Source: Zhongshania sp. R06B22 | GTDB taxonomy: Bacteria; Pseudomonadota; Gammaproteobacteria; Pseudomonadales; Spongiibacteraceae | NCBI RefSeq assembly: GCF_040892595.1 | Contig: NZ_JBFRYB010000001.1 | Coordinates: 62,001 to 126,000 of the forward strand | Direction: 5' to 3' | DNA: 64,000 nucleotides | In this document: positions 1-64,000 of the stretch, piece by piece | Layout: every line of letters begins with the position of its first letter | Position numbering within the stretch: the first letter of the stretch is position 1 | The notes under the pieces: model-generated | Databases searched by the model: none | The model's input: only the letters and a program-made list of their open reading frames with translations | What the model was told of the DNA's origin: nothing | Position numbers and translations under genes: made by a program

Positions 1-1
1 C

Positions 2-568
2 CTGACTGGCGACAGCACAGCCCTTAGTAATGGCATTGCCTTCGCCGACCGCTCAGGTGGCAATTTATCTCGGCCCCACTATCCAGATGGCATCGATGCC
101 AACGGCCCCGGCCCCTTTAGCAAACCCGCCGGCGAGTGGAGCCCATTTTCAACAGGCTTACAGCTAGACTTAAGTTTTAATGGCATCGTTAGCCACCTCC
201 TGTATTTGATGGGCGGCGCCCAAGATGTTGGCAAAAACTGCGTGGGTTTGGCGTTTGCGGGCACCACCAGTTCGGCGGCGCCGCGCCTTGCCAACGGCAT
301 TCAAATATTCCCCGGTAGTGTGCCCATCTATCGCGGCAATCAATTAATCGGCGGTATTGGTGTTTCAGGAGACGGCGTCGATCAAGACGATATGATTGCC
401 TTCTTAGGTTTACATCAGGCAGGTGAAATTCTCGGCACAGTAAACAATGCGCCAATAGCAATAAGGGCCGATCAACTAAGCCCTGGCGGCCAGCGCTTGC
501 GCTACATCAACTGTCCGCAAAGTCCTTTTAACAATAGTGATGAACAAAATGTTTGCGCTGGAAAATAA
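2..568 (+). CDS. GlcG/HbpS-like (DUF336) heme-binding-type protein, C-terminal part
   Basis: The gene is open at the left edge of the window and only its last 188 codons are present. The visible part ends with a stretch typical of the GlcG/HbpS (DUF336) fold: a Gly/Ala-rich segment, then PGSVPIYRG, then GGIGVSGDGVDQDD, followed by a helix. Members of this family bind heme or act as small-molecule sensors, so a heme-related role next to multiheme cytochromes is reasonable but inferred. The visible C-terminus has extra residues with two cysteines. Its stop codon lies inside the following barrel gene (29-nt overlap), which suggests translational coupling. The N-terminus, any signal peptide and the full domain order cannot be seen. 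Confidence 0.75.
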   Translation: MTGDSTALSNGIAFADRSGGNLSRPHYPDGIDANGPGPFSKPAGEWSPFSTGLQLDLSFNGIVSHLLYLMGGAQDVGKNCVGLAFAGTTSSAAPRLANGIQIFPGSVPIYRGNQLIGGIGVSGDGVDQDDMIAFLGLHQAGEILGTVNNAPIAIRADQLSPGGQRLRYINCPQSPFNNSDEQNVCAGK

Positions 569-2363
569 ACAAGCGCGAGCATCGCGCGCTTCATACTGGC
601 GGCTGTCATCCTGCCTAGGTGCCTTACTGTGGCTTGGGGCCAGCGCTCCGCTATTGGCGCAAACTGATACCGCGGAAAACCTGAGCGCCGTTGATTGCCC
701 TAGCGATGCCAGCATCACCAAGCGTCGGGTACCAGGCATGCCGATTAAGTGCGTAGCTAAAGAAGCCCGCAAGCCCAGCATTCCTGTTCCCAGCCTTAAG
801 GATTACAGCCCCGCGATAGCCATTCCCGATCGCTGGCGCATCGTTGAATCGCTGGGCTATGAAAACAACTGGTACGATCCCTATAATCGCAATACCTTAA
901 AAGCCGACACGCCAATTCACGATGATTGGTTTTTCAATTTAAGTATCATTGCCGATACTGTTTTTGAATATCGCGACGTCCCCACCCCCGTCGGTCTGCA
1001 ATCCAGCGCCAATGCCGGCGACTTAGATTTATACGGCGGCAGCAAACAATCGCAATTCATTGAAAATCTCGCCGTTGAATTAGTGTATTACAAAGGCGAT
1101 ACCGTGTTTCGCCCACCGGATTACGAATTTCGATTCACCCCAGTATTTAATTACAACGCCACCAAATTAGAAGAAATTCTCGGCGTGGATGTTAATCCTG
1201 CTCAAGGGAAAACTCGCTACCAGGATTTTGCCGGCGTACAAGCTGCGTTTGTCGATGTGCATTTACGCAATGTGTCTGACAATTACGACTTCGACAGTAT
1301 CCGCTTTGGCATTCAACCCTTTAACGCGGATTTCCGTGGTTTTCTATTTCAAGAAAATCAATTAGGTCTGCGACTTTTCGGCACGCGCAATAATAATATT
1401 ATTCAATACAATCTTGCGTGGTTTAGGCGTTTAGAAAAAGACACCAATAGCGGTTTAAACAATATTGGAGAAACGCCGCGCAACGATGATATTTTTGTCG
1501 CCAATCTTTATTGGCAAGACCTATTCGTCCTTGGCCACACTAGCCAATTTACAGTCTTGTATAACCGCAACCGAGAAAAGGATTTTTTCTTCGATAAAAA
1601 TGGCGTTATCCAGCGTCCCGCATCGATAGGGGCAGAGCGTCCACGGCAGTACGATGTGGTCTATTTTGGTATGAATAGCGACGGCCACCTTGGTCGCCTC
1701 AATATCACTAGCGCCTTTTACTACGCCCTTGGCAAGCAAGAGAATGCCCCACTCAGCGATACCAAGACTGATATTTCAGCCTACTTCGCAGCAGCGGAGC
1801 TGTCCTTTGACCAAGACTGGATACGCTGGCGGGCTTCGTTTTTATACGCTAGCGGTGACGATGATCCCTACGACGATATAGAAACCGGCTTCGACGCCAT
1901 TGTCGAAAACCCCCTGTTTGCCGGTGCCGACACCAGCTATTGGATACGCCAAGCGGTGCCGCTCATTGGCGGCGGCAAAGTGGCGCTGTCGAGTCGCAAT
2001 GGCGTCTTAAATAATTTGCGCTCTTCTAAAGAGCATGGCCAATCCAATTTCACCAACCCTGGCACCGTGCTACTTGGCATTGGCGCTGATTTTGATGTGC
2101 TACCTGAACTGCGTATCAGTCTTAATGCCAATCAACTTTGGTTCGACAATACCAGCAGTGTCGAGGTTGCTCGCCAGCAGGCAGGCATCTCAAAAGAGAT
2201 CGGCCAAGATTTATCTATCGCGACTATTTATCGTCCCTTTATGAGTCAAAACATTGTGCTGCGACTTTCCTATGCAGTGCTCTTACCCGGCGAAGCTTAT
2301 CAACAATTATATTCAGACCACTCTCAACAATCGGTGCTTTTTAATGCAATCTTCACCTACTAA
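540..2363 (+). CDS. Outer-membrane beta-barrel protein of a cytochrome operon
   Basis: A 607-residue secreted protein. A signal peptide with a hydrophobic core (SSCLGALLWLGASAPLLAQ) is followed by a short periplasmic segment with two cysteines 17 residues apart. The rest consists of alternating polar/hydrophobic strands rich in aromatic residues and Asn/Asp turns. It ends in FNAIFTY, an aromatic C-terminus as expected for outer-membrane insertion. ATG at 540 is chosen; a GTG lies three bases upstream, and neither has a clear Shine-Dalgarno, fitting translational coupling with the previous gene. It overlaps the next (decaheme) gene by 20 nt. By context it may be the porin sheath of a porin-cytochrome electron conduit. 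I do not recognise it as a canonical MtrB, and it lacks MtrB's N-terminal CxxC. Confidence 0.8.
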   Translation: MNKMFALENKQARASRASYWRLSSCLGALLWLGASAPLLAQTDTAENLSAVDCPSDASITKRRVPGMPIKCVAKEARKPSIPVPSLKDYSPAIAIPDRWRIVESLGYENNWYDPYNRNTLKADTPIHDDWFFNLSIIADTVFEYRDVPTPVGLQSSANAGDLDLYGGSKQSQFIENLAVELVYYKGDTVFRPPDYEFRFTPVFNYNATKLEEILGVDVNPAQGKTRYQDFAGVQAAFVDVHLRNVSDNYDFDSIRFGIQPFNADFRGFLFQENQLGLRLFGTRNNNIIQYNLAWFRRLEKDTNSGLNNIGETPRNDDIFVANLYWQDLFVLGHTSQFTVLYNRNREKDFFFDKNGVIQRPASIGAERPRQYDVVYFGMNSDGHLGRLNITSAFYYALGKQENAPLSDTKTDISAYFAAAELSFDQDWIRWRASFLYASGDDDPYDDIETGFDAIVENPLFAGADTSYWIRQAVPLIGGGKVALSSRNGVLNNLRSSKEHGQSNFTNPGTVLLGIGADFDVLPELRISLNANQLWFDNTSSVEVARQQAGISKEIGQDLSIATIYRPFMSQNIVLRLSYAVLLPGEAYQQLYSDHSQQSVLFNAIFTY

Positions 2364-5300
2364 AACATCGATCATTACGCTACTGGCTTTATGCTGTTTG
2401 GCATTTTGTCAGCAGGCAGTGGCCTCAGGTGGTGAGCATGAAGTTGCACGGGTCTATCACACCGCACCATCCGCACCTGCGTTTCAAACCCTCGTGGATG
2501 TAGAGCAAAAAAGCGCCGGTTGCGTGAGCTGTCACCGCCAAAGTGACAGCCATAATATGCATAACAACCCAGCGATTAATTTAGGGTGTGTGGACTGCCA
2601 TGGCGGCGACGCTAGCATTAGCTTCGCAAAAGACGCCCCTCTCGACCCGGCGCTAATGCTGCCACTACTGGAAAAAGCCCACGTCTTACCGCGCTTTCCA
2701 GACAGCTGGCACTGGCCCAACTCCGCCAACCCCGAGCGCACGTATACCTTGCTCAATAAAGAGGCCCCGGAATATATTCGCTTTGTGAATCCCGGCGACT
2801 TTCGGGTGGCGGGCGAAGCCTGCGGCGCCTGCCATCAAAAAATCATTGAAGCCTCTACCCGCAGCCTACATGGCACCGGCGCCATGTTCTGGGCAGCGGC
2901 AGCATACAATAACGGCATACTGCCCTATAAACGCTCCATTCTCGGTGAAGCCTATACCCGCGACGGCAAAGCCGCATCGATAAAGGCAGCCATAAAACCC
3001 ACTCCAGAAATGGCGGAGATGGGTATTCTCGACCAAATATTCCCCCTGCCGGCGTGGGAAACTGTCAAGCCTGGTGATGTATTCCGTGTCTTTGAGCGCG
3101 GTGGTCGCAATATTGTCAATCTGTTTCCGGAAACCGGTATACCCAACGCACTTGGGCAACTGCAACGCCTAGAAGAACCCGGCAGACCTGATATCAAACA
3201 ATCTAATCGCGGCCCCGGTACCGGCGGACGAATTTCTGTCCCACTTATCAATATGACCAAGACCCGCCTCAACGATCCGCTATTTTGGTTTATGGGCACC
3301 AATGACCAGCCCGGCGATTATCGCAGCTCAGGCTGCACTGGCTGCCATGTGGTCTATGCCAATGACCGCGAGCCATTACACTCAGGACCGTACGCCGCCT
3401 TTGGCAATACCGGCAAAAGCCAGAGTATTGATCCGACCATAGATAAGTCGGCCTCGGGCCACCCTATCGAGCATCGCTTCACCCGCGCGATCCCAACCAG
3501 TCAGTGTATGGTCTGCCATATGCATCAGCCCAATATGTTCGTTAATTCCTTTTTGGGTTACACCATGTGGGACTATGAATCCGACGCCCCGCATATGTGG
3601 CCCAAAGAACAGCAGTATCCCGACGCGGCCACCAAGCGCAAGATATTGGATCGCAACCCCGAGGGCGCCGCACCCAAGGGCAAATGGGCGGACGTCGATT
3701 TTCTTAAAGACGTATCCAAGCTCAATCCCGAATTAGACGACACCCAGTTCGCCGACTATCACGGTCACGGCTGGAATTTCCGCGCCGTATTTAAACGCGA
3801 TCGCGACGGTAATTTGCTCGACGGTGAAAATAATATTGTCAGTGATGAAGACCCCGAAAAATTCGATAAAGCGGTGCACATGCGCTCGATTCATGCCGAA
3901 GTCGGCATGCACTGCGTAGATTGTCATTTCAACCAAGACAACCACGGCAATGGCCATATGTATGGTGAGGTTGCGGCAGCGGTAGAAATAAGCTGTGTGG
4001 ATTGCCACGGCACGGCAAGCAAATATCCAGACTTACTGCCCTCTGGCCCCGCCAGCAATGCCAGCACCACGGATTTAAGCTTACTGCGTAATCCCGATGG
4101 TCGCCGCCGCTTTGAATGGGTAGATGGCAAGCTCATGCAGCGCTCCATGCTCAACCCCGATCTTGAGTGGACACTGTCTCTGGTTAAGGATTCGGTGAAT
4201 TCTCAACATGCTAGCTACAACCCCAAGGCCGCTCGCGCGAAGTTAATGTCTAAAGATCCCAAGACCCAACATTGGGGCAGCGATGTCGACCCAGATACGG
4301 CGGCGCATAATTTTGAAGAGGTGGAGTGCTACGCCTGCCATACTTCCTGGACAACCAGCTGCGGCGGCTGCCATCTGCCAATACAGGCAAATGAGAAATC
4401 TGAGCGTCACCATTTTGAGGGCGGTGAATCTCGCAACTTTGCCACCTACAATCCCCAGGTTGCTCGTGATCAGATCTTTATGCTGGGTAAACGCGCGCCC
4501 TACAAAGGTGGTAAATATGCGCCGGTGCGATCCTCATCAGCCTTAGTACTGTCGTCTACTAATGCCAACCGCGAACGCATATATGTGCAGCAAGCGCCAA
4601 TATCTGCCAGCGGGTTTAGCTCCCAAGCCTTTAATCCGCACTTTCCTCATACTGTGCGTAAAACCGAAACCAAAACCTGTAGCGACTGTCATTTGTCAGC
4701 AGAAAAAGACAATAACGCGATCATCGCCCAAACCTTAACCTTGGGTACTAAATTCATCGATTTCATTGGCCGCAATGTGTGGTTGGGTGAAGAGGATAAT
4801 ATTGAGGCTATTGCAGTAACCGAGTGGGACGAACCCCAAGCGGTCATCGGCAGCTATCTGCATCGCTATGCCTACCCAGACTTTTTTGCTGCTCACCAAG
4901 CCCAGAAACAGCAACTACAAACCTCACACGAACACAGCGCTGACCGCAGTCAGTGTCTGCAACTTCGCGGTGAGTATTTATTTGTTGCCGACGGCAAAGC
5001 AGGATTCAGAGTCTTAGATGTGGCCTCGGTTGAAAACAAGGGCATCTCGCAACGCTTAATCACCGCACCTTTTAGTGCGCTCGGTCACGATGCAAAAGTC
5101 GCCACTAAAAATGCCAGCTGTGTTGCGCTCCCCAGCATTCAGCCCATTGCCCCAGAACGTAATCAGGGCGACTTAATGCGAGTAGACAACAAGGAGCAAG
5201 CCTTTCACCCGCTTTATAATTACGCCTATATTACCGACACCGAAGAGGGTCTAATTGTCGTCGACGTCAACACTTTTGCCGACGGCAAACCCCGCAATAA

Positions 5301-6102
5301 CTTTATAAAAGCGGCGCTGCGCTGGCACGCCGGCGGAGCGTTAAAGGGAGCGCGTCATATTACAATTGGCGGTCACTATCTTTACATCATCGCCGATGCG
5401 GGCTTGCTGGTAATAGATATAAACTCGCCCTTAGAACCAAAGCTACTGCATACCATTGCACTCAATGACGGCCGCGCCTCCGCGCTGCAATTCCGCTATT
5501 TGTTTGTGACCGATGCCGACGGCATCAAACTGGTCGACGTCACCCTACCAGAGAAAGCCCATTTATTACCCGAGTTCACCCTGCCGCTTGCTGATGCCCA
5601 AAAAATCAGTCTGGCTAGGGGTTACGCCTACGTAGCAGCAGGACAGCAAGGTCTTGCCATCATAAACATCGAGCGCCCGGAAAAAATGCGTTTACTGCAA
5701 AGCTATAATGGCGAAGGTCACTTGCAAGACAGCAGAGATGTGGTCATTGGCACCACTAACGCGTCATTATTTGCCTATGTCGCTGATGCAAAAACCGGAC
5801 TGAACGTTATCCAACTAAGCTCACCAGACTTACAGCCAAAGTTTTACGGCTTTAACCCCGAACCAAAACCGCTTTGGATTGCCGGCAAGCAAACCGCCAG
5901 TCCCGCATTAAGTTTGTCGCGGGGATTGGCCCGAGATCGTGCGGTGGACGAAAGTGGCGGTCAGATCGCGGTATTTGGACGACGCGGTGCGCGGCCAATG
6001 AATTTACAAGAAATGCACAAACTGTATTTAGATAAAAATGGCGAACCTTGGTTTGTGGAAGATACACCGAGCAAATCAGGATCCGGAGCGAAGCATGAAT
6101 AA
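2344..6102 (+). CDS. Secreted decaheme cytochrome c fused to an LVIVD-repeat domain
   Basis: A 1252-residue protein starting at ATG 2344, directly before a Sec signal peptide (hydrophobic core IITLLALCCLAFC, cleavage after AVA). It holds ten CxxCH heme-attachment motifs, with first cysteines near residues 60, 82, 160, 331, 388, 524, 551, 662, 673 and 779. From about residue 870 to 1190 there are at least six repeats of the LVIVD type, such as YLFVADGKAGFRVLDV, YLYIIADAGLLVIDI and YAYVAAGQQGLAIINI, which probably fold as a beta-propeller. Heme motifs and repeats share one uninterrupted frame. It overlaps the barrel gene upstream by 20 nt and the pentaheme gene downstream by 8 nt. The protein probably carries electrons in the periplasm or across or outside the outer membrane; the propeller may bind a partner or substrate. 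The electron donor and acceptor are unknown. Confidence 0.9.
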   Translation: MQSSPTKTSIITLLALCCLAFCQQAVASGGEHEVARVYHTAPSAPAFQTLVDVEQKSAGCVSCHRQSDSHNMHNNPAINLGCVDCHGGDASISFAKDAPLDPALMLPLLEKAHVLPRFPDSWHWPNSANPERTYTLLNKEAPEYIRFVNPGDFRVAGEACGACHQKIIEASTRSLHGTGAMFWAAAAYNNGILPYKRSILGEAYTRDGKAASIKAAIKPTPEMAEMGILDQIFPLPAWETVKPGDVFRVFERGGRNIVNLFPETGIPNALGQLQRLEEPGRPDIKQSNRGPGTGGRISVPLINMTKTRLNDPLFWFMGTNDQPGDYRSSGCTGCHVVYANDREPLHSGPYAAFGNTGKSQSIDPTIDKSASGHPIEHRFTRAIPTSQCMVCHMHQPNMFVNSFLGYTMWDYESDAPHMWPKEQQYPDAATKRKILDRNPEGAAPKGKWADVDFLKDVSKLNPELDDTQFADYHGHGWNFRAVFKRDRDGNLLDGENNIVSDEDPEKFDKAVHMRSIHAEVGMHCVDCHFNQDNHGNGHMYGEVAAAVEISCVDCHGTASKYPDLLPSGPASNASTTDLSLLRNPDGRRRFEWVDGKLMQRSMLNPDLEWTLSLVKDSVNSQHASYNPKAARAKLMSKDPKTQHWGSDVDPDTAAHNFEEVECYACHTSWTTSCGGCHLPIQANEKSERHHFEGGESRNFATYNPQVARDQIFMLGKRAPYKGGKYAPVRSSSALVLSSTNANRERIYVQQAPISASGFSSQAFNPHFPHTVRKTETKTCSDCHLSAEKDNNAIIAQTLTLGTKFIDFIGRNVWLGEEDNIEAIAVTEWDEPQAVIGSYLHRYAYPDFFAAHQAQKQQLQTSHEHSADRSQCLQLRGEYLFVADGKAGFRVLDVASVENKGISQRLITAPFSALGHDAKVATKNASCVALPSIQPIAPERNQGDLMRVDNKEQAFHPLYNYAYITDTEEGLIVVDVNTFADGKPRNNFIKAALRWHAGGALKGARHITIGGHYLYIIADAGLLVIDINSPLEPKLLHTIALNDGRASALQFRYLFVTDADGIKLVDVTLPEKAHLLPEFTLPLADAQKISLARGYAYVAAGQQGLAIINIERPEKMRLLQSYNGEGHLQDSRDVVIGTTNASLFAYVADAKTGLNVIQLSSPDLQPKFYGFNPEPKPLWIAGKQTASPALSLSRGLARDRAVDESGGQIAVFGRRGARPMNLQEMHKLYLDKNGEPWFVEDTPSKSGSGAKHE

Positions 6103-7486
6103 AACTAAGCAGCTCAGGCTTAATCACAGCGCCCCGTGGCTAGGGCTTTGCTTACTTGCAATGCTTTGCTTTAAGCCAGGCTTGCTAAACGCGGCCGAGG
6201 TAAGCCCGAACGCCGGTGCAACTAACAGTACCGAGACTAGCACTGAGGCCATGCACTTGGGTGTAGCCAGTTGTGCAAACAGTGTATGTCACGGCCGAGC
6301 AGCGGCGGTTGAACACGGCAATGTATTACAGAATGAATATCGCACCTGGGCGAAGTACGATAGTCACTCACGCGCCTATGCCATTTTGAAAAACGCCGAC
6401 TCAAAACGCATCGCCGCCAATATGGGCATTAAAGACGCGAGCACGGCGGCGGAATGTTTAGCCTGCCACGCCGACACCACGCCAGCCAACTTGCAGGGCC
6501 CTAAGTTCCATATCTCGGATGGTATTGGCTGCGAAGTCTGTCACGGTGGCGCAGAAAACTGGATAGACTCCCATTACGGCGCTAATACCAGCTCAGCTGC
6601 AGACAATGCCATCGCTAGGCATCAAGCAAATTTAAAGAATGGCTTATCGCCAACCGAAGACCCTGCCTTTGCAGCCAAGTTATGTCAATCATGCCACCTT
6701 GGTAATACCAATCAACTCGCCACTCATGAAATGATGGCCGCTGGCCATCCTCGCCTACGATTTGAATTAGACACATGGCTGGCACTAATGCCACCCCACC
6801 ATAGCGACGATGCTGACTATCATCGCCGGGGAAAAAGTAGCTTGGCCACCACCCGCTGGCTAGAGGGCCGCATGCAGGCGGCGCAGGATTCACTCACGGT
6901 ACTAGAACAACACAGCATGCCACAGGGGCTATTTCCGGAATTGGCGGTATTCGACTGCCACTCCTGTCACCGCCCCATGGATACCAGCGTAAAACGCCCC
7001 CTTGCGGACAGGCAATTACTACCTGCAGGTGCAATTCGTATTAATGACAATGCGCTGCGTACGATTGCCACCTTGGTTTCGCTACGAAATGAAACCTTAG
7101 GACAGGAACTAACACTTGCGATTCGGCAGCTAAACCAATCAACCGTCCTCAGCAAACAAGCACTGCAAGCAAGCAGCCGTAAACTCATGACCTTAGTAGA
7201 AAAAGCGAGACAAAGCATTGATGATTCAGCTCTCAACGACAGTGAGCAACAGGCCATCACCATCGCTCTATTGAAGCAGGGTGCAAGTGGCGAGGTTCGA
7301 GACTACGCTGATGCAGAACAACTTTTCTTAGGATTACAAGTTCTCAGTTTTGACACAAAGAATCCGAAAAGCGGCGCGAAGCGCTATGATGAAATCTTTA
7401 CAGTTCTTAGCGATGAAAATAATTACACTCCACGTCGATTCAAAGCAGCAGTTCAAAAAACGCTAAAAGCTGCCACGGAGAACTAA
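6095..7486 (+). CDS. Multiheme cytochrome c554-like protein (five heme motifs)
   Basis: 463 residues; the start at ATG 6095 is preceded by GGAG and overlaps the decaheme gene by 8 nt. A signal peptide is followed by CANSVCH, an unusual CX4CH heme motif near residue 60. Four ordinary motifs follow: CLACH (121), CEVCH (146), CQSCH (197) and CHSCH (288). This spacing, together with AAGHPRLRFEL, is like the cytochrome c554 family. The last 150 residues are helical and lack heme motifs. It is probably a periplasmic electron carrier that passes electrons between the inner membrane pool and the decaheme protein. The physiological reaction cannot be deduced; hydroxylamine oxidation is not supported by any neighbour. 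Confidence 0.85.
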   Translation: MNKTKQLRLNHSAPWLGLCLLAMLCFKPGLLNAAEVSPNAGATNSTETSTEAMHLGVASCANSVCHGRAAAVEHGNVLQNEYRTWAKYDSHSRAYAILKNADSKRIAANMGIKDASTAAECLACHADTTPANLQGPKFHISDGIGCEVCHGGAENWIDSHYGANTSSAADNAIARHQANLKNGLSPTEDPAFAAKLCQSCHLGNTNQLATHEMMAAGHPRLRFELDTWLALMPPHHSDDADYHRRGKSSLATTRWLEGRMQAAQDSLTVLEQHSMPQGLFPELAVFDCHSCHRPMDTSVKRPLADRQLLPAGAIRINDNALRTIATLVSLRNETLGQELTLAIRQLNQSTVLSKQALQASSRKLMTLVEKARQSIDDSALNDSEQQAITIALLKQGASGEVRDYADAEQLFLGLQVLSFDTKNPKSGAKRYDEIFTVLSDENNYTPRRFKAAVQKTLKAATEN

Positions 7487-7489
7487 TGC

Positions 7490-8272
7490 ATGATTAGCAT
7501 TTTAGGCAAAAGTAATATCGCTCAACGCGCGACCAACGAGGATCGTTTCGTCGCCGACAGCAATTGGGGAATAGCACTGGTTGCCGATGGTATGGGTGGA
7601 CCCGCAGCGGGTGAAATTGCCGCCAGTATCGTCGCCAACCAAGTGACAGACCTACTAGACCAGGGAACTCCGCTCGCGGCTGCTGTGTATAGCGCGCATC
7701 AAGAAGTATTGCGCGCAGTAGAAGACGGACGTGGAAAAATCGGCATGGGCTCTACTGTCGTAGTAGCACACTTTAGTGGCCACCATTTTGAACTGGCATG
7801 GATTGGCGACAGTCGCGCCTATTTGTGGAATGGTGAACTACGTCAAATTAGCCGCGATCATTCGCAAGTTGAAGCCATGATGAGTCGCGGTGAAATAAGC
7901 TATAGCGAAGCCACAAGCCACCCCAATAAAAATATCATTACCCGTGCTATAGGCCATGGTAAATTTAACGAGCACGATATTCCTCTTATTAAAGGCGCGC
8001 TCTTTCACGGAGAAAAATTATTACTTTGCAGTGACGGTTTATATGATGCCGTAGCTGCCTGCGACATTGCGCGAGTAATGAACTCCGCGATTTCAAGTGA
8101 GCAGCAGCTCGACCAGTTGCTGGCAATTGCCCTGGCAAATAACGGCGCAGACAACATCACCGCGGTACTGGTTGATAGTGATGTGATACCTCAAGAAAAT
8201 GAGATCATACCGACACTACCGCTGGTGGCCATCGCGCGCATCGACGGTTTCACCGAACATTTCACAGCCTAA
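7490..8272 (+). CDS. PP2C/PPM-family serine/threonine protein phosphatase
   Basis: 260 residues with all the metal-binding motifs of bacterial Stp-type PPM phosphatases: TNEDRF near the N-terminus, VADGMGGPAAGE, GMGSTVVV, WIGDSRAYLW, ISRDHSQV, LLCSDGLYD and ADNITAVLV. It is about the usual length for the single-domain family, with no membrane segment. It starts 3 nt after the cytochrome stop and has CGGAG upstream, so it is probably cotranscribed with the cytochromes. It would remove phosphate from Ser/Thr residues in the cytoplasm, with the neighbouring FHA protein as a likely binding partner. No Ser/Thr kinase gene is visible in the window. Confidence 0.92.
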   Translation: MISILGKSNIAQRATNEDRFVADSNWGIALVADGMGGPAAGEIAASIVANQVTDLLDQGTPLAAAVYSAHQEVLRAVEDGRGKIGMGSTVVVAHFSGHHFELAWIGDSRAYLWNGELRQISRDHSQVEAMMSRGEISYSEATSHPNKNIITRAIGHGKFNEHDIPLIKGALFHGEKLLLCSDGLYDAVAACDIARVMNSAISSEQQLDQLLAIALANNGADNITAVLVDSDVIPQENEIIPTLPLVAIARIDGFTEHFTA

Positions 8273-8320
8273 TGAATATAAGCTCCACACTACATTATCG
8301 ATATTTAAAGGAAGCAGAAA

Positions 8321-9244
8321 ATGGCAAGCTTTAAACTACACGACACTGCCAGCGCCATTGACTATTTAATAACGGCGACAGAAACGTCGATTGGCCGCAG
8401 TCCAGAAAGTGACATTCGGCTGCTTAGCTCGAGTGTGTCTCGAAATCATGGCGTCCTAAAAATCAAAGACGACAATTTGAGCTTTGAAGACTTCGGCTCA
8501 AGTAACGGTACATACGTTAACACCATCAAAGTAGTGGGCGAGACGGCACTTAAAAACGGTGATGCTCTGCAGGTTGGGGACTTTGAATTAAAGGTTCTCC
8601 TAGAGACAGATGACGACGCAACCACCTTTAATAGCGACGATGACGCCACTCAAATTGGGGCCTACAGTCCACCGGAAATTGCACAGACGTCACCAGCAGC
8701 TGCGCCGGCTACGACCGCAGCGGAAGCAGACATCCCCGCAATGTGGTCGGAGAACGCCGGACTTGAGCAAGCATCTGGCACGATCTTTTTCTCTGAAGAC
8801 GCCGCCTCTGAAGCGAGTAAAAACTACCGCGATGGCAATTTAAATATTGCGCCAATAGGCGATACACCTCGTTTGATTGGCTTAAACCTCAGTATTCAAG
8901 GCGTCATCTATCAACTGGATACCGGCGTCACCAGTGTCTGGAAAATCGGTCGAGATCAACAACATGTCGATCTCTGGGTCTCTGAGTCAAGCGTCTCCGG
9001 GCTGCACGCCCAGTTAATTAACGAGGGACAGCGCTGGAAAGTCGTCAACTGGATGTCTACCAACGGCACCTTTGTTAACGAACTAAAGGGCTTATCCACC
9101 TACCTTAAAAATGGCGACATTATTCGTATGGGCATTGCCGAATTTGCCTTCGAGCTCCCGGCAGAGTCGCAAAAATCAGCGCCGAAGAGCACGGTAGAAA
9201 GTCCGAAGAAGAAAGGATTTTTTGCGCGCTTGTTTGGTAAATAG
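8321..9244 (+). CDS. Protein with two FHA domains
   Basis: 307 residues. FHA domain 1 spans about residues 15-90 and shows SIGRSPESDIRL, SVSRNHG and SSNGTYVN. FHA domain 2 spans about residues 190-285 and shows WKIGRDQQHVDLWV, SVSGLHA and STNGTFVN. The linker is acidic and rich in Ala/Thr, with a DDATTFNSDDDATQIG segment whose threonines may be phosphorylation sites. The tail is basic (KKKGFFARLFGK). FHA domains bind phosphothreonine. AAAGGAAG lies upstream of the ATG. It follows the phosphatase by 48 nt, and the pair probably forms a phospho-switch; what it controls is unknown, though the operon position suggests the cytochrome system or another secretion-linked process. Confidence 0.9.
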   Translation: MASFKLHDTASAIDYLITATETSIGRSPESDIRLLSSSVSRNHGVLKIKDDNLSFEDFGSSNGTYVNTIKVVGETALKNGDALQVGDFELKVLLETDDDATTFNSDDDATQIGAYSPPEIAQTSPAAAPATTAAEADIPAMWSENAGLEQASGTIFFSEDAASEASKNYRDGNLNIAPIGDTPRLIGLNLSIQGVIYQLDTGVTSVWKIGRDQQHVDLWVSESSVSGLHAQLINEGQRWKVVNWMSTNGTFVNELKGLSTYLKNGDIIRMGIAEFAFELPAESQKSAPKSTVESPKKKGFFARLFGK

Positions 9245-9253
9245 AAAAGCCCC

Positions 9254-9292
9254 CCCCTTACGTCCTCATCACTATGTTAGGGAAGTAAGGGG
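9254..9292 (+). terminator. Possible weak terminator after the FHA gene
   Basis: Arms CCCCTTAC and GTAAGGGG are perfectly complementary but separated by about 23 nt, and no T-run follows. It sits 10 nt after the FHA stop codon and before fadH, so it could end the cytochrome operon. The support is limited to the stem. Confidence 0.35.
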
Positions 9293-9349
9293 AAGCTAGC
9301 TTGCGACTTCTTCAAATATTGACACTGTTAACTTCAAGCGATATCTTGA

Positions 9350-11425
<2,076 letters not shown>

Positions 11426-11448
11426 AAGGTAATTTATCGGGATGGCGT

Positions 11449-11482
11449 GCGCTGTAGCGAGAGTAATGACTCACTACAGCGC
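11449..11482 (+). terminator. Hairpin after fadH, likely terminator
   Basis: Perfect 9-bp arms GCGCTGTAG and CTACAGCGC with a 16-nt loop; the loop contains a further GAG/CTC pairing. It lies 24 nt after the fadH stop and is followed by only a short T stretch (AGCTTTCT), so it is a moderate terminator candidate. Confidence 0.5.
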
Positions 11483-11567
11483 AGCTTTCTGCCGCGCAAT
11501 ATTGGGTGCTAACTCCGTGAGTTGCCCCACCGCGCTGATAATAGAGTTGCCGATTATCGATATAAAT

Positions 11568-11586
11568 GGGCTGAGGATCTCAGCCC
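11568..11586. repeat. Perfect 8-bp inverted repeat with 3-nt loop
   Basis: Arms GGGCTGAG and CTCAGCCC around GAT. No T-run on either side. It could be part of a bidirectional terminator, an mRNA-stabilising stem or a protein-binding palindrome. Confidence 0.5.
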
Positions 11587-11647
11587 AATCAAAACCGTAT
11601 TAAAACTATAGAAGACATGCACGAGCCTTGAGTAAGGATTAAGCAAA

Positions 11648-11663
11648 GCAGGCACTTGCCTGC
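11648..11663 (-). terminator. Compact hairpin, possible terminator of the lipoprotein gene
   Basis: Arms GCAGGCA and TGCCTGC with a 2-nt spacer. Read on the minus strand the stem is followed by TTTGCTTAA, as expected downstream of the gene ending at 11784. It is 120 nt past the stop codon. Confidence 0.45.
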
Positions 11664-11783
11664 CTTACTCTCTAAGGGCTTGATCCTTGCGTGACCTAAA
11701 CCGTAAGTATTTCTGCCCAGACTCGCCCGGCCAATATAAAAGGAATCATAAGCAGTCTATAACTCAGCCGGCAAGGCAATCAT

Positions 11784-12848
11784 TTACTCGTCTGATTCCG
11801 TCTCTTCAAATTCAATATAAAGACTGGGCTGTGCGCTAGCGACAGGAACAACCGCCGACTGCTTGCGCGGCGCCTGTTCAATGGCCGGCGTACTGTAGGT
11901 CATAGAACTAAGTTTTACGGCTTCGGCCAAGCTGCGAGCTTGCTCCCGCGGCGGCATTGCCGCTAGGTTTTTAATGCCAACCTCTGCGTTAATTAGCTGC
12001 AACAGACCGCCTACATAAAGTATGTATTGCTCGGCATCCTCGGCATCTATTTCAATAATTTTCTCCGCTTCCTCGGCAACATAATAAGCGTGCAAGGCAG
12101 CAGTGTGAGCTATATCACATACCCGCCGCACACCCTCACGGTCACGATAATTCCTTTCGATAAACTCGCCGGCGTAGTCGACCGCCTCCTCGGCTTTATC
12201 ATAAGTCACCTCAGCGACATCATCGGCGTTATTGGATTTCGCCTCGTCGAGTTTCTGTATCGCTTTATCTAAGTAGGTGGTTTTTAAAGTTTCGATTTCA
12301 ACTTTCGCGTAGTACTCGAGCACGCTAGCTTCGTCGTTTTTCGCGCTGGCAAGCCGGCCGCCCTCTATATCACGGATTAGGCTTTCCAGCTTGACGGTCG
12401 CCTTGTGATAGAGCTTTGGGTGGAGAGTGTCAGTGTTTAGCTCGGCGAGGACTTTGCGGTGTTCAAGAACCCTGCTCAGGGTCAATTCCACTGTTGCTTT
12501 ATTGCTATAGGCATCTGCAACTAACTTTTTAGCGGCAAAAGCTGCACTGATCGCGGCAATCTTCTCTTCCGGCTCACGCGCATCCTTACTGAGCTTAAGT
12601 GCGCTCTGCAGTTTTTCTCTGGCGTTTTCCATATGCGAGGGCGCGTAAAACTGCAGCTCAGCGGCAATCGCTTCTTCATATGCAGCTGAGGCCTGTCTAA
12701 TCGCATCTATCGGAGTGATATCTGCGTTGCTGGCTCGTGCCATGGCATTCAATTCGATTTGCTCACTGTTTGCTACATTGGTCGACATGCAGCCTGTGAC
12801 TAAAACTAAAGTACTCGCTAGTAATAACAGATGAAATTGTATTGGCAT
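11784..12848 (-). CDS. Helical lipoprotein, DUF4398-like
   Basis: 354 residues. The N-terminus is a lipoprotein signal ending in the lipobox LVTGC (Cys 20). The mature part is nearly all charged, alanine-rich helix, for example AAYEEAIAAELQFYAPSHM and AREKLQSALKLSKDA. This resembles DUF4398-type periplasmic lipoproteins that form coiled coils against the cell wall. The C-terminus is acidic (EFEETESDE). The residue after the lipid Cys is Met, not Asp, so outer-membrane sorting is expected. It is a single gene read toward fadH. The function is unknown; a structural envelope role is the most I can infer. Confidence 0.75.
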   Translation of the reverse strand: MPIQFHLLLLASTLVLVTGCMSTNVANSEQIELNAMARASNADITPIDAIRQASAAYEEAIAAELQFYAPSHMENAREKLQSALKLSKDAREPEEKIAAISAAFAAKKLVADAYSNKATVELTLSRVLEHRKVLAELNTDTLHPKLYHKATVKLESLIRDIEGGRLASAKNDEASVLEYYAKVEIETLKTTYLDKAIQKLDEAKSNNADDVAEVTYDKAEEAVDYAGEFIERNYRDREGVRRVCDIAHTAALHAYYVAEEAEKIIEIDAEDAEQYILYVGGLLQLINAEVGIKNLAAMPPREQARSLAEAVKLSSMTYSTPAIEQAPRKQSAVVPVASAQPSLYIEFEETESDE

Positions 12849-13085
12849 TTACTACTCCGTTTTTATTGAAATCCCTTCTAAATAGTATGTCGCTCTAACC
12901 GCCACACAGCAGGAGACGCGCCATTATCTAGCAATATAACAAAATATGGCGTACTAGAAGGATAAACCATAGGGGAGCGTCAAAGTAATAAAAGAACGGA
13001 TATTAAACCTATACAGACCTAAAGATTGGTTAACTAAAACCCCGCAGCTGCTTAAATTGAGAGCTAAGTATAAGAGTAGGCCAAA

Positions 13086-13793
13086 ATGATATTAAAAAAT
13101 CACGTTCTCGCAGCGTGTAGCGTATTTGTATTTATATTTTGCTTTATAGCCGGCTGGTGGGTCATTGCTGGACTAGTACCTCCGCTCTCACCGTCGGCCA
13201 CAGCAGAGGAGGTCGCGGCATTTTATCAAGGCAATCAACTCAGAATACAGATTGGCATCGCACTAGCCATGTCCTCAGTAGCTTATATTATTCCCATGGC
13301 CAGCGCCCTAGGCTACCAACTAAGACGAATTGAAGACTCCAAGCCTATGCTGGCAAACGCTCAGCTCGCGTGCGCCACCGCCACCGTCGCTATTGTTACC
13401 GTAGCCCTTATCATTTGGTCGGTGGCCGCGTACAGGCCCGACAGACCCATTGAAATCACATATTTACTGAATGATTTGGCATGGATTGGTTTTACAATGC
13501 CGGTATCCGGCATCGTAGTATGGATGCTCTGCGTGGGCCTTTGTGTATTTTCAGATAAAGCGTCAAAGCCTATATTTCCCAGATGGGCGGGCTACCTAAG
13601 TTTGTTTTGCGCAACACTGACACTACCCGGCTTCCCCGTGGTGATATTTCAAAGTGGCCCTCTTGCTTGGAATGGCCTTTTATCCTTTTGGATCGCCCTG
13701 ACTGCCGCTATTACATGGATGACCGCCATGTCATTTTTGACCATCCGCGCCGCAATTACGGAATCAAATAACAGCGCAAGCTTGGCCACGTAG
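13086..13793 (+). CDS. Multi-pass membrane protein, unknown function
   Basis: 235 residues with about six hydrophobic segments (near residues 8-28, 55-78, 92-115, 132-158, 163-187 and 195-222). No known motif was recognised. A short extracytoplasmic stretch between the first two segments carries TAEEVAAFYQGNQLR. AGTAGG precedes the ATG. It is followed 52 nt later by tatA in the same direction, so cotranscription is possible. Its function cannot be stated; it may be a DUF-type membrane protein found in hydrocarbon-degrading marine bacteria. Confidence 0.75.
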   Translation: MILKNHVLAACSVFVFIFCFIAGWWVIAGLVPPLSPSATAEEVAAFYQGNQLRIQIGIALAMSSVAYIIPMASALGYQLRRIEDSKPMLANAQLACATATVAIVTVALIIWSVAAYRPDRPIEITYLLNDLAWIGFTMPVSGIVVWMLCVGLCVFSDKASKPIFPRWAGYLSLFCATLTLPGFPVVIFQSGPLAWNGLLSFWIALTAAITWMTAMSFLTIRAAITESNNSASLAT

Positions 13794-13844
13794 CGAATTA
13801 TAAAACTCGAACTCAAGCATAAACAACAAAGGTAGGACAAAATT

Positions 13845-14069
13845 ATGGGATTAGGTGGAATCGGAATTTGGCAGCTACTTGTCGTACTCGCCATCATCGC
13901 AATGGTATTTGGAACAAAACGGCTAAAAGGAATTGGCGGCGACCTCGGCGGTGCAATAAAGGGATTCAAAGACAGCCTGCAGGATAACAGCGACAAAGCC
14001 GGCTCCCCGACAATACACGACAGTATCAGCGCAGAGATAAGTGAAAGCACAGCAACAGACAAGAAATAG
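13845..14069 (+). CDS. tatA: TatA/TatE-type twin-arginine translocase subunit, stand-alone
   Basis: 74 residues with the full TatA plan: a short N-terminal hydrophobic helix (IWQLLVVLAIIAMVFG), the TKRL hinge, an amphipathic helix with GGDLGGAIKGFKDSL, and a polar tail. AAGGTAGG is upstream. TatA polymerises to form the pore of the Tat pathway that exports folded proteins. TatB and TatC genes are not adjacent, so this is probably an orphan or second copy. Two DUF1329 proteins in this window carry twin-arginine signals and could be its clients. Confidence 0.9.
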   Translation: MGLGGIGIWQLLVVLAIIAMVFGTKRLKGIGGDLGGAIKGFKDSLQDNSDKAGSPTIHDSISAEISESTATDKK

Positions 14070-14680
14070 TTGCGCAGCATTGGCACCGTTTGAAAAACGG
14101 GATATCTGCCGCCTAAGTCATACCCCGCATCAGGTGGCTGTTTTCGGCGAGCACATTTTTTAGCAAAGCGCTTGGCGGCCCAGCATCGGATGCAGATCAA
14201 CAAACAGGGCCGCAAAATGGCGGTACAAGGCCGGCTTTGCTCATATTCTATGACAGCCTCGAGCGAGGATTAATCTATACAGACTTGGAGCTGTATAGAT
14301 CCTATTTACTGATCAACATAGGCCTATACCCGTTTCGAGACCATATCTAGACCACAAGCATTTTCTAATGTATTGCTGATCAGTCTAGAATGAGGCCGCC
14401 CTCAGAGACAGATTCCCCCCAGCTAGTTGCTATATCACACTTCAATCGTGAGTAATTCGCTAAGCTCATATTGCAAAATCAGTACACAATACCCTTCAAC
14501 ACCTCGAAATCTATTCGCATTGCTGTCTCGGCTTATTTTATAAAAACAAAGTATTAAGTCTTAATTAGATATGCAAACACCTTCCAGCTGTACATCCAAT
14601 TTACAATGTGGCTATATCGCTGCCTCAACAGCTAATTATAAGCTCTTTAATTAAATACCTAGCGACAATTAGGTCAATTC
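14070..14680. other. Intergenic region, no gene seen
   Basis: About 610 bases between tatA and the Wzy-like gene. Reading frames here are short and have no recognisable content. The region contains the 20-base dyad described at 14273-14300 and is AT-rich toward the start of the polysaccharide locus, so the promoter of the next gene probably lies here. Confidence 0.6.
14273..14300. promoter_or_regulatory. Perfect 10-bp inverted repeat, operator-like
   Basis: Arms ATCTATACAG and CTGTATAGAT separated by 8 nt. The arm length and spacing fit a dimeric regulator site, but the stem could also form in RNA. It is 380 bp upstream of the Wzy-like gene. Confidence 0.45.
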
Positions 14681-16024
14681 GTGGACACCCAAATCAGCTA
14701 TCGCCGAAAATCACATCAAGATTTACAGATTGCCATCTGTTGCGCACTAATCTGGATTCCACTCCCCCTAGGTAGTAATAGGCCGTGGTCAACGGGGTTA
14801 GTCATAGCGATCATTTCAGCAATTGGTTTTGTCTGGGCAATCCGTAGATGGAAGCAAGCTACCAAAAACTCTGCCGCACTCACAAAAGCGAAGCCGGCAA
14901 TACTAGCCCTCGTTACCGCGCAACTATTAGTGGCCGTGCAGTATTTTGGTGGATTAAGCCTTGCCCCAAGCGAGACGTTTAATCACCTACTGCTAGGATC
15001 GGCGTATACGCTTCTTTTTGTCCTCGTTCTCGATTTATTTACTACGCGTAAGTCGATCAATTTATTACTGGGCACAGTTGTTATCAGCGGCACTTTTCAA
15101 GCATTTTATGGCTCTACCATGGCGCTATCAGGCTTAGAATGGAGTTTTTTCGCTACAAAAGAATACATGCAGGGACTTGCCACTGGAACGTTTGTGAACC
15201 GCAACCATCTTGCCGGTTATCTGGAGATTACCGCAGCGTGTGGTATCGGCCTACTCCTAGCACTTCGCGACCACCGCACACTTTCACTAAAATCTATAAT
15301 TGATTGGATATCAGGCCCGAAAGCACTCATTCGTATTGCGCTTGCGATCATGGTTATTGGACTGGTCATGACCCGATCTCGTATGGGTAATGTCGCTTTC
15401 GTAGCATCTATGATCTTTACCGGCGGGATTTTAGCAATAGGGATTCCCAAACTTCGCCTGAAGTTACTTGTTATTCTAACAAGCCTACTCATAATTGATT
15501 TTCTTATCGTGACCCAGTACTTCGGTCTTGACGAATTACAAGCGCGTCTAGCAAATACCCAATTTGACGACAAAATCATCGCGGGCGAAGTGCTAGCCAA
15601 ACAAAATGTGATTCGCGACGACGTCATCGGCTACGCCAGTGTATTGTTAAAAAAACACGCACTAAGCGGCAGTGGAGCTGGTAGCTTTGAAGTGATTTTC
15701 CCCTCAGTTGCGGGGCCAAATATTACCCGCCATTTCACCCATGCACATAACGATTACATGCAATTCGCCATTGAGTATGGAGTGCTTGGCGCAGCAATTT
15801 TTATGTGCTTTTTCCTATTTACTTTTTACCACGGAATCCGAGCCCTGCTGCTAACTAACTCTAGCTACCGGAGCGGGATAGGTTTCGCTTGCGTGATGGG
15901 CATGACCGCGATTGCGATACATTCATTTGCGGACTTTAACCTGCAGATTCCTGCCAACGCAGCAACATTTACCGTGCTCTCTACACTGGGGCTGCTAGCT
16001 AGGTTCCACACTCGCCAAGACTAG
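14681..16024 (+). CDS. O-antigen ligase/polymerase family membrane protein (Wzy/WaaL-like)
   Basis: 447 residues starting at GTG 14681 with only a weak Shine-Dalgarno. It has ten or more hydrophobic segments and a long periplasmic loop with the family signatures GTFVNRNHLAGYLE, MTRSRMGN and HNDYMQFAIEYGVLG, ending with HSFADFNLQIPANA. Such proteins join or polymerise lipid-linked glycans at the periplasmic face of the inner membrane. It is convergent with the minus-strand glycan operon (37 bp apart) and differs from the second Wzy-like protein at 23387-24571. Ligase and polymerase cannot be told apart from sequence alone. Confidence 0.8.
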   Translation: MDTQISYRRKSHQDLQIAICCALIWIPLPLGSNRPWSTGLVIAIISAIGFVWAIRRWKQATKNSAALTKAKPAILALVTAQLLVAVQYFGGLSLAPSETFNHLLLGSAYTLLFVLVLDLFTTRKSINLLLGTVVISGTFQAFYGSTMALSGLEWSFFATKEYMQGLATGTFVNRNHLAGYLEITAACGIGLLLALRDHRTLSLKSIIDWISGPKALIRIALAIMVIGLVMTRSRMGNVAFVASMIFTGGILAIGIPKLRLKLLVILTSLLIIDFLIVTQYFGLDELQARLANTQFDDKIIAGEVLAKQNVIRDDVIGYASVLLKKHALSGSGAGSFEVIFPSVAGPNITRHFTHAHNDYMQFAIEYGVLGAAIFMCFFLFTFYHGIRALLLTNSSYRSGIGFACVMGMTAIAIHSFADFNLQIPANAATFTVLSTLGLLARFHTRQD

Positions 16025-16061
16025 TCCAATTAAAGCCTTAGCCAAAATATACTGTCTTCCA

Positions 16062-18068
16062 TTAAATCGCGACACCATAATAATTAAGCTTGCTCGATGG
16101 CATACTTGCACTAGCTATGGGTTCAGCAATATCCTCCAGCAGCAAATCCACAATATCACCCTGGGGCTGGTAGTCCGTGACAAATCGCATCAATAGCTCC
16201 CGCAGCTTTGCCACATCACCGCTACGCAACAGAACCTCCATTTGCCAAAGGGCATCTTCCACCTCAGCCCAACTTAAATGGCGCTCCCTCGCGCTCATAA
16301 TCATCGGGTGATCGGTGCTAACAACGCCATCGCCAACCAAAAGTTCTTCAAAAAGTTTTTCACCTGGTCTTAAACCAGTAAAAACCACCTTAATATCCCC
16401 AGAACCATCGTCCGCGTTATAAGGCGAAGAGCCCGCAAGCTTAATCATTTGCAACGCCAAATCTAAAATACGTATAGGCGAACCCATATCTAATACAAAG
16501 ACGTCGCCACTCTGTCCCATAAAACCTGCTTGCAGCACCAAGCTTGCCGCCTCAGGAATAGTCATAAAATAGCGGGTTATGTCTGGATCGGTGATTGTAA
16601 CGGGCCCACCTTTTTCTATCTGTTCCTTGAATAAAGGAACAACAGAGCCAGATGAACCAAGCACATTACCGAATCGAACAATAGTAAAGTGAGTAGATGA
16701 GCTGAATTCACGATCAGCGAGTCCTTGCAAAATCATTTCAGCAAACCGCTTACTGGCCCCCATAACGTTAGTAGGGCGCACAGCTTTATCGGTCGATACT
16801 AATACGAAATGTTTAACACCACTATCTAAGCTAGCCTGAGCAGCATTTAAGGTACCAAATATATTATTCCTTAGGCTAGACACCACATTATGCTCCACCA
16901 TAGGAACGTGTTTATATGCTGCAGCGTGATAGACGGTATCCACGGAATAAGATCTCATGACCTGCTCAAGATGATCCCGACTCTGGACGTTACCCAATAT
17001 CGGGATAATGCGAACAGAATCATACTTTTCTATTTTACTCGCTATAAGCTCTCGCTCGATGGCGTATAAGTTATATTCAGACAGTTCAAACAAAACAACG
17101 ACAGCAGGCCCCTGCCTAAAGATTTGACGGCAAAGTTCACTACCAATGGAGCCACCAGCACCCGTTACCATCACAACCTTATTTTCAATATTAGCACCGA
17201 GTAGCGCTGCATTTGGTGGAACCACGGTGCGGCCCAGCAAATCAGTGATATCAATATCTCTAATATCGTCAGGCGATACCCGGCCATCGGTTAATTCTGC
17301 GAAACTCGGCAATACACGCACCCTAACGGGTAGTAGACTTAATTTTTCTAACAAGAACTTTTTATGTTGAGGTGAAATAGCAGACATCGCGAGTAAAACA
17401 TCATCAACTTCTCTCTCCTTTATCAAACCCTCAAGGCTATCAAAAGAGTACACCCTAAAGCCGTTTAAACTACGGCCATGCAACGTGGCGTCATCGTCGA
17501 CAAATGCAATAGCACGCATTTTCGCGTCACTAGCCAGAGAATGTACTAACTGCACCCCGACTGAACCAGCACCGTAAATAATTACATTACGAGCATTTTT
17601 TCGCTTAGCGCTATACCCAAAGGGAGACAGCTCCCGCAGAAGAAGGCGCATTGCAAAACGCAAACCCAGCATCAGCGGCATAGCCAAAAGCCATTGAATC
17701 AAAATCAAAGAGCGAGGTAAACTAAGCTGTAACACTAAACAAATTGTCACCCATGCCAGAACAGAGAAGCTAACCGCTTTAGCTATCACCCACGCATCGT
17801 CAGCACAAAAGTACCGAATCACCGAGCGATAAGCGCCAAATGCGGCTAAGACCATGACGCCCACCAAAGGAACGATAAGACAGACCAATCCATACTTCTG
17901 AAGTGGTGCACCTGCATTCCCAAGGCGAACGTAGAGCGCGAGCCAAGCCGAGGCGAATAGTGTCAGTGCATCAAGGGAGACTACCAAAGAAAATTTAACC
18001 AGGCCGGGAGCAGACAGCAATACGCGCAATATAAGGGCGGCAGCCCCCCTACTTTTAAGGTTTTCCAA
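16062..18068 (-). CDS. Membrane-bound nucleotide-sugar 4,6-dehydratase (WbpM/PglF/CapD-like)
   Basis: 668 residues. Four N-terminal membrane segments (about 25-130) are followed by a first Rossmann domain (IIYGAGSVGVQLV) and a second with VTGAGGSIGSELCRQ. The catalytic region has AAAYKHVPMVE and STDKAVRPTNVMGASKR, where Met replaces the usual Tyr, as in UDP-GlcNAc 4,6-dehydratases. The reaction is UDP-GlcNAc to UDP-4-keto-6-deoxy-GlcNAc, the first step toward bacillosamine, FucNAc or QuiNAc. The neighbouring aminotransferase, acetyltransferase and PglC genes point to bacillosamine. It is the last gene of the minus-strand operon. Confidence 0.9.
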   Translation of the reverse strand: MENLKSRGAAALILRVLLSAPGLVKFSLVVSLDALTLFASAWLALYVRLGNAGAPLQKYGLVCLIVPLVGVMVLAAFGAYRSVIRYFCADDAWVIAKAVSFSVLAWVTICLVLQLSLPRSLILIQWLLAMPLMLGLRFAMRLLLRELSPFGYSAKRKNARNVIIYGAGSVGVQLVHSLASDAKMRAIAFVDDDATLHGRSLNGFRVYSFDSLEGLIKEREVDDVLLAMSAISPQHKKFLLEKLSLLPVRVRVLPSFAELTDGRVSPDDIRDIDITDLLGRTVVPPNAALLGANIENKVVMVTGAGGSIGSELCRQIFRQGPAVVVLFELSEYNLYAIERELIASKIEKYDSVRIIPILGNVQSRDHLEQVMRSYSVDTVYHAAAYKHVPMVEHNVVSSLRNNIFGTLNAAQASLDSGVKHFVLVSTDKAVRPTNVMGASKRFAEMILQGLADREFSSSTHFTIVRFGNVLGSSGSVVPLFKEQIEKGGPVTITDPDITRYFMTIPEAASLVLQAGFMGQSGDVFVLDMGSPIRILDLALQMIKLAGSSPYNADDGSGDIKVVFTGLRPGEKLFEELLVGDGVVSTDHPMIMSARERHLSWAEVEDALWQMEVLLRSGDVAKLRELLMRFVTDYQPQGDIVDLLLEDIAEPIASASMPSSKLNYYGVAI

Positions 18069-18291
18069 TTTCGCGCCTCGACAACTGAATCTTGCCTAAT
18101 TATTCTTAGAATTTTTTGGAACGACAAAAATCAGACAATCAATTGCCGAGTGCAGGAATCACGCTACGAGCGCAGCTAATATACTACAGGCAAATTTTGA
18201 GAACTAGCGCTCATTATGTGAGGGTCCTCCCTATAGCCAGACAGAGCTTAAAATAATGCATAAAAATGAGCCTAATCACTACAAAGAAGCA

Positions 18292-19467
18292 TTACTTGCA
18301 GGCTAATTCCGCCACCGTAGCAACCACCTCGCAGGTCTTCTGAATCTCCTCCGACGTCAAGCTAGGATGAACCAAAAACATTACACTGCTCTCCCCCAAA
18401 TGCTTTGCACTAGGCAAGCGCTCAGAGGGAGATAACCCTGCATCAACAAAGCACCGCTCCAAATAGACCTCAGAGCACGAACCGGAAAAACAGGGAACAC
18501 CGTGATCGTTAATCTCCGCAATCACTCGATCTCGGTTCCAACTTAACCCCAGCTTCTCAACCTGAATAAATGCGTAGCATTTATACCACCCATGCTCGAT
18601 GTCAGCCGGGACATTAGGCACCCGAAATAAATCTGTCGCTCGCGCAGCACCCAATATTGCCAGAGCATTTACTTTACGTGCCTCGTGCCAACTGGGCATG
18701 CGAACAAGTTGTATTCGACCAACCGCCGCCTGCATCTCTGTCATGCGCCAGTTAGTGCCGAAGGAGTCATGCAGCCAACGGAAACCTGGTGCGTGCTCTC
18801 GCTCATAGACAGCCTCCCAGCTTTTTCCGTGATCTTTATAGCTCCACATACGAGACCATAAATCTTTGTCACTGGTGGTGACCATGCCGCCCTCACCACC
18901 GGTTGTCATGATTTTATCCTGACAGAACGACCAACATCCAACATGCCCTATGGATCCAACTGAACGACCTTTGTACCTCGCGCCGTGCGCTTGCGCGCAA
19001 TCCTCAACGACATAAAGCCCATGCCTTTCCGCCAATTCCATGATTGGATCCATATCACAAGGCCAGCCAGCCAGATGAACACAAAGTATTGCCTTGGTTC
19101 TTTCTGTGATTAACGGCGCCACCGTGTCTGCAGTGATATTCTGCGACTCTAAATCAACGTCAGCAAAAATAGGTTTAGCGCCTGCATTAACGATAGCCGA
19201 TGCTGAGGCAAGGAAAGTTCGTGGTGACACAATAACCTCGTCGCCTAGACCGATGCCGAGCCCAACAAAAGCAAGATCCAAAGCAACGGTTCCATTCGCT
19301 ACAACTACCGCATGCTCCACACCACAATAAGCAGCAAATTCACGCTCAAAATCTCTACCTTCCACTCCTGTCCAATAATTGACTTTATTAGACAAAAGGG
19401 TTTTTGAAACGGCCTCGGCCTCTTCTGGAGTAAAACATGGCCAGGATGAAAAACTTGGCAGACTCAT
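18292..19467 (-). CDS. DegT/DnrJ/EryC1-family PLP aminotransferase (PglE-like)
   Basis: 391 residues of the sugar aminotransferase fold. The PLP-binding Lys is in CQDKIMTTGGEGG; upstream are VEDCAQAHGARYKG and EVIVSPRTFLASASA. It would aminate C4 of a 4-keto-6-deoxy sugar nucleotide, consistent with the dehydratase gene downstream and the acetyltransferase gene upstream. The first stretch (SWPCFTPEEAEAV) is like those of perosamine/bacillosamine-type enzymes. A 48-nt gap separates it from the acetyltransferase gene. The precise sugar is inferred from context. Confidence 0.85.
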   Translation of the reverse strand: MSLPSFSSWPCFTPEEAEAVSKTLLSNKVNYWTGVEGRDFEREFAAYCGVEHAVVVANGTVALDLAFVGLGIGLGDEVIVSPRTFLASASAIVNAGAKPIFADVDLESQNITADTVAPLITERTKAILCVHLAGWPCDMDPIMELAERHGLYVVEDCAQAHGARYKGRSVGSIGHVGCWSFCQDKIMTTGGEGGMVTTSDKDLWSRMWSYKDHGKSWEAVYEREHAPGFRWLHDSFGTNWRMTEMQAAVGRIQLVRMPSWHEARKVNALAILGAARATDLFRVPNVPADIEHGWYKCYAFIQVEKLGLSWNRDRVIAEINDHGVPCFSGSCSEVYLERCFVDAGLSPSERLPSAKHLGESSVMFLVHPSLTSEEIQKTCEVVATVAELACK

Positions 19468-19515
19468 TTACAACTAATCCTCGCGCAACATAACTGAATG
19501 CGCCTTAACAGGCCG

Positions 19516-20157
19516 CTAGAAATCGGCAGGGAACTCTGACAGGTCTTTTAATACTTTAGCTGGAGAACCAACATAAACATTATTCTCCTCAGCATCCTTG
19601 GTAAGAACTGCCCCCATACCTAGCATTGCGCCTCTCTTCAATGTTATTCCTTGGCGAATTACTGAGCTAGCACCCAGCTCAACACCAGCTTCAACTACAA
19701 CATTACCGGAAATACCCACCAAATGCGCAGCCGTAACAAACGAGCCGATAACAACATCATGGCCAGTCACTACATTTATATTAAGTATCGTATGTTCACC
19801 AACATAAATATCAACTGTAAATACACAATTAGCACAAACAACCGACCCCACCCCAACCCTTACGGAAGACGACATAATGACACTTGGATGAATCAACGTA
19901 GCAAACGACGGGGAACCAAGACGGGACATTCGATCGACAACTAACTTACGTGTGCGTGGATTTCCAATCGCAACGACAAATTTCACGTTAGGAAACTCGC
20001 CCCATTGATCAATAGATCCCAATATTACTCCTCCTCCGTCATCGTGACTCGTTGCCTTATCATCGAGAAAACCAAGCACGCTATACCCACAATCCTTAGC
20101 TAGCACGGCTACCTCTCGACCAAATCCACCAAATCCAATAATTACTATCTCTTTCAT
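19516..20157 (-). CDS. PglD/NeuD-family sugar N- or O-acetyltransferase
   Basis: 213 residues. An N-terminal nucleotide-sugar-binding Rossmann part (IVIIGFGGFGREVAVLAKD, FLDDKATSHD) is followed by a left-handed beta-helix of hexapeptide repeats (VGVGSVVCANCVFTVDIYVG, GASSVIRQGITLKRGAMLG). The catalytic His is probably in TGHDVVIG. In the PglD family this enzyme acetylates the 4-amino group of UDP-4-amino-sugars to give UDP-diNAc-bacillosamine. Its position between the aminotransferase and PglC supports that role. Confidence 0.85.
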   Translation of the reverse strand: MKEIVIIGFGGFGREVAVLAKDCGYSVLGFLDDKATSHDDGGGVILGSIDQWGEFPNVKFVVAIGNPRTRKLVVDRMSRLGSPSFATLIHPSVIMSSSVRVGVGSVVCANCVFTVDIYVGEHTILNINVVTGHDVVIGSFVTAAHLVGISGNVVVEAGVELGASSVIRQGITLKRGAMLGMGAVLTKDAEENNVYVGSPAKVLKDLSEFPADF

Positions 20158-20447
20158 ACACTATTACCCAGTAAAAAACCCTCTGCCCTACAAAGCTGCA
20201 AATCGAAACCGCGCTCAATACCAATCCGAAAACTCGTCCGACCCTATTACTTTGCGGCACGTTATCTTAGCCGTGAGCGTATCAAAATCACACAATCGCG
20301 CGTTACATAATTGTAAATACTCTTGTACAACGGCATACCTATTTAGAACTTGCTCATGATTGTTACAAGATAGAACAGCAACGCAGCATCATTCATTTCC
20401 ACCTAGCACATCAAAAAATTCAGGCGCCATAAACCTAACGAATTGTC

Positions 20448-21047
20448 CTAGTCATTAGCAGGACTACCGGTAAATTTAGTCATAGTCGCCTCACCCACCG
20501 CACTTATACCTTCTCGCACAAAGACTTTTCTCAAGGTTAGAAATAAAATTTTTGCATCCAACGACAGCGATTGATTATCTACGTACCAAACATCCAGCAC
20601 AAACTTTCCCTCCCAGCTTATGGCATTTCTCCCGTTCACCTGCGCCCAACCAGTAATACCGGGTCTAACCTCGTGCCGACGCGCCTGTTCTACCGAATAC
20701 AGCGGCAAATATTCCGTAAGTAATGGTCGCGGCCCAACCAAGCTCATATCGCCTTTAAGCACAGACCATAAGCTAAGAAGCTCATCAAGACTAGCAGAAC
20801 GAAGCGCCACACCAAATGGTGTTAGCCGCTGATCATCTGGCAGCAAATTGCCATCAGTATCTTTAGCGGAAGTCATTGATCGAAACTTAAGCATATTAAA
20901 TAGCTTACCGTTTAGCCCAGGGCGAACCTGCGTAAAAAGTATTGGCGTACCTAGCTTTAGACGAACGATCAAGGCCAACAAAATCAACAGAGGAGCGAGA
21001 GAAACAATGCCGAGTAATGCTATCAATACATCAATACATCGCTTCAT
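20448..21047 (-). CDS. pglC: PglC-type phosphoglycosyl transferase (initiating sugar transferase)
   Basis: 199 residues, the short monotopic form without the extra membrane segments of WbaP/WcaJ. One re-entrant N-terminal hydrophobic helix is followed by KFRSMT, the catalytic SLDELLSLWSVLKGDMSLVG, GPRPLL and PGITGWAQVNGRN. It transfers a phospho-sugar, presumably phospho-diNAc-bacillosamine, from UDP to undecaprenyl phosphate at the inner membrane, starting glycan assembly. Its ATG overlaps the stop of the upstream glycosyltransferase by 4 nt. The gene symbol reflects homology; the exact substrate is inferred. Confidence 0.85.
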   Translation of the reverse strand: MKRCIDVLIALLGIVSLAPLLILLALIVRLKLGTPILFTQVRPGLNGKLFNMLKFRSMTSAKDTDGNLLPDDQRLTPFGVALRSASLDELLSLWSVLKGDMSLVGPRPLLTEYLPLYSVEQARRHEVRPGITGWAQVNGRNAISWEGKFVLDVWYVDNQSLSLDAKILFLTLRKVFVREGISAVGEATMTKFTGSPAND

Positions 21048-22177
21048 AGAATATCGATCTCACGGAGCATCACTTCATTCACTTTATGTACGTCGTACTT
21101 TTCTTCCGCTACTTCACGTGAACGCTTACCCATCGTTGCAATAAGTTCAGGATTTTGAATAAACTTCTCCATGGCAGCAGCTAATAATTCTACCGAATAT
21201 ACAGGTACCAAAAACCCATTCTCGCCATCGACTACAGTCTCACGACAACCTGGTGCATCGGTTGTAATTATAGGCCGCCCCATCGCCATAGATTCTAAAA
21301 CCGTACGTGGAGTACCTTCACGATAACTTGGTAAAACGAACACGTGGCACTCGGCGATAGCTGGCCTCACATCTCTCAACTCTCCCAACCATTCCAAGAC
21401 ATTGGAATTAGCCCATTTCTGAACTTCTGACTCACCAATTCCGTCAGGATTTGGATCTAACCCCCCTACCAATTTGAACTCTACATTAGGGTATTTTTCA
21501 AGCAATAAAGAAGCCGCCGCGGCATACTCCCGGATACCTTTATCGCCCAACAGCCTAGCGATTAGTAAAAATTGAAAAATTTCGACATTAGGTAAATCAG
21601 ACCGGCAATAACTCGACAAATCAACACCCGAGCCATTTAACACCCGTACCGGTTTATCCTGGGCAACTAGGCCGAGATTTTGAAACTCACGAAGATCATC
21701 TGGATTTTGAAAGAAGACCAAAGAAGCTTTATCCAGAGCAAAGGCATATAACCAACGCGCTATCCACTGAATCAGCGCTCGCTTTCCCTTGGCTTGGCCA
21801 GTAAATGCATAACCCAAACCAGTGATAAGTGCTACCCTTTTCGGCACTCCTGCCAAAGTAGCCGCCAACAACCCCCAAATAACAGGTTTGATTGTATAGC
21901 CTAAATACAGCCTGGGCTTAATGCGCCTCATCAACGAAAACAAGACAAACATCGCGTACAGGTCACGGATAGGATTGAGGCCAACCCTCGCAATTGGAAC
22001 GTCGTGGCAAACTACACCTCGAGCCTCAAGCCACCCGCAGGTTTCTTTATCATCAAGCAAGCAGGGCCCTGCCGCATGAACCTCGAGCTTTAGTGAGCAC
22101 ATTGCCTCGATCAACGAGCCTCTAAAATTGCGTAGCGATATATTATGGCCAGCCGTTATAAGAACCTTTTCTACCAT
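21044..22177 (-). CDS. GT4-family glycosyltransferase
   Basis: 377 residues with a GT-B fold. The N-terminal domain includes NISLRNFRGSLI and the C-terminal donor site has IARLLGDKGIREY, FVLPSYREGTPRTVLESMAMG and PIITTDAPGC. It resembles PglA-type enzymes that add the second sugar to undecaprenyl-PP-bacillosamine, matching its coupling to pglC (4-nt overlap). The donor is unknown, probably UDP-HexNAc. The protein is cytoplasmic and may be membrane-associated. Confidence 0.85.
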   Translation of the reverse strand: MVEKVLITAGHNISLRNFRGSLIEAMCSLKLEVHAAGPCLLDDKETCGWLEARGVVCHDVPIARVGLNPIRDLYAMFVLFSLMRRIKPRLYLGYTIKPVIWGLLAATLAGVPKRVALITGLGYAFTGQAKGKRALIQWIARWLYAFALDKASLVFFQNPDDLREFQNLGLVAQDKPVRVLNGSGVDLSSYCRSDLPNVEIFQFLLIARLLGDKGIREYAAAASLLLEKYPNVEFKLVGGLDPNPDGIGESEVQKWANSNVLEWLGELRDVRPAIAECHVFVLPSYREGTPRTVLESMAMGRPIITTDAPGCRETVVDGENGFLVPVYSVELLAAAMEKFIQNPELIATMGKRSREVAEEKYDVHKVNEVMLREIDIL

Positions 22178-22211
22178 AGTATTACCCTAATTATAGACTT
22201 ACGCCCCCACA

Positions 22212-23312
22212 TTACTTGCCCTTCAACTTGCCATACAAGCCAAGCCATAAATTAACTTTGTCAACGATTGAAAAATTTTCCACCACTCGTTCACGAGCCC
22301 TGCGACCCAACTCAGACGCCTCATTTTCTGGTAGCTTCAGTGCGTCACGCAAAGATAAACTCAACGCATGCGAATCTCCCGTTGGCACCAAAAAACCACA
22401 ATCACCTAAGACCTCACTTACACCGCCGGCATTTGTAGCCACTACAACCTTCTCGCAAGCCATGGCCTCACCTACCACAAGCGCGAACCCTTCCCAAGCA
22501 GAGGACAGCACGAACACATCAGCAGCATTTAGCCAATCGGAAACATTATTTTGGACGCCCAGAAACCGAATATGATTATTCAAAGCGAGCTGCTCCGCTA
22601 ATTCTATAAGCTCATCGCGCAGCTCTCCGTCACCGGCAATCCAAAGCTGTGCCGCGCTACCATTTGCGCGCAATGCCTTATAAGCATGCAAAAGATTTGG
22701 ATAGTCTTTGGCTTCGTTAAAGCGCCCAACAGCCAAAATAACACGCGAGGTATCAGCGACGTCCATATTACGGCGGATCATAAGCCGAGCAGTAATATTA
22801 GGGGAAAACCTAACAGTATCAATACCATTAGCTACAACGACCATTGCGCCACGCCGGATAGCGCCTTTGGCTTCGTACGCCTCTACCGCAGCCTCGCTAA
22901 CATTCGTTGTGATATCTGACAATAGGCCCGTAGTGCGACAAGCCAGTATACGCAACTTCCCGCCAACGTTATTAGTGTGGACGGACGAAATTATCCTCGG
23001 AATTCTCACAGAAAACCTTACCATAATTGCCATTATATTGGCGTGAATCATATGGCTATGAACAACATCAGGACGAAATTCTTGGATGGTTTTTCGCAGA
23101 GTAAAATACGCACGGAGGAACCCGCCGATATTTTTTGTAACATTGAGTCCGATTATTTCAATCTCCGCGCTTTCTGGACGGACCAACCCCTTTCCCGCAA
23201 GGTAGCAAATTTTCACCGAATGCCCACTTCTGCATAAACCGTCAGCTATATCAACCACCTGCCGCTCGGCGCCCCCAACCTCCAAACCGGTAATTAATAG
23301 CAAAATCTTCAT
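22212..23312 (-). CDS. GT4-family glycosyltransferase
   Basis: 366 residues, GT-B fold. The acceptor domain starts with LITGLEVGGAERQVVDIADG, typical of PglH/PimB-like transferases. The donor domain has AVGRFNEAKDYPNLL, VFVLSSAWEGFALVVGEAMA and EVLGDCGFLVP. It would extend the lipid-linked oligosaccharide in the cytoplasm. It lies 35 nt upstream of the previous GT4 gene in the same transcript. Specificity cannot be determined. Confidence 0.85.
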   Translation of the reverse strand: MKILLLITGLEVGGAERQVVDIADGLCRSGHSVKICYLAGKGLVRPESAEIEIIGLNVTKNIGGFLRAYFTLRKTIQEFRPDVVHSHMIHANIMAIMVRFSVRIPRIISSVHTNNVGGKLRILACRTTGLLSDITTNVSEAAVEAYEAKGAIRRGAMVVVANGIDTVRFSPNITARLMIRRNMDVADTSRVILAVGRFNEAKDYPNLLHAYKALRANGSAAQLWIAGDGELRDELIELAEQLALNNHIRFLGVQNNVSDWLNAADVFVLSSAWEGFALVVGEAMACEKVVVATNAGGVSEVLGDCGFLVPTGDSHALSLSLRDALKLPENEASELGRRARERVVENFSIVDKVNLWLGLYGKLKGK

Positions 23313-23386
23313 TAATACAAAAAACCCAAAAATAAATCGGAAAATGGAAATACAACAACGAACTCTATCTCTTTAAATCAAAAAAA

Positions 23387-24571
23387 TTACCCGCCGATCT
23401 CGCGAGAGGACTGATCATACCTACAAGCAGCTGTTAAATACAAATAGGAAAAAAAGAAAGCAGCCATACCTTGAGCATTATTGTAAATAAACTGTCCTTT
23501 GAAATGAAAAACCAAAACTGACGAAGCAAAAATTAAAACCAAAATAGGGAAAAATTTTAAAAGCCTAGAAACAAAAACCATCAAAAAACACATCTTAATT
23601 ATTAGAAAAAATAGCCCGCCAAACAACAAGTCCTTCATATACCCTGAATCCGTATATGCAAAGCCGCCGTCATTAACAACCCCCTCACCTATAAACATAA
23701 CACTCAAACCTGGCCAGAAATACATACTATCAATCAAATACTTAGCCGATGGATTATCCTGTATATCAAAAAAACTCAACATCCACATTTGATAGACACC
23801 AAGCCCAGGCAACTTCAGCAATAAATACAACACTAAAGCCCCTAAAAAAAGTATTATAAAAGCAAAAAAAGGCCTTATACTTAAAGCGTAGAGGAACACT
23901 AGGGCAATCGCAAAAAATGAGGTTCGCGCAGCAATAAACCCTGAAAAAACAACTAGCACCAAACCCAGTATCGTACAAATATTAGCAGCCCGCTCCCTAA
24001 TCATATGGGAAACAAACAATGTCGCTATAAGGCCATATGCTGTTCCAATACTATAGTACCCAGAACCCGCCAAAAATGAGTCTCTATAAGGATTACCCCC
24101 GAGGCTATTGCTATACCCGCTAGAATCACCTCTAAAATAATCTAATACAAAAAAATAACTAGGTAGCGACCCGGAAAGTATATTAATTACCGCATTAAGA
24201 ACATAAACAAAAAGTAACGAACTAAAGAAAAAAGCTAAATTTTTATTAGAATAGAAAATCACATAAACAAAAAAAACCGAAAGAAAAACAAAAAACGCCC
24301 TAGCCCAAGCTAATAAAAATGTTGCGCCTTCACCGCCGTTTAATAGTATTCTTATAACAATAAATGCCAGCGACAGCACATACAGCATAAAAAAACCTTT
24401 AACGCCATCAGAAAAGTAAACATAATCTTCCTGCCCACTTACCAAGGCCCTCAACACTGGCAAGAATAGAATAATTGCCACAACAAAAGTGAATCCAACT
24501 CCACTAGGGAGAAAGGGGACTTGCGGATCAAATGCGACCAAAAAAAGGAAAAACAAACCAAAATACTTCAT
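23387..24571 (-). CDS. Wzy-like O-antigen/capsule polymerase
   Basis: 394 residues, mostly hydrophobic, about eleven membrane helices with a periplasmic loop around residues 270-320. There is no strict motif, as is usual for Wzy. It is strongly AT-rich and Phe/Leu-rich compared with its neighbours, a common sign of horizontally acquired polymerase genes. Its position among glycosyltransferases with a Wzx flippase in the same operon supports a role as repeat-unit polymerase. Confidence 0.7.
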   Translation of the reverse strand: MKYFGLFFLFLVAFDPQVPFLPSGVGFTFVVAIILFLPVLRALVSGQEDYVYFSDGVKGFFMLYVLSLAFIVIRILLNGGEGATFLLAWARAFFVFLSVFFVYVIFYSNKNLAFFFSSLLFVYVLNAVINILSGSLPSYFFVLDYFRGDSSGYSNSLGGNPYRDSFLAGSGYYSIGTAYGLIATLFVSHMIRERAANICTILGLVLVVFSGFIAARTSFFAIALVFLYALSIRPFFAFIILFLGALVLYLLLKLPGLGVYQMWMLSFFDIQDNPSAKYLIDSMYFWPGLSVMFIGEGVVNDGGFAYTDSGYMKDLLFGGLFFLIIKMCFLMVFVSRLLKFFPILVLIFASSVLVFHFKGQFIYNNAQGMAAFFFSYLYLTAACRYDQSSREIGG

Positions 24572-24939
24572 TCAATCTCACCAATTATTCCAAGCTTTAC
24601 ATCAACGCACACAACATAACCTAGGCTTCCGCCGCCGCATAAACTACCAAACCATACTACAAGCAGCCTCACAGAGGCGTATCAGCGCGCCGCTTAGTTC
24701 TAGCGAGATCTAGGACTTAATTTTAGGGAGCAATAACCATTTCTGCCGCCAAACGCTATACGAGCTAAGAGTCACCCGCCGTAGATTCAAAGTGATCTCA
24801 CTGAACTAACTCAAAAATAATAATTCTACGATGCTAGATTGCAGCATTAGGCACAATCGCTACAACGACGCTGCTGCGCGGACACAGTAAGACACAAACA
24901 CAACCACAACCTCATTTAATCCATGCTTCCACCTACAAC
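24572..24939. other. Intergenic gap inside the glycan operon
   Basis: About 370 bases with no supported gene on either strand. The frames are short and unrelated to known proteins. The gap may be debris from exchange of serotype genes, since AT-rich wzy lies on its left. Confidence 0.5.
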
Positions 24940-25902
24940 CTAAATCTTATACCCCTGCATCTTTGCCCTGAGTCGCGCCAAACACACAAGCAACCACGGC
25001 TGACTAGACAAGCACTTAAACAGTATCTGAAATGGAGAAACATAAGAAATTCGTATCGACTTATCAATATAATCAACGACACCTTTTTTATCTCCATAAA
25101 TGGCCGACTGATACGCGTAAGAAAACACAGCCGCCGCATAGCTCCTTTTTATTCTCCGATGATTTAAGTCCGGATTTAACAAGGACTCAGCGAATACCCG
25201 ATCGGTTGCATTCGGAAGAGCAGGATTCACACAATTGTTTTTTAAACTAATCCCAACCATACTTCTGTACCCACCCAAAACATCGTCTAAGTGATATATA
25301 TTTCCCTTCATGGATTGCTTCACATGTATTTCAATATCGATCGTCTCTGGCGTAAAATTTTCCCAGTAGGAATCATCAAGATCATTGAGAAACATTTTTG
25401 ATGAATGGGCAAAAAATGGTAGCTTCGAATATAAATCCACCAAGGAATTAATCTTCTTTTTGTGACGCCTAAAAGATGTGTTAGCTTCTTTACCTTCGCT
25501 GTCTACAATCAGCATGTCGTGCGAGCAGATGACGCAATTTGAGTCTTCTTCCAACGCATTAAATTGTTTTTGCAACTTATTCTCTAGCGCAAAATCATCG
25601 CCATCTATATGACTTATATATTTACCCGTCGCCAAGCGATAGGTCGACACCATATTCGCTATAGCCCCAACATTGCAGGCCTGAAAATTCAATCTAATTA
25701 GCTTAGGGTATTTCCTTTGTAAACTTATTAATATTTCTCGAGTACCATCCGTTGAAAAATCATCACCAACGATAATTTCGTATTTGAAATTGACAACTTG
25801 ACCCACCAAACTCTCTAAACAGCCTGCGATGTATTTTTCTTGATTATAAGTGACTACGCAAACAGACACCTTCGAAGGGTTTTCGTTCTCACAATTCTTC
25901 AT
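24940..25902 (-). CDS. GT2-family glycosyltransferase
   Basis: About 320 residues. The GT-A signature SVCVVTYNQEKYIAGCLESL is followed by VGDDFSTDGTREIL and SHIDGDDFA (DxD motif), then a C-terminal helical part. ATG at 25902 is chosen, with AAGGA upstream at a somewhat long distance. A GTG at 25926 that would overlap the flippase stop by 8 nt is the alternative. It would add one sugar to the growing lipid-linked repeat; donor unknown. Confidence 0.8.
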   Translation of the reverse strand: MKNCENENPSKVSVCVVTYNQEKYIAGCLESLVGQVVNFKYEIIVGDDFSTDGTREILISLQRKYPKLIRLNFQACNVGAIANMVSTYRLATGKYISHIDGDDFALENKLQKQFNALEEDSNCVICSHDMLIVDSEGKEANTSFRRHKKKINSLVDLYSKLPFFAHSSKMFLNDLDDSYWENFTPETIDIEIHVKQSMKGNIYHLDDVLGGYRSMVGISLKNNCVNPALPNATDRVFAESLLNPDLNHRRIKRSYAAAVFSYAYQSAIYGDKKGVVDYIDKSIRISYVSPFQILFKCLSSQPWLLVCLARLRAKMQGYKI

Positions 25903-25918
25903 TTCGACACCCAAGTCC

Positions 25919-27403
25919 TTACCCACGATTGAAAAACGTTAATCGATCAGCACATACATAAACTAATGCGATCGCTGCCGATGCTACCGCCACCAACTCA
26001 AAGGCAAGGACAACACTATTTGGATGCCATGTAATAAAATGTGCACAGACACCGATAGCCACTATTGCAGGCAACGATGGCTTAACAATGTCCAACCAAA
26101 CCCAAGCTAGATGTACCCCAGGAATAAAGCGACGATGAACGAGCGGCGTCCAAATCACAAAGTATAATACATTTGAAATCAGCCAGGCCCAGCCAGCACC
26201 AATCATTCCATAGTTATTCGTAGCCCAAACGACCGATGGAACGAGAATCAATGCAAGTAGCGCACTACCAATTAAATGCAGTTTCAGGTCGCCATTAGCA
26301 TATTGCAAATAGTATGGAAATGCGCTTACCGCAAGCACTCCATATCCAGCAGCATAAAGCGCCAACACTGGGGCCACTCTACCCACTAGATTGTCATCTC
26401 CTGTCCAAGCCCCAAGCACTTGTGCTGAAAAGAAAACGAGCACTAAAGTAATCGGAATCACCGTAACTGTTACTATCTGAGTTGCCTGCCGGTATAACGC
26501 AATTAGCTGACCAAGCTCCCCCTTCGCGTGAAGATTAGCCATGCGAGGCATGATGGCTGTGCTAACAGGTCCACTAACGATCATAATACCGCTAGCTAAA
26601 AGTGCAGCAACCGTAAAGTACCCATAGTCTGCCAACGGTAGTATTTTCGACAAAATAAGTTTGTCTATCTGTGTTACCAGGACCCATATAGATGAAGTAA
26701 ATGCGATTGACAAAGAAAACTTTAGAACTGGTTTCAGGGGCGCCCACTGCCAGCGAATTTGCTGACCACTCGGTATAGCCGGCAGCATTTGATAAGCCAT
26801 AAATACTAGACCGAGCACCTCAACTACCGCCACGCCGAGCTGGAAAATAAAAAATGTTACAGGCGTAGCGCTGAAAAACATCAAGACAGGCAGGACCAGA
26901 ACAAACCTCAAAGTAGCAATCAAACTATTAAAACCGCTCAGCCATACCAAGCGCTCAGAACCGGAGATAACACCACGATATAAGCCACACATCCACCGCA
27001 ACGAAACAATTACAGCAATAAACTCTAAAGCCGTGGCAACTTCATACATCGGCAACTCATTGGCATTAAGCCAGCTCGCTGCAATCCAATTAGCAGACAC
27101 GTAGAGGAGTAAGCCACCAGCGATTGCCACTACGCAGAATACGCCCTCAAGCGCGCGCGCCAAACGCCGATAGTCGAGCAGATCTAGCGCACCACCCCGG
27201 AATCGCGCTGTCTCACGAGCCATAGTAGGCGTCAACCCCATATCCAACAAATTGAACCACGCCTGAAGCATGGCGAAAAATCCTACCAAACCATACGCTT
27301 CAGCACCCATATATTTTATAACCAGCGGTACCGTTGCGATACCTATTACGAAGATATAAGCTTGGCCGGCGTAATTAGCCAGAATATTACTTCTGAGGGA
27401 CAT
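25919..27403 (-). CDS. Wzx-like polysaccharide flippase
   Basis: 494 residues with about twelve to fourteen membrane helices and the MOP/MATE-type polysaccharide transporter pattern. It starts with ILANYAGQAYIFVIGIATVP and has MGLTPTMARETARFRGG after helix two. It would flip undecaprenyl-PP-linked oligosaccharides to the periplasm for Wzy. The start overlaps the acyltransferase gene by 17 nt, indicating coupling. Confidence 0.85.
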   Translation of the reverse strand: MSLRSNILANYAGQAYIFVIGIATVPLVIKYMGAEAYGLVGFFAMLQAWFNLLDMGLTPTMARETARFRGGALDLLDYRRLARALEGVFCVVAIAGGLLLYVSANWIAASWLNANELPMYEVATALEFIAVIVSLRWMCGLYRGVISGSERLVWLSGFNSLIATLRFVLVLPVLMFFSATPVTFFIFQLGVAVVEVLGLVFMAYQMLPAIPSGQQIRWQWAPLKPVLKFSLSIAFTSSIWVLVTQIDKLILSKILPLADYGYFTVAALLASGIMIVSGPVSTAIMPRMANLHAKGELGQLIALYRQATQIVTVTVIPITLVLVFFSAQVLGAWTGDDNLVGRVAPVLALYAAGYGVLAVSAFPYYLQYANGDLKLHLIGSALLALILVPSVVWATNNYGMIGAGWAWLISNVLYFVIWTPLVHRRFIPGVHLAWVWLDIVKPSLPAIVAIGVCAHFITWHPNSVVLAFELVAVASAAIALVYVCADRLTFFNRG

Positions 27404-27983
27404 CTACCGCTGCCTCAGCCTTAAAGTCAGCCCAAAACAGCTCTTCCAACTTCAGCAAATTGCGCTTTCGCTCTTTCATCCGCCGAGCGGGATTGCCAGC
27501 GTAAATACCAAAGGCCTTACAATCGCACCGAACCAGACTTAGCGCTCCAACTGCCACACCCTCTTCCAAAGTGAGGCCTGGCAGGATCACACTACCACTG
27601 CCTACAATTACGTGCTTACCTAAAAAGACGTCCGCATGTAGCACACCCGTGTATTTGTTTGGCACCATGGGGTTCGTCATGGTCACGCCGGAATAGTCAT
27701 CGCTACTCGAATAGATCGAAACACGCGACGATAAATTACTGAAATCAGATAGGGTTATTTTACCTGCACCTATCAGCGTCGTGCCGACCGCAATGTGAAC
27801 AAAGCTTCCGATATTAATACCCCCCACTCCAGCCGACAGCACGCAGAAATCGTCGATCCGCACATTGTCACCGATCGTAATTGCCTTGCAGTTATAAAAC
27901 GAAGCGCGATCTGATATCAGAACATTTTCACCAAGGCCGGCGAAACCCATTTTATTTAATTCATCACCGCTTAGTTGAGGCAC
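27387..27983 (-). CDS. Left-handed beta-helix sugar acyltransferase
   Basis: 198 residues of hexapeptide-repeat acyltransferase with ISDRASFYNCKAITIGDNVR, VHIAVGTTLIGAGKITL and GSGSVILPGLTLEEGVAVGA, ending in a WbbJ/VioB-like YAGNPARRMK. It overlaps the flippase gene by 17 nt and touches the aminotransferase gene. It probably N-acylates the amino sugar made by the neighbouring aminotransferase. The acyl donor and sugar are unknown. Confidence 0.8.
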   Translation of the reverse strand: MPQLSGDELNKMGFAGLGENVLISDRASFYNCKAITIGDNVRIDDFCVLSAGVGGINIGSFVHIAVGTTLIGAGKITLSDFSNLSSRVSIYSSSDDYSGVTMTNPMVPNKYTGVLHADVFLGKHVIVGSGSVILPGLTLEEGVAVGALSLVRCDCKAFGIYAGNPARRMKERKRNLLKLEELFWADFKAEAAVDVPQK

Positions 27984-29092
27984 TATAACGTTCCTATAAT
28001 TTTGTCGATCACACGCTGCTGCTCAACATCAGTAAGCGCAGGATAAATAGGCAAACATATGACTTTTTGAGCGGCCACATTTGCCGCCGGTAAGTTTTCT
28101 GGGTTCGCAGACGGCATATTTCGGTACATAGAAAAATCTGTGATTAGAGGATAGAAGTACCTCCTGGTAAATACTCCGCACTCCTTGAGATTTTCGTACA
28201 AATCGTCTCGACTGAGCGAGTAGTCGTCATCAACCAAAATAGGGAAATATGCGTAATTGGCCTCCTCTTCGACTGCATTTTCTAAACAGCGAATACCCTT
28301 AACGTCTTTCAGGAGTTTCCGGTACGTAGCATCAACATCTTTACGACGAGCAATTGCGGCGTCGATATGCTTTAGCTGTAACATCCCGAAAGCAGCATTA
28401 ATCTCACTCATCTTCCCGTTGATACCGGAAGCCACCACCGTAGTTTCATCAACAAAACCAAAGTTTTTGAGCCGGTCGATAGTTAACTTGGTCTTAGCGT
28501 CGGGACAGATGATAGCGCCGCCCTCAAAGGTATTAAACACCTTTGTGGCGTGAAAACTCAGCACTGACAGATCACCATGGCGCAGCACGCTACCGCCTTT
28601 ATCCTTAACACCAAAAGCATGAGCTGCATCGTAAATAAGTTTCAGGTTGTAGTTATCCGCGATTTTCTGAATGGCCTCTACGTCGCAGGGATGTCCGTAG
28701 CAATGCACAGGCATGATCGCCGTGGTCAGAGGTGTAATAGCCGCTTCAATCTTCGCAGGGTCTAGATTAAGCGTATTGGGCTCCACATCCACGAATACGG
28801 GGGCAATCCCGTTCCACAACAGGGAGTGAGCTGTAGCCACGAAGGAATATGGCGTGGTGATGACTTCTCCTGTAATGCGCAAGGCTTGCAGTGCTGTTAC
28901 CAGCGCAAGAGTACCATTGGCAAACAATGATAAATGTTTGACGCCCAGATAGTCGCACAGAGCTTGCTCAAGTTGCTGATGAAAGGGCCCGCCGTTGGTC
29001 AGAATTTTACTAGCCCATATTTCTTCTAGGTAAGGGATGAACTCCTCCAATGGAGGGAGGTAGGGCTGAGTAACAAAAACCGACTTGGGCAT
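27983..29092 (-). CDS. DegT/DnrJ/EryC1-family sugar aminotransferase (second)
   Basis: 369 residues. ATG at 29092 is chosen because AAAGAG lies 8 nt upstream; a GTG nine bases earlier is possible. The PLP-binding Lys is in SFHATKVFNTFEGGAI, with DAAHAFGVKDKG upstream. The N-terminus (YLPPLEEFIPYLEEIW) and size are like the dTDP-4-amino-6-deoxyglucose transaminases VioA/FdtB. No RmlA/RmlB genes for dTDP sugars are in the window. Together with the acyltransferase it would form an N-acylated amino sugar. Confidence 0.85.
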   Translation of the reverse strand: MPKSVFVTQPYLPPLEEFIPYLEEIWASKILTNGGPFHQQLEQALCDYLGVKHLSLFANGTLALVTALQALRITGEVITTPYSFVATAHSLLWNGIAPVFVDVEPNTLNLDPAKIEAAITPLTTAIMPVHCYGHPCDVEAIQKIADNYNLKLIYDAAHAFGVKDKGGSVLRHGDLSVLSFHATKVFNTFEGGAIICPDAKTKLTIDRLKNFGFVDETTVVASGINGKMSEINAAFGMLQLKHIDAAIARRKDVDATYRKLLKDVKGIRCLENAVEEEANYAYFPILVDDDYSLSRDDLYENLKECGVFTRRYFYPLITDFSMYRNMPSANPENLPAANVAAQKVICLPIYPALTDVEQQRVIDKIIGTL

Positions 29093-29137
29093 GAACAACA
29101 CTCTTTAATTAATAGCTAGCACTTACTAAAAGCGACT

Positions 29138-30190
29138 CTAAGATGACTTAGGTATTTTTTTCGCCACATACCAAGACATCGATTTTGCGATGCCTGAATG
29201 AATATCAAATTTAGGCCTATAGCCCAAAAGGTTCCTAATTTTGCTTATATCAGCTTGTGAATGCCGAACATCCCCAGCCCGAAAATCGCAGTACTTCGGT
29301 AATCTTTGATAGCTAACACCATTGTCTAGCAATGACTTTGCTAGACAATCAAACAACATATTGAGAGTGGTTCTACCGCCGAATGCTACGTTATAAACTT
29401 GATTTAGCGATTCAGCTGCTCGAGTGGTGGCTGCAAGTATGTTGGCCTGCACCGTATTTTCAACAAAACAAAAGTCACGGCTGGTTTCACCATCACCATT
29501 AATAAACACTTCGTCGCCATTAATCATTGCAGCAGCCCACTTTGGCATTACCGCCGCATAGGCACCATCAGGATCTTGCCGCTTGCCGAACACATTAAAG
29601 TAACGCAAGCCAATTGTATTAAAACCATAGCTGCGCTGAAATACATCAGCATAAATCTCGTTCACGTATTTGGTTGCGGCGTAGGGGCTGAGCGGATTAC
29701 CAATAACATCTTCAACTTTTGGAAGGGCTGGGTGGTCTCCGTAAGTGGAGCTGCTAGCCGCATAGACAAAGTTTTTTACTTTTGCATCACGCGCAGCTAC
29801 CAACATATTTAGGAAGCCGTCGATATTCACACTATTGGTCGCAATAGGATCGCTTAAAGAACGCGGCACTGAGCCTAAAGCCGCTTGATGCAGCACATAA
29901 TCCACACACTCACATGCTTGCTTGCAGTCTCCTAACTTGCGAATATCGCCTTCAATGAATTTGAAGCGCTCCCATTGCTCTGCGCTTACCAGGCTCTTCA
30001 CCTCGTCTAGATTATGCTGATGGCCGGTGGCGAAGTTATCTAAGCCCACCACGGTTTGATCTAGCGTCAGAAGCTGCTCGAGTAAATTCGAACCAATAAA
30101 CCCCGCAACACCCGTGACGAGCCATTTTTTTGGCGTTTTTGGTAGCGACACCAAAAGCTTTTCATAAGCTGTCATATTTAATTTTTTCAT
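29138..30190 (-). CDS. tviC: UDP-GlcNAc/GlcNAcA C4 epimerase (WbpP/TviC family)
   Basis: 350 residues of the extended SDR fold. It is closely similar over its whole length to WbpP/Tvi[65 protein letters not shown] (catalytic YxxxK) and GDGETSRDF. It interconverts the C4 epimers of UDP-GlcNAc or of UDP-GlcNAcA. Paired with the dehydrogenase upstream, the likely product is UDP-GalNAcA. No good Shine-Dalgarno precedes either candidate ATG (30190 or 30175). Confidence 0.9.
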
Positions 30191-30199
30191 ATTTAATAA

Positions 30200-31474
30200 T
30201 TACAAGCGAATATCAGAGGCGCGTGCAGGCAAGATATATTTTAGGTCGTACAGCACGTGCTTTGGTCGCCCAAACGCACGTATAGCCCGTTCATCCATCG
30301 CTTTAAACTGACGATGCGCAACGGCCACAATTATGCCGTCATAGGCCTCTACGGGTGGTTCAGCAATCGGTGTAATACCGTACTCAAACTTAGCTTCGAC
30401 GACATCTACCCAAGGATCGTGCACATCTACTTGGATATTGTATTCTCGTAACTCGGCAATAATGTCGATAACTTTGGTATTTCGCAGGTCAGGGCAGTTT
30501 TCTTTAAAAGCTAAGCCCATTAAAAGCACCTTTGCACCATCCACATGGATGCGTTTTTTCACCATGGCTTTCACCAACTGACTAGCCACGTAGGCGCCCA
30601 TGCCATCATTCAAACGTCGACCCGCTAGGATTATTTCAGGATGGTAACCAATGCTTTGGGCTTTATGTGTGAGGTAATACGGATCCACACCAATACAGTG
30701 CCCACCCACAAGCCCTGGCCGGAAGGGCAAGAAATTCCACTTTGTGCCTGCGGCCTCTAGCACCGCTTCTGTATCAATACCGAGCTTATTGAAAATAAGC
30801 GCCAGCTCATTTATCAGACCAATATTTACATCGCGCTGGGTGTTTTCAATTACCTTAGCGGCTTCCGCCACTCGAATACTTGGGGCCTTATGTGTACCTG
30901 CAGTTATGATTTCCTTGTAAAGCGAATCCACTACATCGGCGATCTCCGCCGTAGAACCCGAGGTCACCTTCATGATTGTGGTCACTCGGTGTTCTTTATC
31001 ACCAGGATTAATACGCTCAGGACTGTAACCCGCGAAAAACTCTTGGTTAAACGTAAGACCAGATACGCGCTCCAGCACCGGCACACAGTCCTCCTCTGTC
31101 GCCCCCGGGTAAACCGTGGACTCATAAATAACAATATCGCCCTTCTTCAACACTCGTCCAATGGTCTCGCTGGCATTAATGAGCGGGGTAAGATCTGGCT
31201 GGCGATGCTCATCAATTGGTGTTGGCACAGTCACAATAAATACATTACAGGTCTTTAAGTCCGCTTCATCGGCACTGAAACTTAAGTACTTAGACTCGGC
31301 CAACTCTTCTTTACTAACCTCTAGCGTGGAGTCCACGCCCGCTTGGAGCGCTTGTATACGCGTCTTGTTTATATCAAAACCAATAACACAGCGTTTTTTA
31401 CCAAACTCCGCCGCCAATGGCAGGCCGACATAACCCAAACCCAATACAGCTAGTTTAATTGTAGCTAAAATCAT
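30200..31474 (-). CDS. tviB: UDP-GlcNAc C6 dehydrogenase (TviB/WbpA-like)
   Basis: 424 residues in the UDP-sugar dehydrogenase family: N-terminal NAD domain ([18 protein letters not shown]), [39 protein letters not shown], the catalytic Cys in [15 protein letters not shown] and a C-terminal UDP-binding domain. It oxidises C6 of UDP-GlcNAc to the uronic acid with two NAD+. It is the first gene of the minus-strand operon, 10 nt before the epimerase gene, so the operon opens with the TviB-TviC pair. Confidence 0.9.
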
Positions 31475-31872
31475 GTTGCCCCATATCCAAATTTATAATC
31501 ATTACTTTGCATGCCTCAGATAGCGGACAGCTACCACATCAGATATCACTATAACCATCTTCCCCTTGCGGAAGACGGCTTCCAAGCAGCAAGCCACAAT
31601 CATCAAATCAAAGCGCTAATTATGAAATCGGGAAAAAGGGCGGGAGGACACGAACACCGCAAGCAAAAAACCAACATCGACTTTTTGAGAAAAGAGATAC
31701 TAATAAGCGCGCTTAACTCGCTGCATTCTTGCTTACAAATACATCTATATTTACAAGATAGACAGGCTATCGCAGGTAAATCTATCAGCTAGATATACAC
31801 AAATTTTAGTAAAGAATATCACTCACTTTTCGAACACGATAAATTCCGTGCAACTAGTAGGTAGGATCATTT
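31475..31872. other. Upstream region of the minus-strand glycan operon
   Basis: About 400 bases without a supported gene. It must carry the promoter of the tviB-led operon, since the flanking gene on the left reads away. A small inverted repeat (GATAG/CTATC at 31757-31771) is present. I cannot name promoter boxes with confidence and I see no JUMPstart sequence. Confidence 0.5.
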
Positions 31873-32532
31873 TTAGCTCGGGCTAGCAGCCCCATTAGTA
31901 TCCCCACCGCTTCCACCACCATTAGTCTGGTTATTACCCGGCGTCGTTGTAGCTGAGCCACTAGCGGTCTGGTCACCACCTTCACTCGCAGCCTGCGTGC
32001 GACCGTCGCTCGCGCCTGAATTGATAGCTACACGCTGTTCAGGAGCAGCTTTAACCGCTGCGCTCACAATTTGGCGCGTCATTTGCGGGACCTCTGCCAC
32101 TGCGGCTGCCACGATGGCGCGGGCGTACTGCGGCACCGCAGCGACTGCCGCTGCAACAATCTCAGCGGCCTGCAAAGGAAGCACCTTTACCGCTGCAGCA
32201 ACAATTACCGGTGCCATCGCCGGAAGCGCTTTAACTAACGACTCAGTGATGGCGACAGCATGATCGGGATACTCTGCTACCAATGTGCCCACTAGACTTG
32301 CAACAAGCTCAACGTCGACGTACGGTCTTTTTGCAAGTAGCTCAGCGCTAACAGTACCGAGTTGCGCTGGCACTGCCTGTAACAACGCAAAATATTCATC
32401 GTCTGCCAAGACGATTCCGGCCTGATTTAATGCCGTCACGGCCGCTTGATCGGCAATAACTACAGATGAAAAACAAACACCAGCGGCACAAAATGCCAAG
32501 ATAGCAACTTGGTTCCTTATTATTCTTCTCAT
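31873..32532 (-). CDS. Secreted alanine-rich protein of 15-residue repeats
   Basis: 219 residues from ATG 32532, chosen because GGAG lies 6 nt upstream. Signal peptide with AILAFCAAGVCFSSVVIA. From about residue 85 to 174 there are six consecutive 15-residue units: LVGTLVAEYPDHAVA, ITESLVKALPAMAPV, IVAAAVKVLPLQAAE, IVAAAVAAVPQYARA, IVAAAVAEVPQMTRQ and IVSAAVKAAPEQRVA. A Pro sits at position 9-10 of each unit, as in a helical solenoid with a kink at each turn. The C-terminal 45 residues are a Gly/Ser/Thr/Asn-rich low-complexity tail. It lies between the two divergent halves of the glycan locus. Function unknown; a cell-surface or matrix role is inferred. Confidence 0.7.
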   Translation of the reverse strand: MRRIIRNQVAILAFCAAGVCFSSVVIADQAAVTALNQAGIVLADDEYFALLQAVPAQLGTVSAELLAKRPYVDVELVASLVGTLVAEYPDHAVAITESLVKALPAMAPVIVAAAVKVLPLQAAEIVAAAVAAVPQYARAIVAAAVAEVPQMTRQIVSAAVKAAPEQRVAINSGASDGRTQAASEGGDQTASGSATTTPGNNQTNGGGSGGDTNGAASPS

Positions 32533-32825
32533 TACTTTCTCCGAGATCACATCGTGATAACCGCGCGCTCAGTACATACGCAGGGATTAGTCGAATCATT
32601 TATGGCGTACAAGTTCCGAGAGCTGCGCAGTCTATAGCACCTAATACACAAATGCATTACACTGTGAAAAATTCTCAGCCAGACTAAAATTTAGATAATC
32701 AAAGTTTCAACTCATCTGAATATTGAATCCACAGACCTTGTATTTCTTAAGATGCAAGCCTGCATAGCGCTTAAGGCCCCTGTTTAAGTTGAAGGCGCAT
32801 CAAACACAAAAATAATGGGTAAAAA

Positions 32826-34010
32826 ATGAAGAACAGCGTTATATGCTGCGCAGCACTGCTCGCATCTATTTGTTCAGAAGCAAGTGCGGAAATTAAATTG
32901 GAGGATGGTGATAATTTTCTTTCCTTACTTACCCTCGGCGCTCGCCATGATGACAATATCTCCCAAGATCCGAAATCTCAGCCTAGGGACTCGTCGGCGA
33001 TAGCCATTGTTCAGCCCGCGTTTTTGTTTAAAGTAGGCGGCTCAAAGGTCACACTCGACGGCGCTTACACATTAACAAATACGTCTTATGAGTATGACTC
33101 TAAGGACAACCATACAGATCACCAACTTTTACTAGGCAGTCAGTTTGCGCTTGATGCCAGTAACAAAGCATCACTGTCCTTCGATTATATTAAGAAGCAA
33201 GACATCAGAACCAGTATCAACCGAGCGGCCAGCGATGAGGAGGTCGGTGATAGATCACGCTTTACGAATTTATCCGGCCAGTATCGGCTCGGCGCCGATT
33301 CTGCCCGCGCTCAGCTTGAGCTAAATCTTGGCTCCAGCAATCTTAGCTATTCAAACAACCTTAATACGTCTTCCCAAAATAGACTCAAAGAGCGCGACAT
33401 GATTAGCCAAGGCGGCACTTTTTATGTCCGAATTGCTCCCAAGACTAGAATCTTACTCGAAGCCATACGCACCGACTTTGAGTACGAAGAATCAGAAAGT
33501 CTGCTGAACAACAACGCCACAAAATACTATGCCGGCGTGATCTGGGAAGCAACGGCCAAAACAAGCAGCTACATCCGCATTGGCCAAGAAGACAAGAACT
33601 TCGATAGTGACGGCGCACAAGACACCTCAGAGCCGGCGTGGGATATAAATATTACCTGGCAGCCAAGAAGCTACTCACGAATTAACCTTACAACCGGCAA
33701 AGGAGCTGCCGAAGGTAGCGTGAGATCCGATGTCATTCAGACGACAAACACCACTCTCAGCTGGACCCATGACTGGTCTTACCAATTTGAATCCCGACTA
33801 AGCTACACTTCGATCAGCGAGGACTATGAGGGCAAAACTTTCAATGGACGAGAAGACGACACTAATACTGCGTCCGCAGCCCTTACCTATACAATAAACC
33901 GGAATGTGCAGTTTAGCGGCAAATACAGCCGGAAAGAGCGTGTATCAAATTCTCCCGTCGAAGAGTTCGATAGCAATATAGTAGAAATAAACTTGACCCT
34001 TGCCATTTAA
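32826..34010 (+). CDS. Outer-membrane beta-barrel protein of exopolysaccharide locus
   Basis: 394 residues. A signal peptide (SVICCAALLASICSEASA) is followed by alternating strand segments with many Tyr/Ser/Thr and polar turns; the C-terminal strand is VEINLTLAI. This matches the barrel proteins of the BBP2 type often found next to Wza/Wzc genes. It is the first gene of the plus-strand glycan export unit, 76 bp before the Wza-like gene. It may be an outer-membrane exit channel for the polymer, complementing the short Wza-like protein. Confidence 0.75.
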   Translation: MKNSVICCAALLASICSEASAEIKLEDGDNFLSLLTLGARHDDNISQDPKSQPRDSSAIAIVQPAFLFKVGGSKVTLDGAYTLTNTSYEYDSKDNHTDHQLLLGSQFALDASNKASLSFDYIKKQDIRTSINRAASDEEVGDRSRFTNLSGQYRLGADSARAQLELNLGSSNLSYSNNLNTSSQNRLKERDMISQGGTFYVRIAPKTRILLEAIRTDFEYEESESLLNNNATKYYAGVIWEATAKTSSYIRIGQEDKNFDSDGAQDTSEPAWDINITWQPRSYSRINLTTGKGAAEGSVRSDVIQTTNTTLSWTHDWSYQFESRLSYTSISEDYEGKTFNGREDDTNTASAALTYTINRNVQFSGKYSRKERVSNSPVEEFDSNIVEINLTLAI

Positions 34011-34086
34011 GGCCTACCCGGGGTGGGTTGCTGCAACCATTAGCTAGCCGCCCTACGCTCCCAACCTTGGATCTGAAACAGAAACG

Positions 34087-34650
34087 ATGCAAAGACTTTT
34101 ATCCTATATGCTGGTTTGTTTATCGTTAGCTGCCGCAGCACCAATTTTAGCCCAAGGAAGCGCACATACAGCAGACAAGAGCCTAGATTCAATTTACCGG
34201 CTTGGTGCGGGAGATTTGCTCAGCGTGCAGGTATTTGGCGAGCCAGACCTAAGTTTCGCAGAAATCCGATTAACCGATGCAGGAACCTTCTCATACCCCT
34301 TTTTAGATGAAGTTAGAGCCAAGGGCTTAACAAGCGCGGAAGTTGAAGCAACAATTAAAGCCCGCTTACTCGGTGATTACCTAATTGACCCTAAAGTAAC
34401 CGTGCGGATTCTTGAATATCGGTCGTTTTTTGTAAATGGTGAAGTAAAACGGCCCGGGGGCTATCCCTTCACCCCCGGATTAACATTACGCAAAGCTATC
34501 GCAATATCCGGGGGCTTTACGGAACGCGCGTCTCGCAGCAAGTTTTATATCATTCGAGACAATGACAGCAAAAGAACGCCTGTTCGAAGTTCACTAGATT
34601 CCAATATCTACCCCGGTGATATTGTCACCGTTGACGAGAGCTTTTTTTAA
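34087..34650 (+). CDS. Wza-like polysaccharide export protein, short form
   Basis: 187 residues with a Poly_export domain (YRLGAGDLLSVQVFGEPDLS, about 35-110) and one SLBB-type domain (FFVNGEVKRPGGYPFTPGLT, about 118-165). The signal peptide ends at ILAQG with no lipobox Cys, unlike classical Wza (about 380 residues, lipidated, with a C-terminal amphipathic helix that makes the pore). This short form probably works as a periplasmic adaptor and needs another outer-membrane channel, for which the barrel upstream is a candidate. Wzc follows 7 nt later. Confidence 0.85.
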   Translation: MQRLLSYMLVCLSLAAAAPILAQGSAHTADKSLDSIYRLGAGDLLSVQVFGEPDLSFAEIRLTDAGTFSYPFLDEVRAKGLTSAEVEATIKARLLGDYLIDPKVTVRILEYRSFFVNGEVKRPGGYPFTPGLTLRKAIAISGGFTERASRSKFYIIRDNDSKRTPVRSSLDSNIYPGDIVTVDESFF

Positions 34651-34657
34651 GCGACCT

Positions 34658-36832
34658 ATGAATAATCAATCAAATAATCAACGCCCCATCGTCGCCAATC
34701 AACTTGATCTTGCGCATATCTGGGAGATACTCAATCGAGCAAAGTGGAGTATTCTTTTTTTAACGATAGCCGTAACCATGCTGGCCGCACTCGCTGTTTT
34801 ATCCGTACAGCCGGTTTTTAGAGCAACTACAACACTGCTGATTGAACCCACTAAAAACAAAATCGCATCCGCAGAAGAGCTGTTTGGTCTAGACACCTCA
34901 AGAGGGGAATATTTGTCTACGCAATTTGCCCTTTTAGAAAGCCGTGAACTATTAAAGACGGTTGTCACCAAGACTGGCTTGACTGAACAGCCAGATTTTA
35001 TAATGGAATCGAAAAACACCTTCAATCTCGGCTCTCTTATTAGATCACTGAAGTTAACTGAATATTTACCATTCACAATGCCTAGCGACATCGCCCCCGC
35101 CGCCCCGCCAACACTAGATGAACAAATGGATTTCACCCTCAAAGTACTACAGCGGCAGGTGACAATATCGCCAATCGCAAAAACACAGTTGGTCAGAATT
35201 CATGTTGACATGGCCAACGCGAACATAGCCGCGCGGGTGGCCGATAGCATCGCAAATAATTACATTAGCGGTCAGCTTGATGCTCGCCTAAGCATGCGTG
35301 AAACGGCAACGTCGTGGATGTCAGAACGGCTTATTGATCTCAAAGACAAACTTAAAAATTCTGAACGCCGCTTGCAATTGTACCGAGAAAAAGAAAATCT
35401 CGTGGATATTGAAGGCATAACGACCTTGTCTGCTGATACGCTAAGCAGCATCAGCAGCCGCCTCACAGACGCCAGAAAGGAACTTGCTAGCTCTCAAAGT
35501 CAATTCCAGCAGGTTCGCCAGATTCACCGGGATGACTTAGAAAGACTTAGCTCTGTCCCAGCAGTACTTAGTAATCTAGGGGTTCAACAATTTAAAGCCG
35601 AGCAAGCCAAAGCTATTTCTAAGGTTCAAGAGCTTTCTCGCCGCTACGGCCCCAAACACCCTACGATGATTAGTGCGCAATCAGAACTAGCATCTGCCAA
35701 TCAAAGTTTACGTAATCAAGTTTCCCAAGTTGTCTCCGGTATAGAGAAAAACTACCTGTTGGCAAGATCGAACGAGGAATCCTTAAGCAGCTCTTATAAT
35801 AATAACCGGAACGAAATTAAAGCCATTGCAAAGAAGGAATTCACACTACGAGAGCTACAACTCGACGTTGATACAAATCGCTCACTTTACAACACCTTTC
35901 TCGGCCGCCTTAAAGAAACCTCGGCTACAACGGACATGGAAACAGCCAATGCGAGGGTTGTTGACCCAGCTGCCGTGCCAAGCAAGCCAATCAAGCCAAA
36001 AAAGGCACTTATTGTAATGCTCTCTGCATTACTAGCATTAATGGCTGGCGCCGGTATAACACTGCTAGCTGATGCACTGGGCAATACATTTAGCAGTGTT
36101 CAACAAATCGAAGATTACCTGAACCTGCCGGTTTTTGGTGTGGTGCCATTTATAAAACGCAAAAAAAGGAAGGCACTAGCAAAGTCTTTCATTAACACAC
36201 CAAAAGGTGTATTTGCTGAGGCAATCCGCGGGCTCCGCACAAGTACATTGCTGGCAAGCAATAATGACAGCCAGCAGCTTATTTATATAACCTCATCTGT
36301 GCCGGGCGAGGGTAAAAGTATTATTGCCAGTAATTTAGCGCTTGCACTTGGACAGTTAAAAGAAACACTTTTGATAGACGCAGATATGCGGCAACCGGTG
36401 CTCGGCAAATCCTACGATTTACCACTTGGCTGTCCGGGATTGGCTAATATACTCGCAGGCACTGCGACTATAGAGGAATGCCTGCATGAAAAGGATGGTA
36501 TATACATTATCAGTGCTGGTGCAGCGCCACCGAATCCGCTCGACCTACTGTCATCGCCGCAGTTTGCAGAATTTATCGCTCAAATGCGCAGCCGCTTTGA
36601 TTATGTTGTAATTGACACCCCGCCAATACAGGCCGTTAGCGACGCTCTGGTCTTAGCTAAGAACGCCGACATATTATTACAAGTGGTGCGCAGTGAATCT
36701 ACGGCGAAAAAGGTAGTGGAATCAAGTATTGGTCAAATGCTGCAAAACAGACTGCGGGTTTCAGGTATCGTGTTCAGTCAGGTTAATGACAAAAAAAGTA
36801 AGTATTATCGATACGGGAAGTACCATAACTAA
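34658..36832 (+). CDS. Wzc-type polysaccharide co-polymerase with BY-kinase domain
   Basis: 724 residues starting at ATG 34658. A Wzz domain with two membrane segments (about 30-50 and 455-475) and a long coiled periplasmic part is followed by the cytoplasmic tyrosine kinase domain: Walker A SSVPGEGKSIIASNLALAL, Walker A' LLIDADMRQP and Walker B YVVIDTPP. The C-terminus KKSKYYRYGKYHN is a tyrosine cluster for autophosphorylation. It controls chain length and export with the Wza-like protein and is opposed by the PHP phosphatase downstream. Confidence 0.92.
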   Translation: MNNQSNNQRPIVANQLDLAHIWEILNRAKWSILFLTIAVTMLAALAVLSVQPVFRATTTLLIEPTKNKIASAEELFGLDTSRGEYLSTQFALLESRELLKTVVTKTGLTEQPDFIMESKNTFNLGSLIRSLKLTEYLPFTMPSDIAPAAPPTLDEQMDFTLKVLQRQVTISPIAKTQLVRIHVDMANANIAARVADSIANNYISGQLDARLSMRETATSWMSERLIDLKDKLKNSERRLQLYREKENLVDIEGITTLSADTLSSISSRLTDARKELASSQSQFQQVRQIHRDDLERLSSVPAVLSNLGVQQFKAEQAKAISKVQELSRRYGPKHPTMISAQSELASANQSLRNQVSQVVSGIEKNYLLARSNEESLSSSYNNNRNEIKAIAKKEFTLRELQLDVDTNRSLYNTFLGRLKETSATTDMETANARVVDPAAVPSKPIKPKKALIVMLSALLALMAGAGITLLADALGNTFSSVQQIEDYLNLPVFGVVPFIKRKKRKALAKSFINTPKGVFAEAIRGLRTSTLLASNNDSQQLIYITSSVPGEGKSIIASNLALALGQLKETLLIDADMRQPVLGKSYDLPLGCPGLANILAGTATIEECLHEKDGIYIISAGAAPPNPLDLLSSPQFAEFIAQMRSRFDYVVIDTPPIQAVSDALVLAKNADILLQVVRSESTAKKVVESSIGQMLQNRLRVSGIVFSQVNDKKSKYYRYGKYHN

Positions 36833-36869
36833 GTAAGCCAGCCATTGTGAATCACCATTTGGTGTATAA

Positions 36870-37604
36870 ATGATTGATATCCACTGCCACATCCTTCCAG
36901 GGATCGACGACGGCGCGCAAACACTGCAGGACTCGGTAGCCTTGGCAAAAGCTGCCGTTGATAACGGAATTACCCACGCAGTGTGCACGCCACACATCCA
37001 TTTCGGTCGCTACGACAACACCCGCGAAATCATATCCCAAGCTTGCACTACTTTGCGAAATACCCTTAGCGACCACAACATCAATTTGGCGATCAGCGCA
37101 GCAGCCGAGGTCAGGTTTGATGTCGAAATATTAAGTGCTATTGAGCGCGATGAGCTACCATTTTTAGGTGAATGGTATGGTGACAAGATACTGCTTCTTG
37201 AGTTTCCACACGGGGAATTTCCGATCGGCGCCGCAAAGCTAACACGATGGCTGCTAGACAATGAAATTCGGCCGATGATCGCCCACCCAGAGAGAAACAA
37301 AGGCTTGCTCGAACGCCCTGAGAAACTATCCCCGCTACTAGAGCAAGGCTGCTTATTACAGATAACCGCCGCGTCTGTTATCGGAGATTTTGGTCCAAAG
37401 GCCGAAAAAATGGCGCTATCGCTTATCGCCGAAGGAGTGGCAACCGTCGTTGCAACTGATGCCCACCATATCAAAAGGCGACCGCCGCTTCTTCAGCAAG
37501 CCTACGACATAGTTAGCAAACACCAAGGTAATGCGATAGCACAAAAGCTCATGGTAGATACTCCTTGGGCAATCGCTAGATCACACTTCCCCGGCTCAGA
37601 CTAA
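36870..37604 (+). CDS. PHP-family protein-tyrosine phosphatase (CpsB/CapC/YwqE-like)
   Basis: 244 residues with the PHP metal motifs: MIDIHCHILPGIDDG, CTPHIHFG, LEFPHGEFP, AHPERNKG and VATDAHHIK. This family dephosphorylates the tyrosine tail of BY-kinases. Finding it downstream of a proteobacterial Wzc is less common than the low-molecular-weight Wzb type. It is 37 nt after wzc and 3 nt before the next gene, in one transcript. Confidence 0.9.
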   Translation: MIDIHCHILPGIDDGAQTLQDSVALAKAAVDNGITHAVCTPHIHFGRYDNTREIISQACTTLRNTLSDHNINLAISAAAEVRFDVEILSAIERDELPFLGEWYGDKILLLEFPHGEFPIGAAKLTRWLLDNEIRPMIAHPERNKGLLERPEKLSPLLEQGCLLQITAASVIGDFGPKAEKMALSLIAEGVATVVATDAHHIKRRPPLLQQAYDIVSKHQGNAIAQKLMVDTPWAIARSHFPGSD

Positions 37605-37607
37605 ACG

Positions 37608-38333
37608 ATGTTAGGAACACGTAAACGACGCTCTCTTCTCTGGCTTAGCCTGGCGTTTTTTTGCGTATTATCTTTCATAGCAGGCATATTGATATCAGGC
37701 TCTTCACTCTACTCGCTGCAGGCGAACCGCTTTATCAGCGACTGGAGCCTTCGCCAAAATGAGCCGCAACCGCGTGCCTGGTTGATCGCTCACGGTGCAA
37801 TTGAGCGCGCCATTAATTGGTATCCCGTAGACAACCCTAACCTATTTATTACACGTGGTCGCATCCATGACTGGCGCTATTACAAAAAGCCAATAGGAGA
37901 CCCAATTGCCGCAGAGTCACGACTGCTTGCTTTAGCGGACTATCGCCATGCAGCGGAACTTCAGCCAAGCTGGCCATATACATGGATTGATATTGCACTG
38001 GTGAAAACTCGGCTCGGTATCGTTGATCAAGAGGCATTAGATGCCTTACAAAATGCATTCAACACCGGCCAATGGCGACCTGATGTATTACTAAACATCA
38101 CGGAAACGGGAGCCTTAGCTTGGAATATGCTTCCTGCTCGAGGGAAAAGGCTAGTAATGGTATCAATTGACCGAGGACTCGCGAGTAGTACAAAAACGGC
38201 AGGACTGGTCGCCAATTCCCTCGAACAGCTAGAGCGGGAGAACGCTATATGCAATCGCCTAGTCAATGAGTACATCAATATTAAAAAATGGTGTAGCCGC
38301 ACAGAAGCTCAAAAACCAGCGCTATTAAGATAA
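37608..38333 (+). CDS. VpsP-like single-pass membrane protein of polysaccharide locus
   Basis: 241 residues. A positively charged N-terminus (RKRRS) and one membrane helix (about 10-32) are followed by a periplasmic helical domain with TPR-like content (LALADYRHAAELQPSWPYTW, ALDALQNAFNTGQWRP). The order and size resemble VpsP-like proteins of exopolysaccharide loci; I assign it on context and general resemblance. Its 3' end overlaps the convergent lipoprotein gene by 9 bp. Confidence 0.65.
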   Translation: MLGTRKRRSLLWLSLAFFCVLSFIAGILISGSSLYSLQANRFISDWSLRQNEPQPRAWLIAHGAIERAINWYPVDNPNLFITRGRIHDWRYYKKPIGDPIAAESRLLALADYRHAAELQPSWPYTWIDIALVKTRLGIVDQEALDALQNAFNTGQWRPDVLLNITETGALAWNMLPARGKRLVMVSIDRGLASSTKTAGLVANSLEQLERENAICNRLVNEYINIKKWCSRTEAQKPALLR

Positions 38334-38831
38334 GTTGACATAGAACCAGCGACCATCTTCCAATCCAGCCTTGTCCCATTTATATCCAACTTTTTGAAGA
38401 TCTGTATTCGACATCACTCTAGTAAAACGGACATCGAGAATCCAGCCCTGCATATACAAAACGCAGTGGTATTGCTCAGTTTCGGTCCAGCAAGTTAGCA
38501 ACAAACTGCCGTATATTCTTTTGGCTTGAAGCAGTTCTTGGCACAGCAACGCGTGATCTTCACAATCACCACGCCAACCGTCGGCCGCGCTCGCGGGGTT
38601 CCAGTAGTCGCTCTCGCCATAGGTCGACGAGTCAGAATCATACTGAAATTTATCGTTTACGCGCTGAAGGACCTCATCCAAGACCGGCTTCACATCGTCC
38701 GGCGAGCCCTGAATCTGTGTTAAAAGCCCACCTTTCGCGCGAAATGGCGTAGGCTGACTTGTACAGCCCCAAAAAAACAGTGCAGGCACTAGCAAAGAGT
38801 AACGTGAAATTTGTCGACGCGTGATCAGCAT
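38325..38831 (-). CDS. Lipoprotein transglutaminase-like cysteine peptidase (C93-like)
   Basis: 168 residues. A lipoprotein signal ends in FFWGCTS (Cys 23). The mature part has the transglutaminase-like core: catalytic Cys in WRGDCEDHALL, His in YHCVLYM and Asp in ILDVRF. Such bacterial peptidases (BTLCP type, cf. LapG) cut surface adhesins. It is convergent with the glycan export genes and overlaps them by 9 bp. A role in processing a surface protein or matrix is inferred; no partner adhesin is visible. Confidence 0.8.
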   Translation of the reverse strand: MLITRRQISRYSLLVPALFFWGCTSQPTPFRAKGGLLTQIQGSPDDVKPVLDEVLQRVNDKFQYDSDSSTYGESDYWNPASAADGWRGDCEDHALLCQELLQAKRIYGSLLLTCWTETEQYHCVLYMQGWILDVRFTRVMSNTDLQKVGYKWDKAGLEDGRWFYVNLS

Positions 38832-38998
38832 ATTCGTTCAGTAGACCATCGTATAAAGGTAGGGTGTGGGCCACCCCTAGGAAACGGCAATACCACGCCG
38901 GAGTAGGCTTGATGTATTAGATTCAGATATGAAAGGATTAAATTTTTTGGCGAATCCAACTTACTAAATCTCCGTAAGAATTCCAGATCCAAGCAGGT

Positions 38999-39208
38999 TT
39001 AAGCGCCATCGGTACGCAGTGGCACTATTCGCTTGGCTAGAACTGCTGCACTGTATCCAGAAGGAGCTGGCGCCTCATCTCCAATTAGGTATACGTTGCT
39101 ACTCCCAGTATTCGCACAGCCAATGCACGCAGCCATTACTAGCGGCATTAGTACTAGCAAGCATAATATCCTTAGGCGCTTCTCGAAAATCGTCCTTGTA
39201 CCAGACAC
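38999..39208 (-). CDS. Possible small lipoprotein
   Basis: About 69 residues from a GTG at 39208, or up to 80 from TTG 39241. Hydrophobic helix ILCLLVLMPLVMAACIGC with a lipobox-like LVMAAC. The mature part would be about 45 residues with no known domain. The start is uncertain and no good Shine-Dalgarno was seen. It could be a small lipoprotein next to the glycan locus, or a chance frame. Confidence 0.4.
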   Translation of the reverse strand: MSGTRTIFEKRLRILCLLVLMPLVMAACIGCANTGSSNVYLIGDEAPAPSGYSAAVLAKRIVPLRTDGA

Positions 39209-39483
39209 TTCTCGACCCCCATTTAACACGTCAAGATGCAATGAGGCCTTAGCATATGAAACCTAGTAAAGGCTTATAATTGGGGATATCCCCCGATCGA
39301 TACATACAAATACCTATCGGCAGAAACCACACCCAATTTCACCAAACCTGCGATGGCAGTTGCCTTATACGAGGTAAAGTCCGCCGGCCTTCTTTTAGCG
39401 AACAGATTACTAGGCGAAAGCGCAACGTTCGATTCCGCCGTTTCTAGCGCGCTGCACGTTGGGCGAGTTGATCTCAGACACGG

Positions 39484-39846
39484 TCAATACTGACGCCGGG
39501 AAGCACCCTGGTAGATACCACAATCATTGCCACGCCGACTCATCGACGGTATAAACTTGTGCTTACTCATAAATGTGAAATATTCTGAGCTAGCATACGG
39601 ACTGCCCTGATCGCTGAGCACCAAAACTTTATTCTTGGGGTACGCTGCCATAGAGTCATTAATAACCTGCTGGACTTCCCCGAGTAATGTAGAGAACTCA
39701 GCGCTAGCCTGCCTACTAGAAAAGCGGACTGTCGTTGCAGACCGAAGAACGTCCTTATATACAGTCAAGCTTGCTTTAGATCCTCGGTATATACGATTGT
39801 CCCGTCCCATCTTATAATCAGGTTTGACGTGACGGTCTGCCATCAA
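39484..39846 (-). pseudogene. IS3-like transposase remnant (orfB fragment)
   Basis: A 120-codon open frame. Its second half matches the IS3-family integrase core with VLSDQGSPYASSEYF and SMSRRGNDCG, compared with the usual HSDQGSQYTS and SMSRKGNCYDNA. The catalytic region is incomplete, the match ends abruptly after NDC in an unrelated tail with a stop, and there is no orfA and no terminal repeats in the vicinity. It is therefore a decayed insertion sequence. Its 5' end lies 30 bp from the start of the TraF-like gene. Confidence 0.65.
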
Positions 39847-39876
39847 AAAATCTATTTGTATATTTCCATATTAATA

Positions 39877-41043
39877 ATGCAAATGAATCGTCGGCTGCAA
39901 GCGCAGTCTGTCGCTAATATCTGGAGTGTGTTGGTGTATAAAATTCCGCTTTTCCTTATGCTATTGAGTTTGGCAGCCTCCAATTTGACAGCAGAAACAA
40001 GGCACGACATTGTTCGTGCAATAGCCAACCCAGCACATACCGAATTTTTTAGTGAAGCGGATCCTTTTCTTATCTCTATCGGAGGAAAAGTGTATCTAGA
40101 TGATAGTGACGATTTACTAGGCGAGGTGCAGAAAACGGTGAATATGACCGTGGAGGCTCTTTCGTCTCAGGGACTGTTTTTGCTGATTCCAGGTCAACAG
40201 CAACCCCTCATTGATCAGCTAAAAAAGGTGGATGGCAAAAGTGTACTAACAATCGCTAACGTCAATACTGCTATAAGTATTCCAAGTGATAAACATGCAC
40301 TACAGCTTAATATTAATGCCTCAGGAAGAGGGGCTGGAACATTCGTGTTCGACCCTGAAGACGAACAAACTCTTCAACTCGCTGCAGCTGGCTTATTGCT
40401 AGGTGCTTCTGATCTTAAGTCTAGGGTGGTTGCATCGCTACTAATAGTAAGCGATGTGGGCCTTTCGTATTCACGACCGTTCTTTTCAAGTACTTCTATA
40501 AAATGGGGTACGGCAATAAAGTTACAGAGTATTACTCTTATAGAACGAACCCGACGGATCACTGAATACGAAGAAAGTGAACTCCTTAGTTGGCAGCGAG
40601 ACGTAAAAACGCAGTATCACGCAAATGCGGATTTAGGGCTGACTTGGCAAAGGGACGCTTTGGAATTATCGGCCGCAGTAATAAACGTTAACCCTGGTGA
40701 ATTTCGCGGCCCACTGAACGGGAGATATAATATGCGGCCGGCAGTGAAGATAGGCGGAGTATATAATCCTGGCCGAATAGGTTTTGATTTCAATTGGGAT
40801 GTAACACCCGATGAGGGATTTGGCGTATCCGAAGATTTACAAACCGCGTCGCTTGCCACACGTTATCTCCTTCAAGATAACTTGGTATTCGGTCTTGGCT
40901 ACCATCACGTTCAGAAAGGTAATTTCGTTGACTCGGTAGAAGCCAAACTTAGATACCAATTCAGCTCTATATATTTTGAAGCCTCTGGACGTTTTGCAAC
41001 CGGTTCTATCGGTGGCGGCTTGCAAGCGCAAATGATGTTTTGA
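39877..41043 (+). CDS. Putative TraF-like outer-membrane beta-barrel protein
   Basis: About 388 residues from ATG 39877. Signal-peptide-like N-terminus (IPLFLMLLSLAASNLTA), a helical N-terminal half (DDLLGEVQKTVNMTVEALSS) and a C-terminal half of beta strands (GLGYHHVQKGNFVDSVEAKL) ending in LQAQMMF. This resembles the conjugal-transfer TraF_2 family found as orphan chromosomal barrels. No other transfer genes are in the window, so it is unlikely to work in conjugation. An earlier GTG (39829) in the same frame overlaps the IS3 remnant. Several starts are possible and no Shine-Dalgarno is clear. Confidence 0.6.
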   Translation: MQMNRRLQAQSVANIWSVLVYKIPLFLMLLSLAASNLTAETRHDIVRAIANPAHTEFFSEADPFLISIGGKVYLDDSDDLLGEVQKTVNMTVEALSSQGLFLLIPGQQQPLIDQLKKVDGKSVLTIANVNTAISIPSDKHALQLNINASGRGAGTFVFDPEDEQTLQLAAAGLLLGASDLKSRVVASLLIVSDVGLSYSRPFFSSTSIKWGTAIKLQSITLIERTRRITEYEESELLSWQRDVKTQYHANADLGLTWQRDALELSAAVINVNPGEFRGPLNGRYNMRPAVKIGGVYNPGRIGFDFNWDVTPDEGFGVSEDLQTASLATRYLLQDNLVFGLGYHHVQKGNFVDSVEAKLRYQFSSIYFEASGRFATGSIGGGLQAQMMF

Positions 41044-41233
41044 TTAGCTAAATTGCTGTACGCAGCACATTTAAAATCTAAATAACGCTTGGCAACCCTT
41101 TAAGCTAGCGTCGCTCTTATGCGACAGAATAAACGGATCTAGACCTTCATCAGACAATGCGGCTCTAACTAGATGGTTTTCCTAGGAGATGGTTAATCCA
41201 ATCCCTGCCGTTGGGGGCCGTACTCCCCCCGCC

Positions 41234-41342
41234 GGGGCTGCGTCGCTGCGCTCCTTGTTTAAATTGCGCCGTGGGCACAATTTATCGAACCTACAAAGGC
41301 TCTCACCGATCAAGTGAACCAAAACCAAAAAGGCCCGCTAAT
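41234..41342. repeat. 109-bp direct repeat, copy A (tRNA 3' flank)
   Basis: Matches copy B (41419-41527) at 107 of 109 positions, and a weaker similarity extends about 40 bp leftward in both. It ends exactly where the left part of the tRNA terminator palindrome stops (GCTAAT) and then diverges. Confidence 0.9.
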
Positions 41343-41418
41343 GTCGGATGCTAGAGCTTAGCGGCAAACTGGAAGTAAGGATTAATCAATTCAGCCTTGG
41401 GGCTGTATTGCCCCCTTC

Positions 41419-41527
41419 GGGGCTGCGTCGCTGCGCTCCTTGTTTAAATTGCGCCGTGGACACAATTTATCGAACCTAGAAAGGCTCTCACCGATCAAGT
41501 GAACCAAAACCAAAAAGGCCCGCTAAT
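41419..41527. repeat. 109-bp direct repeat, copy B
   Basis: Second copy, 185 bp from copy A. It runs into the complete terminator palindrome and the tRNA-Arg gene. Both copies contain GGGGCTGCGTCGCTGCGCTC and the CCAAAACC part of the palindrome. Confidence 0.9.
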
Positions 41528-41546
41528 TAGCGGGCCTTTTTGGTTT

Positions 41547-41550
<4 letters not shown>
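41503..41550 (-). terminator. 48-bp perfect palindrome, tRNA-Arg terminator
   Basis: Two 24-bp arms without mismatch, centred in CTAATTAG, with GGCCCGC at the stem core and T-runs toward both outer sides (CCTTTTT in the right arm). It overlaps the CCA end of the tRNA by 4 bases, so it ends tRNA transcription on the minus strand. Being perfectly symmetric, it may stop transcription from either side. Confidence 0.85.
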
Positions 41551-41623
<73 letters not shown>

Positions 41624-41649
41624 GAAATGGGTATTTCACGAAGCGCGAC

Positions 41650-41678
41650 ACTATAACAGAGGGTCTAGCACAGCTCAA
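41650..41678 (-). promoter_or_regulatory. sigma70-type promoter of tRNA-Arg
   Basis: On the minus strand a -35 box TTGAGC and a -10 box TATAGT are separated by exactly 17 bp. A GC-rich discriminator GTCGCGC follows, typical of stable-RNA genes under stringent control. The tRNA starts about 26 nt after the -10 box. Confidence 0.75.
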
Positions 41679-41854
41679 TCTGCCCACGCGTTTTACCTGG
41701 CGATACTTTATGAATATCAGTTTGAGACCAAATTTAAGCCCATTAAGGCTATCAAGCCGTCACCAAGGTGTTTCTAAGGAATGGAGATGAGCATTGCACC
41801 TCAGCACAATGCTCAATCTTCAATCTTCAGTAGCGAGCAATACCACCAGGGTAA

Positions 41855-43201
41855 TTAGACTTCAACCGCGGTGTGCAGCACAGCGCGCTCATGAGAAAGC
41901 TCCTTGAATCCGTGTATGCCGTGATATCGCCCGATACCGCTGCCATTAACCCCGCCAAAAGGTAAATTGTGCTCAAGGTAATGCATAACACAATGATTGA
42001 CTGTAACCCCACCGGAAGACGTATTTGCGAGAACATCTTCAACGAAATTATCGTCCTCACTAAACACATACAATGCCAAGGGTTTTTCCTGCTTTTGCAA
42101 GGACTTATAGACCTCCGAAATATCCTTATAGGTGAAAATGGACAAGATGGGACCGAAAACCTCTTCGCTCATAATCCGCGCATCATGCGGAACATTGGTA
42201 AGGATCGTAGGATGAATAGACTGGGTAGACTCATCAACTTGGCCGCCAAACTCTAAGCTCGCACCTTTCGCAATGGCATCATCTAAGTAGCCTCTCACCC
42301 GATCCAAATTCCGCTTATCTACAATTTTCCCATGGACGTCGGTGTTAAGCTCACCATCGACATAGCAGGTAGCGCTATAGGTCGCTTTAGCAACAGCGAT
42401 GAATTCATCTTTACAGTCTTCATGGACGTAAACATTTTCAGGGCATAGGCAAACTTGACCTGTATTCATATTTCTCAAAAAAGCGATCTTTGCCGCTGCA
42501 TCTTCAATATTTGCAGATTTGTCCACTATCACTGGGTTCTTGCCACCAAGCTCGAGCGTAACCGAGGCCAGATGCTTAGCCGCAGCAGCCATCACTATTT
42601 TGCCCACCGCTGGACTACCAGTAAAAAATACATGATCTATTGGTAGCTCTAATAAGCGATTAGCTAGATCAACACCGCCTTCAAATACTGCTATCTCTTC
42701 TTTATCAAAAACGTCTTTTACAATCTTTGAGATGACTAGACTAGTATTTGGTGACAGCTCATTTGGTTTAACGATTGCACAATTGCCGGCAGCAATTATT
42801 GGCACTAATGGCTGAAACACTAGGGTGAAAGGGAAATTCCACGCGCCGAACAATAAGACGATGCCTCGAGCTTCATAAACCAATTTCGCTCTAGCAGATT
42901 TGAATGCCTCGGACGTCTCAACTATCACCGGCTTCATCCACTCGGTGACGGACGCGATTGCGTCATCAATATCACCATAAACCGCATCCAACTCAAGGGT
43001 CGCGGCCTCTTCGTTTTTACGCAGATCAAGAAACAGTGCGCTCTTAATCTCGTCCTCGTATGAGAGCACTGCCGCCCTCAATCGCTTAAGTTTTTCAATA
43101 CGCTGCGCAGCTGAACTGCGGCGAACGTGCCATTGATTTTCAGTTTGCAGATCAAACACTTCAGAAACTTCATCTACCGCAATCTTATTTTCAGCATTCA
43201 T
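41855..43201 (-). CDS. Aldehyde dehydrogenase (class 3/coniferyl-type)
   Basis: 448 residues, typical of the short class-3/coniferyl-aldehyde ALDH group. Motifs: FTGSPAVGKIV (NAD site), VTLELGGKNPVIVD with the general base Glu, GQVCLCPENV with the catalytic Cys, and NHCVMHYLEHNLPFGG near the C-terminus. It oxidises aldehydes to acids with NAD+. It is placed beside CYP153-related genes, so fatty aldehyde from alkane oxidation is a likely substrate. GAGG lies upstream of the ATG. Confidence 0.88.
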   Translation of the reverse strand: MNAENKIAVDEVSEVFDLQTENQWHVRRSSAAQRIEKLKRLRAAVLSYEDEIKSALFLDLRKNEEAATLELDAVYGDIDDAIASVTEWMKPVIVETSEAFKSARAKLVYEARGIVLLFGAWNFPFTLVFQPLVPIIAAGNCAIVKPNELSPNTSLVISKIVKDVFDKEEIAVFEGGVDLANRLLELPIDHVFFTGSPAVGKIVMAAAAKHLASVTLELGGKNPVIVDKSANIEDAAAKIAFLRNMNTGQVCLCPENVYVHEDCKDEFIAVAKATYSATCYVDGELNTDVHGKIVDKRNLDRVRGYLDDAIAKGASLEFGGQVDESTQSIHPTILTNVPHDARIMSEEVFGPILSIFTYKDISEVYKSLQKQEKPLALYVFSEDDNFVEDVLANTSSGGVTVNHCVMHYLEHNLPFGGVNGSGIGRYHGIHGFKELSHERAVLHTAVEV

Positions 43202-43236
43202 AAATAATTCCTCATTTTATAATTATCTTAATGTAA

Positions 43237-43251
43237 ATATCGTATCGATAT
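43237..43251. promoter_or_regulatory. Perfect dyad upstream of the aldehyde dehydrogenase
   Basis: ATATCG and CGATAT around TAT, 36 bp before the start codon. Operator-like, but an isolated 15-bp palindrome in AT-rich DNA could be chance. Confidence 0.35.
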
Positions 43252-43501
43252 AGTCTATTTATGCTCACCTCATTTAACAATGTGAGCGCACAATCGCCAT
43301 CTCAAGGAGGATAGACGACCGCATAAGGCGAAATAAAAACAACTTCATCCACTTCCATTATTTCTTCTTATTCGCTTTATTACTTAAGGCTAAAATCATT
43401 AAATTCGTGCCGTTCACCTCCCCCTAACCCAACCTATTGGATCTTGCCGTAATGTGATGTGTAGAAAATTAATGGCATCGTCTGTGTTCTCATACTTAGA
43501 A

Positions 43502-44722
43502 TTAGTTGAATACGTCTTTCATCTCAATCGACTCATCAGCGAGTTTCAGCGGATCAGCCGTCTGGCCTGAACTAAGCGCGCGCTTGCTCATCATGAATTC
43601 CTTCGGGCGGTTAATCGCATCGACCGCGATAAAACGACCTTCACTGAAATAGAATGCGGCGAAGCTGCGTCCCTCTTCACTGTTGCCGCGGATAATGACT
43701 TGGTCAAAACCCTGCGAGAGTCCCGCGATTTGAAGCTTTAGATCGTATTGGTCTGACCAAAACCACGGTAGGGCTGAATAAGCTTGAGGTTTACCGCAGA
43801 GACTTTTCGCCGCGATCTTTGCTTGATCAGTGGCATTTTGTACGGATTCTAAGCGCAGCTTACGCTTGTAGATGGGATTGTAGTGATTGCTGCAATCGCC
43901 CGCAGCCACAATGTCGGGGTCATTGGTGGTGGCAAATTCGTCGACCACAATACCGTTGTCTATGTTGAGTCCCGCTGCTTCGGCTAGCTCGATGTTTGGG
44001 ATAACGCCCACGCCAATGATGACCAGATCGGCGGGGATGGTGCTGCCATCGGCAAGGCGCACGCCCTCAACATGTTGATCACCAACAATGGCCTCGACAC
44101 CGGCTTGGGTGCGAATATCGACGCCTTCTTCCCGGTGTATGCGGCTATAAAAAGCTGATACTTCTGGTGCGGTGACGCGTTGGAGCACACGCTCCATCGC
44201 TTCAATAACGGTGACATTCATACCGATTTTGCGCAGCGACGCCGCGGTCTCAAGACCAATATAGCCGCCACCAATAATGACCGCCGACTTGCCCGGACCA
44301 GTAAATTTATGGGTTTGCTTTACGTCGTTAAGATCGCGCATATAGAAGACACCAGCAAGCTCGCTGCCGGTAAATGGGATCTTGCGGACCCGGGCACCGG
44401 TGGTGAGAGCGAGCTTGGTGTAGCTAATTTCAGCGCCGTCTTTGAGGGTAATTTTTTTTGCGTCGCGATCAATGTGGGTAACCGCCGAGCCCAATAGCAG
44501 GTCAATATTGTTTTTGTCATAGAACTCAGCCGAGCGAATGAGCAGCTCATCTTCTGATTTTTCGCCGACAAAAAACGCCTTTGATAAGGGCGGGCGATGG
44601 TAAGGCAGATAGGGCTCGTCGCCGACAATGGATATTCGGCCCTCCCAACCCTCTTGGCGAAGACTGCCGGCCAATTGGGCCGCAGCGTGGCTGGCGCCGA
44701 TGATAATACAATGTTCACTCAT
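43502..44722 (-). CDS. FAD-dependent ferredoxin/putidaredoxin-type NAD(P)H reductase
   Basis: 406 residues of the two-Rossmann FAD/NAD oxidoreductase type used by class I P450s. Motifs: CIIIGASHAAAQLAGSL (FAD), SAVIIGGGYIGLETAA (NAD) and IVAAGDCSNHYNP (second FAD site). It passes electrons from NADH to a 2Fe-2S ferredoxin. The ferredoxin and CYP153 genes sit 13 kb away on the plus strand, so this is the probable third component of the hydroxylase. In many CYP153 operons it is adjacent; here it is separated by the transport genes. Confidence 0.9.
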   Translation of the reverse strand: MSEHCIIIGASHAAAQLAGSLRQEGWEGRISIVGDEPYLPYHRPPLSKAFFVGEKSEDELLIRSAEFYDKNNIDLLLGSAVTHIDRDAKKITLKDGAEISYTKLALTTGARVRKIPFTGSELAGVFYMRDLNDVKQTHKFTGPGKSAVIIGGGYIGLETAASLRKIGMNVTVIEAMERVLQRVTAPEVSAFYSRIHREEGVDIRTQAGVEAIVGDQHVEGVRLADGSTIPADLVIIGVGVIPNIELAEAAGLNIDNGIVVDEFATTNDPDIVAAGDCSNHYNPIYKRKLRLESVQNATDQAKIAAKSLCGKPQAYSALPWFWSDQYDLKLQIAGLSQGFDQVIIRGNSEEGRSFAAFYFSEGRFIAVDAINRPKEFMMSKRALSSGQTADPLKLADESIEMKDVFN

Positions 44723-44793
44723 AGCTATATTCCAAGAATCCTATGTTCAGCTTCAAATTATAAAGCGGCTGTCATACGCCCGGTGGCTTATGT

Positions 44794-44822
44794 ATTACCC
44801 ATTACCCATTACCATTACCCAT
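44794..44822. repeat. Short tandem ATTACCC repeat
   Basis: Three ATTACCC units plus one ATTACC unit just upstream of the ferredoxin reductase gene. Too short to be more than a slippage tract; it may affect the distance to the promoter. Confidence 0.7.
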
Positions 44823-44865
44823 AAGCTTGATCTAATGACACCCGCTAACATAAACGAAATCACTG

Positions 44866-45744
44866 TTACAAAGTGCTCATCCAATCGGCCACCGCCCTGC
44901 CTATTTCGACCGGGGAATCTTCCTGGATGAAATGCGTACCCTTGACTGTGACCTCGGTCTGATTCGGCCAGCTGCGACAAAACTCGCGCTGCCGGCCGAC
45001 TAAAATTGATCCGGGATCAGCGTTGATAAATAATTTGGGGAACGGGGCTTTGAGCATAAACTTGGCGTACTCGGCAACCAAGTCGACCATATGAGCAGGT
45101 GAACCGTCGATGGGGATCTGCTGTGGCCAACTTAACATTGGCTGGCGATCCTCGGGCGTTGTGAAGGGTGCGCGGTAATGGTCCATTTCCACGTCGGTCA
45201 GTTCACGCATTACAGAACTTGGGAGCACTGCCTCAATGAACATATTGCGATTTAGTATTAGATCCTCACCCTTTTCTGAGCGGAAGCCTTGAAAAATGCC
45301 TCGAGCCGATTCAGGCCAGTCATCCCACGAGACCGGCATGACGATTCCTTCCATATAGGCGATAGCCCTTACCGCCGCAGGATGCATTTTTGCCCAATGG
45401 AAGCCAAGGCCACTGCCCCAATCATGGATCACTAGGGTGACATTTGAAGTAATTCCCAGTTCAGCGAGTAATCCGTCGAGGTAGCGATAGGCCACGTCGA
45501 AGCTGTAGCGCTCAGGGCCGTCACTGACCGCGAGTTTTTCCGAATCACCCTGGCCAATCAAGTCTGGCGCAATCACGCGTCCGCTACCAACTAACTCAGG
45601 AATCACATTACGCCATAAATATGATGACGTCGGGTTGCCATGAAGCAACACAATCGGCTCGCCAAGACCTTCATCGATATAGGCGATCTTCTTACCATCT
45701 ACACGCGTGAATTTCTTTTGAAAGGGCATATCCGCTGAAATCAT
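44866..45744 (-). CDS. Haloalkane dehalogenase (alpha/beta hydrolase, HLD-II-like)
   Basis: 292 residues. The haloalkane dehalogenase signature is complete: HGNPTSSYLWRN with the halide-stabilising Asn (37), nucleophile Asp 108 in VIHDWGSGLG with Trp 109, catalytic acid Glu 132 in AYMEGIV, and His 271 in GTHFIQED. The Glu placement is that of subfamily HLD-II (DhaA/LinB/DmbA group). It hydrolyses C-halogen bonds to alcohols plus halide in the cytoplasm; the product alcohols could be used by the dehydrogenases in this region. It lies between the reductase and acyl-CoA ligase genes on the same strand. Confidence 0.9.
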   Translation of the reverse strand: MISADMPFQKKFTRVDGKKIAYIDEGLGEPIVLLHGNPTSSYLWRNVIPELVGSGRVIAPDLIGQGDSEKLAVSDGPERYSFDVAYRYLDGLLAELGITSNVTLVIHDWGSGLGFHWAKMHPAAVRAIAYMEGIVMPVSWDDWPESARGIFQGFRSEKGEDLILNRNMFIEAVLPSSVMRELTDVEMDHYRAPFTTPEDRQPMLSWPQQIPIDGSPAHMVDLVAEYAKFMLKAPFPKLFINADPGSILVGRQREFCRSWPNQTEVTVKGTHFIQEDSPVEIGRAVADWMSTL

Positions 45745-45974
45745 CGTAGCCTCCTTGAGCTTTGCTAAACTCGCGACACAGAAAACACATTGATGTCGAA
45801 AGCTAATAAATATAATCGAAAAAATACGCTATCTAGCCTCTTATTAACAAAGAGACTGGATCATAATAACTAAGCCATCACCAACATCAAATAGTGACTC
45901 CCGCAGATAAAATCATATAGCTTAAACCCGCGAGGAAATCAGTCCTTATAAAAATGATAGCTTTATATCAAACC

Positions 45975-47597
45975 TTAACTATCCGCCTCGTAATCCGCGA
46001 TATATTCATTACGCAAAGATACTTTATTGATTTTCCCTGTCGCTGTTAGCGGGATTTCTTGAACGAACTTAATGTCTTCAGGAATCCACCACTTTGCGAC
46101 CTCGGTACTCAGAAACTCTTTAAGCTCCACGTCACCCAAATCAGCCTCGGGCTTTAACTTAACCAACAGCAGAGGACGCTCCTCCCATTTGGGATGCGAG
46201 ACCCCAATCACTGCGGCGAGCGCAACCTTTGGATGATTCATAGCAGCGTTTTCGAGATCCACCGACGAAATCCACTCACCACCCGACTTGATAATATCCT
46301 TGGCGCGATCGGTAATTTGCATAAACCCATGCGGGTCAATCGTCGCGATATCCCCGGTATCAAACCATCCCAAGGAATCGAGGATGACTGAATCACTTTT
46401 GAAGTAGGAACTGACCACCCACGGGCCTCGCACCATCAAACGGCCTGGCGTCTTACCGTCAAAAGGTAACTCCTGACCTTCTTTATTCTTTATGCACATT
46501 TGCAAGCCAAACATAGGTCGGCCCTGCTTAAGGGCAATCTTCAATTGGGCGTCGGCATCCAACTTTAGCGTTGCCGGCATAGGCCGATTAAGGCTTCCCA
46601 AGGGGCTAATCTCAGTCATCCCCCAGGCTTGCAATACATCCACACCGAAATCGCGTTTAAACCGGACTAGCATCGACCTAGGCAGAGCCGAGCCACCAAT
46701 GACCACTTCCTCCAAGGCAGGGACCTGCAAATTATTAGATGTCATATAGTCCAGCAACATGCTCCACACTGTCGGCACTGCAGCGGAGAAGGTCACATGC
46801 TCGGTGTTAACCAGATCATATATATTGGCACCGTCTAAGTGGGGGCCAGGAAGAACTAATTTCGCACCGGTCATGGGTGCCGAGTAAACCAGCCCCCATG
46901 AATTGGCATGAAACATCGGGACCACCATTAATACGCTCGACATGGCCGAGAGTTTAAAGGCGTCTGCCGAGCAGCAAGCATAGGCCATCAGGAGATTTGA
47001 TCTATGGGAATATAACACCCCCTTTGGATCACCGGTGGTACCCGAGGTGTAGCAAAGGGATGACGGAGAATCCTCGTCTAACTCAAGCCAGTCATAATTC
47101 TCAGACTGCCCCTCAATAAACGATTCATAATCAATAGCATTTTTCAGCGTGGTCTCAGGACATTGCGCTTTATCCGTGAGGAATACGAACAACTCTACCG
47201 TCGGCAACTCATCTTGAATTTCCTCAAGTAGCACAACGAAAGCAGGGTCCACAAAAACGATGCGATCACCCGCGTGATTGAGTATAAAACGTATTTGGGC
47301 GGGGAACAGACGAGGGTTAACCGTATGGCAGATGGCGCCTTGGCCTGCGATTCCATACCAGGACTCAAAATGACGATGGCCATTCCACGCCATAGTGGCA
47401 ATCCTATCACCCACCTGTATTCCATACGCATGGAGCGCATTGGCTAACTGTTTTGACCGCCGCAATGCCTCGCGATAGGTGTAGCGATGTATCTCGCCCG
47501 ACGCCAGCCTCGAAACGATTTCTTGATCACCGTGAAACCGTGCAGCGTGTTCGAGAATAGACGCCAGGTTCATCGGTGAGGCCTGCATACCACTCAT
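45975..47597 (-). CDS. Acyl-CoA synthetase (AMP-forming, medium/long-chain type)
   Basis: 540 residues from ATG 47597; a TTG 21 bases upstream in the same frame is possible. AMP-binding motifs: [19 protein letters not shown] (P-loop), [45 protein letters not shown] and the C-terminal Lys in [13 protein letters not shown]. It activates fatty acids, such as those made from alkanes, to CoA thioesters. The form resembles AlkK-type ligases. It is likely cotranscribed with the dehalogenase (about 230 bp apart). Confidence 0.88.
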
Positions 47598-47775
47598 AGT
47601 CGTTTTTTCTTTAATCAAAGAATTCCCCCATTATTGGACTTACACTTCAAGGTCCAATTTGATTATTATATTTAGTAGAACTAACAACTCGTCATCGCTA
47701 TTAATCGACTTGTTAATTCACGGTATAAAATTTTGTGTTTAAAATAACTACTAATAAATATTAGTTTTTGTCATT

Positions 47776-49152
47776 TCACGCTCGTCCCAACCGAGACAGT
47801 GCTGCATGGGTAAGATATCGCTGATATATTGAGGCATCATTTACTGAACTCTTGTGGCCACCGCGAAGCTCTTTCACGTGCTCAACTCTAGTCATGCGCC
47901 CACTCTGAAACTCATAAGCATGGAAGTAGGTCCACGACCAGTAGGGGTGCGCGCCATCGCTAACTTGTTTACCGCCCCCTTCGAAGAGTCCGTAGCAACC
48001 GTCAAAGGAGCGGAATGGCAACCCCGCTCTATCATAGGTAACCATGGCAAGCGGCATCTGATTTCGGGCATCAAACCAAACCCGCTTCTTACTAATCGGC
48101 GCTCGAGGGAATCCAGTGGGTTCAGCCTCACAGACAATGGCTTCAGGTACCATTTCTACAACACTATCGAAGAAGCTATCTCCTTTAGGCCCACCATGGA
48201 CGCCGTGCTCCCAGTTGTCGTTATCAGGATTCCAACCACTAGACACACCCGCCAACATAGGCTGTCGACCGACGATCTTATAATTACCCCAAGTATGTAA
48301 GGGGTCGCCCGCAGCCCAGGCATCCGAAAGATAGAGTGCGGAACCGGGAACCAGCGGCTCAAATCTTTGGTTAGTGGGGAACTGACGAACTCTTCTAAAA
48401 TACGGTACATAACCATATAAATCTGGCAGCTTATTCTGATCGTAGTACCAGACATTGAGGTATGAGGCACCCTTCTGGCTTTCCGGCGCCGTATATACCA
48501 CCGTATTAAAACGCAGTTTGTCCATTTGATCAGGCACATAGGGCTTGGGATCGATGACTAGTCGTCCTACGGGTGAAAGCTCTGCCCACACTAGGTCATA
48601 TTGGTAGTCGATCTCCCCTTCTGGGTTTAGATCGTACTCCTTCATCGCAAATAGGTTAGCGTCATGCCGCCCCCAAGATAGGGTTAAGCCCGCGAACAGT
48701 TGCAGGGCCGATGTGCTTTGCGGAAATGGATGACCGCCGATCCACGGTTTACCGTCCTGGGTTACTACATTTCCAGTGCTATCAAATTTTGCCTGGCCTT
48801 GATTTGACAGTGTCGCCTCCTGATATTCCCAGGGGCCCATCTTCATCCAGTCTGTGGTTGTGGCAACTACCTTTAACTTTCTGCCCATTTCCGCAACATG
48901 CTTATATTTAGCCGGGTCCAGCAAATCCTTCACCAGTTCAACATTATCGGCCGTTATATAGTCACCGACTTTGATCTTACCTTTTGTGTACATTTCAATT
49001 GAGAGCAGTTCATCTGGATACGCTTTTGTCACATCGCCAGCAGACGCTATCGTCGGCCACAGAGACGCCAGCACTCCGCTCCCCGACAACGCAGACCCAT
49101 AACGTAGAAACTGCCGACGATCCATACGAGAAGACCATTTCAACAAGTGCAT
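47776..49152 (-). CDS. DUF1329 family protein, Tat-exported (copy 1)
   Basis: 458 residues with a twin-arginine signal DRRQFLRYGSALSGSG near residue 11 and a large DUF1329 domain with WYYDQNKLPDLYGYVPYFRR and TNQRFEPLVPGSALYLSD. DUF1329 proteins have a lipoprotein-carrier (LolA/LppX-like) fold and occur with DUF1302 barrels and RND permeases in degraders of hydrophobic compounds. ATG 49152 has GAGG upstream, and a strong terminator ends just before it. It is the last gene of the minus-strand transport operon. Confidence 0.85.
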   Translation of the reverse strand: MHLLKWSSRMDRRQFLRYGSALSGSGVLASLWPTIASAGDVTKAYPDELLSIEMYTKGKIKVGDYITADNVELVKDLLDPAKYKHVAEMGRKLKVVATTTDWMKMGPWEYQEATLSNQGQAKFDSTGNVVTQDGKPWIGGHPFPQSTSALQLFAGLTLSWGRHDANLFAMKEYDLNPEGEIDYQYDLVWAELSPVGRLVIDPKPYVPDQMDKLRFNTVVYTAPESQKGASYLNVWYYDQNKLPDLYGYVPYFRRVRQFPTNQRFEPLVPGSALYLSDAWAAGDPLHTWGNYKIVGRQPMLAGVSSGWNPDNDNWEHGVHGGPKGDSFFDSVVEMVPEAIVCEAEPTGFPRAPISKKRVWFDARNQMPLAMVTYDRAGLPFRSFDGCYGLFEGGGKQVSDGAHPYWSWTYFHAYEFQSGRMTRVEHVKELRGGHKSSVNDASIYQRYLTHAALSRLGRA

Positions 49153-49163
49153 TTGTAATCCTC

Positions 49164-49197
49164 AAAAAAAAGGGCCGGAAAGAACTTAATCCGGCCC
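49164..49197 (-). terminator. Intra-operon rho-independent terminator
   Basis: On the minus strand the 8-bp arms GGGCCGGA and TCCGGCCC enclose a 10-nt loop and are followed by eight T. It lies between the DUF1302 gene and copy 1 of DUF1329; the Shine-Dalgarno GAGG of that gene directly follows the T-run. Confidence 0.85.
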
Positions 49198-49242
49198 AAA
49201 AGTACAGATGCTAATACCTATTAAAGAAAGCTAATTCAGCAA

Positions 49243-51318
49243 TCAAAATTGGTAGGTCACTCTCAATGAAAGTTCATCGGCAAAATCAAGCGTGGAAATT
49301 ATATTGTTGTTTGGGTTGTCTCCCCAAAGATCACCATCAATGTGGTTGTAAAATGCTTCAACAGTAAGGCCCTTTCCAGGATTCCAACGGACACCTGGCT
49401 GAAACAAAATACCACCATCTAGATCTAGGAGGGTCGCCAGTTCAATCTCAAATATCTTGTTATCCGTGGGCTGAAGAAAGCCGAAGACAATATAGTTCGC
49501 ATTGCCCGATTTCTCTTTCTTAACCGTTGTAGTATCACCATCAGACAACTCACCCAAACCAACGCGTCCATAGCCACTCAAATGACGACCGACCAAATCG
49601 CTGCGATTCTTAGTCAAGGCTTGGAATACTATGTAGGTACCAGGAAGATCCTTAAAGAATCGATGCCATTTATCCACAACCAAAGCAAGCGTGTACTCGT
49701 CATCCTCAATCACTTCCCGTGATAAGGTCGGATTTGTAAACGTGCGATTCGGCGTGTACTGCATCTCTACGTTAAAAATCAATTGATTAAGGAAGTTGTT
49801 GTCACTTTCATTAACGTAACTGACACCCAAAGCGAAGTCTTCCTCGCGATGATAGCGACGCTCGATTGTTCCCCGCATGCTACCGCCGGCAGCCATGAAG
49901 AAGGTATTCAACTGAGCAGCCGTACCAGCGACTGTTTGGTCAGGTGAGGCATAAAGATCTACTGAGCCGTCAAATTCTTCGATAGCCGCATTCAGACCGC
50001 CAATTGCGTCAAGCCTAGATTCTGCCGCGTATTTAAACCATTCCTCGGCAGAGTAAACACCGCCCGGACTGGCTGCAAAAGGCGAGTTAGCAAGTGCCTC
50101 ACCGGAATCGGAATAGCGCCGGCAAAGAGCAGGGTCATATACCAAGCAGCCCGAGAGTTTGGCGTTGTAGGCCGTATTGATCAAGGCGCCAATACCACCA
50201 GACAAGGGTTTATTAACACCTGATTTAGCCCAATTAAAAGTCCCTTCGGTAGCATACTTAGAGACAAAAGAGGCCTGCCACCCCCACTGGCCATAGTCGC
50301 CTTTCAAACGAAATCCACCAGATAATTTGTCGTCGTAGCCACCCGACTCATAAGTGTCATTAACAGTAAACTGAGTGGGGATTATATTGTAAGGAGTATT
50401 CGGGTTACCGAAGACCGAGGGCTGAAACCGACCAATATACCCGTCTGCCAAAATATCATTGGTCAACTGGTAGGTGGCACGCAAGGACAACATAGGTACG
50501 CGCTTATCAGAAAACTCTTCCAAACCGCGATCCAGTAGAGAATGTCGACGTAAATCCAATCCGTTCGGGGTATCAAAGACGCGGAAGAATATCGCTTGGC
50601 CCCAAGCTATTTGCTGGTTACCAGCACGTAGTGACAGATTACCGGATGCATACTCTAACAAGAACGTAGGAAAGTAAATTTGGTAGTTTTTGCCAGTCCA
50701 TTCCAACGGGTTAGGGTTTCCGCCTTGATCAGCAAGATAATCAAAGTAACTTGGCGTGCCTTCATACAACGCTGGGTTGGCATTGGGGCCGCTTTGAAGG
50801 CCACCCTGGAACTGGGAAACGTCGTTTGCGTCAAACGAGTCGTATATTTCCGGGTCGAACATTGCTCGCACTCTGGCAATAAATCGCATTTCATAGTTAA
50901 ACCGAACGTTTAGCTCTATCTCCGTTCTCAGCACCGTATAGTTAAAGTCATTATCGGTGGTTTTAATAAAGTCGCCACGGCGTATTGAATCTGAAAAGGG
51001 AAGGGGCACCGTACCCCAAGCACCTAATGCGCCCGGACCGAGTAAGCCCGTTACCAAACCGCTAGTCGGGTTTAATGCCGGCGGGAGATATGCTTGGCGA
51101 GATATACTTTGGTCGTTAAAATAGTTGCTTCCTTGATTGTTTGGATTCCCATCGCTACTGGTACTAACCGCAGCTTCTGCACGAACAAAGCCATTATAAG
51201 ATATATTAAAATCTTCAAACCAGTCATCATCAGACGCTAAGACCTTAGCACTAGAGATAGCGCTGCACACAGCAAGGCATACAAACAATGGACGTTTTAT
51301 TATATTACTTTTTTTCAT
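49243..51318 (-). CDS. DUF1302 family outer-membrane beta-barrel protein
   Basis: 691 residues from ATG 51318 with GGGG about 8 nt upstream. Signal peptide with LFVCLAVCSAISSAKVLA, then DUF1302 features: FNISYNGFVRAEAAVS, GNQQIAWGQAIFFRVFDTPN, IDGDLWGDNP and the aromatic C-terminus LRVTYQF. It is expected to be a long-chain hydrophobic substrate channel in the outer membrane. It works with DUF1329 and the RND permease as inferred from the cluster. Confidence 0.88.
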   Translation of the reverse strand: MKKSNIIKRPLFVCLAVCSAISSAKVLASDDDWFEDFNISYNGFVRAEAAVSTSSDGNPNNQGSNYFNDQSISRQAYLPPALNPTSGLVTGLLGPGALGAWGTVPLPFSDSIRRGDFIKTTDNDFNYTVLRTEIELNVRFNYEMRFIARVRAMFDPEIYDSFDANDVSQFQGGLQSGPNANPALYEGTPSYFDYLADQGGNPNPLEWTGKNYQIYFPTFLLEYASGNLSLRAGNQQIAWGQAIFFRVFDTPNGLDLRRHSLLDRGLEEFSDKRVPMLSLRATYQLTNDILADGYIGRFQPSVFGNPNTPYNIIPTQFTVNDTYESGGYDDKLSGGFRLKGDYGQWGWQASFVSKYATEGTFNWAKSGVNKPLSGGIGALINTAYNAKLSGCLVYDPALCRRYSDSGEALANSPFAASPGGVYSAEEWFKYAAESRLDAIGGLNAAIEEFDGSVDLYASPDQTVAGTAAQLNTFFMAAGGSMRGTIERRYHREEDFALGVSYVNESDNNFLNQLIFNVEMQYTPNRTFTNPTLSREVIEDDEYTLALVVDKWHRFFKDLPGTYIVFQALTKNRSDLVGRHLSGYGRVGLGELSDGDTTTVKKEKSGNANYIVFGFLQPTDNKIFEIELATLLDLDGGILFQPGVRWNPGKGLTVEAFYNHIDGDLWGDNPNNNIISTLDFADELSLRVTYQF

Positions 51319-51391
51319 CAATATTACCCCAATATCTAAGCTAGTTTTATCCTGCGATAAATTCTTACTTTTTATTTTAACTAGATTACTT

Positions 51392-52381
51392 TCACTCTAT
51401 TTTAATGATGTTTCCTTTATTCCCCGCCACTAGCACTCCAGCTCCGGCGCTAGGAATAGCGACCGAACCATACCATCCAGTCTGAATATCCAGACCGACA
51501 ACCGACCTCCAGCTTTCCCCATCATTAGTGCTCATAATGATATCGCGCATTCCCGGCGCGACTATCAGCCCGTTAGACTTAGTTTTCACAGATAATAGAT
51601 TTTGGTGTGTAACGCGGCGAAGCTCTTCCCAGCTACTGCCATAATCTCGACTTCTTAGCATGAAGCCCTCTTGACCCACGGCGTAAGCCACACCATCTGA
51701 TCGCATATCGATAGCAGACAAGGTCGGAGATACACCGTCTTCTGAGCTACCTCCCGCGTTTGAGACAGTCCAGGTAGACCCTTGATCATCCGAATTCATG
51801 ATCAGGGCTAGCTCACCAACCACCCACGCACGACCTGACTCGCTGACCTTTACACCATAAATACTCGGATCAAAGAGTCCACCCAGCCGATTGTCCGGAT
51901 CGTCAAAAATACCAGCCCAACTTGGGGCGACCGACTGCCAACTATTACCGCCATCAACAGAACGTAATAGCGTGCCAAATGAACCTGCTACGATTGCGTA
52001 TCCACTATTGTTGATATCGACAGCGAATAATCGCTCCTTTGTGCCGCTTTCAACTTGGCGCCAGTCACCTTCACTATTGCGAACTAAAATGACACCATAC
52101 TGACCTACAGCAACCACGCTAGTATCACTAAAGCTCACGCTAAGCAAAGCTAGGGAGTTATCACTGCGCTCACGCTGCCAAGTTACGCCATCATCGGCTG
52201 TGTGATAGATATCTCCGGCCGCACCGACCGCAAAGCCCTCTTGTCCCCGTATATCTATATCAAACAATGCTTCGTGGGCTGTCCCGCTCACAACCGGGCT
52301 CGCGTTAATTGACGCTGAGTGAGCGGAAAAACTTGAACAAATTAGCATCGCAAAAAATAAAATTATTTTTGAATTTTTCAT
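51392..52381 (-). CDS. YCF48/BNR-type beta-propeller protein, secreted
   Basis: About 329 residues; ATG 52381 is favoured, with a TTG two codons upstream possible. Signal peptide with IILFFAMLICSSFSAHS. Repeated blades with TADDGVTWQRE, SVDGGNSWQSV, SDDQGSTWTVS, SRDYGSSWEEL and STNDGESWRSV are the Asp-box signature of YCF48/BNR propellers. In related clusters this protein sits between DUF1302 and the RND permease and may bind the cargo or permease. It is cotranscribed with the DUF1302 gene (73-bp gap). Confidence 0.85.
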   Translation of the reverse strand: MKNSKIILFFAMLICSSFSAHSASINASPVVSGTAHEALFDIDIRGQEGFAVGAAGDIYHTADDGVTWQRERSDNSLALLSVSFSDTSVVAVGQYGVILVRNSEGDWRQVESGTKERLFAVDINNSGYAIVAGSFGTLLRSVDGGNSWQSVAPSWAGIFDDPDNRLGGLFDPSIYGVKVSESGRAWVVGELALIMNSDDQGSTWTVSNAGGSSEDGVSPTLSAIDMRSDGVAYAVGQEGFMLRSRDYGSSWEELRRVTHQNLLSVKTKSNGLIVAPGMRDIIMSTNDGESWRSVVGLDIQTGWYGSVAIPSAGAGVLVAGNKGNIIKIE

Positions 52382-52408
52382 TATCAAGAGATTACCTATA
52401 AAAATATT

Positions 52409-52428
52409 GCCGCAGGAATCCCTGCGGC
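52409..52428 (-). terminator. Intra-operon hairpin terminator/attenuator
   Basis: Arms GCCGCAGG and CCTGCGGC with a 4-nt loop; on the minus strand AATATTTTT follows. It lies between copy 2 of DUF1329 and the YCF48-like gene, so it would lower transcription of the genes downstream of it. Confidence 0.75.
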
Positions 52429-52435
52429 GATAAAA

Positions 52436-53824
52436 TTAGACCTGCCCTAAACGCTGCAAGGCCTGCTGGGTAAAGAATCGGCTATATGCCTTCTCTTGAT
52501 CGGCGGCGAACTCTGATTTATGACCGCCACCATTTTCTTTGTTGTGATTGATGCGACTCATTCGTCCAGTCTGCGCGTCATAGGAATGAATATTGGTCCA
52601 TGACCATGCTGGGGTCTTACCATCTGGTCCAAACTCGACCTTGTCACCAAGCTTGTACTGCCCAAAGTTGGTTTCAAAATTGACCCATGGTTTATCCTGA
52701 CGGTCGAAGCGAATATTGCCGCAATACATATTGTTACGCACATCGACATAGGCCAGCCTTCTGCCCACTGGAGCGCGGGGATAGCCTGTTGGCTTAGATT
52801 CCAATATTGCAACCTCGGGCGCTAACTCATAGTCGGTATCCCAGAAAGTATCGCCCTTTGGACCACCGTGAGTGTCTGCGCGCCAATTGTCTTTGTCACC
52901 ATTCCACTTAGCATTGAAACCACCTAACATTGGCTTTCGCTCAATTATTTTGTAGTCGCCCCACGTCAACATTGGATCACCAGCTGCCCATGGATCTGTC
53001 AGGAACCAGGTCACGCCCGGAATAAGCGGCTCGAATCGTTGGTTAGTTGGGAACTGCCGTACACGTCTAAACTGTGGTAAATATCCATAAAGGTCAGGGA
53101 ATTTACGCTGATCGTAATACCAGGTAGACAAGAATGAACTACCGGCAACATCCTGGGTTGACGTAAAGAAGACCGTCTGCAGTCGGATTAAATCGTCCAT
53201 GCCCATAAATGCTTTACCATCCATGCGCGCCTGCATCTGGAGCTCGGCCCAAATAAACTCATAATCGTAGGCTTTTGAACCATCGGGGTTTAACACCGTA
53301 TCGTTAACCGCGTATTGATTGTAATCTGCGCGGCCCCAGCTCATCGCTAGATTGGCCTGGATTTCAGGCCCGGTCCGGGGGTTTGGGAAAGGTAGCCCGC
53401 CGACCCAGTTCCCACCTTTGTTAGTCTTAACATTGCCCGTCTTATCAAAAACGGCAGATATACCATTATTCATGTTGTACAGCGTTCGCTCATAGAACTC
53501 TGTAGGGAACATCGCACTAAAGTCTTTGGTAGTTGGACGAATTTTGATTCGTCTTCCCATTGTCTTAATTTGGTCAAATACGATCGGGTCTAGGAGTTCT
53601 TTGGCGTGATCCACATTTTCAGCAGTCAGAAAGTCACCCGTACTTATTTTTCCCTTGGTATACATGTCTATCGACATCAGCTCGTCGGGATAGACTTTTG
53701 CTAGATCACCATTTGAAGCAAAAATTTTATTCAAGGGCATTAACACGCCAGCTGCTGCGCCGGCAGCCAGATTTTTCATAAGCTGGCGACGGCCATAATC
53801 ATGATCGTATTTTCTAATTATCAT
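52436..53824 (-). CDS. DUF1329 family protein, Tat-like signal (copy 2)
   Basis: 462 residues from ATG 53824, with GGAG 9 nt upstream (a TTG five codons earlier is the alternative). N-terminus YGRRQLMKNLAAGAAAGV is Tat-like. The domain contains WYYDQRKFPDLYGYLPQFRR and TNQRFEPLIPGVTWFLTD, clearly paralogous to the protein at 47776-49152. Two different copies flanking the DUF1302/YCF48 pair suggest different cargo or directions. It follows the RND permease gene. Confidence 0.85.
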   Translation of the reverse strand: MIIRKYDHDYGRRQLMKNLAAGAAAGVLMPLNKIFASNGDLAKVYPDELMSIDMYTKGKISTGDFLTAENVDHAKELLDPIVFDQIKTMGRRIKIRPTTKDFSAMFPTEFYERTLYNMNNGISAVFDKTGNVKTNKGGNWVGGLPFPNPRTGPEIQANLAMSWGRADYNQYAVNDTVLNPDGSKAYDYEFIWAELQMQARMDGKAFMGMDDLIRLQTVFFTSTQDVAGSSFLSTWYYDQRKFPDLYGYLPQFRRVRQFPTNQRFEPLIPGVTWFLTDPWAAGDPMLTWGDYKIIERKPMLGGFNAKWNGDKDNWRADTHGGPKGDTFWDTDYELAPEVAILESKPTGYPRAPVGRRLAYVDVRNNMYCGNIRFDRQDKPWVNFETNFGQYKLGDKVEFGPDGKTPAWSWTNIHSYDAQTGRMSRINHNKENGGGHKSEFAADQEKAYSRFFTQQALQRLGQV

Positions 53825-53898
53825 ATTTATTATCTCCAATATTAATTTTTATTCTATCTACATATCACATACTAAACGTCACGCTTCACACCTTCTTT

Positions 53899-56379
53899 TT
53901 AACGAGCTACAAGTACTGCGTCTCCTCCTTGATAGTCGATAATTTCTTCTGATTTCTTCTCAGTATCTTTATCTTCCAAGAATATACTTAGATCAATTCC
54001 CTCTCCGATCATAAGGTCATTTCTGCTAGCAAAATGGGGCTTGATCAGCCAAACAAGCAGAGGAAGAACAACTAAGGAGAGAACCATATTGATAAGCATA
54101 ATTGCGACTAACAGCAGCCCCATATCAGCCATAAACTTAAGGTCAGATAGCAAGTACCAAGGCATTATGCCAATCAACATAATTGTTGCCGTGAACATGA
54201 TTGCCTTGCCGGTAGTTGTAATTGACCGCGTAATTGCATCGGCCCAGCCAACTTCCGGGGTGTATTCCTCGCAAATCCTGGACATCAAATAGATACCGTA
54301 ATCGATACCTACCCCGACGCCGAGCACCGCTACCATTACCGAATTTATATCTAAGCCAATACCCAATACATGCATAGTTGCCGATAACATGAAATTTGAG
54401 ATATTAACCGGGATAAGTATGATCAGCGCTGCCACAATAGACTTGTATGCATATGCAACAACGCCAAATATAGCGATGTTCAAGAGACCGAGAATTAACC
54501 AGTGATAGCGGCTTACTACCGAGTTCATCGCCTGCTGAAGCGCGATAGTTCCAGAACCCATTCTGACGGTGAAGTCGGCGTGCTCCACACCTACGCTATC
54601 AACCGCACGCTGAGCACTCGCCAGTGCAGCATCAACTGTTTCCTGTTTATTATCTTTATACCAAAGCGAAATGGTTGAGTTTTGAAATTCGAAATCTGAA
54701 ATGTGAGAGAAGTTTACGGGGTTAGTGCCAAATACCACCGCTGTGCCTGCCGCTCTTACAGCTGCCGCAGTAGGATCTAGCGGCAACCATTTTGGATCGC
54801 CCCCGGAAAACAATCGGTTTGACTCCATCATATAATCGGCAAACGACAATGTTGCTCTGGGAGCCAGCACCTCATCCGACTCAACCATAGACTGAATCGC
54901 CAAGGAAACCCGAACAGCCTCCGGTGTTCTGACCACGCGATTATTAATATCGCGAGTTTTCGATTCAAGAATTATTTCAAGTGTGTTAACCCCAGGAAAG
55001 TGGCTATTCACAGCGCGTATTGCGGTATTAAAGTCCGAGTCCTCCCAAAGGATATTTGAGCCCTCAACAGGATTACCAATTTTAATCTGCATGGCGATAC
55101 CAATTGCCACCACCGTGGCAACCGTTGCAACAACCGCCGTCACCTTGGCACGCTTTCCGTGAGTAACCTTGGCTATCGCGTTTAGTAATTTAAGCTGAAG
55201 ACCCTGAACACCCGATGAGACTTCATCCTGGGAAGTCAAAGCGTCAATATTTTTTGGGGTTGGTAAGTACGACAGCACAATAGATATAAGAAACACGCCG
55301 GTGGGGATAATGCTAATAGCCCAAAACCCGGTAAACAGCGCAAACCTTTCCATAGCCGGGATCGGCGCCAACGCAATAAATACAATGCCCAATGTATCCG
55401 TGACAACGCCGAGAATCGAAGGCGCCATCATGACCCCCATCGTCACTTCGGCCGCCTTCTTCTTATCTTGTAAGTGGGCGTAGATTTCGTAATAACGCTC
55501 ACTAAATTGAACGCAGTGAGAGAATGATCGAGCCACCAGCAGAAGGGGCACAATCATTAATAGCGGTTCGATAGGTGACGATATCCAACCAACCATACCA
55601 AAGCCCCATACTGCGGCAACGGTACTACAGATTATCGGCGTTAATGTACCTGCGATATTGCGCATATATAAGGCCAGCGCAATAATTAGCGCACATACCG
55701 TAATACCGAAAATCATATAAGTTTGATTTTGTAGCTTGTACACCCATCCTGTCAGTATTGGCTGACCGACGACGTAGACTTCGTGATTGTCATCTCGATA
55801 TTCCTTAGCCAGCATTTGCACGGACTTGAACACCACATCGTAATCTAATAGATCTTCTATAAACGCCGCGGTAATCAAGGTGGCCGACTCGTCGCCAGAC
55901 ACATAGAAAGTGCGGACATTGGGGCTCTGCTCAACATTTAGGCGGAATTTGTCTAACTCTTTCTGGCTCGACGGCACCGAGTCGCCCATTAACGGCTTCA
56001 TATCAATACCGTAAGGCGTCGCCTCCGCGTAACGCGCTTTCTCGGTCGCTATTGAAATCAGAGAGTCGTGGTTTATGCCGGGGGTTAAATCAATGGCGCG
56101 GGTGAAATCCCATACCTTTTGAAGGGTATCGGTATTATATATATCGCCATCCTTACGCTTTATCATGACCGTGACGGTTAGTGGATTACCGAAGTTTGGG
56201 TGATCCTTAAAAACCTGAACATATGGATCATCTGCCGGCAGCAGATCTGAGAATATCGTCTTTATTGTTAAGCCTTGAATACCAACTGCGAAAAAAACGG
56301 TTATAGCAAGAAATATAAGCGCCACCACCAACCTGTGGCGCATTATCAACGCCGCAAGTCGAAAACGATAATTGTCCAT
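53899..56379 (-). CDS. RND-superfamily (MMPL/HAE3-type) permease
   Basis: 826 residues with two repeats of about six membrane helices (near 18-38, 220-370, 415-435 and 640-790) and large periplasmic loops with DLLPADDPYVQVFKDHPNFG after helix one. Charged helix-4 motifs GVGIDYGIYLMSR and MIVPLLLVARSFSH are in place for proton coupling. HAE3/MMPL transporters move hydrophobic lipids, hopanoids or sterols. It is the first gene of the operon with DUF1329, YCF48 and DUF1302. Direction of transport is unknown. Confidence 0.88.
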   Translation of the reverse strand: MDNYRFRLAALIMRHRLVVALIFLAITVFFAVGIQGLTIKTIFSDLLPADDPYVQVFKDHPNFGNPLTVTVMIKRKDGDIYNTDTLQKVWDFTRAIDLTPGINHDSLISIATEKARYAEATPYGIDMKPLMGDSVPSSQKELDKFRLNVEQSPNVRTFYVSGDESATLITAAFIEDLLDYDVVFKSVQMLAKEYRDDNHEVYVVGQPILTGWVYKLQNQTYMIFGITVCALIIALALYMRNIAGTLTPIICSTVAAVWGFGMVGWISSPIEPLLMIVPLLLVARSFSHCVQFSERYYEIYAHLQDKKKAAEVTMGVMMAPSILGVVTDTLGIVFIALAPIPAMERFALFTGFWAISIIPTGVFLISIVLSYLPTPKNIDALTSQDEVSSGVQGLQLKLLNAIAKVTHGKRAKVTAVVATVATVVAIGIAMQIKIGNPVEGSNILWEDSDFNTAIRAVNSHFPGVNTLEIILESKTRDINNRVVRTPEAVRVSLAIQSMVESDEVLAPRATLSFADYMMESNRLFSGGDPKWLPLDPTAAAVRAAGTAVVFGTNPVNFSHISDFEFQNSTISLWYKDNKQETVDAALASAQRAVDSVGVEHADFTVRMGSGTIALQQAMNSVVSRYHWLILGLLNIAIFGVVAYAYKSIVAALIILIPVNISNFMLSATMHVLGIGLDINSVMVAVLGVGVGIDYGIYLMSRICEEYTPEVGWADAITRSITTTGKAIMFTATIMLIGIMPWYLLSDLKFMADMGLLLVAIMLINMVLSLVVLPLLVWLIKPHFASRNDLMIGEGIDLSIFLEDKDTEKKSEEIIDYQGGDAVLVAR

Positions 56380-56509
56380 TCCCCATCCTCATTTATTATA
56401 TTTTGGTAAATGCTAGGAATTTATTTCAACCAATTTCTTATTATCGATGCCGGGCTGAAATACCATCCCACATTGCCATATTCTTATCATATTCACTGAT
56501 AACCGAAGC

Positions 56510-56545
56510 TCGGTGCTTCTTTCGGTCGACCCGACAAAGCACCGA
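56510..56545. promoter_or_regulatory. Long inverted repeat upstream of the RND operon
   Basis: Arms TCGGTGCTT and AAGCACCGA with an 18-nt loop that contains a further TCGG/CCGA pairing. No T-run follows on either strand, so it is a mRNA leader stem or protein site rather than a terminator. It is 131 bp before the permease start. Confidence 0.5.
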
Positions 56546-56740
56546 CACAGCGCATTATCAGTAGTGATGACCCAGCTTTTAAGCAAGCCCCAGTCATCGC
56601 TCTTGCACACTAATAGAGTTAACCGTGACTCTTTCAGTTGCTCAGATACGCATACCTAGCCTTGGCTTTATAGTTGCACATCAAATTACGCGGCGCCCAA
56701 ACCTTTTGATGGGGTATTGGTGAAAACTTGCTATGAGAGC

Positions 56741-56758
56741 ACCTATCTAATGATAGGT
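56741..56758. promoter_or_regulatory. Perfect 7-bp inverted repeat
   Basis: ACCTATC and GATAGGT around TAAT. Could be an operator or a weak terminator of the small frame at 56798-56938. Confidence 0.4.
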
Positions 56759-56797
56759 ATTTGAAGAGAAATACAGAAAAGAAGCTTATCGCAGCTT

Positions 56798-56938
56798 TTA
56801 TCCTTGCATTATCACGGAAGAGACATTAAACATAATATTCAGCGCCGTGCAGATTACAGCGACCGCAGTTACCAAAAGACAAACAATTGTCCCAATAAGA
56901 TAATATGATTTTTTGTTTTTAGTATTTACTAGGCCCAT
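56798..56938 (-). CDS. Possible 46-residue membrane peptide
   Basis: Starts at ATG 56938 with AGGT upstream. It has one hydrophobic segment, LIGTIVCLLVTAVAVICTAL, preceded by KNKK. The same frame is open for about 35 codons upstream with another hydrophobic stretch but lacks a recognised start. It could be a small membrane protein or a decayed gene. Confidence 0.3.
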   Translation of the reverse strand: MGLVNTKNKKSYYLIGTIVCLLVTAVAVICTALNIMFNVSSVIMQG

Positions 56939-57118
56939 GCACTGACCTGCGTTTACTGCATAAAGAAGAATAGTTAGATTTAAAAAATTTCCATATAAGG
57001 GTGGCCCGCTGTTGAGTATCTGACATCCTAGTTTTCAGCTGTGATCAGTTATTATTTTTTATAACACGCCACTGAATTCTGAGAATTGAAGATGATTAGT
57101 CTCATGGAATATTTCTAG

Positions 57119-57136
57119 TGATACTTATTAGTATCA
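57119..57136. promoter_or_regulatory. Dyad upstream of ferredoxin-CYP153 genes
   Basis: TGATAC-N6-GTATCA, 49 bp before the ferredoxin start. Size and position fit an activator or repressor site for the alkane hydroxylase operon. No matching second site was confirmed. Confidence 0.45.
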
Positions 57137-57185
57137 TTTCCTCAAGACTGAGTTCACTAGAACCACTTTCACTTACAGGACGATT

Positions 57186-57509
57186 ATGATGATAAAAATA
57201 AATTACATTGATCACACCGGCTCCACATTTGAGATTGGCGCGTCTGAAGGCGAGACATTGATGAGCGCAGCAACGAACAACCTAATCCCAGGCATTGATG
57301 GTGATTGCGGGGGAAACTGCGCCTGCGGGACATGCCATGTCATTATTGACGAAAATTGGACTAGCCGACTTGATAGCCAAAATTCCGAAGAAATCTCATT
57401 ACTGCAAATGACCCCAGATTTCAACGAACGCTCAAGACTTGCCTGCCAAATAGTCATCACCAAAGAGCTGCACGGAATTGTCGTCAACCTCCCAGAACAC
57501 CAAATGTAA
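57186..57509 (+). CDS. 2Fe-2S ferredoxin (adrenodoxin type) for CYP153
   Basis: 107 residues with the C-x5-C-x2-C...C ligand pattern: CGGNCACGTC and later LACQIV. An extra Cys lies within the cluster loop. Family size is about 105. It carries electrons from the reductase (43502-44722) to the P450 next to it (24 nt gap). AGGA precedes the ATG. It is the first gene of the plus-strand hydroxylase operon. Confidence 0.92.
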   Translation: MMIKINYIDHTGSTFEIGASEGETLMSAATNNLIPGIDGDCGGNCACGTCHVIIDENWTSRLDSQNSEEISLLQMTPDFNERSRLACQIVITKELHGIVVNLPEHQM

Positions 57510-57533
57510 AAGACTTTCCAAAAGGAGCATAAC

Positions 57534-58802
57534 ATGAACATCCCTATAAAAACTCCGCTCGTGCCAGACCCCTATTCATTGGATTTGGAAGAACTCGATT
57601 TTAGTAGCGGCCGCCTCTTTGAAAGCGATGCATGGCAGGCTTACTTCTCACGCCTTCGAGATGAAGACCCAGTACATTTTCAGAACGAGAGTCCATTTGG
57701 GCCTTTTTGGTCGGTTACTCGTTACGAAGACATTCTATATGTCGACAAACATCATGAGATATTTTCTTCTGAGCCGGGGATACTTATCGGCGACTTTGAG
57801 GATGAAATACCGCTCGAAATGTTTATCGCTATGGATCCACCTAGACACGATCAGCAGAGAATGGCCGTGCAATCCGTAGTGGCGCCTAAGAATCTCGCCG
57901 CAATGGAATCATTAATTCGGACTCGTGTTTGCAAGATTTTAGATGACCTACCATTAAACGAGGAGTTTAACTGGGTAGATAAAGTATCTATCGAGTTAAC
58001 CTCGCAGATGCTAGCCACTCTGTTTAACTTTCCATTCGAAGACCGCCGCAAACTAACCTACTGGTCGGACTTGGCGACAGGCACACCCGAACTTACAGAC
58101 GGAGATTTTACTACAGAAGAACGCGCCGCTGGCTTAGGTGATTGCTTAGAAACCTTCCAGAAGTTGTGGATGCAGCGCCTGGCAGAGGATAAGCCCGATG
58201 GCGAAACTGGTCTAGATTTGATTTCATTAATGCAAGCAAACGATGAAACCAAAGATATGATGGACCGGCCTATGGAATTACTCGGCAACTTAGTGCTCCT
58301 CATTGTAGGCGGCAATGACACTACCCGAAATAGCTTAACCGGTGGCGTTTTTGCGCTAAATAAATTTCCTGATGAATTCAAGAAACTTAAGGCCAATCCA
58401 TCCATCATCCCAAATATGATTTCAGAAATCATCCGCTGGCAAACACCGCTGGCCCACATGCGCCGGATAGCCAACCATGACGTTACCCTTGGCGGTAAGT
58501 CGATTAAAGCGGGCGACAAGGTGGTCATGTGGTACGCGTCGGGTAATCGTGACGAAAGCGTTTTCGAAAACCCCAACGACCTCATCATAGATCGTAAAAA
58601 TGCGCGTAGCCATCTGTCTTTCGGCTATGGTATACACCGCTGCATGGGTAACCGACTAGCGGAAATGCAATTGCGAATTGTCTGGGAAGAGATCTTGAAT
58701 CGGTTCTCGAATGTTGAGGTGGTTAGTGGGCCCGTAGGCATAAAATCGAACTTTGCCAAAGGTTATAGTTATATGGGTGTTAAATTGTCGCCTCTTAGCT
58801 AG
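57534..58802 (+). CDS. CYP153: Cytochrome P450 of the CYP153 family, alkane terminal hydroxylase
   Basis: 422 residues. Diagnostic CYP153-like sequence: RLFESDAWQAYFSRLR near residue 27, LIVGGNDTTRNSLTGG in the I helix (259-264), EIIRWQTPLAHMRR with ExxR (298-301), KVVMWYASGNRDESVFENP, and HLSFGYGIHRCMGNRLAE with heme ligand Cys 370. CYP153 enzymes oxidise the terminal methyl of medium-chain n-alkanes and other hydrophobic substrates. AAAGGAGC lies upstream. It is preceded by its ferredoxin and followed by a terminator-like hairpin and a PQQ alcohol dehydrogenase gene. Subfamily assignment is not possible by eye. Confidence 0.93.
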   Translation: MNIPIKTPLVPDPYSLDLEELDFSSGRLFESDAWQAYFSRLRDEDPVHFQNESPFGPFWSVTRYEDILYVDKHHEIFSSEPGILIGDFEDEIPLEMFIAMDPPRHDQQRMAVQSVVAPKNLAAMESLIRTRVCKILDDLPLNEEFNWVDKVSIELTSQMLATLFNFPFEDRRKLTYWSDLATGTPELTDGDFTTEERAAGLGDCLETFQKLWMQRLAEDKPDGETGLDLISLMQANDETKDMMDRPMELLGNLVLLIVGGNDTTRNSLTGGVFALNKFPDEFKKLKANPSIIPNMISEIIRWQTPLAHMRRIANHDVTLGGKSIKAGDKVVMWYASGNRDESVFENPNDLIIDRKNARSHLSFGYGIHRCMGNRLAEMQLRIVWEEILNRFSNVEVVSGPVGIKSNFAKGYSYMGVKLSPLS

Positions 58803-58814
58803 ACGGCGGCCATG

Positions 58815-58847
58815 GTCTCTGTGCACGGCCCAGCTGCGCGCAGAGAC
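58815..58847 (+). terminator. Hairpin after CYP153
   Basis: GTCTCTG and CAGAGAC are paired 13 nt after the CYP153 stop with a GC-rich loop that holds another palindrome (CTGCGCGCAG). A short TAACTATTTT follows. Probable terminator, so the alcohol dehydrogenase has its own promoter. Confidence 0.6.
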
Positions 58848-59077
58848 TAACTATTTTCCATAAAAATAACGATGTGCCGTATTTTATATTGATTCACTAA
58901 TTTTTACTTCTCTCAGGCTTATAAGTAAATGGCCAACACACTCACAGTAGTTGACTGGAAGTATGAAAATGGCCTCTGAGGCTAATTTAGGTTTTCAGTG
59001 CTAACGGTTCACGAGCATCTTATTTCACGCTCCGGACTTGTAGAAAGTTTTCCATTTTATCCATGGAGTTAATAATA

Positions 59078-61201
59078 ATGACCCTAAAATTTACCCGCTT
59101 GCATGGGGGCACTATCGCACTTAGTCTGTTCTCACTGCTGCTGCTTGCCTGCTCTTACGTTCCCTTTCCAAAGCTTACAACTGAAGCGTCTGAACCCGCT
59201 GTGGAATGGAGTAAACACGGGGGCGGCGATGCCGAACAGCGTTTTTCGCCCCTACAAGAAATTACCCCTGAGAATATTTCCGATCTTGGCCTGGCATGGT
59301 CTTTCGATCTTGGCGTTAGTCGCGGCATCGAATCAACACCGCTGGTCATTGACGGCATTATCTATGTTACGGCGACATGGAATATCGTGTCAGCTCTGGA
59401 CGCCAGAACCGGCACCATGCTCTGGCAGTTCGACCCCAAAGTCGATCGTAGTAAAGCCGCAGATGCGTGCTGCGACGCGGTGAATCGCGGCGTAGCCTAT
59501 GCCGACGGAAAAGTAATTACCGGCACTATTGATGGCCGCTTGCTAGCCCTAGACGCCAAAACTGGCGCTAAATTATGGGACGTGGTGACGGTTGATCAAA
59601 GCAAGCCTTACACCATTACCGGGGCACCCCGTATTGTTAAGGGCAAGGTCTTTATTGGCAACGGCGGCGCAGAATATGGCGTACGTGGATATATGTCCGC
59701 CTACGATATTAACAACGGCAAGATGCTTTGGCGCTTTTACACTGTACCCGGTAAGCCGGCGGACGGGTTTGAGAACGCTGCCATGGCTAAAGCGGCCGAG
59801 ACGTGGACGGGAGAATGGTGGAAGTTCGGCGGCGGTGGCACGGTGTGGGATTCTATGGCCTACGACCCGGAGCTAGACCTACTGTATATCGGCGTTGGGA
59901 ATGGCTCGCCTTGGAATCAAAGCATACGCAGCCCAGATGGTGGCGATAATCTCTATCTGTCGTCGATCGTTGCGCTACGCCCCGATACCGGTGAGTATGT
60001 TTGGCACTATCAAACCACGCCGGGTGATTCTTGGGACTACACCGCCACTCAACACATGATTCTTGCGGATCTAGAGATCGACGGCAAAGCCCGTAAAGTT
60101 ATTATGCAGGCGCCTAAAAATGGCTTCTTCTACGTGATAGACCGGGCCACTGGCAAATTACTGTCGGCGGAAAATTACGTGCCGGTGAATTGGGCAACTC
60201 ATATTGATCTAGCGACCGGTAGGCCGGTGGAGAACCCCGACGCACGCTATGGAAGTCAAGCACCACATACTCAAATGCCCGGTCCATTTGGCGGACACAA
60301 CTGGCACCCCATGGCCTTTAGTCCCGATACCGGTTTGGTATATATACCAGCCATAGAAACGCCGTTCGTATATGCCAAAGATGAGGATTTTAAATACACA
60401 GAAGGTCGCTGGAATACCGGCGCCGACATGACTAAGACATCGCTACCCTCGGATGAAGCTGACTTCAAGGCTATTAAAGCGCTGCTCAAAGGGCGCTTGA
60501 TCGCTTGGGATCCAAAAAAGCAGCAACGTGCCTGGCAGGTTGAGCACGATAGTCCCTGGAACGGCGGCGTGCTTGCCACAGCCGGGGGGCTAGTATTTCA
60601 GGGCAACGCCGGTGCCAAGCTAGTCGCCTATCGCGCAGACAATGGCGAGCCGCTCTGGGACTTTTTTGCACAGACTGGCATCGTTGCACCACCGATCAGC
60701 TATGAACTGGATGGCGAGCAATATATCGCCGTTGCGTCGGGCTGGGGCGGCACATTTGCCTTGCTGTATGGCGGAGTACTTCCCCAAGAGGAAGCCACAC
60801 CCGGTGTTAGCCGAGGAGTGGGGCGATTAATGGTCTTCAAACTGGGAGCAAAAGCCGAACTGCCAGCCCTGCGAAATTTAGTGGTCAACAAACCAACACC
60901 ACCAAAGTCTGAGGCTGACGCCGCAACTATTGCGAGTGGCAAACAACTTTATGATGTTAACTGCGCGGTCTGTCACGGCGATCACGCTATTTCTAGTGGC
61001 CTAGTACCTGACCTGCGCTGGACACCTTATCTTAGTAGCGATCAAGCCTTAGGCCTTGTTGCCCATGAAGGTATCTCAAGTGCCAAAGGTATGCCGTCAT
61101 TTAGTAATGTACTTAACAAAAATGACCTAAATACTATACGAGCGTATATTGTATCTCGTGCCCACGAGAGTTTTGAGGGTAAAGAAAGCACAAGGCAATA
61201 A
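59078..61201 (+). CDS. PQQ-dependent quinohemoprotein alcohol dehydrogenase, lipoprotein-type
   Basis: 707 residues from ATG 59078, with GGAG 9 nt upstream (an earlier ATG lies at 59063). The N-terminus ends in LFSLLLLACS, a lipobox (Cys 25). An eight-bladed PQQ propeller (repeats such as LDARTGTMLWQFDP) contains the vicinal disulfide Cys131-Cys132 in DACCDAV. A C-terminal cytochrome c domain has CAVCH at 629. It oxidises alcohols in the periplasm and passes electrons to a cytochrome or quinone. It would take alcohols from CYP153 or the dehalogenase. A lipid anchor in type II ADH is uncommon. Confidence 0.88.
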   Translation: MTLKFTRLHGGTIALSLFSLLLLACSYVPFPKLTTEASEPAVEWSKHGGGDAEQRFSPLQEITPENISDLGLAWSFDLGVSRGIESTPLVIDGIIYVTATWNIVSALDARTGTMLWQFDPKVDRSKAADACCDAVNRGVAYADGKVITGTIDGRLLALDAKTGAKLWDVVTVDQSKPYTITGAPRIVKGKVFIGNGGAEYGVRGYMSAYDINNGKMLWRFYTVPGKPADGFENAAMAKAAETWTGEWWKFGGGGTVWDSMAYDPELDLLYIGVGNGSPWNQSIRSPDGGDNLYLSSIVALRPDTGEYVWHYQTTPGDSWDYTATQHMILADLEIDGKARKVIMQAPKNGFFYVIDRATGKLLSAENYVPVNWATHIDLATGRPVENPDARYGSQAPHTQMPGPFGGHNWHPMAFSPDTGLVYIPAIETPFVYAKDEDFKYTEGRWNTGADMTKTSLPSDEADFKAIKALLKGRLIAWDPKKQQRAWQVEHDSPWNGGVLATAGGLVFQGNAGAKLVAYRADNGEPLWDFFAQTGIVAPPISYELDGEQYIAVASGWGGTFALLYGGVLPQEEATPGVSRGVGRLMVFKLGAKAELPALRNLVVNKPTPPKSEADAATIASGKQLYDVNCAVCHGDHAISSGLVPDLRWTPYLSSDQALGLVAHEGISSAKGMPSFSNVLNKNDLNTIRAYIVSRAHESFEGKESTRQ

Positions 61202-61239
61202 CGTAGATCCTTAGTCCTTATCCCAACTATTGCTCTGCA

Positions 61240-61277
61240 TGAGACTTCCACCTTCCATAAGAAGGATGGAAGTCTCA
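61240..61277. terminator. Bidirectional hairpin between the alcohol dehydrogenase and AraC-type gene
   Basis: Convergent genes are separated by a strong imperfect stem (TGAGACTTCCA paired with TGGAAGTCTCA, plus CTTC/GAAG) with a CATAA loop. Neither side has a clear long T-run, but its location supports termination of both genes. Confidence 0.65.
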
Positions 61278-61352
61278 GCACAGATAGATATTGCAAAGAC
61301 TATCAAGACCCTGATTTGGTATTTCACAGTCAATATCGGGCTCCGACCTTCC

Positions 61353-62384
61353 TTAGTCCTCAAGGTTTCCGTGCGTCGCCCGAGACATGTATTCTCTCGG
61401 CGAAACACCAAACCACCTCTTAAATGCTCGGTTGAATGAACTTTGCTCGCTGTAGCCAAGCGCTCCGGTAATCTGCGACATCGGAATATGTTGAATCTTC
61501 AGTAATTTCTCGGCTTCTTGCTTGCGAACTTCATCGACGAGGGAATCAAAGGTGTAACCTTCCATTTGAAGCTTGCGGTGTAGCGACCTACCCTGCATGT
61601 TCATTTTCTCGGATACCAACTCACGGGTAACATGCCCCGTTGGCAGCAGCTTTTTAATTAAATGACGCGCTTGGTGGCTTGCGAGCACGATCGGGCGGGA
61701 GATGGAATCAGTCTCTATTTCCACCATCGACAAGTAGTTGGAGACCAGTTTGTGAAGACTTGGGTTCTTAGAGCTAAGCTTTAACTCCAGACATTGGGTA
61801 TCTAGTTCAATTTCATCATGGTGTTGATTGAAAAAAACAGGACAATTGAAAATCGCTTGATACTGCTCTTGCGTTGAAATCATAGCGTGGCGAAAATTCA
61901 CTGTGATCGGCTGTAAAAGACCACCCGTCAATAACGAAATGATGTTATAGGTACAGCCCACAGTGTGCTCAACCACTTGCTCATGACTGGAGGCATGCAA
62001 GCCGACAAAATCAAGGCAGGCATAACTCCTCTCACCCTCTTTTAAGGAAAGTACGATCGCTGGCGTATAGTGATAAAGAAACTGTCCAACGCTATTTATA
62101 ATTTCTCGCACGTCAGCAGACGCCAAAGCAAGAAACGCAACCGGACCGAGGATTTCTTGATCCTGAATAGCCGCTAAGCGTAGTCCGAAGTCACTGCAAT
62201 TTAGCTTGCTCGCACTATCAGAAAGTAGGCGAGTAAAATCGCCAAACGGGAAAAAATAATCCTCATCGGATAAGCGGCTACAATCGATCCCCGCGCCCGT
62301 TATGAGAGATTTATCGTCTCCGTTTAACTCACTGACAAGAGCATCAAACCCTTTTAGACAGCTACTTCTTATGCGTGCAGTCAT
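61353..62384 (-). CDS. AraC-family transcriptional regulator (Arabinose_bd-like N-terminal domain)
   Basis: 343 residues. The N-terminal ligand domain (about 20-200) is of the PF12625 type seen in OruR/ArgR-like AraC regulators. The C-terminal HTH_18 domain spans about 240-335, with MNMQGRSLHRKLQMEGYTF and ITGALGYSEQSSFNRAFKRW. It is convergent with the alcohol dehydrogenase gene and close to the alkane genes, so it may respond to an alcohol, acid or fatty compound. Target operators are unknown. Confidence 0.9.
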   Translation of the reverse strand: MTARIRSSCLKGFDALVSELNGDDKSLITGAGIDCSRLSDEDYFFPFGDFTRLLSDSASKLNCSDFGLRLAAIQDQEILGPVAFLALASADVREIINSVGQFLYHYTPAIVLSLKEGERSYACLDFVGLHASSHEQVVEHTVGCTYNIISLLTGGLLQPITVNFRHAMISTQEQYQAIFNCPVFFNQHHDEIELDTQCLELKLSSKNPSLHKLVSNYLSMVEIETDSISRPIVLASHQARHLIKKLLPTGHVTRELVSEKMNMQGRSLHRKLQMEGYTFDSLVDEVRKQEAEKLLKIQHIPMSQITGALGYSEQSSFNRAFKRWFGVSPREYMSRATHGNLED

Positions 62385-62966
62385 CAGGCCTCTTACAAAT
62401 CATTATAACTATTTTATTGAAACCGCTATACAAACGCCTGAAACCCATAGTGCCTGAACGACCATATTGATAGGCGCAAGTTACGGCCCTACAGGCCAAT
62501 ACTTTCGCTCAGTATACTTACATGGCCACTTGTGTACTAGGATCTTTGCGCGTATTAATAGTCGTGCTCCCAATAGGATTTAGGTGCTTATTCATTGTGA
62601 CCTTGGCTTAGGAAGATGCATTGGGCCGGCTCTTGCTGGACTTGAATGCGCAAGCATTTTCAATAGCACGCCTCATTAAAGGACGAACATAATCAGGGGG
62701 GATACGGCCCCTGCTACGCAGATAGCAATCTAGCTCAAACTATGCCAAGCCAAGGAATAGCGACGAAATTTCTGCCCTTAATCATCGCTTCGGCAGACTT
62801 ATAAATATCACCTAAAATATGCTTTAGCGATGAGTATTTAGAATCCGCTTTTCAGTCATACAAGAACTGATTTTAGCGCCGACACCTAGGCTAGACTGAT
62901 GCTACTATAAGCAACAAATACAGAACGTTTATACTTTTTAGCTAATAATATATAAGGTTTTTTATC
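62385..62966. other. Divergent regulator intergenic region
   Basis: About 580 bases between the AraC-type gene (minus) and the MalT-like gene (plus). Frames are short and without recognisable features. It should hold both promoters; AATATATAAGG just before the GTG includes the Shine-Dalgarno of the right-hand gene. Confidence 0.5.
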
Positions 62967-64000
62967 GTGAGCGCTATTACTCGTCTGGCTAGCCAATATC
63001 GCTTGATAGAATCGAAGCTGAGACCGCCGTTTCTTCGAAATGCTATTCTCTACCGCGAGCAATTAACACGCTCTATCATGCACGAGCATTCCACTTCAGG
63101 CGTGCTGACATTAGTTGCATCTGCAGGTTCTGGCAAGACCACATTGATGGCGCAGATTTTCGAGGAGAGCGAGAAAGCGGGCGAACAATGCTTCTGGTTA
63201 AGTTTAGATTCTGACGATAATGAGCCAGCGATCTTCGCCAAGTATATACTCGCCAGCAGCTGTGATATCGGCCAGAATTTTCAGGAAAGCGAGTCCGCCT
63301 TCCGCGATGCAGGACAGTCCCGAAACTATGAGCAATTTTTGGATATATTATTAACTAGATTAGTCAATGTTCAGCTTGAGACGGCGATCTTTATTGATGA
63401 TTTTCAGTTCATAACAAATCCCACCATTATCAAATTCTGGAATAAGTTGCTGCAGTACTCTACACCCCTACTTCGAATTGTAATAGGGAGCCGAAATCAG
63501 TTATCTCTAGACCTTGGCCGAAAAAAGATATCTGGAATGATCACTGAGGTTAATCAAAGCGATCTCAACCTTAGCGCTAGCGAAGTTACAAGATACTTGC
63601 GTGAAGTTCATGAGACAAACGTTCCTGAACACGCAGCCGCACTACTACAGTCACTTACCGAAGGTTGGATTGCCGGCATTCAACTTGCAGCACTGGCAAT
63701 TGGTCGAGATCGAGTCGACGCCGTGAGTTACATTGAAAGCTTTACAGGCAAAGATAAAATTTTAACCGAGTATCTTCTACAAACAGTTTTGCGCGAACTT
63801 CCTGTGCCAGTTCGCGAATTCTTACTCGATACTGCACCGCTAACGAGATTCACCGCAGATCTTTGCAACCATGTCTGCAAACGCAGCAATGGCAGGGAGA
63901 TGCTTGAATATCTTAATCAGAGCAACTTATTCATTGTTCCAGAAGATAATGTTGAGCATTGGTATCGCTACCACCATCTATTTTCTGATTTTTTAAGGAG
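62967..64000 (+). CDS. MalT/AlkS-like LuxR-family ATP-dependent activator, N-terminal part
   Basis: Open at the right edge; 344 codons are visible from GTG 62967 (TAAGG about 9 nt upstream). The N-terminal ATPase is of the LAL/MalT type: VASAGSGKTTLMAQIF (Walker A), TAIFIDDFQF (Walker B), IVIGSRNQLSL, LTEGWIAGIQLAAL and HWYRYHHLFSDFL. The TPR sensor and C-terminal LuxR HTH are beyond the window. The regulator AlkS of the P. putida alkane system belongs to this type, so a role in alkane gene control is plausible but only contextual. Confidence 0.85.
   Translation, partial: MSAITRLASQYRLIESKLRPPFLRNAILYREQLTRSIMHEHSTSGVLTLVASAGSGKTTLMAQIFEESEKAGEQCFWLSLDSDDNEPAIFAKYILASSCDIGQNFQESESAFRDAGQSRNYEQFLDILLTRLVNVQLETAIFIDDFQFITNPTIIKFWNKLLQYSTPLLRIVIGSRNQLSLDLGRKKISGMITEVNQSDLNLSASEVTRYLREVHETNVPEHAAALLQSLTEGWIAGIQLAALAIGRDRVDAVSYIESFTGKDKILTEYLLQTVLRELPVPVREFLLDTAPLTRFTADLCNHVCKRSNGREMLEYLNQSNLFIVPEDNVEHWYRYHHLFSDFLR

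Follow-up and report, generated by a model that had tools for sequence, protein, structure and literature searches.

A conserved operon with an outer-membrane barrel and a decaheme cytochrome fused to a predicted β-propeller

A conserved operon, present in many water and soil bacteria, is a variant of the porin–cytochrome clusters in which the gene of an outer-membrane barrel adjoins that of a decaheme cytochrome carrying a predicted β-propeller on the same chain. We analysed it in a stretch of 64,000 nucleotides from Zhongshania sp. R06B22 (contig NZ_JBFRYB010000001.1, positions 62,001 to 126,000), here called the window. The operon is longer than the three genes (barrel, fusion and five-heme cytochrome) that a sequence-only reading had noted, and it starts upstream of the window. 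The mechanism that we infer, and towards which we lean, is an electron path across the cell envelope, with the fusion, the barrel and an HbpS-type lipoprotein as its outer-membrane end. If this is true, the operon would provide a conserved route from cytoplasmic NAD(P)H to the surface in Alpha-, Beta- and Gammaproteobacteria, probably in hundreds of species that are not usually regarded as electroactive, and a defined, testable electron conduit without an MtrB-type sheath. It would also give a role to a propeller that shares its chain with hemes, in a conduit possibly under phospho-control.

Gene content and predicted folds

The closely packed genes encode, in order, a reductase with FAD, cyclic-nucleotide (cNMP) and 4Fe-4S domains, a membrane protein, an FHA-anchored decaheme cytochrome, the HbpS-type lipoprotein, the barrel, the fusion, a pentaheme cytochrome, a PP2C-type phosphatase and an FHA protein. 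The operon starts about 6.7 kb before the window, which corrects its earlier extent, and probably runs on to position 9244; its features in the window are all on the + strand. The lipoprotein gene (663 amino acids), which starts 1424 nt before the window, reaches into it with its 3' end (1..568) and overlaps the barrel frame by 29 nt, counted from the ATG at 540. The barrel gene (540..2363, 607 amino acids; a GTG at 537 is the other possible start) overlaps the fusion gene by 20 nt (2344-2363), and the latter (2344..6102, 1252 amino acids, in-frame ATG at 2344) overlaps the pentaheme gene (6095..7486, 463 amino acids) by 8 nt (6095-6102). Reading frames and motifs thus confirmed the barrel, the decaheme-LVIVD fusion and the five-heme cytochrome, with the overlaps first described. 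The phosphatase gene (7490..8272), kept in part of the family, follows 3 nt downstream, and the gene of a protein with two FHA domains (8321..9244) is probably the last of the operon. Further candidate members were rejected, since among the best 80 of at least 579 relatives the upstream ApbE- and DUF3570-like genes had homologues in none, and the upstream TlpA-like gene and a flavin oxidoreductase gene (9377-11425) in one each, the single TlpA homologue being a DsbE/CcmG-type gene.

The fusion has the features of a multiheme c-type cytochrome, judged from its sequence: ten CXXCH motifs (residues 60, 82, 160, 331, 388, 524, 551, 662, 673 and 779; heme region 2521..4692) and a hydrophobic N-terminal segment (residues 9-27). 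This N-terminus is signal-peptide-like and without a clear lipobox, so the protein may be periplasmic. All 96 distinct full-length homologues retain the ten motifs, which makes the pattern more than chance, and a further 13 histidines of the heme region, each present in 96% or more of the 50 aligned rows, would be enough for bis-His ligation. Motif counts here and below left out matches of fewer than 1150 (fusion), 200 (pentaheme), 380 (FHA-decaheme) or 240 (membrane protein) aligned residues, as well as copies identical over 100 core residues.

The C-terminal part of the fusion (4759..5931, residues 806-1196) is a predicted seven-bladed propeller. The LVIVD family PF08309 matched the fusion at E 6.6e-21 (73.8 bits, gathering cut-off 20.2), with four stretches passing E 1 and one passing E 0.01. 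Pfam alone therefore does not show the 'at least six' repeats originally proposed; the AlphaFold2 strand list, however, reads as seven blades. The model aligned to propellers including 7bid (Z 28.5), titled a seven-bladed design, with eight-bladed designs also among the Foldseek matches; in VIA-align the propeller matched 6nau_A with Z 29.8 over 294 residues at 2.6 Å. Ten-residue means of pLDDT were 70-97 in the propeller, except for two blocks at 50 and 58. Confidence was poor in the heme parts of the model, which covers residues 42-1240 of 1252 (mean pLDDT 69.8, long stretches below 50). The propeller fills the Foldseek and VIA lists, which barely probe the heme part, and the fusion profile had no solved-structure relative by sequence at E 0.1.

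The barrel was predicted to have 18 long strands (mean pLDDT 79.4; a prediction, not a solved structure); 50 and 51 sequences were supplied for the two predictions. Its closest solved folds are AlgE and the OprD/Occ channels, AlgE being the nearest (5d5d, Z 28.9, 364 residues, 3.0 Å, 14% identity). The barrel had no Pfam match, and its profile had no solved-structure match by sequence at E 1; for the MtrB family, DESULF_POR1, with 17.4 of 250 bits, was the sole NCBIfam entry listed when matches up to E 1 were allowed. An 18-stranded barrel of AlgE/OprD type is not an MtrB-type sheath, and the prediction thus does not support a heme wire through it; the modelled barrel is probably too narrow for one like MtrA.

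The lipoprotein (full gene L003:8577-10568) matched PF03928 at E 1.4e-21 and has a lipobox-like LVAC at residues 16-19. The pentaheme cytochrome, of cytochrome c554 type (PF13435, E 5.2e-10), has a signal-peptide-like N-terminus, four CXXCH and one CX4CH (CANSVCH), a 4+1 pattern found in 71 of 74 distinct homologues. The reductase combines Pyr_redox, two cNMP and Fer4_11 domains, and the FHA-decaheme an FHA domain, one hydrophobic segment (141-159) and ten CXXCH. Two WX3HX13H motifs were present in 71/71 distinct homologues of the membrane protein and SGXXG in 70/71, and the window genome's own copy has both. A visual check of the N-terminal residues of open frames, in parts of six loci, revealed no Ser/Thr kinase near the PP2C and FHA genes.

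Conservation of the gene set

The fusion is widespread in Pseudomonadota, with at least 579 stretches in our scan, of which the best-matching 80 were looked at more closely; this set thus leans to close relatives and contains some near copies. The barrel was found in 78 of these 80 loci and lay no more than 600 bp upstream of the fusion in 76; in the two without it (L064 and L077) the sequence ahead of the match was 121 and 384 bp long. Forty of the 80 were flanked by at least 9 kb on each side. Among these, with genes counted on either strand and anywhere, the reductase, the membrane protein and the FHA-decaheme were each present in 39, the lipoprotein in 38, the pentaheme in 31 (no recognisable gene in the other nine), the two-FHA protein in 13 and the phosphatase in 12. 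L069 was without the inner module, and no part of that module was seen in the 18 kb of L022.

In a sample of 398 genomes the fusion occurred in 11 and the barrel in 12, namely the same 11, always adjoining the fusion, plus G430, where the contig ends 333 nt past the barrel with a tail that is not clearly fusion-like. The membrane protein was found in 21 of the 398, including all 12 with the barrel; in three of the 11 fusion genomes (G485, G612 and G656) it lay elsewhere in the genome. Within one family, 52 of 149 sampled genomes carried the fusion family. Fusion and barrel hence occur together across Pseudomonadota, usually with the inner-membrane electron module. Named isolates among the best 80 of at least 579 belong to Steroidobacter, Parahaliea, Pseudoteredinibacter, Limnobacter and Duganella, which are mainly heterotrophs.

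Proposed electron path and its alternatives

In the path that we favour, the cytoplasmic reductase would exchange electrons with NAD(P)H, the membrane protein, which probably binds b-heme at two sites, would take them through the inner membrane, and the FHA-anchored decaheme and the soluble pentaheme would relay them over the periplasm. At the outer-membrane end, which the fusion would form with the HbpS-type lipoprotein and the AlgE-type barrel, the chain would hand electrons to an outside partner or receive them from it. The most likely task of the propeller would be to attach the heme-bearing part to the lipoprotein or the barrel, or to bind that partner. More tentatively, the operon may represent a separate class of conduit, found mainly in heterotrophs, that crosses the outer membrane without an MtrA-like wire: an 18-stranded barrel, a heme-binding lipoprotein and a decaheme with its own seven-bladed propeller would form the outer end, and FHA, PP2C and cyclic-nucleotide domains would switch the flow.

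A rival to be taken seriously, even if we judge it rather unlikely, is a periplasmic reductase served by a substrate channel of its own. The barrel would admit a small compound, which the propeller-decaheme, fed by the other two cytochromes, would reduce. The channel-like folds nearest to the barrel and the missing clear lipobox of the fusion fit this, as do the propellers of heme or metal enzymes such as hydrazine synthase (5c2v_B) and nitrous oxide reductase (5i5j_B), at Z 25.4 and 25.2 respectively, with cytochrome cd1 also among the fold matches; these matches are, however, unspecific, all 970 of 970 aligned chains having Z of at least 5. In the available text of PMC5877670, reduction of selenite and tellurite is linked to the ext cluster of Geobacter, which includes a porin and ExtM, and the heme region of the fusion weakly resembles ExtM (NF040943, E 2.8e-17). 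In contrast, none of the catalytic domains known from periplasmic reductases turned up in those operon proteins that were scanned with Pfam, and the 13 additional histidines suggest, but do not prove, wiring over an open active-site heme.

Electrons could instead flow inward: an outside donor, for instance a cathode, Fe(II) or Mn(II), would feed the chain, and NAD(P) or the quinone pool would receive the electrons. The mainly heterotrophic life of the named isolates and the flavoprotein, which suggests NAD(P)H oxidation, make this improbable. It is consistent with the finding of all nine operon genes in a metagenome-assembled genome titled Haliea sp. Biocath_Gamma_022 (L042), whose biocathode origin is read from the name only. 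He et al. also proposed electron uptake for PCC3 and PCC4, which have the same motifs in their inner-membrane protein (available text of PMC5566968), and a ten-heme 'Forkhead-associated protein', possibly akin to the FHA-decaheme, is listed for 27 of 87 iron-oxidising Gallionellaceae (available text of PMC10734462). That barrel and cytochromes are mere genetic neighbours, the barrel moving something unrelated to electron transfer, is very improbable: AlgE, the top fold match, does export alginate, and L163 and L164 hold the inner module without barrel or fusion, but the genes overlap in the window, the inner-membrane protein accompanied the barrel in 12 of 12 barrel genomes of the 398-genome sample and the barrel adjoined the fusion in 11 of 12.

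Comparison with known porin–cytochrome systems

As in MtrCAB of Shewanella, a barrel gene here adjoins multiheme cytochrome genes. The solved structure of MtrB has 26 strands. The 18 predicted here fall short of the MtrB-type count of 26 to 28, the higher figure being the segments predicted for MtrB in the available text of PMC5877670. MtrC-domain and DmsE-family matches of the operon proteins were far under the cut-off in Pfam and NCBIfam; for TIGR03508 (DmsE/MtrA) the FHA-decaheme scored 32.7 and the pentaheme 15.9 of 192.2 bits, and the fusion was not listed. With no family match and too few barrel strands, we rejected membership in MtrCAB. The porin–cytochrome conduit first suggested is partly supported, by the joint occurrence of fusion and barrel and by a membrane protein with PCC3/PCC4 motifs, usually present in the locus, but not by the barrel, whose predicted fold is not that of an MtrB-type sheath.

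The Geobacter cluster extHIJKLMNOPQS has a porin, 12-, 10-, 5- and 4-heme cytochromes and a cytochrome b; its description in the available text of PMC5877670 mentions no propeller and gives a Rieske-type Fe-S protein in place of the flavoprotein. The likeness of the fusion's heme region to ExtM is local and, at 62.3 bits, far under the cut-off of 800, and kinship was therefore rejected. Multiheme cytochromes, one barrel and propellers occur together in the MHCR cluster of Thiomicrorhabdus ISEC-1 and 'Ca. Tenderia electrophaga', where, in the available text of PMC9751133, the propellers are separate and six-bladed and each multiheme cytochrome has 3-11 hemes. DFE_0448-0465 of Desulfovibrio ferrophilus combine multiheme cytochromes with propeller (NHL) genes; we rejected the DFE clusters as a precedent, since their propellers are encoded by genes of their own and, as the available text of PMC9769857 states, a porin is not apparent. 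Our literature search, which most subscription papers and all supplements lay outside, found no paper joining 'LVIVD' or 'FHA domain' with 'multiheme cytochrome'.

PCC4, as described in the available text of PMC5566968 (He et al. 2017), resembles this operon in pairing a porin with several multiheme cytochromes. Its inner-membrane protein likewise bears SGXXG and two WX3HX13H, next to an Fe-S (pfam13247) protein. It differs in its 4-, 5- and 10-heme cytochromes, compared with 10 (FHA), 10 (propeller-fused) and 4+1 here. The PCC4 inner-membrane protein is described with five transmembrane helices; for ours, simple hydropathy gave three or four segments, depending on the threshold. The main text of that paper does not contain the words LVIVD, FHA, NHL, propeller or cyclic nucleotide. 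Three loci that are PCC4-like by gene content (L166, L168 and L172) have homologues of the pentaheme, part of the reductase and the membrane protein; the fusion, barrel and HbpS profiles had no match in them at E 1e-3. PCC3 (He et al. 2017 and the Gallionellaceae survey PMC10734462) has a related inner-membrane protein, by which L167 and L169, PCC3-like by heme number, were found; PCC3 cytochromes are richer in hemes (proteins with 21 and 24 motifs in these two loci), and profile searches found no homologue of fusion or barrel there.

A further counterpart is a 'first group' of porin–cytochrome clusters in metagenome-assembled genomes from the Sterkfontein cave, published in 2026, in which a large decaheme gene of 4-5 kbp adjoins a porin of about 20 strands, with a ferredoxin-NADP reductase nearby in 7 of 11 (available text of PMC13264449). 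It is very probably the same family as this operon, an identity drawn from the description and not from compared sequences. LVIVD and propeller do not occur as words in the main text of that paper, so the propeller was not noted there. The possible 'new type' initially suggested is accordingly narrowed: He et al. had described related clusters in 2017, and the 2026 paper very probably saw this one.

Layout of the operon

The operon is already running at the start of the window, its first genes lying further upstream in L003, the same locus extended (L003 position minus 10,000 gives the window position). These encode a reductase of 880 aa with Pyr_redox, two cNMP-binding and 4Fe-4S domains (L003:3257-5899), a membrane protein of 296 aa (L003:5961-6851), an FHA-decaheme protein of 573 aa whose FHA domain is accompanied by a single hydrophobic segment (141-159) and ten CXXCH motifs (L003:6856-8577), and a lipoprotein of 663 aa with HbpS-like domains (L003:8577-10568). 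They are followed by the barrel (window 540-2363), the decaheme cytochrome-LVIVD propeller fusion (2344-6102), a pentaheme-type cytochrome (6095-7486), a PP2C phosphatase (7490-8272) and a two-FHA protein (8321-9244). From the membrane protein through PP2C, adjacent genes overlap or lie at most 4 nt apart. The coordinates, motif numbers and overlaps that the sequence-only reading had given for barrel, fusion and five-heme cytochrome were all borne out by an ORF and motif check. The count of five hemes stands if one CX4CH motif is included; four CXXCH plus one CX4CH were found in 71 of 74 distinct pentaheme homologues. The ten CXXCH motifs of the fusion were retained in 96/96 distinct full-length homologues. 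Another 15 histidines, 13 lying within the heme region, are each shared by at least 96% of 50 aligned rows.

Head-to-head with the operon, on the opposite strand (L003:2-2491), lie genes assigned by Pfam to a DUF3570 protein and a TlpA-like thioredoxin, together with a frame resembling, by eye, an ApbE-type FMN transferase; none is conserved beside the operon in the best 80 of at least 579 relatives. A large FMN/FAD oxidoreductase gene after the operon (window 9377-11425; old yellow enzyme type plus pyridine nucleotide domain) is present in one of these 80.

Distribution and linkage

The fusion system is well conserved, widespread and of unusual architecture. The fusion was found in 3/18 genomes of the genus, 15/293 of the order (the window's own counted), 52/149 of one other family and 11/398 of a phylum sample. 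It was confirmed in at least 579 stretches of named genomes, the best 80 of which all carry Pseudomonadota lineage titles. A FastTree tree of the fusion (83 rows, the window's copy appearing twice) largely tracks class, with exceptions that include a Nitrosomonas and an Arenimonas MAG. Because of these genome counts and this tree, we read the family as old and patchily present. MAGs titled Klebsiella pneumoniae or Bordetella parapertussis (L075, L088, L096) may be misnamed, judging from titles and fusion tree. In genome G174 (L034:4475-8268) the fusion occupies two frames, one with seven CXXCH, the other with three CXXCH and the propeller, which may be a genuine split or an error in the sequence.

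A barrel is present at 78 of the best 80 of the at least 579 loci, in 76 of them at most 600 bp upstream; the two lacking it (L064 and L077) have 121 and 384 bp ahead of the match. Where flanks of 9 kb or more were available on both sides (40 of these 80 loci), reductase, membrane protein and FHA-decaheme were each found at 39, the HbpS protein at 38, the pentaheme (either strand) at 31, the FHA protein at 13 and PP2C at 12. The pairing of barrel and fusion noticed in the window recurred in the 398-genome sample, where the barrel was found in 12 genomes: all 11 with the fusion, always adjoining, and G430, in which no fusion was found and whose contig stops 333 nt past the barrel, the tail giving no clear fusion reading. 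The membrane protein was found in 21 genomes of this sample, including all 12 with the barrel. In three of the 11 fusion genomes (G485, G612, G656), however, it is encoded elsewhere, and the inner module (reductase, membrane protein and FHA-decaheme) is missing from the 18 kb of L022 and, by profile search of the locus, from L069; these cases count against a strict operon.

Gene order also varies. In betaproteobacterial loci (L100, L090, L088 and others) the reductase gene comes after the pentaheme gene and not at the operon head; in L173 and L175, of alphaproteobacterial type by the tree position of relatives, the pentaheme gene precedes the HbpS gene instead of following the fusion. Genes for cytochrome c maturation (DsbE/CcmG-type, NrfF/CcmH-type, CcmI) come after the operon in a MAG titled Salinisphaeraceae (L035:18771-21012).

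Predicted folds and proposed electron path

Modelled over 608 aa (mean pLDDT 79.4), the barrel shows 18 long strands. Among solved folds it comes closest to AlgE structures (Foldseek E 2.9e-17; structural alignment Z 28.9, 364 residues, 3.0 A), with OprD/Occ channels ranking after them. This predicted fold, 18-stranded and nearest AlgE, weakens the comparison with MtrB and is what speaks most strongly against the barrel housing a simple heme wire. The strongest rival to the preferred reading, an electron conduit, is a periplasmic reductase having its own substrate channel; the data are compatible with both. For the fusion, the model (residues 42-1240, mean pLDDT 69.8) is poor in the heme part and mostly confident in the propeller (residues 806-1196), whose strands we read as seven blades. 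The propeller aligned with 6nau_A (Z 29.8, 294 residues, 2.6 A), with the archaeal surface-layer YVTN propeller 1l0q_A (Z 29.5) and with 7bid, a design titled seven-bladed (Z 28.5).

In this preferred reading as a conduit, the system would take electrons from NAD(P)H into the flavin and Fe-S protein, and pass them to the b-heme membrane protein, on through FHA-decaheme and pentaheme, and then via the decaheme-propeller, with barrel and HbpS lipoprotein, to an outside partner. Most named isolates carrying the operon live heterotrophically. Outward flow is favoured because of this and of the flavoprotein; electrons could also run inward. The presence of FHA, PP2C and cyclic-nucleotide domains suggests that the system may be under control.

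Comparison with known systems

Our literature search, mainly of open-access articles, found no paper joining 'LVIVD' or 'FHA domain' with 'multiheme cytochrome'. The fusion cluster has probably been glimpsed in print already: clusters in cave MAGs (PMC13264449, 2026) fit the family closely, compared by description, and the authors take most cluster-bearing MAGs as heterotrophs; the words LVIVD and propeller are absent from its main text. A ten-heme 'Forkhead-associated protein', like the FHA-decaheme by description only, is reported in PMC10734462 from 27/87 iron-oxidising Gallionellaceae, and PMC9751133 describes a cluster in which multiheme cytochromes are accompanied by a barrel and by three six-bladed propellers that are proteins of their own.

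Among known conduits, the porin-cytochrome clusters PCC3 and PCC4 have inner-membrane proteins for which He et al. 2017 (PMC5566968) described WX3HX13H and SGXXG motifs, read there as two b-heme sites. The membrane protein of the operon has the same motifs, with two WX3HX13H in 71/71 distinct homologues and SGXXG in 70/71. Nine of the 21 membrane-protein genomes have a related membrane protein and no barrel or fusion match. By gene content we call L166, L168 and L172 PCC4-like and L167 and L169 PCC3-like; L171 has a neighbour gene with ten hemes, and L163, L164 and L165 (broken by the contig end) have the inner module without the outer one (HbpS lipoprotein, barrel and fusion). In L163 (6350-12153) and L164 (3052-8143), where neither barrel nor fusion was found, a single 1118-1123 aa frame covers both reductase and membrane protein and adjoins the FHA-decaheme gene; further on, L163 also encodes chemotaxis receptors. 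In these nine loci (L163-L169, L171, L172), homologues were matched by the profiles of reductase, membrane protein and FHA-decaheme and, in three, by the pentaheme profile, whereas those of fusion, barrel and HbpS had no match there at E 1e-3. This suggests that, with the published PCC clusters compared by description, the operon shares its inner module with systems of the PCC3/PCC4 type and differs from them in the outer module.
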